DNA of 64,000 bases from Lepidurus packardi (taxonomy: Eukaryota; Arthropoda; Branchiopoda; Notostraca; Triopsidae). The stretch covers positions 7,398,565-7,462,564 of the forward strand of contig JAKZAN010000001.1 in the NCBI GenBank assembly GCA_023053545.1, written 5' to 3'. Under the pieces are notes generated by a model. It was given only the letters and a program-made list of their open reading frames with translations, ran no database searches and was not told the origin of the DNA. Shown here one piece after another: positions 1-64,000 of the stretch. The position numbers and the translations under genes were made by a program. Within the stretch, counting starts at the first letter, position 1. Every line of letters starts with the position of its first letter.

Positions 1-445
1 AATCCTACGGGATGAGTATGGCCGCCGGCGAACTCCTTATGACGCCTATGGTCAGACGCTATCGGTCTCTCCGACGCGCCGCTATAATGATTACAGCAGC
101 AGCGCTCCAGGTAACATGTTGGCGGGAAAATTTGCTTCAGGCGGCATAATAACTGAAGAAGAACGTTCCATGGAGCGTTTGGCTTCCACCTTCCGTACAG
201 AATTCCGCACGGAGGACTACACTAGCGGCCTGTATGAACGTTTGGCGGATTTGTCTCCACTAGCCAGTGACATGGATGTGGATCTAAATCACGAGTTACC
301 GCCCATGCCTTTGCTGCCCGACCTGCCGAGCCGATCTCGTAAATTGCTGGAAGATTTAGGGGCCAGCCCTCTGGCGGAATCCCGAGGCAAGTATGGTGGT
401 GGTGGTGGTGGGCAATCTCGTTACGCAAAAGGCTACCTGCATTAG
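1..445 (+). CDS. 3' part of an unidentified coding exon, open from the window edge
   Basis: One frame is open from base 2 to a TAG at 443-445, about 147 codons with no stop, so this is the C-terminal end of a longer protein cut by the window edge. The protein is rich in Arg, Ser, Tyr and acidic residues and ends in a six-glycine run at about 397-414. No domain is recognisable. An AATAAA lies 583 bases after the stop, consistent with a true 3' end. Inside the exon the bases AG|GCAAGT at 385-392 match the consensus of GC-AG introns. Splicing from 386 to the acceptor at 2077/2078 would keep frame and join this exon to the PDZ-C2 exons downstream. It could therefore be an upstream exon of the Fife/RIM-like gene with an alternative short end, or a separate gene. 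Confidence 0.6.
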   Translation, partial: ILRDEYGRRRTPYDAYGQTLSVSPTRRYNDYSSSAPGNMLAGKFASGGIITEEERSMERLASTFRTEFRTEDYTSGLYERLADLSPLASDMDVDLNHELPPMPLLPDLPSRSRKLLEDLGASPLAESRGKYGGGGGGQSRYAKGYLH

Positions 446-2077
446 AGAAAAATGAGAAAAACAGAAAAAAGTTTCAGATCTCATTCAGATTTAAGAAAAC
501 GTTAGATTCTTTAGATTAAAAACACCTTGAAAAAGAACACCTTCCCTTTCCCTTTTATTCTTCAACCCTGTCAAGCCAACCTTCAACGACGTTTTTAGAG
601 TATGTGGACCCCACTTGAAGTCCTGTGCTGTTCTTTCGATTTAGTATTGCTAGCGAGTTCTTCTTTTTGTGTTCGTTTCAATCGCCATGAAAAAACCACG
701 CCCTCTGTCTGGCTTAAATAAGGTTTGCAAAGTATTGCCTTTGGAGTGCGCAGCATAACTGGAGTATCTACTTTTCCTCATAACACTTTCCATGTCGTAT
801 TTCTGTTCTTCTATAACCTAAAATAAGTGTACGCGCCATGCAACTTTATCTTATTTTGGATTGCACAAGAAATTTCCAGTACTGTAATTCCACCCAGAGG
901 CGAAATTAAGCTTCTTTTTGTGTTCCCCCGTAAACAGTAGTGTTTTTCTAAAAAAAAAGCAAAGATTTCCCTACAGTTTCTATGTGATAACCATATTTCT
1001 TTCTTGTTGGAATTTTATTGCTATAGCAATAAAAAGATCGTGTTCTGAGTTGAGCAAAACGCATGATTAGTTTTTGTGTTTGAATGTTGGCTTTCAACTG
1101 GTGCCCGTAGCTTGTTTGCACGAACTATTCTTAGCTTTTGCGTTTCCAAATTTCATTATTGGTTTACCTTCCAGTTCAAAGTTTTAAGTCTATTGTTTGT
1201 CTTAAGACTCTTGCTTTCCTCCACCCCAGTTATCGGCCTTGGGATTTACTGAAGTCAGACGTGCAATAATTGAAAGACAAAAACAGCACCTGTGCCTTAT
1301 CGAAAAAATAAGAAAGCCGGTTTAATAGCTCTACCTAAAACCGTGCTTCTCCTTATTTCATAGCAAGAAAAAATAAGAGGTTACAGGAATCCTTGGGAAG
1401 GATTTATTTGAAAGTTGAAAGGCAGAATTTTCCGTTTTCATTACATAGGTTTTTTTTTTAAATCCGGAACTAAGAAACGTTTAACTGTCGATTCGATTTA
1501 ATTAGTTTTCTTGTGTAAAATTTCGGAATAATTCTGTTGCCCCCAATTTTTTGGAAACATAATATTCCCCATTTCTTCCTCCTTACCCCCTTTTCTCTAT
1601 TGATTGTTGGGCTACGAGTGTATGCATGTGTATACTATTTAATTCGAAGCCTCAATATTTCAAAACATGTTTGGGTTGAGGTGTGCCAGGTTTGCATACA
1701 CGATGCGTAATGGCTGTGGTTAAAACTTACATATCTGGACGCCTTTTTTCTGTATTCTTTTTTTTAAAATTATTTTTCGAAATCACCATTCATAATTTAT
1801 TTCTTCGTTTATTTATTACTGGATCCTTTCTTTTTACAATCCCGGACACTGACATGTCTTTGGACAGTTTTTAACTTGGCTGAAGGTGTTTTATTAGAGC
1901 TCTGGCTGTGGCTGTGACAAAAAAAAAATAACTTTTTGGCTGTACTGTGCCGTGCGCTTAACCATCACCCACCACCGTTTACCACATGTGAGTTTATTTT
2001 TTTTGGTTTCTTGTACAGTTAACGACGGGGCAGTCCGAGACTTATCTGTGGCTTTGGGTATTGTTTTTTTCTTACAG
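446..2077 (+). other. 3' UTR and/or intron between the first exon and the PDZ exons
   Basis: AT-rich sequence with no convincing coding exon. It holds an AATAAA at 1028-1033. It ends in a strong pyrimidine-rich acceptor (TTGTTTTTTTCTTACAG, 2061-2077), which shows that the next exon is internal and that coding exons lie upstream of it. Confidence 0.6.
1028..1033 (+). other. Putative polyadenylation signal AATAAA
   Basis: Canonical AATAAA 583 bases after the stop at 445, on the coding strand. It would serve the short form of the upstream coding region. Confidence 0.4.
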
Positions 2078-3490
2078 AGGAGTCGCTTCATGCTATGGCC
2101 CAGAAGGATCGCGAGTTGAAGAAAACTAATGAGAAGCCAAAAACTAGTTCGTTGAAACGGTATCCGTATCCCGTCAAGCGTATTCTTTTATCATGCGATT
2201 CAGGTAAAGGAAATTTCGTTCCGAGCCGTGTCACAAGTTTTGAATGCTATTTCTTATTCAGGGGAGAATGTAGGAATGAAAATCGTTGGCGGAATGTCTT
2301 TACCCTATACCAAAGATTGCGGCGCCATCGTAAAGGAAATCTCGCCTGGGGGAATTGTTGATACTCTGGGACAAGTTAAAGAAGGTGAGATCCTTTCTTT
2401 GCTGGGTGGATTTCTTTTCATGATTTGTTCTTTATAGGAGATCAAGTGTTGGAGTGGAATGGACTTATTTTAAGCGGAAAGAGTGCGGTGGAAGTGCAAT
2501 CCATCGTAGCGCAAAGTAAAGGAGAGGTTGAGGTGGTTCTGCGGGACCGAGATATTGTTCATCGTCAGAAACATTCGTTAGACTTGAATGGGAATGATAG
2601 TCGCGATAAAAGTTATTCTCCCCAACGTCCACAAGCCAATGGCATGAGCCACCACTTGTCTGGATCCTCCGATATAGTGGATACTGACGTCAAGAAACGG
2701 AAGGTAAAAGCTGATCCACTTTTATGTGCCAGATTAACAAAAGGGCCCTTTACCCTCTTTTCTTCAGTGGTCTTTACCTTTGGGACAGGTTCAATTGCTT
2801 GTGTGCTATGATGTCCGAGCTCATATCCTTTACGTCACTGTTTTACGAGCACGTGGATTACAAACCCGTAAACCTGACGGCGATTCCAGGCCAGAACCTT
2901 TCGTTAAAGTACGGTATATTCCCTTAACTGTAGAATTGCCAAGATATATGAAAGTAATTTTATTTTAGTGTAATCTTCTTCCGGGAGGAATTGAATTGCA
3001 GCGTCGGACACGGTTCTTGTCCAATACAAGTAACCCAGAATGGCACCAGACAATGGTTTATGAGTGCATCAGTCCCGAGGATTTGCGCTATCGCAAGCTA
3101 GAAGTTAGTGCGTGGCATTACCAGAGCGACCATGGTCAACGACATGAGTTTCTGGGCGAATTACTGCTAGATTTGGGGGATCAGTCAGTCGTGGATGAAC
3201 AGCCACATTGGTATAACTTACAAGACAATGCAGAAGGAATGGCTAGTATACCCAGGTCGCGCCCACCAGTTCCTCATACAGTCCTGAACGGAAAACATTC
3301 GGGTAAGAACTTTGAAAGTTTAATGATGCATAAAGAAGAAAAATAACGGTAGTACTGTTTTCCTGATACAGTTGTCACATTGGGACGTCGTAACACACAG
3401 AGCGTGTCTCTGTTGCAGTCTGCAATGACACCAGGACATGACGGCATGTCTCAGGCAGGTTGCCATGGAAGTATGTGCTGCATTTTTTAA
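2078..3490 (+). CDS. Fife/Piccolo/RIM-family active-zone protein, PDZ-C2 portion
   Basis: Exons read as 2078-2203, 2262-2384, 2438-2703, 2768-2929, 2969-3302 and 3372-3490, phases consistent throughout. The PDZ domain (about 2270-2560) carries GMKIVGG and DQVLEWNG. A C2 domain follows (about 2783-3230) with FVKVRYIP, RRTRFLSNTSNPEW and HEFLGELLLDLG, ending in the EPHWY-like block (QPHWYNLQ) typical of RIM C2A. This domain order and these motifs fit Fife, Piccolo and RIM, scaffolds that organise neurotransmitter release sites; Fife is the arthropod member. The gene stops soon after the C2 domain, without a second C2, and ends in Cys-Cys-Ile-Phe, a possible CaaX prenylation box. Intron 2930-2968 would be only 39 bases, so that junction is less sure. 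The N-terminal part must lie upstream, perhaps in 1-386. Confidence 0.85.
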
Positions 3491-3839
3491 AACGGAAGAG
3501 ACAATCGCTCGAACCATATCGTTGACAACGAAGCATATCTAAAAAATGTAAGGGTAAATTTGGCTGGTGGCATGAACAGCGAGGGTTTAGGAGCAGAAAC
3601 GACTTTGGTCTGTATTGCTGTCATTATTTTCTGGTTTCGTAAACAGAAGTTTAAACGTGAGTTGGTTTCTCTCGTAAACCCATCGTACTAAATTAAACGC
3701 TTGTGGCTTTGCCTCGTATGATATGTTCTACAGATTATGTCCGTTCATCATTAATCACATATCAGCAACGTAATACATTCCCGTGTCCCTTCACGGTTAA
3801 AATGTTCGTTTTCCTGTATGTTAAGAGGATGAACAAATA
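3491..3839. other. Gap between the Fife-like gene and the EGFR relic
   Basis: About 350 bases that separate two convergent units. It probably holds the 3' UTR of the Fife-like gene. No coding exon or repeat is seen. Confidence 0.5.
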
Positions 3840-5566
3840 CCGGCCAGGATCACGTGCCATTTTGCCAAATTCCTCTGCCAACTCTTTAAATGACGGCCTG
3901 GAGTCTGCATCCAGCATTCAACACTTGATAAGCATCATGTAGACGTCAATAGTACAGCTAGGTGGTTGGGGCAAACTCTCTCCCTTTTCCAGCAAGTCCG
4001 GTACGTCTCTCGCTGGTACGTGTTCATACGGTCTTCCCCCGTACGTTAAGAGTTCACAGACTGTGACTCCAACGGCCCAGACGTCGGATTTGTGCGTAAA
4101 GACGCGGTGCTGGATGCACTCCAACGCCAGCATTTTGATGGGCCTTTTCCCGCCGGCTGCCTTGTGTTCGTCTTCATTGATATCCAAGAGCTTAGCTAAC
4201 CCCAAATCCGTTATTTTGACATAACCCGGGTTCTGGACTAACACATCGCGGGCGGCTAAATCGCGGTGCACGAGGCGTCGTTCTTCCAAGTACGCCATCC
4301 CGCGGGCAATTTGAGTGCACCAATTGAGCAAAGGTTTGGACCCAATCTTGTCCTTGTTATTCCTCACATAGTCTAGCAAGCAACCCAGTGGCATGAGCTG
4401 CGTGACCAGCATCATTTGGGATGTCATACACACCGCCAAGAGCTGAAGCAAATTAGGGTGCTCCACCGAGGCAATGATGTACGCTTCGTCAGGATTTCGC
4501 GACTGGTGTTGGAGCCTGGCGCTGTGCCTTCACGCAAGACTTTGATAGACACCGGGATCTTGACATTGTCCAGCTCAGGTACCCAGACCCCTTTATACAC
4601 TGTTCCAAGCTGCCCGTAGCCCAAGATTCCCGCCACGACGCAATTCAGCTTCTTTAACAATGCGCAATTTGGCCAGATTGGGTTTCACGTGAGAAGGACG
4701 CAGGAGTTCGCTGTCTTCAAAACCAGACATTACCATAGTCATCTTGGCCGTGTTTTCCTGCGATTTTGCACGGGATGCCAGTGGTAGCCAAACCAAGCCA
4801 GAAAAACACCCAACAAAAAAGTACAACCCAAAACACCTAAAATGGCGGGGTACGTGTTCGTCGTCGACGCCTAGCGCGGCCAAAATGGCTGGTTCTTTGG
4901 CGCAATACGGATCGCCTCCGTCTTCGGGAAAGATTTTATGCGGAGCTTCTGTGGGGCAACTCGCCGTGCAGTTGAAAGTGGTACCATTGGCAGGGGCTCC
5001 CTGAAACAACACAATGTATGGCAATGAAGACTCCATTCATGCGAATGAACGGTAGGGGGAAGATCGGAAAGATAAAACTCACGTCGTAAATCCGGTAGTT
5101 TCGGCACGCAGAGCAATGGGCCAGGGATGGTCCCGTGCAGCCACGGCATTCCGACGAGCACCGGCGGCATTCGTGGACCTTTTCATCCGCATAATGGTCT
5201 TGAGGACACTTATCTTCGCACTGTTCGCCGCGCTTATACCGAACGCAATCCGAGCAAACAACTCGTGGAACTCGTAACCCGTGCAACGCTTACAACGCGG
5301 GTGACATTTTCGGCAAATCGCTTTACCCGCCAAGGACTTTAAAGGCCCCACTTCTTGCGGCCCCAACCATTCCGAGTAGTAACCATCTGGACAAGGTTCA
5401 TCTTTCTTCAAGCAGCGCTCCTACGAAAGTGAAAAGAAGAAACCATGAGCCAAAATCGCCTTTTACAATTCATGCAAAATTCGATCGAGACGAACAACAC
5501 GGTATAGGTGAACAACATATAGGTGAACGGAGTTGGAAAACCGTAAAAGAAGTGTAGCTTGAAAAC

Positions 5567-5607
<41 letters not shown>

Positions 5608-8600
5608 CTATTTACCACTTCGACGTCTCCGTTGATGATGTCTTTTTCGCAGCCTTTGCAACCCAACAGGCCTATGTTATTTTCGGGTCCAAAACATACT
5701 CCCATGCAGTTCTCATGGCAGGATTGGCACACACCTTGCTCGTGACAGAGCGGCACGCAATACGGCCCATCCTGCACATGCTTGCACTACGAGCAGTGCC
5801 CCGGCCCTGGTCCTGTGCACGTATCCATACATTCTTCGTAGCATCGTTGGCAAATGCCGTCGCCGCTTTCATAAATCCTGCGCATTTGCAATCCAAAATG
5901 GTTGCATTAGCATACTGGATTCTTGCCTGATGGCACAATTCTTCAGTACAATTCATTTCTTACCATAAGCGCTGATCACAGGTAGAGACACGGGTGTCAC
6001 CCAATCGGTAACGCGCACAAGATAAGCAATCGGAGGGTTCCAAGCCCCAGCAGCCTTCTGCGGAACATTCTGAACTGCACACCTGCCCAGCCTCACCTGT
6101 AATGGATGCGTTACATAAATTATAATATGAATAAGATGCATTAAAATGCACCAAATAAGTACTGCCAAAAACATAGCACAGAATAACTTACGGCATTCCA
6201 TGTCAGCCTTATTCTTGTGTCTCAACACTGGGGATTTGACGATGCGTGTGAAGTTGATGGAGTCGGCCAAGCACATTTCCTTGTTTTCCAAGATGGCCAC
6301 ATTACCCGAACGCACCTGTCTTAATGAACGCAACCCCAGTGATGTCAACGATGTTTTTACAATATAAAGCGAAGGAAAGTACTCGGTAAGCGTTCTCCCT
6401 CCGATCACTTCCAAATGCCCAAAGAAAAAACGTGAAGATTCCAAGATTGTAATCACGCGCGAACAAAATAAGCATCCGATTGCCAACGCTTACCTGGAAT
6501 ACGAGAGATTTTTAAAGTCGATGTGACTGGCTTGCACGTTAATAAAACCCGTCACTTCTTTGACGTTAGAAAAGACTTCCAGTCGATCCGGGTGCATGCG
6601 GGGGTAGCGGGCACCGAAGGTAAAATTGGGATAAAAGTTTTGGAATCCGACAAACGATATATACAAAATGGTCAAAGAACCATCAATGACTGTGCAATCT
6701 TTGAAGGAATCGATATTTCCGGCGTGGAGTACATCCACTCCTGGACAAGTCTTCGGACAAGGGCCATCGCAAGGCACGCACTCACCGTCTCGAGGCTACA
6801 CAAATCAAAATCACAGTCAATTAGAAAGTGGTGCCTCTTTCCCTCTCAAAATCCTTCTTTGAAACTAAAAACTTTGAAATTGCTCCCCGAAACCAAGAGA
6901 TTTCACGACCTTTCCACGCATTGTTATTGAATTGCCTTGCACTGTTACGTTAATTTGCCTCACTGAAACTTTTGGAGCTTTCGCAATCGCGATTTTCAAA
7001 ATTCAACCCTTTCTTCGATTTATTTGCAATAAAAACCTTGAATGACAAAAGAACTTACCATTTTTTTTCAAAGGACAAGTCCGCACACAGGCGCCATTGT
7101 CTCTCAGCAAGTATTTCGGACAATTTTTGACGCAGGCGGCACCATATGAATATTGTCCTTCAGGATTCGTTTCCCATGAACACGTTATAGGATTCTAGTG
7201 TTGCATTGCTGGGCATTCTTGCTTACACACCCCGTCATCGAAAAAGTTGCGACATGCCTAACACACAAAGACGTTGATAGACATTACCATCATTGTTTGG
7301 TAAATGTCATCCCAAAAGCGTACAACAACCGCAAAAAAAAATAGTTCACAAAAAAACTTTTACTTACTAAGCAATCACTCTGTTTCGGACCGGTGCAACC
7401 TCTAGCGCAGAACAAATGACAACATTTGTGAGGTTTGGGACCAAAACACCTGCTCTGATGGCACTGTGGACTGCAAGTTACTTTGGAAAATTTCTGTCAG
7501 TTGTGCGGTATTTCGCCCCAGCATCCTTCTTCGCAAGACTTGTGACATGCTTGTCATTCTCGTTCCTGTTGAGTAAAATTGTAGACGTACACGTATATGG
7601 CTTCTGCACCCGTGATAATCGTCCCACTTGATGGTCTTAACGTGGCATAAAATATAGTTGTTGAACAAGCCTACATTCCCCGCCAAGATGTCTGGGAAAC
7701 GAAAACACAGTTACTGTTTTCCGAATCTTTAACAATGCACAACAAAAGATACCTCAGCTCAGGCACTTCCAGGTTATGCATCTTGGACAGTGTGACCATC
7801 AACGCAAACTCTTCATCGTAGACGGTCAATTTGAATAACCTCCTTCCGCGGATGGTTTGCAACGAAGGTAATACGATGCTGGGTACATGCACGTAGGAAA
7901 TGGGTACATAGCCCGTTACTTCACGAATATGTTGTAGAAACAACAAACTCAAATTCTCGTCTCGTCACGTGAGCTCCAGATTCCCATCAACGTAGGTACA
8001 GTTGGTATAATGGTCCAGCAAGTTTCGGTAATGGTCCCGATTAGAAGGCCTTGACATGCGTCCGTTCGTCCCAACACAAATTAAAAGTGTATCGAGCAAC
8101 TCAATTAACCTTCACATCATTCCATTTCGCATGTTTTTCACTGGATAGCGAAACTTCATTTGCACGTTCCTCTCTGATGGAACATTTGTTGTCATTCCGG
8201 AAGGCAAACCAAACCGGGCTAATGTCAATGAGAACACTATCGTAAAATGGAGAAGGAGAAGGTAAAAGGAAACAAAAACACGGATTTGGACCAATACTTC
8301 TCACTTTTTCGAAAAAAATTCCTTCCTTATTATTCTCCTCATTAATGTATGAACAAGGCGTCGGTGCAGCAATAAACTGAGTTTCACGCAAAAGTTTTGG
8401 TTTCTTTCTAGATAACATCTTTGTTTCTTTTCCTTTTTTGTCTTGGGAAAATTAAGTTACGAGGAGCTTAATGTCTATTTTTCACATTTTAAAGTTTGCT
8501 ACGTGATTAGTTTCATAGGTTTCTTTTCCCAGAATGAGATAATGGCTGGGAGCTAGCACCCGAAGACTTGAATTATGAATGAGAGAATGCGAAAAGGTGT

Positions 8601-8778
8601 ATGCCAAATGGAAGATCGTGCCGAAAGCGTGTTTTTGACAGGTATATGCAAATGATCGGAAGGATAGAAGGGGGATCTTACCTCGTTCTTCGATGACGGT
8701 GGCAGCGTCCACGATGGGTCCATTTATGGCTACTAGTAAACTAATCCAAAAGGCACAGAAACAAGCCCAAGATGTCAT
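3840..8778 (-). pseudogene. EGF receptor tyrosine kinase pseudogene (unprocessed, intron-bearing)
   Basis: Read on the minus strand this follows the order of insect Egfr: signal peptide (8778-8682, with a good donor), L1 domain, furin-like Cys-rich region, L2 domain (about 6793-6200), further Cys-rich repeats, a transmembrane segment (about 4880) and a tyrosine kinase domain (about 4690-3840). Introns are retained, so it is a duplicated or decayed gene and not a retrocopy. In-frame stops lie at 7965-7967, 7554-7556, 7497-7499, 7195-7197, 5787-5789 and 3918-3920. Frameshifts fall near 7620, 5260, 4630 (one extra G in the glycine loop) and 4490. Kinase hallmarks are also changed: HRDLAARN reads [11 protein letters not shown] reads DLG, and the Trp of PIKWLALE is Met, although the VAIK lysine survives as VSIK. 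Neighbouring genes read cleanly, so sequencing error is an unlikely cause. A working EGFR is expected elsewhere in the genome. Confidence 0.92.
5569..5602. repeat. Homopolymer of 34 T within an EGFR pseudogene intron
   Basis: An uninterrupted run of T (A on the pseudogene's strand) in the intron between two Cys-rich exons. It could be a simple repeat or the tail of an old retroposed fragment. No target duplication was seen. Confidence 0.7.
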
Positions 8779-9194
8779 GATGGCGTCTTTGAAGACTTGA
8801 AAAGCTCAAGCCCGGCAAAACAATGAAAAATACGTTCACCTTATGCACAGCAAGAAAATTTAAAACTAAAAAAAAACTCGCGTGCGGTTCACACCGTAAT
8901 GTATGCAGGCATGGTCAACCCCGAACACGTTAAAAGAGAGCTTGTACCAACAAATAAATGAACCCTTTTCAGGAAACTTCCCAATGTCAAACGTCCTATT
9001 TGCTCCAAATTCCTCCACAAAATAAGAAAACTGAGGAACGCCGTTTGGGGTAAAATTCGAGTTGAAACTGGGAGCGGTGTAAAATCATGTACATGTGCGA
9101 CCATGTGTGAAGCGGTGAAAAGAATTCCCTAGTCGAGAAATCTTGGATCCTGTATTCTGACTCGTCTGTCCGGAAAGTTAGAACGTCTGTAAAG
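8779..9194. other. Gap upstream of the EGFR relic
   Basis: No supported coding exon. It would contain the former EGFR promoter region. Nothing else recognisable. Confidence 0.4.
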
Positions 9195-10055
9195 TTAAGC
9201 CTGTAAAGTTAGAGCGAAAGCGGTATTGACTAAGCAGCCTCCTGATCCAGTTTTCGATATTTGAGAAATAGCCGGTAAATCCCAGTTGGTGTTAATTAAA
9301 GATGTCACTAGAGTATCAGAATTTGCTAGGTGATAATTATGAGAACCAATCCAATAAAGCCCTCCATTTGTATACAAACAGTAAATCATAGTAAGGTCCC
9401 GGTCACAGTATCCTTTTGCTTGACGACTACTTATTCCCCAGGGCCACATAGGCCACACTAATCTCCCGTCTGTATATATTTTGTGAGGAAGATCAGTGTG
9501 ATTTACTTTTCGTATAAAAATTTACGTGAAACTCCCCTTATGAAGTAATCATCACATTTTAAGCCTATAAACCCCACGTACCCAATTACGGCTGCACAAT
9601 CGCGGTTGGATGCCCAGTGCGGATAACCTATGCAAGCTCTCTTTTCCACCAGTATATTAGGCACTTTATCCCAAACTTTCCCTTCGCTAATGGTAAAGTC
9701 AAGCTTTGTTTGTACGACTCTGTAGTTACAAATGCTGCCCGTTATACAAACGGCAAGTGACCAAGTCAGGTGTCGTGGCAGAGATTAAAGTTTGGGCGCT
9801 CGGGCAATTGGCTTAGCTTGCACAAAGCTTTAGACAGAAAGAGTCAGCGAATAACCGACCTTTATTGGGTTTGGTCAATTATTAGTATTATTTTTCGGCT
9901 TGTTAACCAAACGTATATTTACCTTGAGAAAGGGCATAATTTGTAGCAGTGAAACTAGTGCGGGTAAGACGAATGTTACCTTGATACGAAAGGTGACTTA
10001 CGGAAGCTATGTTGTCTGCTTGACAAACCGAAATGAGTACAAATAATTTCCACAT
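9195..10055 (-). pseudogene. Decayed paralog of the PAN-like secreted protein at 18449-19674
   Basis: Minus-strand fragments match the intact gene at 18449-19674 in the same order. The start at 10055 gives a short hydrophobic leader followed by HLSYQG (HPSYQG in the intact copy). About 9850-9735 gives FCLKLCAS, TCRLYN and neighbouring matches to FCCRMCAS and VCHLYN. About 9715-9580 gives GKVWDKV and LKCDDY (GSIWDKV and VNCHDY). About 9450-9195 gives a VWPWG block (IWPWG) and a partial match to the C-terminal domain. A TAA at 9813-9815 interrupts the Cys-rich part, and a frameshift follows within the next 80 bases. The last third of the C-terminal domain is not found. It looks like a dead tandem duplicate, separated from its partner by 8 kb that includes a retrotransposon. 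Confidence 0.75.
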
Positions 10056-11234
10056 CTTACTAAATTTCAAACTACTGTTACACCGATCACTTCTCATCTA
10101 CTGACTATATGCTATTCTTGTATATAAGCTCGTCATTTCCCTTGCAAAAAGGTAGTCTTCAAGAAAGTATTCTGATAGCATTCAACGAGTCTACAAAACT
10201 CCGGACCATGTTATTTTTACTCATACCCAAATTCTCCACAATTCTAATTCACCTGGCACTTGACCAGACGATATGTCAATCTTACCCTCGCCAAACTTAG
10301 GTATATCATGTGACCTAATCACACGCAGTTCACGTTTAAGCACGTTTCTACACTTTATGCTACACGTTGCAATCAAAAGTATCCATAATGTTACATATCG
10401 TGTTACGTTAATGTCAACTCCATCTTTTGTGTACATATACCCTGTCCCCCTGTATAATTTTTCGTTCCAGTCTTCCTAGGTTTATTGCGGCATATTATAA
10501 GCATGCCACCCCTACGAAGAATTAAGAAAACGTCGGTACGAAACATTTAACCTCGATGTGGCACACTTGGTGGAAAATAGTACCCGATATGCAAACGGTC
10601 GACTTTAACGAATCAATAGTGCAAGAGGGCGTGCGTAAAAAGCTTGAATAGCACGCCCGCTAAGTCTGTTCATAAATGTGTGATATACTGAACCCTACCT
10701 AACTGTTTGAATCACAGTATAGAGGTTTTCAGAGTATGCTAACAGGGCTATCTTCCAATGTTAAGGTTTTCTGACGACCTTCTCGGTCCCCAGAGTAATA
10801 TTCAGGTGAAAGGCCAGAAAATTAAAGGGTACATTCGCAAACCTCCCAGTGCTGTTCAAAAAAGGTTACGACGGTTTACAAAGCCGGTAATTTAAATCTA
10901 TTGCTTTAAACTATGTGAGCTTAAAATAAAAGATGAATGAACTAGATCAAAGCACAACACGTATACACATTATAGACTATTTCGCGTTACCCAGGTTGCA
11001 CCACGAGGTGCAGTCTATTTTGCAACCCATACATAGGTGTTTTATAGTATACAGGTTTAACCCCATATACTATAAAATACCCATGTATATTAATGTCTAT
11101 GTGTTGTTATGCAAAAAGGAACACAACAAATTACTCTAGGCATGTTTAAGTAGACTAGCTTAACCACTACTTGACACTAAATCTCGCTTTGCTAAAAACT
11201 CACTTATATTACACTTATGTTACACTTATATTAT
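10056..11234. other. Non-coding stretch before the retrotransposon
   Basis: AT-rich, no supported gene. It ends in a short irregular repeat of 'ttacacttatatta' (about 11205-11233) just before the first gag similarity. No LTR copy matching the sequence after 15830 was found here. Confidence 0.5.
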
Positions 11235-11249
11235 GAAGCCATTTTGAAA

Positions 11250-12340
11250 TTTGTGTGGAGTTCAATGGTTTGGATGCGGATGGAAACGTAAATTACTTGC
11301 AGCTTCACTGAAAGGACGTGCGGCTGAAGTCCGCAAATACTTGTCTCAAGAAGTTAAAGAAGACTATTTGGCCATGCTCCTCGAATGAGAAAACTTCTTG
11401 GAACAGAATCCGGCAGTGTTTCAAACCAAATTCGCCTCCCTGAAACGCGAAAAAGGGACTTAAATTGCGGAATTCGCCAGTAAATTGCGTAGTGTGCACC
11501 AGCGGCATATCTGAGTTTGGATGAGAAATCCCGAGACATATTCATTAAACCAAGATTACTTGACGTGGTGGAAAATGAAGATTTACGAGTACAACTGCAA
11601 GTGGATTCACCGCCCACTCTCGACAAACATATTACCAGAATTGCAGCTTATGAGTCGGTCTTCAAAGCTGAGCAACTGAGGAAAAAGGTCGGAGTTGGAC
11701 TAGATACCGAGGTGGATCGCCCACAGGTTGCGGCCGTTGGACGCAGTGACAGTACGTTGGACGACAGGTTACGGAAATTGGAGTGTGCACTGACTGATAT
11801 TTCCAAGATGTTTCACGAGCGGAAGAAACGAAATAGCAGAAGAACACGCTTCAACTGTGGAGAAGGACATTTTAGGGCCAATTGTCCACAGCTCAAAAGA
11901 AATCGACTCGCAAACACCGAACAACAGGTGTCGGGAAACGCGAACTAACTGGCGATGTGGACCCTCAACCAGTTCGCAAACCGAAGGGGACCGAGATATC
12001 GGACATCATGGCTGTAAATTTTGCTACTTTTGTGGAAGGAGAATGTGGATCTTGTCCTGCAGCGATGTTAGTGGATTCTGGTTCGGCGATTACACTTGTT
12101 AAAGACTACTTAGTAGATAAGAGTCGTTTTATTGTACAACCAATGCAGATCAACGCAAGAACTGTGAACAATCAAGTATTAAAGATTAATGGCAAGACCA
12201 TGGTTCCTTTCCGATTAAATGGTTACCAATTTGAGTGGCAAGCATTCACTTCCACGGAGATCGCCCATGATGTAATTCTGGGGCGAGATTTTTTACAAAA
12301 CAATCAAATGCAGGTAGATTATGAAAGCTTGAAAACTTGA
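11250..12340 (+). pseudogene. Retroelement gag and aspartic protease remnants
   Basis: Gag-like sequence begins by about 11270 and carries several in-frame stops. A CCHC-type zinc knuckle is recognisable at about 11848-11892 (C-x2-G-H-x4-C), but its first Cys codons look altered. In the 11882-12340 frame there is a retropepsin active site (LVDSGSA), the Asp catalytic triad of retroviral-type proteases, followed by a second conserved ILGRDFL block. The protease part is intact for about 110 residues. It would have processed the Gag-Pol polyprotein. Confidence 0.85.
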
Positions 12341-12717
12341 ATGGAAAAACGGTGAAGTAAAACTGACAGACGACCCAAGTTTGTGTCGAAAAGTGTTCGT
12401 GATCGAAGCAATATCCGTACCAGCGAATCATGAAGTGATTACATCAATGAAACTCCCTAGCGGATTAGGAAGCCATGGCTGTGCGTTGTTTGAAGCCAAG
12501 GACAAGTTTCTTGGACTGGAATGGAGTTCATTTAGCACGAACGCTAATAAACCCAGGTGACAAAAACCTTCTTGTTCGGATTGCAAATTGTTCCTTCCAA
12601 AGGATTTATATCAAACCTGGAGGGGAATTAGGTCTGTGATAACGGAATACTCACCTGTTATGGTCATCGAAAAAGAGACGAATTCAGAGGGCTGTCCCGA
12701 ACAGTTACTTCCATTAT

Positions 12718-14350
12718 TTGACACACCTAATTTGGCGAAGAAAGAGCAAGGACTTTTGGAGAAGCTGCCATAGAAACAGAAAAGTCATCTCAATGAGCTC
12801 TACGGACTTGGGGCGTACCAACGTATTTCAGCACCGCATACATACAGGAAATCATCATCCTGTTCGTATGCCACCAAGAAGAGTTCCGGCGTATTGGGGA
12901 CATGAGGTTGAAGATATGGCAAACAAGTTGCTGGAACAAAACATTATCTCCCCCTCAAACAGTCCTTGGAGTGCCCCAATTGTGATGGTAAGGAAGAAAG
13001 ATGGATCGTTGCGGTTGTGTGTGGACAATAGGGTATTAAAAGCCGTTACGACAAAGGACGCATATCCTTTACCGCGTATCGACGACACCCTTGATGCACT
13101 GCAAGGATCAGTATATTTCTCAACATTGGACTTGATCAGCGGCTATTATCAGCTAGAATTGGATACAGCAGACAAGGAAAAAACTGCGTTCCAGACTCCA
13201 CAAGGATTATTTCATTTCAACGTGATGCCGTTTGGATTATGTAACGGCCTGGTTCCTTTCAAAGGCTTATGGAATTGGTGGTTCGAGGATTGCAGTGGCA
13301 AACGTGTTTAATTTACCTAGACTATATAATATTGTTCAGTCGGACTTTCCAAGAACATTTAAATCGCCTTGACGAATATTTTTAGTCGACTGGGAGACGC
13401 CAATTTAAAAATCAAGCCGTCAAAATGTAAGTTGTTTTGTAAAAGTGTGGTTTATTTGGGCCACGTGGTAAGCAAGGAAGGGATTACTACGGATCCCGAG
13501 AAAACTAGCGCTATTACGGAATGGCCTCGACCTTGCTGTAGTAATGAGCTTAGTAGTTTTCTTGGTTTGGCGTCTTACTATCGCCGGTTTGTGGCTTCGT
13601 TTGCTGACATCGCCAAACCATTATACGGATTAACGGAAAAAGGGTTCCTTTCGTGTGGACAGTGGAATGTGAGGAAGCTTTCGCCCGGTTGAAAGAAGCA
13701 CTTATTTCAGCTCCTGTTTTGGCTTTTCCTGACCTTTCGCAGCCTTTCCTTGTGGACTGTGATGCTAGTAACGTCGGTTTAGGCGCGGTTTTGTCGCAAA
13801 TCATTGATGGGATGGAGCGTCCAGTGGCATTCGCCAGTCGAAATTTGTCTAGAGCGGAAACGCGGTATTGTGTCACAAGGAAGGGAGTTATTGGCAATGC
13901 AGTACGCACTAACACAGTTTAGCCACTATTTGCTGGGGCGACCTTTTATGATGCGCACAGACAATAGTGCAGTTAGCTGGCTTAAAAGATGCAAGAACCC
14001 TTCGGGGCAAGTCCTTTGCTGGCTGAGCCTGTTTGAGTCGTACCAATTATCAGGAGAACACAGGCCAGGGAAGAAACACCAAAATGCTATGTCCAGGCGA
14101 CCTTGTTCACAATGCTGTATGATGGAAGGTCAAAGTGAGAAGGAGGAAGATGAAGATGACTGGGAAATTCCTTGCATGTGTATTGCCAATGTGACCTCAA
14201 GGGAGTCTCAAGTTGTAAAAAACGAGTCTGGATTAGTTGTAAGTGCGCAAGGCAGTGATTCAGATTTGCAAGAAGTCCAACAATGGATTAGAGACCCTAG
14301 TTCGGTTCCATCGTCACCGAAAAACTTAAATACTGTGTTGAGAAGTTATT
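12718..14350 (+). pseudogene. Retroelement reverse transcriptase and RNase H remnants
   Basis: The 12718-13311 frame holds RT motifs: the SPWSAPIVMVRKKDG block, LDLISGYYQ and MPFGLCN. It breaks near 13250. The region expected to carry the catalytic YxDD box (about 13300-13330) is degraded. The frame resumes at about 13369 with LGHVVSKEGI and SFLGLASYYRRF, typical of the Ty3/gypsy thumb and connection. RNase H follows in two frames (13653-13922 and 13804-14352), with DCDASN and TDNSAVSWL. The enzyme cannot be made from this copy. Confidence 0.9.
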
Positions 14351-15804
14351 GAGCTCAACGTGGACAGTTAGTTTTCAAAGATAACTGTGTTTACCGTGAG
14401 TGTCAAACTCCTTCAGGGACTAAAATTTTACCGCTGGTGCCTTCGAGTTTAGTGAGTGACATTTTAAAGAGCTATCATGACGATAGCATGGCAGCTCATA
14501 TGGGCAGTAATAAAATGCTGTGGAAGTTGCAGGAAAGATTTTACTGGCCTCGATTGAGACAATCTGTGGAGGATTGGTGCAGGAAGTGTGTGAAGTGTAT
14601 GGAACTCTCCTCTCCTCAGAAAACTAAGGCACCTTTGAAACCGTTGATATCCCGTTTTCCAAACGATATTGTGGCCATGGATATTTTAGGCCCGCTTGCT
14701 GAAACGCAGCAAGGAAATAGATACATCTTAGTGGTTGGTGATCTTTTACTAAGTGGATCGAGGCTTATGCAATTAAAAATCAAGAGGCTAAGACAATAGC
14801 AGAAAAGTTTGTTTGTGAGTACATTTCCAGATATGGTGCGCCGGTACAATTACACATGGATCAAGGTAAGAATTTTCAATCATCAACACTGAAAGAAGTG
14901 TGTAAGTTGCTAAATGTTCGAAAGACCAGAACAACACCTTATCACCCCCAGAGCGACGAGTTTGTTGAAAGAGCAAACCGTACAGTACTTGCAGGACTTA
15001 GCAAAATTATTGACAATGGTGACTGGTGACGACACATGGAACGTTATACTTCCCCATGTTTTATTGGCGTATGGCACAAGTGTACCAAGTTCCACGAAGA
15101 CGACTCCGGCATTTTTGCAGTTAGGGAGGGAAATACGTCTTCCTGCGGATCTAGTGTATGGTGGTGGCAATTTGCAAGAGAAACCCATCTCGACTACTGA
15201 GCATGTGAAAACAGTGGAGAAGAATTTACCAGAGGCGTATGAAGTAGTTCGGAAGCAACTGGATCTGGCCCAACAGTTCCAGAAAACGTACTACGATTAG
15301 TCAACTTCAAGAAAACAGATTCGAGTTGGGGATCACGTGTGGTTGCACAGACCTGTACCACCAAAAGGGAAATCGCCTAAATTTCACAGACCTTGGGTAG
15401 GTCCTTGGACGGTGCAAAAATTAATCACATAACAAGTGGCTAGGATAAAACATTGTGTGAATGGTTCACGAAAAATTGTTCATGTGAATAACTTAAAACG
15501 TGGACAAGTTGTTCAATCTGTGGAAGAGCCCCCACGGCAAGCGCGTGCAGTTTCAACTCAGATTAAAGATACTGTAGCGAGTCGTATCCCTCGAACATAT
15601 ACACCCCGAAGAGTGGTGGATTGGGAAGAAGGGGGCGATCAGCTGAACGAAGAGCTGACGGATGCAGACTTGGGGACAAGTGGAGCTCCGTTTCTACCGG
15701 ATGAAGGACAACGGCAAATGGAGCAGCAGTCGGAAAGACCACAAAGAGTCAGAAATGTTCCGGAAAGGCTTGTCTATTATGAACAAGGGAAGCCTATTGG
15801 GTAG
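14350..15804 (+). pseudogene. Retroelement integrase remnants
   Basis: An HHCC zinc-binding N-terminus is visible at 14474-14600 (H-x4-H, later C-x2-C), then the catalytic core with the first Asp in MDILGP, the second in HMDQG and the Glu in DEFVERANRT, spread over two frames. The C-terminal region after a TAG at 15298-15300 has the GDHVWLHRP and GPWTV features of Ty3/gypsy integrases and a Pro-Arg-rich tail ending at 15804. At least three breaks make it inactive. Confidence 0.88.
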
Positions 15805-15829
15805 TTTTATTTAAAAGAGAGGATAGTGT

Positions 15830-16098
15830 AAGGATGTATATTGTTAATAGTAGTCTTGGTGATGGAATAATTTGAATGACCCGTGACCTTGCTTCCGTGT
15901 CAGACTGACCCGACTTGACTCAACTAACGACATGGGACTAACTAACGGTATGACCCTTTCTTCTTAGCCATTCCACTTGTATATAAACCCATGCGTCGTT
16001 CAATACAGTCAGTCATTTCACTTGAGGTTTGTCTACTTTGCACTGGAAGAGCAAAAATATCCGAAAATGGTAGTGCAAGTGCTGGAAATTTGACAGTC
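15830..16098 (+). repeat. Probable 3' LTR of the Ty3/gypsy element
   Basis: A purine-rich tract (AAAAGAGAGGATAG, about 15815-15829) directly precedes TGTAAGGATG, as a polypurine tract precedes the TG of an LTR. A TATATAAA promoter box follows at about 15979. The right boundary, placed at a TTTGACA near 16098, is a guess because no second LTR is available for comparison. Confidence 0.5.
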
Positions 16099-16221
16099 AA
16101 AGGTCAGTGATGTATATCTGCATAAGTATGCTAGTTAAAAATTCAGTGTTTTTAAGAACTTACTATAGTTTCAAACTTAAAAGTAGTTTTTGTTCCATGT
16201 TGATAGTGCAACTGGTTAAGA

Positions 16222-16405
16222 CGGGTTCTCAAACTTCTTCGTTCGCCGCGACCCTTGGAAATATCCCCAGCTTGTACGACGCCCCTTAGAACATAGGCCT
16301 ATATAATTGTTGCATTTATGAAATTATAGGAATCTTTCGCGGCGCCCCTGCAGCCTACCGCGGCGCACACTGTGAGAAACGTTGGGTTAAAACCTAATCG
16401 CCATT
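16222..16405. mobile_element. Possible small hAT-like non-autonomous element
   Basis: The left end GGTTCTCAAACTTCTT followed by CGCGACCC resembles hAT (Charlie/Buster-type) terminal sequence. The right end, read in reverse complement, gives AACGTTTCTCACAGTGTGCG and again a CGCGG run. The ends are only roughly inverted repeats and no 8-base target duplication could be confirmed. Confidence 0.35.
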
Positions 16406-18448
16406 TTGCCCCCGTCGGTCTGAACGGGGTGATCCCGAACAACGATGGCGGGGCTATACCGAACGCGTTCTGATCGTTCGGTTCCGTCCGTGGTGCAGAA
16501 CTGAAGCGATGTTAACGTTTCTCTCTCAATCTAGAGTTGGATAATATGTTTTAATTTGTAATTAAAGCAAACAAACCGAAGGGTAGGCCAAGAAAACTGA
16601 CTTCGAAGAAAGGGAATTGACGCTAATGTTCAAGTTTTTTTGCTTTAATATTTGTGTTCCTTACATCTGAATACATCCGTTTCTGATAGAAACATATGTA
16701 ATTTATCTCCTACTTCGTTCTGGTACGCATCTCATAAGAAGCGTGAATGTAAAATACACGAAATTTCAATATGTTCTGTTTCACCCCATGGTTGGGGCGA
16801 TTTCGTACACATGAGAAGTGACTGCTTCGAGCCATTTTAAGGGTACATTGACTTGAATCTTATTTTAAACAAAAAACAGTAGCAGTATATGAATAGCTAT
16901 TCCTTCATACGCCGAAGAAGTCAACTCGGTAGGCGAATACCTTTTTTCCTGCATTCAGAAAGTGAAAATTGTTCGGTATCTCCCCTACCCTTACAACCCC
17001 GTATAATTTGCGGGCTGTACTTTACTACTATGAACATGCACACACTTTATTATGTATGCAGCTTCTTCAATCAAGCTACACTTTTATCCCTTGATCTCGT
17101 ATAACAGTCCTCTGATTTGTTTAAAGACATAGTTGACCTACCGCGTCCACTAGAAATGCCATCGTAAGTTCTCCTTTCAGTCGTTTCATTCTTTCTTTCT
17201 TTCTTTTTTTTGTGTTACTAATCCGCTATTACCATACACTGTCAACTTTACACGTGTCGGCCTATATGTTCTATTTGTTCTACTATGTACTGTCTGTTTC
17301 ACGATAAGCGTCAGCTAGTAAGTATTTACCCAGAAAAATGTGTCCCAATAAACGAATAATCTAGCAGGTTGTTGGCAAGTGTCGAAATTAGCTGTTCGAT
17401 AGCCACCGTTATTGGCCAAGTACCAGAACACTCCACAGTTAGCTGTAGCCGAAGACGCAATTTTGAATGTTGCATTAACTAGAGGTGAGAGCATTTCATT
17501 ACCGCCTGTACCCTTGTGGAAAGCAGAATATTGAGTTCTCCCTCAGGAGCAAAATAGCATCTCGAAAGATTAGCGCGATCGAAAACGGGATTAAACAAGC
17601 AACGTCTGCCAGTTTTTATTCTAGTAACGACACTTTTTTTTATCTAGCGCCATAATAACTCCCATGTATGCGTTGTAGACTGTTAAGTGCACTATTATAT
17701 GCATTACCTTTCTACAAGAAAATTACTTTTACTACCTCCACCTTGTATCGTTAAACAGTAATTTAGTTTTCTGCCTAATTTATTATGCCATACTTGACTT
17801 CCCTCCATCCTGACATTTACGTGAAAACGAATATCGAGAACTCTCTTTTTTAAGTTTCCTTATTTTTTGTACGTTTAGTCGTCTCTAATCAATAATAACC
17901 TACTTTCAGGTTACCGTTCTGCCGAACCCGCGAACTCCATATTTATAAGATTTCTAATGAAGAATTCGCGCATTCTAAAAACCTCTTAAAAATTACGTAA
18001 GTTCAACTTTAACTGATAATGGCTCGCTGAAATACTTAAATGGTCTTGAATAGAACTAAAGAAATTTTAACGCAATTCAGTGGTTTTGTTATACTTGATT
18101 TGCATTGGGTTGATAAACAATACACAGTATAAAGGTTTACCTTTATACTTTAACGTATGTAGTTCTGCAGGCCCGACTTTGTTTTATACCCCTGTGACCT
18201 AGGCGAACTTTTTAGACCTTTCCTACTGTTTTATACGTGTATTTTTAAAGCTTCAGGACTTGACTTAAAAAGCAAGGGGCTTAACGAGAGGAGAAAAACT
18301 ATATGTTAGCAGTCTCGGGGGTTTGGAATCGAACAGAAACATACCCTTGAAAGAAAGGCCATTTTTTTGTGGCACAATACATAGACACACTGCACAAGCA
18401 GAAAAGCTGAGTGGAATTCGTACGACTAAAATTGTGTTGTGCATAGTT
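16406..18448. other. Non-coding stretch
   Basis: No supported gene. Contains a CTTT microsatellite-like tract at about 17190-17210. The end near 18450 would be 3' UTR of the minus-strand PAN-like gene. Confidence 0.5.
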
Positions 18449-19674
18449 TTAATAAAATGAAAAGACTAAGAACCCTACTGGATTGTTATTCCAAGTTACA
18501 TTATCATACTTCATGTAGGTTTTTTGGTTGCAAGTACTAAAATTTACTGGTTGAGATCCCGAACCAAGATACCAAAACGGTCCGCAAGTCTGAGTAGCAG
18601 TTCCTGTATTCACATACGGAACGTTCTGTAAAGGAACACCGAGACCGTCTCCGAATGATTGTATGGTTAATACGGTATTGACCGAAGCTAACGTGAGTCT
18701 CCCATCGGTGGTGATATTCAGGCCCTCATAGTGGGCTTCGTTAATAGCATCTTTGGCTACGTATAGCCTTTTCTTTGCACTTTTCTGAACCATGTAATGT
18801 ACAGTAGTAAAGTTTAGGTCAGTAAAAGCCCCATAAGCTTGTGAGGCATTGGCGACAGTAGTAGATGAACTGGTCAGGAGCTTATAAGATGGACTGAAAG
18901 ATGAATACCACCAGAAAACAGTTCCTGTTCCCCAACATTGCACGTTGAGCTTTGGGCCGAAATAACCCCATGGCCAAATTTCTGCAGGAGCTCGCACTAT
19001 AATACCAATCAAGATGAGGAATTAGAGTACAATTAGCAAATGGTACGGAAGAGAAAGAACTTACTACTACAGCCCAGTCTTGTTGCATAGTCATGACAAT
19101 TTACCGGTACACTACTGCAGTTTACGATCCCGACGCAAGTCGCTGTTACGGTGCAATTCGGCGGGTACGTAGGAGAGAGAGTTGGGACTGCAGTCGTTGG
19201 AGCAAGGGTACTCGAAGGACGAACGGGGATGGAAGTCGACGATACACACGTATCCACGCAAGCTTTTCCTGAATTTGAGGCTGTAACTTTGTCCCATATT
19301 GAACCGCTAAGAATAGAGGGGTCAGCAGCTAATTGAGCTTGAGAACAATTGCAGAAATTATTATTGTATAGATGACAGACGATGGTCGAAGGGTTCAAGG
19401 TCGAGATGTAAACTTGTGCAGCTTTGCAATCAGCGGAAGAGGCACACATTCGGCAGCAAAAGAAAGCGACAGTCTGACGACCTAAAATTTGGTTAGATGG
19501 CGGGATGTCATTACTTAAATAGTTACCTAGAGAAACTGGGTAGTTTAGAGTTTGTAGGATTGAGTTGTTGGAGAAGGTTACCCCTTGGTAGGACGGATGG
19601 GTTACCAAACCGAAATTCACTGATGTTGCTACCGTAATGCACAACATTACTGTTGTTAAGAAAAGTAATTTCAT
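18449..19674 (-). CDS. Secreted Cys-rich protein with a PAN/apple-like domain (unknown function)
   Basis: Two exons, 19674-19065 and 18996-18449, joined by a 68-base GT-AG intron with matching phase, give 385 residues. Met at 19674 is chosen over an in-frame Met 45 codons upstream because it starts a clean signal peptide (MKLLFLTTVMLCITVATS). Residues about 20-140 have the spacing of a PAN/apple domain (FCCRMCASSADCKAAQVY, then CHLYN). A Ser/Thr/Pro-rich linker and a short Cys cluster (NCTVTATCVGIVNC) follow. The C-terminal half has conserved WPWG, CWGTG and a final aromatic stretch, and I do not recognise it as a named domain. Several NxS/T sites suggest glycosylation. PAN domains bind protein or carbohydrate, so an extracellular binding role is an inference. 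A dead relative lies at 9195-10055. Confidence 0.8.
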
Positions 19675-22600
19675 CTTAGTGGTCAAGTACGTTTTTCGAA
19701 CGTACTGTACCGAGTATACACTGGTACTGGGCAGGATACTTACTTTCCCGGTTCTTATTTCACCTGTGTACGGTTTATTTGGAAACACGTCTTGTTTGGG
19801 TCCTGTCATAAATAAAAGTTGCTGTGTCTGGAAAAAGTAATTAGCAAGGGTCTAGAAAGTCGTATATTAGTGGGTTTTTTCTGTGAGCACTTTCTTTTCC
19901 GATACGAAGTACGGAATTTCCTTATCTAAAATACGCCGCTGCACAGCAAGAACTATTTTCGTGAGAATAAATTTGTCGCTACCAAACATAATTAGTTCAT
20001 GTCACATAAAGTATACGAAAGACAGGTTGTCCTAGTGCATTCATATATTGGGAAGTGGAAATTGTGTGTTACTTATATTGCTACTACCTTTAATCGTATT
20101 TTCCATTTTCATTCTAGTCCATGCATTTTTAGTCCGAATCATCTCCAATAGATAGCGATGAAACACATAACTAAAGGTTAATTTTTCTCGACGCTAGATG
20201 GCCTGCAAGTTTCCTCCGACATCGAAATTCCTATTTATTCAGAGCAAGGTGCAAATCATGAATTCGTGTTAATAACATAGTTCGCAGATTCACGCATTTA
20301 TCATCAACCGTATTTATATCAAATTTTTCTATAACGTAGAAAATTTAATTCTGTATAAGTTAAGTTATATTGATAACTTTCACAATCCGCTTCGCATAGC
20401 AGATGTTTTGACTGACGTAAATAATTTCATCATTAATTGCAGTGTTGCGAGACCATGTGCATGATTTACCCAATCATTAAACAACTAAATGTGACCTAGT
20501 AAACAAACTCAGGAAGTGATTCTCTTTGCATTTCACGAAGCCAGGAAGCTCATAATATTTCTATTCCGTAATTTTTGCAAGACCGTTGCGATTTTCGTAA
20601 TTGGCGGTAGAACGTTCTCGTACGACATCGACAGGACTGCGCAAGCGTAGGCCACTAGGGACGGCGCTTGGGAATAACGTCACAACAGTACCGTGTTTGT
20701 TGTGGCCTGAAGGAGTGGTGGAAAGCGACCGGGTTGGGACATTATAGGTAAACAAAGTATACTTTATTTACTTGTATTTGATCATCTTCTCTAATCTCGG
20801 AAGAGTAATATTTTATAATTTTTATGACTCGGGATGTCGTATTGCGAGCACTTTTTCCAAGCCTGCATTCCCATCTCGAAAATCTTTGTGTCACTCGCCC
20901 AGCTTTGTATGTTGTGCTGTGCTTGCCGAAGTCCCTTGTGCACTTTCCGCTTGAGGGATTCAACGGAGAATTCCGAATGCTTAGTAAAAGCAAGGGAAGA
21001 GGAACCTCAAAGCAAAACGGTGGGGCGACCCCCTTCCTTCATTCTTTTAATTTTCTCTTTTTCTTTCCACACTCTTCCCTTGTTCCTTCGTGTATGAAAC
21101 TAGAAGCTTTGCATCCTCTGCAAAACGGGTTTCGTGATTTGGTGCGTGCGTTTGCCAATCGCTTCTTAAAATGTCACTGACCGACCCCCTTGTCCTCTAA
21201 CCCCGGACGACCTAAGTCGGTCTGTATCCTCAAATATCTTTCCGAGAATCGGGCATTCAAGATACGCGCCCTCAGTTTCTAGGAATTTCTAAGACCGTTC
21301 ATCGGGTTCACATTCTGGGATGTAACGGTGTTAGCAGATGTAGGTTAAAGAACTAAGGATGTATAGGTGGTACCGGATGGCCAATTCCCGCCCGTCGGGG
21401 CTTTAAAGGGTCATTAACGGAAAACTTATGCTTAAATCGATTCCCTTACTTCGCTAAAAATTAGGATGAACGATTCCGAAATAGCTTCGAACTCGACCCC
21501 CAGAACGTAAAGTTTATTGGGGGAGAGTTTGGGTCGTACGTAAACAAATACTGCATTTCACGTGTGAAGGCTATTTTGCAAGCTGATACCGCACACGCTA
21601 AAGATGTCAATGTATTGGTTAAAAATACACAAAAAGCAGCAGCACACCTAAATTATATGATAATTGGGGAGGCATGTGTGTTTGTTACAAGGCAAGCAAG
21701 GGTGGCTCTCCCTGACCCATTTCACGACTAGTAGCTTTCTTTTCCTTCCAAAGTACTGTCAAAGTCCCAGCCGCCAGCTCAATGTACCGAAAAAGAGTCA
21801 AGGAGATTCTTTTTGGCCTTTTTGGGGGCTTTTCTTGTACTTCAACTCAAACGCGCTGTCATGGCAACCTGTATGTGTGATGCTTGTTTTGTAATTGTGT
21901 TTTTTGTCAAGAAGCCATTGCCCTTTAATCAGACGATGTGCATTAGAAAACAGAAAAAAAGCCAAGGAACAGACAGTCCCGGTATGGGAGGGGGGATTCC
22001 AAGTAAAGCGGAGTGATCAAACACGGAGTGATCTTAAACTTTTAGTTTCTATTTTTGTAAGTTAGATATTCTAGCCAAGACTGGGGATAAAGTATAAGTA
22101 CGTACTTTTAACCAAGGGTAAACAGTCCCGAGTTCAACTGTTATGGAAACACTACACTATCCCAAAAGTTGACTTGTCTTGGGCTGCACTTGTTTAGCTG
22201 CTAATAGCTTTCCTGGGGATTTTTATCCATATATGGTAAGGCAGTCTGTTTAATTATAGGTGGATTCTTTTTTTACTGGAACATAAATATTGGAATGGAA
22301 GCAGATTTTTGATCTGTTCCGTTAGGGAATATAAGAAAACATCGTATTGCTGGCCTTGGGGGAAAATTTAGATTATATTTTTATCTATATTAACTTAGGC
22401 TCAATCTTTATAAGGTTGCAACGATAAACCATGAAAAGCATTTGAAAAAGATTTTGGACAATTCGATGTAATTACGCAGTAGTAGTCACTTTGGTTCTTG
22501 GGTTCTCAATGACCCACTAAGGACAGTTTAAAGGTTAGTTCTCCAAGAAGATACGTGTGGTACAGGGTCCAATCATATCTAGTGTTGATCTAGATAGAGT

Positions 22601-22914
22601 GGAAACTAGAAATTGAAACAAAACGAGAAATAATTCAGAAAAAAGGTACAAACCTTAACCCCTTTTGGGCTTTTATATCTTTGTGGAACCGTGCATGAAA
22701 CGTGATGGCAAAGTTCTACTCCGAAACTTGGATTCCATTATTAGAAAATGCGAAGTACTTTTTCAGGGGAATGGCGATACAATCTAATCTTAACGTTCGT
22801 TTCGACTATCGGCGTTACAAAGATCGCGAGTTAATTTGGAACGTTTTTTTTTTTGCAAATCCCAAACAGTATTAGCGCTGCAAAGATAAAATATGCAAAC
22901 ATACCTCTAAAAAT
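19675..22914. other. Non-coding stretch
   Basis: No supported gene on either strand. Short open frames exist (for example around 20561-20755 and 20824-21180) but show no domain, splice context or codon structure that I trust. Confidence 0.5.
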
Positions 22915-23272
22915 CAACTTTCATTTTCCAAGTGCTCTTCTATTCTTTAGGCGTATTAAAAAAACAAGGCACAAGGACATATTTCAGACCATTGTAGCAG
23001 AATTCGCTTGTTGGTAAAGCAATTATTGTGAATTCTATAGAAATTGTTTTAGTAATTCTCTAAAAAGAACCATTTTATTTCGCTAGGAATTGCAAACTTT
23101 CGTTTTCCAAGTACTCTTCTATTCTTTAAATTTAGCCAAATAAGAAGTGGAAAGGACACATTTGAAACCATTATAGCAGAGCTTGCTTGTTCGCGAAACA
23201 ATTATCTGGAAATCCATATAAATTGAGTCAGTAATTCTCGAAAAAAAATAGTTTCGCTACGAACTGCATAGT
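22915..23272. repeat. Diverged tandem duplication, unit about 180 bases
   Basis: Copy 1 (22915-23094) and copy 2 (23095-about 23272) share blocks in the same order: 'ttttccaagtNctcttctat' near the start, 'accattNtagcagaNNt' in the middle and 'agtaattctc' near the end. No inverted ends, no coding potential. Confidence 0.7.
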
Positions 23273-23984
23273 AAGTGCGTTTGGACATTGCCTGGCCCAG
23301 AACTTGTTCTCATGTGGTGATTTTTTGGGGACGCAAGTCAGTTAACTTTACACTGGAAATTCTAAGCTCGGAAAAGAAAACCGAAATTGAAGGAGAGCAC
23401 GTGAATTGAAAGTGCACTGGGATTTTCTCGTCTTGTCCTCCGCATATGTTACATGACACGGTTGCTCTGTTTTCACTTATTAGAAATCATAGACATTTGT
23501 CGAATCTGTAAAACAATTGCCATGGCCTTGTTACATGTTGCGTTGCTGACCGGTTTGCAGTCTTATTTGGCGTTTTTTGTGACCTTGGCTAAACAATTCT
23601 TCTTTTGGCTCTCATTTTTGGGCCTTTTTTGCTCTTAAACCTATTAAATCGACGGTGTGGACGAATAAGGAGTCGAAGCACTTTCAGGCACGTGGGCTAG
23701 TGAAGGAAATATAATTTAAAGAGAATTATGAGAAAGAAACTGGCATACGTCGGAGCTAATTATACTCATTAGCCCCTATGACACTAATTTTTGCTTGAGT
23801 TCAAACACCAAGATCACAAATTACAGCTTTTGGGTACGCATTGACCTGTATTCGTGGCCTGACGTCAGTTACGAAGCTGTCACTAAGGAAGCGTGAAGCT
23901 GCGTTACATTCGGTTCCGAAAGGTGGAAAGGGAGAAAATAGTTTTTCACATTCAAGGAATCTGTAGATGCCACTTATTGCCACT
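23273..23984. other. Non-coding stretch between the tandem repeat and the Tigger-like element
   Basis: No supported gene. A 61-codon open frame at 23453-23638 is hydrophobic but lacks supporting context. Confidence 0.4.
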
Positions 23985-24826
23985 TACAGTAGATGCCACT
24001 TATTGTAATCACTGGTTATTAAAGTCAGCCACTTTACGAAATCGAACTTTAAAGTACCGATTCAAAATAATAAAATTCATAGTATTTTATTCGGTTTTAT
24101 TATCACACTTTCGGATATTAGAATCACTTGCAAAAGAATTTTCATATGTAAAGTAACAAAACTGCAGAAGTGATCGCAACATGGACTTTGCATATTGACC
24201 AATGACTACTTTTACGTCGTTTTGACCAACTTTGTCATTTCCAGTCTACTACTACGCTTAGGGGGAAATTCCTTCTAAACTCCCCAGTCAATTAAATGAG
24301 CAGGTTATTCAATTGAATGACCAGTTCCTTTAACGAACGGGGAAAGTTAAAAGATATGTGTTTCAGAACCCTACCTAAGCGTAGGAATAGGCATCAAAGG
24401 CGCAGTGTTGTGTTTTAGACGTGTGGTTATATACAAATGGCAACGAACAAGAAAAGAGTTGATTCAAATGTAAACGAAAAGTTGGGGCGTATTGAAACTT
24501 ATGACAAGTTAAATTTAGAAGTTTTACCACAAAGGGAAGCGGCCGTTAAGTTCGGAATTCCTTAATCTTCTCTATCAAAATTGTGGAAAAACCGTTACGA
24601 AATAAACAGTAATGGGTGTAGGGAATTTAGAAAAAGCAAACATGTGGGAAAGTGTAAAAAAATAGATTATGTTTGGTGTCTTTGGTTTAAATATGCCAGG
24701 TCGTTTCACGCATTGATTAATCGTAGCATTATGTTGCATATTTCCGATTTTCGGAATTGGAATCTCAGTTTAATAGAATCAATATTCACTTGACAAATGT
24801 GATCACAGTAAGCGGCGTCTATTGTA
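23985..24826 (+). mobile_element. pogo/Tigger-like DNA transposon, internally deleted (copy 1)
   Basis: The ends are inverted: TACAGTAGATGCCACTTATT at 23985 and, read backwards from 24826, TACAATAGACGCCGCTTACT, flanked by TA as expected for Tc1/mariner-pogo elements. From 24438 the sequence encodes a broken transposase N-terminus with the CENP-B/Tigger-type helix-turn-helix pattern (EKL..., LPQREAAVKFGIP, a stop, then LSKLWKNRYEI). The catalytic DDE part is missing. A 24-base duplication of the left end lies just outside at about 23961. Relatives are at 43622 and 45920. Confidence 0.8.
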
Positions 24827-25851
24827 TTTACTTATCTTTCTCATTTTCCTTTATTTCTCATATTTTTTACCTTTACTTTTGCTTTCTAAACAGAGCCTTT
24901 AAGATATGGGAAAACTCGTACTCACTTTCGTAGCACATTTTGGAATGGAGATTCATAGAAGGCTTGAAGAATTGAGAAGGATTGTTCTGGGGTAGCAGGT
25001 ATTGGCAGGCTTGACTTGCTAATTTGTAAGGAGAGCAGGACTGAATTCTTGACACGAAGGCCATTTGATTGCAAACGCTTCAATCATCTTTCTTGGTTCA
25101 ATGATTTCTGGGAATACATATAGTTTAGAGATAGACAAAACAGAAGTTAATTAGCTGGTATTACGACGCATATTTCAGGAGTGAATGTCGTTGTGGTCTT
25201 TAACTTATGTTGCTTTTACTGTCGTTTAGAAGATTTTATTGATTCCACGCTTTAGAGCACGAAATTTTGTGTATATAGAACGTGTCTGACGATACTTCCG
25301 TGAGTATTCTGCTTGTTTGGGTAATTACAGGATAGGTCGTCCAGGACAGATGTTCTCGTTCCATAACGACGTCGTTTGAGTACGCTTCTAATTATAGTGC
25401 ATCACATAATTGCATTCATGTAAAAAATGTATTAACTCGTTCAGAATACCGTACAGGCTCGGGACATGATGGTTTAGCTAGTATGAGATATATGAGCTAT
25501 TAATATGTGTTGTTGGACATAGTGGGGGTGTACCGAGTTAGTTAGTTCTAGGAAGTACAGAGGAAAACTGTAAACACGTGTACAGGCTCCATGCATTGCT
25601 ATAGTGTAAGTGGAAAACAAGGTTTTTAATCTTCAAATCTTGAAAATAAGCTGATTTGTAGGGCATAGCCTATTTGCGGCATCCAACACTAATGTCTTTG
25701 ATTTTTCACTTACTATTTATAGAACCTTTTATTTATTGTTTAATTAGTTTCTCTGTTATGAAAGTAATAGAAGTTATTTCTTTTTAAAAACTAACAAAAT
25801 GTTATTTTTTAATTAAATTGATCTAATCATTCTGTGTATTTCTTCTTTTAG
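24827..25851. other. Non-coding stretch before the 5' coding exon
   Basis: AT-rich and without a supported gene. It ends in a pyrimidine tract and AG (about 25838-25852) that act as the acceptor for the exon carrying the ATG at 25936. Confidence 0.5.
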
Positions 25852-25852
25852 G

Positions 25853-26203
25853 CGGCGAGTAAGGGAGTTTGTGTGTTCCGAGCCACTAACCAACGTTTGC
25901 ATATTTGAGCATTTATACTTGGAAAAAACTACACCATGTCTGGCAAAGAAGTTCATTTTGCGGAAGATGTCCTGCTCACTACTTCGTATCGCGCCGAAAG
26001 TCCGCGGTATGCCCCATCCTGGTCCTTTCGGTCTGCTCAAGCCACGCCCAGCACTGCGGCCGGGAATGGGAGCGTCCCGAGCAGTACCGCCATCGCTGTG
26101 AAACCGGCTCTCAAGAAAACGACCATAACTTTCACCACGCCTGCAGGATCCAATGATTCTGGCTTCTTCGGCTCTTCATCTCGAAGTGATCGCGATTTTG
26201 ATG
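25853..26203 (+). CDS. Probable 5' coding exon, perhaps an alternative first exon of the MNK gene
   Basis: A good acceptor (TTTCTTCTTTTAG) is followed by an 83-base leader and an ATG at 25936 in favourable context. The frame runs 89 codons to a donor (GATG|GTAAAA, exon end 26203, phase 1). The peptide starts MSGKEVHFAEDVLL, is Ser/Pro/Thr-rich and low-complexity, and has no domain I know. No following exon is found before 33.7 kb. Its phase fits the MNK exon at 35082, giving DFDG-ECDGD across the join and a 567-residue long isoform. This link is inferred from phase only (a one-in-three match by chance). The exon could belong to an unrecognised gene. Confidence 0.5.
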
Positions 26204-26851
26204 GTAAAAAACAACAAAAGCACTAACCCTTTCCTTTCATATCGTTCCTATAAACTTCCGTCAAAAACGCCATGAACTCAGTGGAAGTAGTCCTCCAGCT
26301 CTTTATCGGACATCTTGCCTAAATCGCCGTCGTGGCAATCACGCACGCAAAGGGTGTGTTGAGGAAAAGTTGCCTTGTTATTTTACTATTAGGAAAGACC
26401 TTTCCAAAAGAAGAAAAATGGCAAGGAAACACATCAATAAGAACGTGAACGGGCGCAAATTAAATTTTAATTCCAAAGCTGGGTAATACCCGCTTGGCAC
26501 TGTTGCAATCAGGAATGAAATCAGAAGAACTTTTCAAATTTAAAGGTGGGCTGGTTTAGCGAGTATGCAAAACTCGCTTTGTGGTTGTTCTCACAGAGAA
26601 ATGTAAATTCGCTCTAGGATGCCCCGCTCGCATCTGCATAACCTTGGCCGTCACAGCTCTCCTCTTTTGCCTGCTTTTCAGGGTTGTCTCGCGTCTGGTG
26701 TGTGTGCCAAGGTCTTTTCTTTTCCTCTCGCAAGGCTCAGGTTCCACAGCAGAAAGGGTAAAATGAAAAGTGAATGTGAAGCGTAAAAATGGATCACAAA
26801 GACCTTGACGGCGCACAAGACTCAGGAAGAATGCTGTATTTTCGCCTCTTT

Positions 26852-27127
26852 CAGGAATCAGGAAGAACTAACGGAACTATAATCATAATGCGTCGCATAC
26901 ATGAAAGGATTTGTTTGAGATGACTAAACGAAATCGAAAGTTAGTGTATCTATAGGTCATATGTTAGTGTAGGTTATCGTATCGATAGGTTGTAATTCTC
27001 CTCTTAGGAATCAGGAAGAACTACAAACATAATGTTTCGCAAACACGAGAGGTTTTGATTGAGATGGCTAAATGAAATCGAAAGTTAGTACATCGATAGG
27101 TTATAGGTTAGTATATCGATATTTTAC
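26852..27127. repeat. Tandem duplication with TATCGATA-type motifs
   Basis: Two copies about 150 bases apart share 'ggaatcaggaagaacta', 'cataatg' and 'gaaatcgaaagttagt', each ending in variants of TATCGATA (26977 exact, 27091 and 27115 near-exact). In insects that octamer is the DREF-binding DRE site. Whether it acts here is unknown. Confidence 0.6.
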
Positions 27128-27774
27128 AGAGCTTGCGATATGAAGGCTCAGTAGGATGCAATTATGAGCCTGGGCTTTCGTTTCTGTGTGTTAGAAAGCA
27201 TCTTATGACGTTCTTGTGCATTTTAGGTATGGAAATTTGCCTTTATAGGAAAATTTGTATTTGAGTGCGTCGCGGTAGTTTTTCATTTTAACGATTTTGT
27301 CGGGATCAGCCAGACTTCGTTTTGAAGTTGTTAACTTTGCCACGTATTACGTCGACCTTGTCAACGGAAGTGGATTGCACTCGGTTTATTTATTCGTCGG
27401 TTTCAAGTGCGCTTTTTGTTCCCAGTCTCGTGTGCGAAATGTTCAGCATCTCGATATCGATCGTTTCTGTTACTGGCGACGGCCAAGGCCGTTCCGGAAC
27501 ATGAGATTTGGTTACAAGTTTTCCCCCCGTTGGACTGCACATTCACGCTTGTTTTCACGTGATACGCAATCAAGAACGAGAAATTATTTTTTTGTAAAAG
27601 CATTTTGAACGAAAGTGATAGCCCTACGTTGCGTACATTGATTAAACGCTTTGATGGAAAGCGGGTTTGTTAGGGAAAAAAAATAAGGAATTTAGGACGC
27701 AGATGTTGCGTTTCGCGGGGAATATGGACTAATATACATGACAGCCTTGGCCAGTTTGTTTACATGTACACTAT

Positions 27775-28210
27775 CTTTAATTGCGTTGTTTCTCATTCAA
27801 GAACGTCGATTACGTCAATTAACATCTGCGTAATGCAGATATTAATTGCGAAGTTTTAGTCTAGGTCAGTAGTGGACATCCTACGCTATTTTGTCCATGC
27901 GTATGAGCTTATGAAAGACCCATTTAAAAAGAAATATCTGTTGGCAAAAATGTAACTTCCCCTCTCAAAACGTCGACTACGTCAATTAACATTTGCGACA
28001 AATTAATTATATATTGAATTGCGTTGTTTCGCATTCAAGAACGTCGGTTACGTCAATTAACATCTGCGTAATGGCAACAGCAAAAGGTTTGGTCTAAGTC
28101 AGTAGTGGACTTCCCTAACGCTATTCTGTCCATGCTTAGGAGCTGAAAGACGCAATTTTGAAGAAAAAATAAAGAATTTAACTGTTAGCAACAATGAAAC
28201 TTTCCCTTAG
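27775..28210. repeat. Tandem duplication, unit about 230 bases
   Basis: The block 'gttgtttctcattcaagaac' through 'gtaatggc/gtaatgca' and the later block 'tcagtagtggac' to 'tctgtccatgc' occur twice in the same order (27785 and 28021 onward). A core 'acgtcaattaacat' also appears a third time at about 27974. No coding potential. Confidence 0.65.
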
Positions 28211-30421
28211 CTTGGAGTGGAATTTCATGAAAGGGTCGCCAGGAGCTCTGCAGGTAAACAAGATCTGCTAGTAAAGGTGACCTTCAAGCATGCAAGCTGA
28301 TGTAACGAAACACGAACTGGATTTACTAGATACCTTTTCAGGCAATCGTGCTTTTTCTTTTTGTTGCGTCCTTTTTTCTCAATAAGCAGAAGCTGTTACG
28401 GGGACGGGGGGGGGGGGGGGTTCACGCTTCACTTCCTGGGTGCCTTTTGCAGTGATGAAGTTCCTCTAACCTTAGGCTAGGAACGTTCTTGAGATGTCCG
28501 TTTTAGCGTAGTTTCGATTTCGTTTACGTATTTATTCATTTGGTACGTCTATACCTGCTAAGCCGTTCTTTTTGTTAGCCATGTTAATCTGATTTTATTG
28601 CATATAGAAGGTAAAGGTCAGAATAACTAGCCCGGAGCATATCCTTGTGCGTTGGATTAGATCAGCCAGTTTTTGGGGTATGATTGCAACTGGAACCATA
28701 CGAAACTGTCATTACTTTTAGTCCAAAGGAAGATAAAAAGGCGAGCGTGGACTCGACCGACCTGATTGGATGCTTTCCAAGAAAAATAGCGCTGTAGACA
28801 CTCAGATTAACCCAGCTGTTATGCAAAAAGACGCGAACCTAAAATAGCATTTTAATGGGAAGCCGAACGCGCCTGTTCTAGGGAAAGAAGATAACCTTTT
28901 TTTTTTTTAAGGAAATAATTCCTAGTTCTGATTTTTGAAAACAACGCAAGGACATATAAGTTAACTTGACAGGAGAACAGGTTATATACAAGTTTGCATG
29001 GTAGTTATCCGAGTAGTGCTCGTGTGAAATATATCCTGCATCATATTTATTCTTGTGCTGCTGCCGGAGTTCGTGTTTGGGAAAAACACGTGGGGAACCG
29101 GCGTTTTGGTGTGCCATGGGGTAGCGTCAAAGAATCTAGAACGTTCTCGAAGCTTAGGGGAGGCGACAAAATGCCGGGGACCCTTTAGCAATAGGTTACT
29201 TCAGTTGGTTTCAGAGAACTTGTTTTTGTTTGGAAGAACACTCAGCACTTGCTCGGTGTTTGTATTAGAATTTCCGTGCTCGGATTTTTTAGATGTGGCT
29301 TTTATACAATTGAACCAGTGTTATCATGGGTCGCATTTTCAATGAATACGTTAAGAACTGTAAGATCTCAACTTTCGAATGCTTTCATGCGATTTGTTAA
29401 GCGATGGAAGAAGCTAGAGCGATTAATCGAACTGTTTAGAAGCGGAAGGTATAAGTACTGATAAGCTTTCGGCAGTAGAAAGGGTTTGAATCAATTATAA
29501 ATACGCTAAGCTCTAATGACAGTAGGCGTTAATTTACTAACTTAGGTCATTAATGATTCAGTAAATTTTTAGAGTTTAAAGCAGTTTGCGTTGGGCTCAA
29601 CACGTTGTTATTCTATTAACCGTATGAGTACAAATAAACATTCAGATTCACACACATATTAATAACATTCACACAAATATTCAAATAATATTCACACTGA
29701 AGTACTCGCTCATAAATGTACATATTCACACGTTAATATAACTGTGTGAATTTATATTTTGCTTCACATTCAGGTGACCAAATATATTCCGTATGAAGAT
29801 CGTTGACATTCTTGATCTGGTTGACTAGAGATGATTCGAGTAGTTTTATTGTTGAAAATGCAAGTTACTACTAGTTCTTGTTGTGATATTCCAAAAGGTT
29901 TTCTTGGATTAGTTTCCTTTAATCGTGTTGGAACTCAGCTTGTAACTGCGTTACGATGAGTAATGGTTGTAGGTTGTGTGGTGTATTCACATGTGCGTCA
30001 AGACAGCTGAGGCTTCCACTGTATTTTACTCATTAATTAATAGCGTAACCACGGCTGAATCAATATTCGCCTGGTCGTAGTAACCTGAATAGAGTGGGAA
30101 TTATCTCTAACCAGCGGGTAAAATTGTGTATTTAGAGGGACTAGATTTTTCACTTCATTGTGAAATCCTCGTGTGCATTAGTCAGTGGATTAGCAAGATC
30201 GTGAGCTTGGATAAAGTGATTTGAACTAAGATCCCTCTTATATAGTGGCATTATAATGTCGACTGTATAGTTTTTATGAGGTCGGACTGGGTCTTCCTGG
30301 GGAGGTATGGCGTGATCGGATTATGTCGCATTCTGGTTTGATTATTTCTATCCAGAGCAGAAAGTGAAGGGGAAGCACAAGACGAGAAGGCGAAATAGAG
30401 AGGGAAAAACAAGACCTTGGT
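28211..30421. other. Non-coding stretch
   Basis: No supported gene. Notable only for a run of about 14 G at 28407-28420 and a loose cluster of 'attcacac' motifs at 29640-29770. Confidence 0.5.
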
Positions 30422-30569
30422 CAGGCCCGTACCCACGGGGGTTAGGAGGGTTTACCCTCCATACCCCGGATTTTTTTTAACACCGTAACGATATCCACAT
30501 ACTCGTCATCCCCCACCCTACCCCCACCCCACCCCCACCCCCCGAACCAAAATTCTGGGTACGGCCCTG
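30422..30569. mobile_element. Short inverted-repeat element (MITE), 148 bases
   Basis: The ends CAGGCCCGTACCCA (30422) and TGGGTACGGCCCTG (to 30569) are inverted repeats with one mismatch. The interior has a C-rich (CCCCACC)n tract. Too small to code. The superfamily is not certain. Confidence 0.65.
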
Positions 30570-31822
30570 CCTAGGGTGTTATGCAAGAGAGGGGGAAGAT
30601 CGAGGGTTTAACCCAGCTGCCCCTGCTTACGAAACCCCTCCCCTTGTGTGAAACTGCGTAGTACTACAACTACGTCGACGTAGCGTGCCTTGGTGTGAAG
30701 GGCGTAGTACGGTTTCCCGCCGAAACCGTTTCACCCCCTCTCAACCTTGTAGAAGCTATTTCACCCCTTAGAAAGGAACATCAGCATAGTAAAGGGAAGG
30801 TTTCGAAGCTCCAGGAGGGATGATTGGTTGAAAATGTTAGTAATAAGGGAACCTGAGGTGACTACGTGTTCCCTGGTCTCTCATTTGCCCCGAAAAGTTT
30901 CGATACGTACCTCTCCCTTGATTAAAGCCATGAGTGTGCGTCTTGAACAAATACACCAAGTGCATGGGCCCGTTTAGGTAAGGAAGTTGGCGAGTTAGTA
31001 TCCCGTGAAGGCAAACTTGCTACGCGGCGTATGTAAATCAAAACGAATGTGTAGCCCCAGAAGTTCTGATAAGACTCGTAACTTATCTTAATAAGACGCC
31101 AACTTGGGTTAAAGGTGACTCTTGTCTGTATGACTTAAACTACTTTTTCCCTTTTGTTGATTCAAAGCGAGACGAGAAACGACTCAACAACGTGATATTC
31201 TCCACGTAGAGGTGGCAGCCTCTTATTATTTTTCTCCCTAACTACAGAGCCGGCATTCTTAGACAATAACAACTTCCTTTCCCGTGGTGTTTCTATAACC
31301 GTTGAGGGGTTCGAGAGAGATAAATTAAGGTTGCGCAACTTGTTTTTCACAGAAAATGGCGTTCTAGAGGGGGAAAACGGCTCACCCTACGTTAAAAAAA
31401 GGGCTCCCTTCTAGACCTTTAGGTAGTTCTCTACTGGTAAATTTATGAGATGTCACAAGTTTTTCACGTGTTGTGGTGTAAAGACGTATAAAGGAAGGAA
31501 TATGTATTCCCCCTAAACAATATAACGATCAGTTGAGGGACAGGAATCTAATTTCCATAGTTAGAACGTATTTATTTTAAGTTAAAGACACGCAATCGCG
31601 GAGTATGTGTAGGGTTGTCTTTGTCTGTAAGATTGCATTCGTTTTTGAATCTAGCTTGGTTCAGCTTAGCAAATTTGGTATGATCCTGCTTAGATACCAA
31701 TCATATTCTGTTTATTGCCACCAAACGCAATCATATCGTTAGATCGTTTGCTCTAATCACCACGGCAATTATACTAGTATTAACTTTAGTGCTTAAGAGC
31801 TTTTATTATTCTTGATTTTGAT
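30570..31822. other. Non-coding stretch
   Basis: No gene, RNA or clear repeat seen. Confidence 0.4.
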
Positions 31823-32131
31823 TCATTGAGGGACGAGGGACAACGTTGAGATGTGAATGAGTCCGTGTCGGTCCCAGCAGGAGCAATTTCCGTATAGCCC
31901 GAGCTGTATTGCGCAATATCGCATATAGTAGCCCTGACCGTGACGTTCAAGGGTAAAAACTTCGTAGTGATCAGGATAGGATGCCTCCCAAAGTAGCTGT
32001 GTCAGCTGCCCAGTATTGATTGGTTGCTCTTGGTCGCTCCGCTCTCCGATTCCTTTAGCCCTGCACTTGTTTACTAACTTGCTAGGGACGGAGCATATTC
32101 TTGTCAATGGGAACGGGTCTAAAAAACGCAA
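31823..32131 (-). other. Unassigned open frame, 102 codons
   Basis: Open for 102 codons with a non-repetitive composition, four cysteines and several aromatic residues (HYEVFTLERHGQGYYMRYC). It has no recognisable domain, no signal peptide and no splice context I can confirm. It may be a real exon, a fragment of an old element, or chance. Confidence 0.25.
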
Positions 32132-33290
32132 GCGAAAGGGAGGCCATTCTAGTAAGGCGGGGCTTAAGCCACGTTGTTGTTGTCGAAAAACAGGAAGTGC
32201 GTAGTAAGCTAAGTCAAAGAATGTTTTTTTCTCTTCAGCGTTTGCCCCTAGGGAGGTATGCGGTTCTGGTCCATGGTTGATATGATATTGTCGCGCTTAT
32301 TTGGATGGCGGTGAAGGTCCTAAAATCGTCTAAAAACCCTTTTAAAAAATAAATAATCAACGCCCAGACCTCAAACCAGGCTCGCCAGACTTAAATGTGC
32401 ATGTCCCCTGGAGCGAAAAACTAACCAAAAGAAACGCTCTGGGAGGCATAGTGTATGGCTATTATCATAAACCACACTAGTTTTGAATCGGATAATTTAA
32501 GTTGAATTAGAAACTGACATGGCAGGTGTTGTTGTTATGCCAATGGGTTATCGGTCTACGGTCAAGGATAAATGTCATTGTTGTTCACTGGCTCCGGAAA
32601 CTTCATTTTATCAGTTTGGAGGGTTTGCGCTAGAGCAATTACTAACGCTTTGCTGTGTTATTGACGAGATAGGAGGTGCTGGATGTTTACGAGTTGGTTA
32701 TTTCCAGTTCAGGGATGAGGAATTACAATAGTTGACTACCTTTTTTCAGTAAGGGACACCTTGAGCCAGTTTGCTTATACAGTCGAATGTATTTTCCAGT
32801 TCAGGGTCTGTTTACAACTCTTGCGATGTTTTTTTTTAACCGTGGAACTTTACTGCTAGGTTTTTTGTGTTATTTTTTAGCCACGGACCTGCATGCACAG
32901 GTGAAGTCAACGCTTGCCAGGGAAGATTTACACGAAACGCCTTATTGGATGGTTTTGATGCGAGACGATGTATGAAACCGAAAGAGTTAAACGCGTGACA
33001 TGAGCTTAGTATTTGCATATTGAGTCGCATTTCATACTCGGTACGCCGGTAGACCTCTGCACATAAGCTTCTGGGTTGTTTTGGTGACTTTTGTACCAAT
33101 ATTAGAGCAAACCAACGCAAGAATGTGAGATTTTATTGTATTGGCGCAACCGGTTAGCGCAGTTGGCCGTTTCTTGTTATGAAAACAATGATGGCTGGGC
33201 CCCGGTATGTTGCAGTTGCCAAGCCTTGTAAAAGATTTGTCCTCGGTATAACCTAGCCGCGGGGCCGGCATTCGGCCCGGGCTTATGGGA
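32132..33290. other. Non-coding stretch upstream of the short MNK first exon
   Basis: No supported gene. GC content rises toward 33.2 kb, as in a promoter region. Confidence 0.4.
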
Positions 33291-33318
33291 GTAGCGTATC
33301 GATACCGCGATACGCTAC
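33291..33318. promoter_or_regulatory. Perfect 11-base inverted repeat around TATCGATA
   Basis: GTAGCGTATCG, six bases, then CGATACGCTAC. The arms are exact reverse complements and the left arm plus spacer contains TATCGATA, the insect DRE octamer. It lies about 430 bases before the ATG at 33744, so it could be a promoter element of MNK. Function is inferred. Confidence 0.45.
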
Positions 33319-33743
33319 AAAGCCGGGTGTTTTCGCCGTACTACGCAGCAGTTAGCCGGGGTCCGTCGTAGAGTAAAGTTGTCAGGGATCTTTGTGTGAT
33401 GTGAAGGAAAGGCAAGAGGAAAGGCGCTCATTTTGTCTTTGGTGGTGCCCAAAACAGGCCTAAGCTTTCGTGCTAGGTTTGAGAGAGGGAAGCGAGATTA
33501 AGAGCAAAATAAGCAATAGTTAAAGGTGGTGTTGAAGTGAAATACGACATCACCCCTAACGCCGGAAAATTTCTAATACGACCAGAAGATATCCTCGTCC
33601 TACGTATAATAGCCAACTGTGTATTGTGGGTTAGTGTGACAGCAACTCGTCGCCGACAATAATTCGGGCTTGTAATTTATATTCGCTATTTAATTCGTTG
33701 CGTTGTCTTGAAAGTTGTTACCATATCCGTCGTCAGTTGCAAA

Positions 33744-36873
<3,130 letters not shown>

Positions 36874-39080
36874 AGATGAAAAAAAAGGAGAAACAGCTTC
36901 CTACATCGTATGTCCACCCAATCCGCGAAGTTCGTTATTTTGCTGTTTCCAGTTTTTCTTTTTTTCTTTTTTTTGCTCTTCTTATTTTCGACTGGTAAAA
37001 AAAGAGAGTTCAAAGGTCCGTGAGGAACAGTACGCGCTAAAACAAGCGAGTCGTCCGCCTCCGTCTTTTTGCATTTTCTTTGTGCTTCACAGCAAGAAAA
37101 TAGTTTCTTGGGTTTTCCCCCATTTTCGGCGAGGAGTGAATGTGGTTTCTGGCAGGTCTTCGAATTTTTTTTTACCCGCTTTTAAGAAAAACCAAAGTTC
37201 TGCTCGGATTCCAGCCTTTTTTGTAACATAACGCTGTATATAGCAAAACCTACCTGGTGGGATTTGGAAAACCACATTCTTTTTGGAAAAGGAACGTAAG
37301 TGTGCATGAGAAATGCAGGAGACCAAAAACGAAGGGTTTCCGCCAAAAAAATACTAGAGAATTATTTTTTTCTCGAGGGGACGATGTGTGATTGTTTGCT
37401 AAGGGTAAGAAAGAGTATGAATTCTCTCCTTAAATCAGTGTGACAAACCCAACACCTTTTTTCCCCCTTTGTCGTTACGACAACCAGCGCTGGCTATGGC
37501 GGGCGTGTTCTCAGGTTTCTCCGCCTATTTTTTTTTTCTTTTTGAGATAAGAGACCCAAGTAGAGAAAACGGGGCAGAGTTTCTACTTGCAGAAAATGAA
37601 CAGTTTTTTATGTAATTTTTTTTGTATGGGGGTGAACAGTTTGGTTTCCCTGGTGTCCCATATTATCAGACTCTTCCCCCTTCCATGTATGCAAGTGAGG
37701 ACACGCGTGTCCATGTGGGCTATTTGGGACAGCAGAAAAAGAAAAACAAAAAGCGTATTTGTTGGTACTGCGCGCAAAAACACCTTGTTGTACGTGATAT
37801 CGTAGTCGCCTTGTGTCTATATTACCTAAGCAGTACAAACAAAAAATGAACCTCCCCCCATTATCTCCTCCTTTTTCTTCCTTTAACGACTCCAAAACCC
37901 CACAGCTACTCAAATTCCCATTGCTGATTGGACACTTGTTTTTCTGCTTGGTATGACGAGGCATGAGAGTTATAATATTAGTAAAATTGTATTTTGGATG
38001 GAGATCGAAAGTGAACTGGGTTCTATGGGGTTTGAACCTACGAACGTTCAGTTTGCCAACTGGTGTGTTAGGAAGGCCATCCAAACTTTGTATCGATTCG
38101 TCTTGGACAAAGTGAAAACCGATATAATGGACTGGTGATACTTTAAAAAAAACGTACGTGTTTTATTCTTTTATATTTGTTACTTTCAGGATAAAGGGAT
38201 CGTATTATTACATTACTGTTAAGAACGAACAGATTTAAACTCGTAAGTTTCCTAGACTCGTTTTATAAACTCGCAACTTATAAGCTAAAAGTACTGTTGG
38301 TTTCTGAAAGGAATCTAATCTTGTCTAAATCACCCAAGTTGGAGCTACATTCAAGACTTTTACTGAACAGTGAAGGTACGACTATAGATGTCTCCAGGTC
38401 CATCGTCAAGCAAGAACTCTTTCTATTCAAAATGCAAAGTCACAATTATACTAGGCTGAAGTCTTTTCTCGTCATTCGTAAGAGATCTGAACGTCTAAAA
38501 ACATGTGCGAAGTCGGTTTTCTGTCAGGCATGAATCGTCCTACGGGGCCCATACAAAAGGTAGCCTCCTCCTTTTCTGTCCTGTCAATCGTTGGAGTCAA
38601 GTTTTCAGCCTAGCCACATGAGCCTACGGTTCCATGACCTGAGTACCATGACCTACCATACGTAAACCCTAAAATCGAAATGCTATTGTAAGGATAGTCG
38701 TTTTGTCGTCTGTAGTCCTTGTGGGTCTAGTCCTTTTGGGTCTGCAGTCCTTGTCGGTATCCGTAGTCCTTGTGTCGCGTTGCCAAAAGTAATCTTTACT
38801 TTTTTGTGTCTGAAAAGCATAATTCTACCGTGTCAAGGGTTGTTTCAAATTATAAGGACGTCATGGCAAGGAAAAAAGTGTTATAATGGCAGGAGGTAAA
38901 ATCACAGGTTAAGTGCATTCCGAAGAGCAATGCTGCGTGGCTTGGACAAAGGTTTCGCAATGCGTTCGAGACTTCACATCTTTCGCGTTTCGTATTTTAG
39001 TAAATCTGTTCTTTGTTGTCATTCCATTGACAGGCAGCGGGAAGTTTTGATGAAAAGTATTAATCTATGTTTGTGTTATA
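36874..39080. other. Intergenic region between MNK and Brpf
   Basis: MNK 3' UTR and Brpf 5' region. At 38690-38780 a phrase like 'gtccttgtgggtct' repeats several times, and a similar phrase occurs at 44630-44690. No gene is supported. Confidence 0.5.
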
Positions 39081-47508
<8,428 letters not shown>

Positions 47509-47962
47509 AACCATCTTTATCATTTGCATTTTTCCACCTTCAAAGTGTGCTGTGTTCAGTGTAATCCCTGATAAAAATTTAGACTGTTTGAGAAACATGA
47601 ATAAAGCCTCCGTTTTGTACAAAAGTTCGCACGTGAAAGTCCATGCGGGCCATTTGCTTTTGTCCTTTGACTCCAATCCACGTCTTGATTGTATCTGGTG
47701 CGGAGTAAGGGGGGTGAGACCTATGAAGGAAGAGTTCACTTCAATGCGTATGCGCTCAAATGGATCAATAGTATGTCATAGCGAGGCTACGATACGTGGT
47801 GGTTTCCGGCCTGGCCTTCTCACAAAGTTTTTAATGGCAAAACTTGTTGACACCATGCAGACGCACACTACGGCACTCTGCTGATTCATTATTTCCTTTT
47901 TTGTCTCCTGTGCGGAAAGTAACAGTTTATTCATTTTCTGAGAGCCGTTAAAAGTCCCTGTC
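47509..47962. other. Intergenic region between Brpf and the ELAPOR gene
   Basis: Brpf 3' UTR and the upstream region of the next gene. The 155-codon open frame across 47417-47884 overlaps the Brpf terminus in another frame and has no domain. Confidence 0.5.
47600..47605 (+). other. Putative Brpf polyadenylation signal AATAAA
   Basis: AATAAA 92 bases after the Brpf stop codon, well spaced for a short 3' UTR. Confidence 0.5.
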
Positions 47963-50900
47963 ATGGAAGCAAAGTTCGTGTCGATTTGGGTAATAGTGTT
48001 GTGTTCAGGATCTTTGTGGGAAGCTGTAGCGGACAACCTCCCGACTTGTTTGCCGGTAAGTTAATTCATTTTCGATGGGTCTTGGGCAGGATGTTGGAAA
48101 GGGAAGTTCACAAGTGATAAGGGACTTCGGGGACTGGTTTATGTTGTAGAAAGATTTCCACTACGAGTTAACCGAATGCGATGATAATGGAGGACGATGG
48201 AGAGTTTCTGTGCCGTCCCCTGGATCTTGCACCGGAGGAGCTCCAAATGCACCTACCCGTATTGATTCTTGTGGTAATTCTCTTATTTGGCCGTTCCAAT
48301 CACGATTTTTAAAAATAAGAATACATAATTACAGCGCTGGGATGCAAACCGGGTTATTCCTTCGATCTGGATAGTCTGACCTGCCAGAAATGCCCCAGTG
48401 GAACCTTCTCGTTAGGGAATGCTGTGAGCATTGACACTTGGCCAGTGGATAAGTTACCTGATGCATTCCGCAGCGAAGTCGAGCCTTTTGCGTCGAGATC
48501 TGCCTTTGTGACATTGGACCGACAACGAGCAACATATAACTGTTCCCGGTATACTCTGTCTTGAGATTTTTTTTATCATATCCTTAGTGACACTACTATT
48601 TTTTGCTTTCGTAGATCCGGCTGGCAAGGAAAAGGCGAGTATATTGCATTTCCCGGTGGCCCATGTGTGGCTAGTTTATCGATGACTGCCAAATTAGTCC
48701 AGAGTGGTGCTTTGACGTACAAATATCAATATCCAGACGATGACGTCATTTTTCAATTTCAGGTTTTCCTCGTTTTTATAGAATATAAGGTGTGACTTTG
48801 TCATTGTTTATCCTGTGGCTTTAGGCGCAAAATGATGTTTGCCAAGGGGAAATGGAATCGGAAGAGTTTAAATGGCCAGGAATGACCGAAGCTGGCGCCT
48901 GGGTTACCAAAACGGTCCCTTTGACTGCGGGAGTTCACTTACTTCAATGGAAAGCAGTTGGGATTAGTGCCAGGCAAACCAAACCCATTCTCATAAAGCA
49001 TATTTATATTACAGGTATATACAAAATAACTAGCGAATTACTTTGAAAAGTTTTTTTTCGTTTCTTTTGTGTGGTAAGGCATGGCTGCGTCACATGGCTG
49101 TTCAGCGTGTCCTAAAGGCACTTACAGTTTAGCAGGAGCAAAAGTGTGCCTGCCGTGCCCAGCCAACTTTTATTCGAGCATTTCCAGGAACGAATGTTTG
49201 CCTTGTAATTCGACAACGGAGTACAGTCGCGCAGGGGATCCCAAATGCTCCCTAAAATTGCCTTGCACGAACCAAGATTATTTCGAAGTTCGCTCTCCTT
49301 GCGATTCCCTCAATCAGGTATTTAATATGGAAATTTTAACTGGTAATATTTATTGCCATTTTCGGGAAATAGACCCGGGTAGAGTATAGTTGGTTAGAAC
49401 CTCGAATCTGCAGCTATGATGTAAATAGAGCAGAGCAATTACCGCCCAATGCGAGCCGAATTTGTCCTCCTTGCAACCCTGGTATGGCGCTGAACGCCAA
49501 TTCCGGAAAATGCGATTGGTGCCCTGCCGGCTGGAAATCATCAGGAGGCGGAGTGTGCACGCCCTGTCCGCCCAACACGTCACCGAACACTGGATTACAG
49601 CTAATGTGGTGGCAACAACTACCACTGTATTTTCTAACTGTCAAATGCATGACTCTAGATGGTAAATAATCTTCCGTAAGAGATGTAAACGAAGAAAGGT
49701 GAATCGCACATTTATTTTTGCTTAGGAACCGGCTGTGGCACTGGACAAGCTTGGGTGTCAGGTCCAGGTGGTTCGCATGTACGCACAGGACAAGGACACG
49801 CACCTATGGTGTACCTAGTATTGTCAGTCGTGGTCGATAAGGGATTCCGTAGAAGAAATAGTGGAGGCCCCGTGAACGCGCTGGGCCAAGTTTCGTTTAA
49901 TTTCGAGCTGGATTGCCAAGCGGATTGTGAATTCGTTTTTATGCAGGTAAAAAATAAATAGTAAAAAAAACTACTGATTGTATCAGTAAGTGACTGGGGA
50001 TTTTCGAAAGGGCTCGCCAAGCAAAGGTGTATCAGTGATACATAGTTGGATGGGTAGACAACCACGACAGAGTTACGTTTTTGACGTTATTCGGAATGAC
50101 AGCTACACTTTCAGCTGGGCTTTCCAAAAATTGCCATGGGATCAAGACAATCAAGAGGAACGAGAACGTGAACACGGACGACGTGGGGTAAAACGCTATG
50201 AGGATGACGTAGCCCGATTGTTTTCCATCAATATTACCAATACAGTGGAAGGCGGGGCTTCGTCTTGTTTACCGTGTCTACGAGTAACTTAATTTCCTTC
50301 TATTTGTTACACTTTTACAGACGTCGACTAATGAAATTTGCGTCTAATAGGGTTCGTCTCAGTCCGGAGGCTGTATTGGATGCCCTACGGGACAAGTAGT
50401 TGATGAGCGCACCGGGAAATGTATTAAATGCCCGGCGCATACGGTAGCTGGTGTCACTGCAGATGGCTTTATCGGTTGTGTATCTTGTGGACCCGGTTTA
50501 CTGTCATTGGATGGGCAAAATTGTATTTCGGATTGCCAACCTAATATTGATGGGGTCCAGTATGATTTACGGGAAATTGGAAGGTAATGTTTTGCTCGGT
50601 TTGGTCTTCTCGGGTTCTTTTTATTCCTAATTAATAGCATTCCACGGGAGATACCTGGAAGCTTGCTGTTCACCGCATCGGGATTGCAGTATTCCCACGT
50701 TTTTAATGTTTCCTTGTGTGGATTAAAGCCTGTATCCTGTACTAACAACTTGACTGCTCCGATGCCTGGTGTACCTGAAACTAATGACGTAAAAGTGCCA
50801 AAATAACCTTTCGATCTATTTCTAATGGGTTATTCTGTAAGGTCGAAGCACTCATTTGCAGAAGTACTTTGATTCCGAGCAGTGGAATGGGACCTGGCAA

Positions 50901-51983
50901 TGGGCCATTATCCACTCAGGCAGTTTCTTTGGGCGACCAATTATTAGCAGTCACTTCAAACCCGTCATTTGCTAATATTACTATCCCGCAGTCATTTTTG
51001 AGCGAAGAGAAACAACTCTATTTGTTCTACTCAGCCTCTACGTAATTTCTCTCTTCACTTAAAATTTATCACCAATTAAAACTAATCGATAATTTTGGTG
51101 CAGGTCCAGTCGATCTTGTCCAGATGGAAGGACCACGAGCATTACGTTGCGTTGTGACGCGGAAGCATCGGGATCGGGACTCGTCCAATTACCACCTAAT
51201 TGCCCGGATGGCACATGTGATGGTTGCCATTTCCACTTTTTATGGACTACGCCTCATGCTTGTCCTTTGTGTGGGCATACAGATGTTCGGTACACTCCAT
51301 TTCCCACCACGTCAGCCCAAATTTAAGTTTAATTTGTATTTCATTTTAGGGTGGTGAAGAGCGAGTGCACGAATGGACAGCAAACGGTGCATTACTTGGC
51401 AGGAAAAGGATGTCGAATGCGCTCCTCGGAACAGAAACACACGTCAGTTGCTTGCAAAGAACACATTCCCTTCATGCTTCAAGTAAAGTCGTAGTTTTTT
51501 TAAAAAACTTATTAACAATTTTGTTAAATGCATGTTCTATAGTTGATTTCAATGGGATGCGTAGTTGTAGCTGTATTGCTTTGCGTCTTGGTACTTTACT
51601 GCTGGAAAAAGCAGCAACGTTTGGAGTATAAGTACATGAAACTAATCCAACGCTCCGAGTCTAAATCTCGAGTGGCACATATGCCCTTGGGCCATGAGAA
51701 TGACAGAGAATGTGAAGAACATGATGCAGTATTACCTGGTGCTGAAAGTTGCGGTCTGCAAGAAGGAGAAGACGAAGGCGAAGGCGAAGAGGTGTCAATC
51801 ACGGTGCCCATCCGAGGCCACGCTCATTCAATAGTGGAAAAAATCAAATCGTTTGCCAACAAAGTAACTTATATTTGGGTTTTTAAGAGAAACATCTTTT
51901 TAACTGTTTTTCATTTTGTACAGGGGGACATGAACTCGTTTGAAACTATCAATTTAACAGGAAAAAGCCAATTGGTGACCTAA
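47963..51983 (+). CDS. ELAPOR/KIAA1324 (UPF0577) family endosome-lysosome receptor-like protein
   Basis: Sixteen exons joined in phase (47963-48055, 48150-48273, 48335-48548, 48615-48762, 48825-49014, 49079-49317, 49385-49661, 49726-49946, 50011-50283, 50351-50583, 50638-50788, 50842-51041, 51104-51289, 51350-51482, 51543-51863, 51924-51983) give 1020 residues, close to the vertebrate 1013. A signal peptide is followed by a long Cys-rich ectodomain with repeated CPxGxY-type modules, a mannose-6-phosphate-receptor-like part, the conserved CPDGTCDGCHFHFLW block, one transmembrane segment (VVVAVLLCVLVLYCWKK) and a cytosolic tail with an acidic patch and KIKSF motif. Vertebrate members act in endo-lysosomal trafficking and autophagy. 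Acceptors at 49384 and 50010 are pyrimidine-poor and were chosen by phase and similarity. No break is seen. Confidence 0.94.
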
Positions 51984-52142
51984 TTTTACGCTAGTTGTTT
52001 AATTTAGGGGAGGGGGATAAAATCATGCCACCCACTAACTATACAGAAGTCTTCAAATGCTATTTTTCCTGTGCTTGACGAACGGGGCCCGTAATTCGTC
52101 CTTTATAAGATCACAATATAAACCTATCCCAAACATCAACAT

Positions 52143-53655
52143 TTACTGCCAGTCCTCGTCGTCTTCAGTTGCAGCAGGACCAGCGGGCTTCGGTGGAGGT
52201 GGAATTAGGGCGTTCACACGATCCATTGCTGAAACTGCATTCTGAGTTTCGGTTTGACCAACAACAATCCCAGAGATTCCCTAAACATTTTGTTGGCAAA
52301 ATATTTCACGGGTTTAATTTGTTTTTCTAAGTACTTTCCGACGCATTGATAATTTGCTGAATAAGTCGGCCATAAGATCCCCAGCAGGAGCAGCCGAAGG
52401 TGTCGTTTTTTCCAATTTGGCGATCTCTGCTTTAGTTTTCTTCAACGCTTTGGTTCCTCCAGCTTTTCGGATAGCGTCCATCAGATTCGACCTATCAGCC
52501 TCTGGTGGCTATGAGAATGCTAATTTGTTATAAGAGTACCAAAGGTTAAAAAAATTACCAATACTTCTTCTCGTTTTTGGGTTTCCAATTTTGGCATGGA
52601 CATGGGCGGGGGAGGCGGTGTCAGGTCTTGGTGGATTACAGGTAGCATAGGTGGGGGTGGAGGCGGTGCAGGAGCAGCAGGAATAGGAGCAATGGCGGCA
52701 ACAGACACTATGACTACAGGTGGAGGAGGAGGAGGGGGTTGGTGTGAGGTTTCAATGGACTGGATATCCGGAAGTTCAGGCAAACCTTCTAAAATGGCTT
52801 GGTGGATGTTGAGGTTAAAGTCCAATGAGGGAGCAATACCTGGACCCAAATCGCTCTCATAAATGACATCCGTTGCAATACCTGTAAGATTCATCCCATG
52901 AGACTCATGCCGCATACCTTGAAAATTAAGATTTCGAATGTACCAGGTAAGTCCGGCAAGTCGAGAGGCAAGTCTAATTGCGGTACGTCGCCTAAATGAG
53001 GGCTGTAGAGGTAGGACAAAGCTGTCGGTCTTTCGAGACCTTCTCTTTCAAGGATCGAATGTGGAGCATCCGCTAAGGTCACGCCCATCTCTTCTGCAGG
53101 CTGCGGAGAAGGTACTTCATGGATGCTTTCCAAAGTATCAAAAACGAGTAATCCTCCCACAGAATGCATGGGTGCAGATGCAACTGCGTGTTCAGGCTTT
53201 TGAAATGGAACCTGGAATATTTTGCTCTTCCCCTAGACATTAAAAAATGAAAATTGTGTAGGTTAGACGTAGTGATCTACTTGTGGTTCACAACGAGACG
53301 TTGGTATACTGGAACGCTTGATTGCTGACGTAGAAATTGGTATTAATGCCGCGGTTTCAGCTGACAAGTTTTGAACGGGGTACTTCGAAGAAGAGAAAAC
53401 TGTTACAGCTTTTTTGCTCCCGACCAGTTTTTGAACTTTCTCTTGGGCTAGGTTAGTGCGGCTGTTGATCTCTTGAATTTTCGTCTGGCATTCACAAATC
53501 CTATCCCTAATCCTGTCAAAGATGTCCGAGGCCATTTGATTTACATAGTCGAGCGTATCTGCTATTTGAATTATGGACTCATCCGGCCTCAAGTCAGTCG
53601 AAAGCAAACTGACTTCAAAAGCTGTGTGAACAACCATTGTTTTGAAAACTAACAA
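52143..53655 (-). CDS. WASH1: WASH complex subunit 1 (WASP-family actin nucleation promoter)
   Basis: Exons on the minus strand: 53655-53281, 53232-52944, 52881-52559, 52508-52335 and 52280-52143, in phase, 432 residues. The N-terminal WAHD1 region reads STDLRPDESIIQIADTLDYV and KVQKLVGSKKAVTVFSSSKYP. The conserved LPDLPGIATDVIYESDLGPG block crosses an intron. A polyproline stretch follows, then the VCA output region: WH2 (RSNLMDAIRKAGG), connector (DLMADLFSKLSMRRKGISG) and a C-terminal acidic tail ending EDDEDWQ. WASH activates Arp2/3 to build branched actin on endosomes. The start could also be the Met at 53637. The gene converges on the ELAPOR gene with 159 bases between stop codons, so the 3' UTRs may overlap. 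Confidence 0.95.
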
Positions 53656-54299
53656 GACGACAGGTTGGACTGCCGAATAAGCTGTGACAACGGAATGTTA
53701 GTAGTGGTGAACGTGGGTAGGTGGCTGTTCTGGGTTCGTCTGTTGGTGGTCTGTTGTGGTCGATTTTGAAATGTGTAGAGGTTTTTAGCTGTGCCAGTCT
53801 ATGATTTTTATTTACTGTTGATTTTTAAAGAAACGGCTTTGTTTGATGTCATGTCATTATTATGGCATTAATTATGGTATTCTGTAAGTCCTAAAACTAT
53901 TTGATATAGAGCAGAAAACGGACTTGACTGATAGGAGAAAAGATGGTCAGTAAAAATATGAAATGTTATCAAGTTATATGTATCAAAGCATTTATCAATA
54001 GATATTAAGTTGTATCAAAATTTATCAGAAATGCGAATTAAAATGCGAACCAAATGCGAAACGATAACGAACTGAAATTGCATGTTTTTTGTTTTTTTTT
54101 TATTGGCATGTTTTAATGGTTTGCTTTTTAGCTGTGATTTTTATTAATGTTATTAGCTGTGATTATAATATCAGAAGACATTTGCGTTATTGGTAGATAT
54201 ATATTTTGTAAGTTTTTCGCTAATACAGTGAATTCACTATTACATGCAATGCAAATACAAATCTAGGTTATTTAGAATAAAAATGTTGACAAAACAATA
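53656..54299. other. Region between WASH1 and the protease-RPA gene
   Basis: WASH1 promoter side and the 3' side of the next minus-strand gene. AT-rich, with repeated 'tatcaa' words at 53970-54030. No gene. Confidence 0.5.
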
Positions 54300-56796
54300 T
54301 TATTTTTTCTTGGTGACGTTGACGATTTCTTTTTTTTCTAGGTCTACCGTGAAGTCGAAGTCTTTTGTCGTTAGTAATTTCACGATGACAGCATTCGCAG
54401 TGTCTGGAGTCAGTTGTAGAGTTTCTTCTTGTTTGCAGAAGTCTTTTAGTATGGTTTCTGTCATCGATGCTTCGATAATGTTATTATCGTTGAAGAAACC
54501 CACTGTGCCTTGGAAAGTTAGTGGAGTCGTTTGTCTAAGTTGAATTTTTTTGCAGTTTGTGCACGTAATGGTAGGGTCATCGTTATCTGGAATGGTCGGT
54601 TGTCGTTCTGTTTTTTTTTTGCAGGCTAGGCAGGTTTGGAAAATACCAATGTTGCAGTGGGCTATGGCTTCCAGTATGATGGGCTCCGTTGTGTCGTCTA
54701 AAATGGGTTGCTGGATGTCCAGTTGGGCTTCTGTTCTTGTAAAGAACGATTGCTGCGTCAAGGCGAAGTTTTGATAATCTTGATTATAGATGACATCGGT
54801 AATTTCGTAAACTTTGTTTTTTTCGATAGTAACTGTTTGGTTTTTCCAGGTAATTAGTGTGGAAGTACAGGTATCGTCTCCAATTGTTATTTCGCGGAAC
54901 GTTTGCCCTTTGTTCGTTGTCTTCTCTTCGCTAATGTTTTGGATTTGAACGATGGTTTTGTAACGGGTGTCGGGAAACTCTATACAAGTTTGAAGTGTGG
55001 CTTGTTGCTGTTTTCTTGGCGAATAATTAAATTTGAGCGTTTGATTTGTCTCGCTGATTTGCGAAGATTGGGTAATCTTAATAAGATCGTATTTAGTTCT
55101 TTTTTGTGGAGTCTGACCTGAAGGTGAGCTATTCGGTAGGATTTGGATGGTGATGGGTATCTTGGCGGTCGAATAACGTTTAATTCTGCTATAGGAGCCA
55201 GCAATAAACGACAAACATTCTTCGTATGTATTGTCCGACGTCTGCAGAAAAAAGCGAAAATTTTGGCCGATAGCAGTTCTCACATACAAATTCTTTTCGC
55301 TCCTGTTCACTAATTTCTAAAATGTTACTCGGAAGATCATACACTAAAGTTGCAGTATTCTTATTTCTTACATTAGCGCATGGTGCTGTACTTTCCTTAT
55401 CCACATGAACAACTCCGATTTGTCTGTCAAATCCTGACTTAGGCGAAAAATGTGTTAGTTTGCAAAACGAGGAATGTCGATTTAATCCACGGCGCGTAGA
55501 AAATGTTCGCAGGCAATTCACACAAGTATTTTCATTCTTTTGTGACGTTTCACTGCCACTAAGTCTCTCCTCAATAGTCTTGGCCTTACTGATCTGTAAG
55601 TCTTCATTTCCTTCACACTTTATATTCTTAGGAGCGTGCTTACTGTAATAACTAAATGCTAAATCGTGAGTAGTTACCGTTGTCTTATTCTCTTTTGGCA
55701 AATCTGCATTCACTTTGTGGTATGTCATCACATTTAACAGCAATGTAGGCTGACAGCTGTCATCTAGATGTTGTACCTTTTTATTGTTAACGTTAATAAT
55801 ATCTTTCGGGAAAGCAAGGTCAGCATTCCTTTTATAGGTTTCTTTGCTAGCATTTGAACCAGTCAAATCAATTACTACTGGTACTTCGTTTCCATGTATA
55901 AGCGGAAAAGATTTCAACTTTTGCTTCATTTCAGTCGCGATGGTAAGGTCTTCTCCACAAAATGAATTTTGACAATCGTTCTTTTCTGATTTCAAATTTT
56001 TCGTATTATTCATTTTCGATTTTTTCGGTTTCTCTGATGTCTTTTTATCAACATCAGCAGGAAGGCACATATTAGTAGCATAGCTAGCAGTTATATTACC
56101 GATAGTTACAGCCCGTGTTAGCCTTTCATTGCATATACCACGACTACACCTACCTACAGTTTGTACAAGTGTATTCAGACGTGCATTTCCTAATTCTTTG
56201 CAACAAACTGGCACAATGTCATACTGCGGATTACCATGCGATAACACCGAACCATACATGTTCCGTAGGTACCCAATTAATTCATGGAATTCTAGTTCTA
56301 GCAGGACAGCAGTACCCATACTATCAGGTTTACCAGAGGCATCTCGTGCATGCGAATCAAAAAGAAAATATTTTCCATTGCGCTCCATAATGCTTGTACA
56401 ATGTGAGCAACTAATAAAAAGCACACCAGCACAGCTATGTGCAGCTCTTACGGAATCTTCCAAAGTGGTAGCATATGGATGAGTTTCCCGTGGACATATA
56501 AAACCAAACGCATCTTGCCCATGCAGAAACGTCTCTAATATACCAAATTCTTTAAAATCCAAGTATCCCGGTAGTTCGGCAGAAAAAAAATACCTCTCAC
56601 GGTGCTCGTAAGTTCGGTATATTTCATCTCCCATCGTCATTATATCACACATGTTTTTTTCAATCCACTCGTTAGGAGGAACCAAATAACTCCATGCAAT
56701 AGATACAAAAGCCATCGGTGTGCACTGAGCACCACGACTAGAAGCAGAAAAAACATGCGCAAATTGCGAATACGGCGCTCTACAGATCAACCTCAT
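54300..56796 (-). CDS. Predicted fusion: peptidase C76-like domain, zinc finger and RPA-like OB-fold region
   Basis: Two long minus-strand frames (56796-55189 and 55310-54300) overlap. A 46-base intron (55287-55242, GTATGT...TTTTTTCTGCAG) joins exon 56796-55288 to exon 55241-54300 in phase, giving 816 residues. Residues 1-170 look like a cysteine protease of the herpesvirus large-tegument (C76, deneddylase-like) fold: a Gln at 11, Cys 25 in GAQCTPM, and Asp147-Ser-His149 in FLFDSHARD. A C-x2-C-x12-H-x4-C finger lies at 425-445. The second exon has an OB-fold-like stretch (about 596-670) and a C-x2-C-x19-C-x2-C zinc ribbon (about 707-733) as in RPA70 DNA-binding domain C. Neither frame is interrupted, so the gene is recent or under selection. 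Helitron-like elements combine such parts with Rep/helicase, but none is seen here. Host gene, captured gene or element fragment all remain possible. Confidence 0.65.
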
Positions 56797-58683
56797 GCTT
56801 TAATACCAGAAAAAACGAGCAGATGTATTATTAATTAACTGTGTAAAAGAAAGCAACCGTATAGTGAAATGTAAATAAATATTTTCAACCACGAATTACC
56901 TATCAATCGTGAAAAATCCAACAATCTCAATAAACAACGGAATCCAGCAATTATCCAAATCTCCAACAAATAAATCGTCCGAATTCCAAAACTTCTAGTA
57001 CATAAAATAGAAGTAATCAGCTCACGAAGGTAACAGGAAGTGCTGAAACATATGAAACTGTTATTCATTGAACATTACCTGATACTCCTAAAAATTCCAA
57101 AAGATAACCAGCCGGAATAATTATTCAGAAATTATCCACTTATCATACGGGAAAGAATCGTCTAATGACAATGCAAACAATGAGTTCAGTTCGCAAAGGC
57201 ACTGCAAACAGTACAGTACATAATATAAAAGTAATCAGCTCACGAAGGTAACAGGAAGTGCTGAAACATATAAAATTGTTATTCATTGAATATTACCTGA
57301 TACTCCAAAAAATTCAAGCCGGAATAATGATTCAGAAATTATCCAGTTACCATACGGGGAAGAATCGTCTAATGACAATGCAAACAATGAGTTCAGTTCG
57401 TTCAGTTCAGTACTGCAAACAGTACAAAACAAGAAACAAGTCTAATTAACATTGCAGTCACAAAAATTAGAGCAGGTGACTGCCGGATCGGAGAAAACAA
57501 AAAACAAGAATTTTTCCAAATATCCAAGCAAGAAATCAATCGTCCAAACAGGAAAAATGTCTACCCGTTAGATATAAGATAAGAAGAAATCAGTCCACAA
57601 AACTAACGTAAGTGCTGACATAAGAAGAAATCAGTTCACAAAACTAACGTAAGTGCTGACATAAGAAATATCAGCATAGAAAGCTACCAATAAAAACAGA
57701 ATACAATTTTAGCAATTGATCTTATTTTTACCTATGAGTCCTCAAAATTCAAACTCTGCACGATATAGTAAGCTTTTGTCACAGCTAATAACAAACGTTT
57801 ACCAACGTTGATCTGCTACCCTGTCCTATTGATCCTACAGACGTGACGTCACAAGCCCAAAAACTATCACGTGCTGGTACGTTCTAACCCGTTTTGTGAT
57901 CCAATTTGCCCACTTCTGAGAATCTCATGAAAGGAGCACGAACGACCTGGCCGATGGCAATATGTCCTTATCTCCCACCCACCAAACCCACCCCAAAATA
58001 ACACAGCCCTTATGGGAAAAACCCGAGCCAAGCTCAGCAACCCACCCTCCCACTGGCAAGGCTAAAGTCTGGACGATATATTAAGCTGTTGTCACAGCTA
58101 ATAATTATGCTTCACTTGGATGGAAGACAGCACATGCTTGTATATATGATTTGTTTAGGGGTGCGACACAACGGGAGTGGGCGTTTTGGGCAATATTATG
58201 GTGTCACTGCATTGGCGAATGAATGATTTTTTTGCTTGATACGGATTAACACCCCTTTCTGACTCCTCCCTCTAGCCTTGTTCCAACTTTCAGGACAAAC
58301 CAGCTGCGTTGTGGATAAAACCAGCGCAGAAGCCGGGTTTTCCTTCACTCTTCATCGATCAGTGTATCGTTTTGCTGTTTTCACCTAACAACTAGTAAGT
58401 CAATGTTTTTTGCTTTTTTCTTAGTAAATATATGCAAAAACAGTAAGTTCAGATGTTATCAAACTTAAGTGGGACAGCATTACGAAGGTTTTGTTTGACC
58501 TTCACTCTGTCAGGCTTGTTACGTCAATAGTCCCTTTTGCCCGTCATGCTCGCCTTGTGCTATTCTTATAAAAATTTTACTAAAATGACAAATCACTATT
58601 AGATAACATACTTTCCTGCTTTTATGTTTTTGCCGTTTCAAAGAGGTATTGAATATTCGCAGGCTGCCTTCCCTTTTGCAATC
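56797..58683. other. Intergenic region holding direct repeats and the transketolase promoter
   Basis: Besides the repeats at 57000-57690, a segment with 'ttgtcacagctaata' occurs twice (57775-57791 and 58090-58105). On the right, 'catcgatcagtgtatcg' near 58354 resembles an arthropod initiator. A non-coding first exon of transketolase may end at AACTA|GTAAGTC near 58395. A CAG acceptor at about 58662 then precedes the ATG at 58684. Confidence 0.45.
57000..57690. repeat. Direct repeats on the 5' side of the protease-RPA gene
   Basis: Two copies of a unit of about 210 bases (from 57000 and from 57219) share 'aatcagctcacgaaggtaac' and 'gaatcgtctaatgacaatgc' in the same order. Farther right, a related 42-base unit with 'aatcagtNcacaaaactaac' occurs twice in tandem (about 57578-57661). 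All four share the core ATCAGNNCACRAA followed by an AAGTGCTGA. They lie 200-900 bases upstream of the gene's start. Confidence 0.75.
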
Positions 58684-61411
58684 ATGGCGGATGCTAAGAA
58701 AATCCAAGATTTGCGCCTGCTGGCCGACCGGCTTCGTATTCATTCCATCAAGTCTACCAATGCCTCGAAGTCTGGGTAAATTAAAATGTTGATTATATCA
58801 GTATTATTGTACACATTCCTTTCGTATAAGTCACGTACGAGTAGTGTCATTTACGCTTGATCGCTCACTTATATCCCATGGCCCCCTAACATGCACACTT
58901 TCTATACCGTATCTTTGATGCCGACCAATTTCTTTCTGTTTTTGTCCTAAGAATGGACTAAGGTCACTCACCTCTTCAAATCCTTGCACCAATAAGCATA
59001 AATGTTATTGTATTTATGGTTTTTTCTCTTCGGTAGGCATCCCACATCCTGCTCTTCGATGGCGGACGTCCTGTCGGTACTTTTCTTCCACGAAATGCGT
59101 TACAGTCTGGAGAATCCCCGCCACCCCGGTTCGGACCGTTTTATTTTGTCCAAGGGTCACGCTGCTCCAATTCTGTACGCTGCCTGGGCTGAAGCGGGTC
59201 TTTTTCCCACCAGCGAGCTCCAAAAACTTCGCGAGCTTGATAATGACCTAGAAGGTACAGCTCTTTCCCCCTTGCAATTAACCTTGTAACTTTTCCTCAT
59301 ATTACACCCTTCCTTTCACTAGGTCATCCTACCCCACGATTGAACTTTGTGGATGTAGCCACTGGTTCTTTGGGCCAAGGCTTGAGCGTGGCTGCTGGCA
59401 TGGCCTACATTGGCAAAAACTTGGACAACGCCGATTATAGGACATACTGTTTGTTGGGTGACGGCGAAAGCGCGGAAGGTTCTGTCTGGGAAGCTTTGCA
59501 CTTTGCTGGTCACTACAAACTGAGCAACTTGTGCGCCATCTTTGATATTAACCGTTTGGGTCAATCTGAAGCCACTGCATTGCAGCATGACATGGCGACG
59601 TACCGTAAACGCTTAGATGCCTTTGGTTGGAATGCTATTGTTATCGACGGCCATGATATCGAGGAAATCGTAAAAGTAAAACTCTTTAAAAGTTCTTTCG
59701 TTGATTTTCGGATGTTTCATAAAATCATTCGTTTTTTTTTCCTTTCATTGTAGGCCTTTGAAGAAGCACATAAGAATACGGAGAAACCTACAGCTATCTT
59801 GGCTCGCACCTTCAAAGGATACAAATTCCCCACGATTTCAGATTCTGAAAATTGGCATGGCAAGCCATTGGGAGATAAGAGTGATGAAGTTATTAAAGTA
59901 AGTTTTTGTTTTAATTTTCTTAATTTTTCTGAATTCAGTCGCTATAATAGCACTTAATTATCTGCTAGGCTCTTTTGGCGGGAATGGATGGAAATGATGA
60001 CGTCACTGTATCCATTGCCGCTCCTCCCGGTGAAGCTGTCAAGGTAGACTTGTCGAACATCACATTGTCATCTCCTCCTAGCTACAAATTGGGCGAATTA
60101 GTCGCTACCCGTCTGTCTTACGGCACTGCTTTGGCTAAGTTGGCTAAAAGTCATCCTCGTGTAATCGCTTTAGATGGGGATACGAAAAATTCAACGTATT
60201 CTGACAAGATCAAAACTGTTGACCCCAACCGGTATATCGAGTGCTACATCGCCGAACAAAACTTGGTGGGTGTGGCTATGGGAGCTGCCTGTCGTGACCG
60301 CACCGTGGCGTTCGTTTCGACTTTCGCTGCCTTCTTTACCCGTGCTTTCGACCAGGTATTATCTCTTTCAATACCTTCTTAGGAGTTTTCTTCTCATGGG
60401 TTCTATGGTGTAATGGTTAGCACTCTGGACTTTGAATCCAGCGATCCGAGTTCAAATCTCGGTAGAACCTTCTTTTTTCCTTTTCTTCGTTATATTTTAA
60501 CCTGAATGTGGGTTGTTAATTAATTAAGTAACTTTGTTATATAATATTATTGTATCTTTTTCTTATATTTTTTTATTATTAGATATAATTTTGTATTGTA
60601 AACACGTTTCTCTGTCTATAAGTATATAAGTTTGATTTCCTTATGTGGTAATTTTTATATCTTTTCCACGTCTTCAGTTGCGTATGGGCGCCATTTCGCA
60701 AACTAACATCAACTGTGTGGGATCCCATGCTGGCGTGTCTATTGGCGAAGATGGTCCTTCCCAAATGGCTTTGGAAGATTTGGCCATGTTCCGTTCCATT
60801 CCTACTGCCACTGTATTCTACCCCAGCGACGCTGTCTCTTGCGAAAGGGCAATAGAATTAGCCGCCAATAAGAAAGGCATTTGCTTCATTCGCACGTCCC
60901 GCCCCAACACGGCCGTCATTTACGCCAATGACGAAGACTTCCAGATTGGCCAAGGCAAAGTTGTACTGCAACACGATAGTGATGTGATACTTATCGTTGG
61001 AGCTGGTGTTACCCTGCATGAAGCTTTGGCGGCTGCCGACACTTTGGAAAAGGAGCATGGTATTCTTGTGGCGGTCGTGGATCCCTTTACGATCAAGCCC
61101 ATCGATGAGCAGTTGCTGATTGCCCAAGCTAAACGCGTTGGTGGTCGTGTACTGACGGTTGAGGATCATTATCCTGAAGGTAACGTAACCATTAACAATT
61201 ATCTGTGTATTATAAATAAATAAAAAAAACTTGATTAGGTGGCTTGGGAGAGGCAGTGACTAGTGCGTTGTCCATGGAGCCCAATACGTTAGTCAAGCGT
61301 ATGGCTGTGCGCGAAGTTCCTCGTTCTGGTCCTCCTCAAGCATTGCTGGAGAAATACAATATTGACCGGAATGCTATTGTGAAGGAAGTTCGCGGCTGGC
61401 TCGGAAACTAA
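58684..61411 (+). CDS. Tkt: Transketolase
   Basis: Exons 58684-58775, 59037-59254, 59323-59675, 59754-59897, 59969-60355, 60678-61179 and 61239-61411 join in phase to give 622 residues, the usual animal length. The thiamine-diphosphate-binding motif is [13 protein letters not shown] with the following DINRLGQSE. The pyrimidine-binding domain has [15 protein letters not shown] with the catalytic Glu, and [19 protein letters not shown]. The enzyme moves two-carbon units between sugar phosphates in the cytosolic pentose phosphate pathway. No breaks. The 322-base intron 60356-60677 carries a tRNA gene on the same strand. The gene converges with THOC7 214 bases away. Confidence 0.98.
60399..60470 (+). 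tRNA. tRNA-Gln (UUG anticodon), inside a transketolase intron
   Basis: A 72-base cloverleaf. The acceptor stem GGTTCTA pairs fully with TAGAACC. The anticodon stem CTGGA/TCCAG encloses CTTTGAA, giving anticodon TTG at 60432-60434. The D arm has TGGTGTAATGGTTAGCA and the T arm has the B-box GTTCAAATC. A run of T follows directly (60473-60478), a Pol III terminator. No intron in the tRNA. CCA is not encoded, as normal for a eukaryote. Confidence 0.96.
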
Positions 61412-61625
61412 GTACGTAAGATGGTGCTAGCTATAAACGAACAACGTTAGATGTTCTAGATGTCATTGTGTTCTGAAGAAAAAACCATTCCCGCTTATTC
61501 TATATGATCCAGTAGCAAAAAAAATTAACTTTACAACATTCCTGGTGTATTGCGGGTCTGATAGGTGTAATACAAAGATATTCAATGGGATATTTAATTC
61601 AGTAAGGGTCACAGAGTCAAAGAAT
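61412..61625. other. Short gap between convergent Tkt and THOC7
   Basis: 214 bases with both 3' UTRs. No other feature. Confidence 0.5.
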
Positions 61626-62355
61626 TTATCCAGTGGAAGTCTCCATTTCTTCTAAACCAGAAAAATCACCATCATCATCAGGTGCTGCGAAATCGTCCTT
61701 TTCTTGCTCAAGGAGGTCTTGTAATTGAGCAATAGCAGTGAGGAGTAGGTGACACTGTTTCTGCCGCATTTGCAACTTGGCTTCTAGCTTCTTTCGTTGT
61801 TCTTTCGACTCCTGCAGTTCGGCTTGTAACTGAGCAAAACGTTTGCTGTTATCTTGTCTATCAGGCTGAGTGGCAATTATGGCAGCTAAGGCGTCGTACT
61901 CCATGCGATTACGGCGGACTTGCTTGGCTTCCGCTAAATCGGCTTTTGCAGCATCTATATCCTTGCGAGCTTGAGCGATAGCGGACTCGATTGTAGAGTA
62001 TAAACTTTCGTAGTGCCGCAGTTCTTCTCCATTCATCGCTGACATGATATGGGATTTGGTCATGGCTGTTTCGCACTGAGCTATTTGGCTCATTATACGC
62101 TCGTACTGCAAGCGGCTATCAAAATAAACAGTTCACTAGGCAATTTCAAACAAGCTTAGTTTAGTTACTATTCTTCGGGACTCTCTGAACTTGACATGCA
62201 CCATTTAGTGAAGGACCGAAGCAAAACATTTAGCCTCCTGTCATCTCCTGTGCCGTCTCCATCAATTAGTAATCGTTTCCGAATAACTTCCTCTAAAGAA
62301 ACAAACATAGCGTAAAAATAAAAAAGCTTATATTCGTGGTTTTACCGTCTCCCAT
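61626..62355 (-). CDS. THOC7: THO complex subunit 7
   Basis: Minus-strand exons 62355-62346 (only 10 bases, MGD plus one base), 62292-62169 and 62115-61626 join in phase to give 207 residues, close to human 204. The N-terminus has EEVIRKRLLIDGDGTGDDRRLN and SFTKWC, both hallmark THOC7 blocks. Then comes a long coiled coil (about 60-190) with KQVRRNRMEYDALAAII, and an acidic tail. THOC7 is part of THO/TREX, which couples transcription to mRNA export in the nucleus. The tiny first exon is set by the ATG, a good donor (GACG|GTAAAA) and the match to the family start. It diverges from the ataxin-7 gene. Confidence 0.95.
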
Positions 62356-62517
62356 TTTCTTGCCAACTTGCAATACACAAATGTTGTTTTCGCAATTAAA
62401 CCGGCCGCGCTTGGCTTACCTTTAGCCCGGGCTTCAAGTTTCTAGGCAGATGTAAGTGAAGGAATTATCCCGGGCTGGCTTTTACTATCCCGGGCCAAAA
62501 GTGAGCCAGTGTGAAAA
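62356..62517. promoter_or_regulatory. Probable bidirectional promoter of THOC7 and the ataxin-7-like gene
   Basis: Only 162 bases separate the two start codons. The stretch is GC-rich and has three CCCGGG palindromes (about 62427, 62470, 62491), in contexts AGCCCGGGCTT, ATCCCGGGCTGG and ATCCCGGGCCAA. A fourth occurs in intron 1 at about 62704. The promoter role follows from the arrangement; the motif's factor is unknown. Confidence 0.6.
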
Positions 62518-63966
62518 ATGGCGTCCGGCGATGACAGTCCAAGCAGCCTGCACGGACAACCCTGGTCCGTGTGGGCCGAGAAATTAGGCAGGGACAGCCC
62601 TCAGAGTAAGTGGAAACAGTTGATTAATTAATCCTGCATCTAGGTTTAAAATTTAAAAAAATTATGGGTGTTTAAATACGGCCGTGGTACCATGCCGTAA
62701 TGTCCCGGGTCAAGCGAAGGCCAGGTGCGCGGGGCTTTGACCTCATCCGAAAACTTCAGCAAAATTTAAAATGAATGGATGTTTGAATCATGATCAACTC
62801 TTTGAAACAAATATAATACTAATAGCCTATGTCTATCAATAGGCGATGAGGATGGCGCTGGGAAGACAAACCGCAAACAAGGGGATGCCATGAAGCTTCA
62901 CAGTGAAGGTGATATTATCTTTCATCTGATTATTTCCCTATCATTTTGTCCATCGTTTTAACCTTTCTGATATACGTACAATTGCAGTACTTCTTTGTTC
63001 TAATACCTGAAAAATCAATAGTCTGTTAAACTTCTGTATTTGTGTCTTGATCTTTAATAAGGGTACTTGTTTACAATATTTTCGAACAAAGTTTCTAATC
63101 GACTTCTGTTTTATTTGTAGAAATGTGTTACTATGGCCTGTGTCCCGTCCGTGATGATTTCTATTTGGTTGTGTGTAACATGTGTAACAAAGTATGTACT
63201 CCACAAGCCTTACAAGAACATATAGGTAAATTTACACTCTTAATTTTTGCCTTTTCAAACCGGCTTTAACTACTTTTATATGGTATGTAGAATCGCGACA
63301 CCCGCCTTCTCCTTTACCTGCCGTACCAGAAGCCACGCCAGTTTCTGCACTGACTGGCGGACCCGCCCCTCCTTCGCGGAGTAAAGGCAAAAAGAATGCT
63401 TCCTCTGCCACACCTGTCGCCAGCGCCAGCATTAGCAGCAAACCTGTCCCTGATATTATGGCTACCAAAGCCCCGCCCACGAGCTGTCGTCCTCGGAAAG
63501 ACCGTCACAAAGAACGTAGTAATGCCAAGTTACCCACCAGCATTCCTTTCGAGCCACCTTTACCACCTCCTACACTTCCACCTTCTCTGCCTCCTTCGCC
63601 ACTTTTCTCCACTCCTCCGTCCCCTAGCCCTGCTCCTGCTGCTTGCCTCAGCAACATCACCATGACAGTCAACTTGGATCCTTCAGGTGTCCCTACGGTG
63701 CAAATCCACTTGCCAGAGCCCGAAGAAGGAATCTCATTGCTGGGAGATGATGACCTGTTGGGTAATCCGGTTGCAATCGCCACTGATCTCATTGGACCGA
63801 AGACTATGAGCAAGAAAAGGAAAAACTCGAAAACAGACCGCAAATGCTTGCCTCTCAAAGACCGAGAATTCGATCCTGAAAAGCATTGCGGTGTCTGGAT
63901 GCCCGAGAACGCTCGGCCTTGCACGAGGTCCTTGACTTGTAAAGCCCATTCGCTGAGTCTAAGAAG
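62518..63966 (+). CDS. Ataxin-7-like SAGA deubiquitinase-module subunit (Sgf73 family), 3' end beyond window
   Basis: Exons 62518-62605, 62843-62908, 63121-63225 and 63291-63966 are in phase. A donor at 63966 (AGAAG|GTATCT) shows that the gene continues past the window. The first exon reads WSVWAEKLGRD, a conserved ataxin-7 start. The third exon holds the atypical N-terminal zinc finger (YYGLCPVRDDFYLVVCNMC, then CTPQALQEH) that binds the ubiquitin protease module. A long Pro/Ser/Ala-rich linker and a basic KKRKNSK patch follow. The SCA7 domain (DPEKHCGVW to RPCTRSLTCKAHS), which binds nucleosomes, ends the visible part. The protein tethers the deubiquitinase to SAGA in the nucleus. Confidence 0.94.
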
Positions 63967-64000
63967 GTATCTCTCGAAACTGTTTCTTTCGAAATTGATC

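Follow-up and report, generated by a model that had tools for sequence, protein, structure and literature searches.

A putative spliced protease fusion gene in Lepidurus packardi is very probably an internally deleted Helentron copy

The window, that is, the whole stretch of 64,000 nucleotides analysed here (C1:7398565-7462564 of the 108.6-Mb Lepidurus packardi assembly), contains two long overlapping frames on the minus strand, listed at 54300-55316 and 55189-56799. The original prediction joined them into one gene through a 46-base intron, and the frames do fit: excision of 55242-55287, a segment with GTATGT at one edge and TTTTTTCTGCAG at the other, links them in phase into a product of 816 amino acids. 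The first frame (55189-56796, minus strand) is the truncated 5' part of a Rep-helicase gene. It encodes a viral-tegument-like deubiquitinase domain (VTD; 56167-56796, minus strand) bearing Cys25, Asp147 and His149, a linker, one C2H2-like finger, the first half of another and about 25 out-of-frame residues; the finger, judged by eye, agrees with the zinc finger announced for exon 1. The second (54300-55268, minus strand) is an RPA-like gene with an RPA/SSB-like region and a CxxC...CxxC motif. It is devoid of the first 49 positions of the 373-residue stop-to-stop frame found in the parent element, including the ATG at position 23. Taken alone, the window frames yield only sub-threshold Pfam matches: Herpes_teg_N reaches E 0.029 and 14.5 bits with the first frame, below the cut-off of 25, and the second has no clear Pfam match.

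Comparison of the first frame with the whole genome returned 81 scored matches of 87 candidates. Residues 1-510 are complete, at 99-100% identity, at 17 places besides the window, 11 of which lie within an uninterrupted frame of 2722 amino acids. Further families occur at ~55%, 44% and 39% identity, with frames of up to 2658, 1342 and 2214 amino acids. One full copy, C6:7803142-7822619, read as two pieces (L009 and L010), is used here as the reference parent. Its 2722-residue frame encodes the VTD protease, zinc fingers, a DUF6570 domain, a Rep, a PIF1 helicase and an AP-type endonuclease. Pfam identifies PIF1 (2e-24), Helitron_like_N (9.1e-22), on which the Rep call rests, DUF6570 (2.3e-14), zf-C2H2 (1.2e-9, best stretch 504-524) and Exo_endo_phos (1.1e-5); the latter match, at residues 2572-2712, is barely over its cut-off (25.8 against 24.5 bits), and an N-terminal Herpes_teg_N match is sub-threshold (17.5 against 25 bits). 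Among solved structures, the best matches of this frame are PIF1 helicases, the Helraiser Helitron transposase is found at 1.6e-11 through its helicase part, and residues 14-202 match the VTD structure 8ADD at 4.5e-5. A search of a large protein collection with residues 1-250 gave none of 268 candidates at E <= 0.001.

The presence of Rep and PIF1 in the parent frame bears out the proposed link to rolling-circle elements. The statement that no Rep or helicase is nearby holds for the window copy and fails for the element family, since the parent 2722-residue frame carries both. A Rep and a PIF1-type helicase also share one frame in the families L031 and L035, and the C-terminal AP-type endonuclease is present in both. 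The third family, L033, has a truncated frame of 1342 amino acids devoid of Rep and helicase. No OTU domain was found among the Pfam matches of the parent and other-family frames, and Herpes_teg_N is absent from the Pfam listing for family 2. To note, the parental stretch of 8 kb that separates the RPA-like frame from the Rep-helicase frame (L010:2554-9500 and L009:1-1147) contains short frames only, together with direct repeats 1.6-1.8 kb apart. One of these short frames, of 115 residues (L010:6044-6391), matches Glyco_hydro_63 just over the Pfam cut-off (23.3 against 22.4 bits) and is perhaps a captured exon or a chance match. Retroelement-like frames, identified by eye, follow the truncated frame of the third family on C8 (L033:4462-9900 and L034:3-2018).

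In the parent, a separate frame of 373 residues encodes the RPA-like protein. It has an ATG of its own and lies on the same strand, ~8.2 kb downstream from where the 2722-residue frame ends. Eighteen places in the genome share the top score for this frame and five more are full length, two of which have one internal stop. As to the predicted RPA70-like OB fold and zinc ribbon, the CxxC...CxxC pattern and a weak SSB-like profile match are found, and no Pfam OB family matches the RPA-like frames of the parent or of the other families. The profile match to SSB chains has an E of 0.014-0.017, and of 0.037-0.045 with a broader alignment, at which unrelated chains score alike. Cholera toxin B, eIF2-beta and Cas7 chains are thus listed beside the SSB and SOSS-B1 chains; they are taken as chance matches and call for caution with the RPA label. 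A PDB search with the frame alone gave a single chance match (E 0.71), and structure prediction of the window RPA part from its single sequence was uninformative (pLDDT 31). The RPA label is therefore a weak one, and the protein is expected to bind single-stranded DNA.

Alignment with the parent reveals how the two genes came to overlap. Window 55267-57383 is 99.86% identical to the first parent piece over 2117 bases compared, the match stopping at 57383 solely since L009 ends there, and window 53652-55268 is 99.81% identical to the second piece over 1617 bases. The matches meet at an internal deletion junction (55267-55270, minus strand), with a 2-base overlap, CC, at 55267-55268, and a base at 55269 that is unlike the parent. 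Relative to C6:7803142-7822619, 15,025 bases are missing. The break points lie in a zinc finger of the Rep-helicase (about residue 510) and at position 50 of the RPA-like frame, and the junction, 55268/55270, falls within the proposed intron. The latter (55242-55287, minus strand) is a chimaera, of which 55270-55287 come from the Rep-helicase zinc finger and 55242-55268 from the RPA-like gene. Its donor GTATGT corresponds to Val-Cys codons in the parent (EFVCENCYRIFTRSSNLQRHFKIC, a C2H2-type finger interrupted by the break), and its acceptor TTTTTTCTGCAG to F-F-L-Q codons of the RPA-like gene. The F.F.LQT stretch around the acceptor is found in all four rows of one alignment, two of them being window and parent, and in the five covering rows of a broader alignment of six RPA-like rows. 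Both signals are coding sequence in the parent, where neither has to serve for splicing, and the comparison does not support 55242-55287 as an intron.

The in-phase fit of the two frames can be put in proportion by counting. Within the frame overlap and 150 bases on each side, 76 in-phase GT..AG pairs would delimit introns of at least 30 bases (signal strength unweighted, no shuffle control), so that an in-phase pair is no evidence for an intron; the proposed pair ranks among the better-looking of the 76. A 141-base probe spanning the junction matches whole at the window alone among 40 scored places (of 50 candidates), the right half only matching at 21 and the left half only at 18. The junction thus most likely arose in the window copy and is not a family trait. 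A real two-exon gene would imply that the deletion made a new intron out of coding pieces, and that the host now expresses the VTD-RPA chimaera, once spliced, and makes use of it. Its donor and acceptor look good and VTD residues 1-510 are uninterrupted in the window, but the junction is seen once among the 40 scored places, 76 in-phase pairs exist in the stretch, the limits of the 'exons' interrupt a zinc finger and the beginning of the RPA-like region, and an identity to the parent above 99.8% makes the copy too young for selection to show. A functional fusion is therefore extremely unlikely: what was read as a single gene corresponds in the parent to two frames ~8 kb apart.

Cys25, Asp147, Ser148 and His149 are invariant in all five rows of an alignment covering four families (the window and parent rows being identical), in line with the predicted Cys25/Asp147-x-His149 geometry. 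The Helitron VTD structure 8ADD is matched by the window VTD at E 1.6e-6 with the single sequence and 1.5e-17 with the profile, which supports the announced C76-like, tegument-like protease. AlphaFold2, run on the window VTD in the same single-sequence manner, gave a mean pLDDT of 37, uninformative as to a papain-like fold. The VTD profile also reaches, at a marginal E of 0.063, a chain named large tegument protein deneddylase. The herpesvirus large tegument deubiquitinase/deneddylase class (C76) has in common with the VTD the Asp-x-His active-site arrangement and this weak profile match; direct similarity is marginal, as the Herpes_teg_N score given above also indicates. An inserted virus related to herpesviruses, the reading to which that chain might point, is vanishingly improbable: the profile matches the Helitron VTD far better, and in the five parent frames submitted to Pfam neither a capsid nor a DNA polymerase family is found, the Helitron Rep and helicase being present instead.

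Between families, five of six pairs give a Nei-Gojobori dN/dS of 0.17-0.32 for the VTD; dS is saturated in the sixth pair and close to saturation in two of the other five. From these ratios the VTD appears to be held under purifying selection in the transposon lineage. The VTD would presumably be an active enzyme. According to the portions of PMC9741609 drawn on here, 8ADD is a zebrafish Helitron VTD (DrT1-VTD2 in the text and table note, DrT1-VTD1 in the data statement), zebrafish VTDs cleave ubiquitin and partly NEDD8, and most non-viral VTDs found lie in Helitrons of the Helentron subclass. The same portions suggest that the deubiquitinase protects transposition proteins, and mention that VTD domestication has happened elsewhere.

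The ends of the element were delineated by comparing copies. Most alignments with other copies end at 53650-53652 on one side and at 58102-58105 on the other, a few extending some bases beyond. The whole Helentron deletion derivative (53652-58104, minus strand) thus measures ~4.45 kb, with its 5' end at about 58104 and its 3' end at about 53652. Both ends were lined up for 10 of the 33 two-ended copies, the window being among the 10. All ten have TTAGCTGTGACAACAGCT at the 5' end, the edge there being TT; their 3' edge reads TTGT, and their flanks differ. A 5' subterminal repeat, AGCTGTGACAAC (58088-58099, minus strand), lies in a short palindrome, AGCTGTgacaACAGCT, and its reverse complement forms a 3' subterminal repeat (53680-53691, plus strand), 28 nt from the 3' end. 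Allowing one mismatch, AGCTGTGACAAC is found three times against 0.29 expected, and all ten copies have subterminal repeats at both ends. The 3' repeat is followed by a possible hairpin, for which RNA folding parameters give a 6-bp stem (one of its pairs being G-T, no shuffle control) that leaves 6 nt to the element edge. At 57775-57786, ~310 bases in from the 5' end, AGCTGTGACAAC recurs with one mismatch. L024 exhibits an additional repeat of the 5' end outside the element edge.

At least 33 two-ended copies are present in the genome: 12 long ones, measuring 19.5-19.9 kb, and 21 short ones of 2.1-9.5 kb. These counts are lower bounds, each left end being assigned the closest right end no more than 26 kb away: of 40 left ends, five unpaired ones and two in spurious 7-base pairs were excluded, and of 45 listed right ends 40 were used (five short partial ones being dropped), seven of which are unpaired. 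For one pair on C4 the length could be either 2.4 or 14.5 kb. The 2722-residue frame is present in nine of the 12 long copies, the other three having a diverged VTD region with stops. In these three (C1:6280231-6300151, C1:7187648-7207567 and C3:5695773-5715609), the 3' half is as in other long copies and the 5' ends are at 97%, a pattern suggestive of an older sister lineage or of recombination. At C46:103380-103420 and C8:21562-21602, a 3'-end-like sequence (90% over 41 bases) starts 7 bases inside family-1 5' ends, and an RPA-like frame of family 2 comes within the next 1 kb. These sites look like two Helentron families placed head to tail.

The short copies form a graded deletion series, as non-autonomous derivatives would give: VTD residues 1-510 are kept in 6 of the 21, window included, and lost entirely or in part in the other 15. 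The original prediction had named disrupted copies with a Rep/helicase next to them as the mark of an ordinary Helitron fragment; the 21 short two-ended copies, and the Rep and helicase of the parent, fit that description. One might argue from the six retained VTDs, and from the between-family dN/dS of 0.17-0.32 in five of six pairs, that a short derivative has been selected whose truncated VTD-zinc-finger protein represses or helps the full elements in trans. Such selection is very improbable, as 15 of the 21 short copies are without all or part of the VTD, break-points differ among them, and the selection signal comes from whole families and not from short copies.

With its parent, its deletion, its shared ends and the series of short copies in hand, the window locus is almost certainly a non-autonomous, internally deleted Helentron copy. 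The full element is a transposon of the rolling-circle kind encoding a Rep-helicase-endonuclease with an N-terminal VTD deubiquitinase, and a separate RPA-like protein. An internal deletion of ~15 kb brought parts of these two genes side by side, and Rep and helicase have left no trace in the window copy because both lay in the deleted part. Both ends, which presumably hold the cis signals, are retained in the copy; it could still be mobilised in trans by full copies and may be mobile at present. To judge from their families, the single-stranded DNA-binding protein would help rolling-circle transposition and the deubiquitinase would perhaps protect it. The protease, the finger and the RPA-like protein do exist, as parts of two separate genes, and protease and RPA-like protein are of kinds already known from such elements. 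The notion of a captured or domesticated module does not survive: the copy is near-identical to its Helentron parent and shows no sign of domestication, and a captured host module was rejected, both frames being parts of Helentron genes. There is a slim chance that a truncated VTD-zinc-finger protein lacking Rep and helicase (535 residues unspliced, or a VTD-RPA chimaera if spliced) is stable and catalytically active, and that it influences, in trans, the activity of Helentrons or ubiquitin signalling in the host. If so, the window copy would represent a young, initial stage of the path to domestication that has been suggested for VTD genes of animals.

Helentron ends, the AP endonuclease, the intronless RPA ORF and non-autonomous partners are described in the sections of PMC4067079 (Thomas, Vadnagara and Pritham 2014) used for comparison. 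The Helentrons and HINEs of these sections have in common with the present elements a Rep-helicase with a C-terminal AP endonuclease, subterminal inverted repeats and T at the edges. Their separate intronless RPA ORF, of 358 residues in mite, would correspond to the 373-residue stop-to-stop frame here, and their 3' stem-loop to the possible hairpin near the 3' end. Short derivatives more than 95% identical to their partner, reported there for Culex, are likewise found. Differences are also apparent: 28 nt separate the 3' repeat from the element edge, as compared to 38-60 nt in mite elements, and the passages mention OTU proteases where a VTD is found here. Unlike the HINEs they describe, the window copy is a simple deletion product with parts of two genes and a junction seen once. 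As to the zebrafish VTD Helitrons DrT1 and DrT2 (Erven et al. 2022, PMC9741609), the parts consulted place the VTD in the frame of a Rep-helicase with a C-terminal AP-type endonuclease, as here, with a Cys and Asp-x-His active site, and the homology extends to the solved DrT1 domain, 8ADD. In contrast to what is given there, further families are present here, no OTU is among the Pfam matches, and the VTD is known from sequence. The locus illustrates that an internal deletion can make two known Helentron genes resemble a novel spliced fusion gene. Several Helentron families in this genome carry a VTD, and three of these combine long open frames with near-identical copies, which makes the genome useful for asking why a rolling-circle transposon carries a deubiquitinase.

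The surroundings of the element in the window contain a few further features. The 3' end (53637-53652) is located ~14 nt upstream of a same-strand ATG opening a putative WASH-like frame (MVVHTAFEVSLLSTDLRPDE...), so named partly from the next frame (52520-53047), which matches Pfam WASH_WAHD at E 8.5e-4, below the cut-off. The insertion may have changed the promoter or 5' UTR of this WASH-like gene. Gypsy-type retroelement remnants, recognised by eye, are found at 11493-15804 as several broken frames, the reverse transcriptase at 12643-13311 alone being confirmed by Pfam. At Rfam gathering thresholds, a tRNA gene at 60399-60470 (70.5 bits) is the sole match in the window. It lies between two transketolase coding frames assigned by Pfam (59247-59753 and 60636-61223) and is therefore probably inside a transketolase intron.
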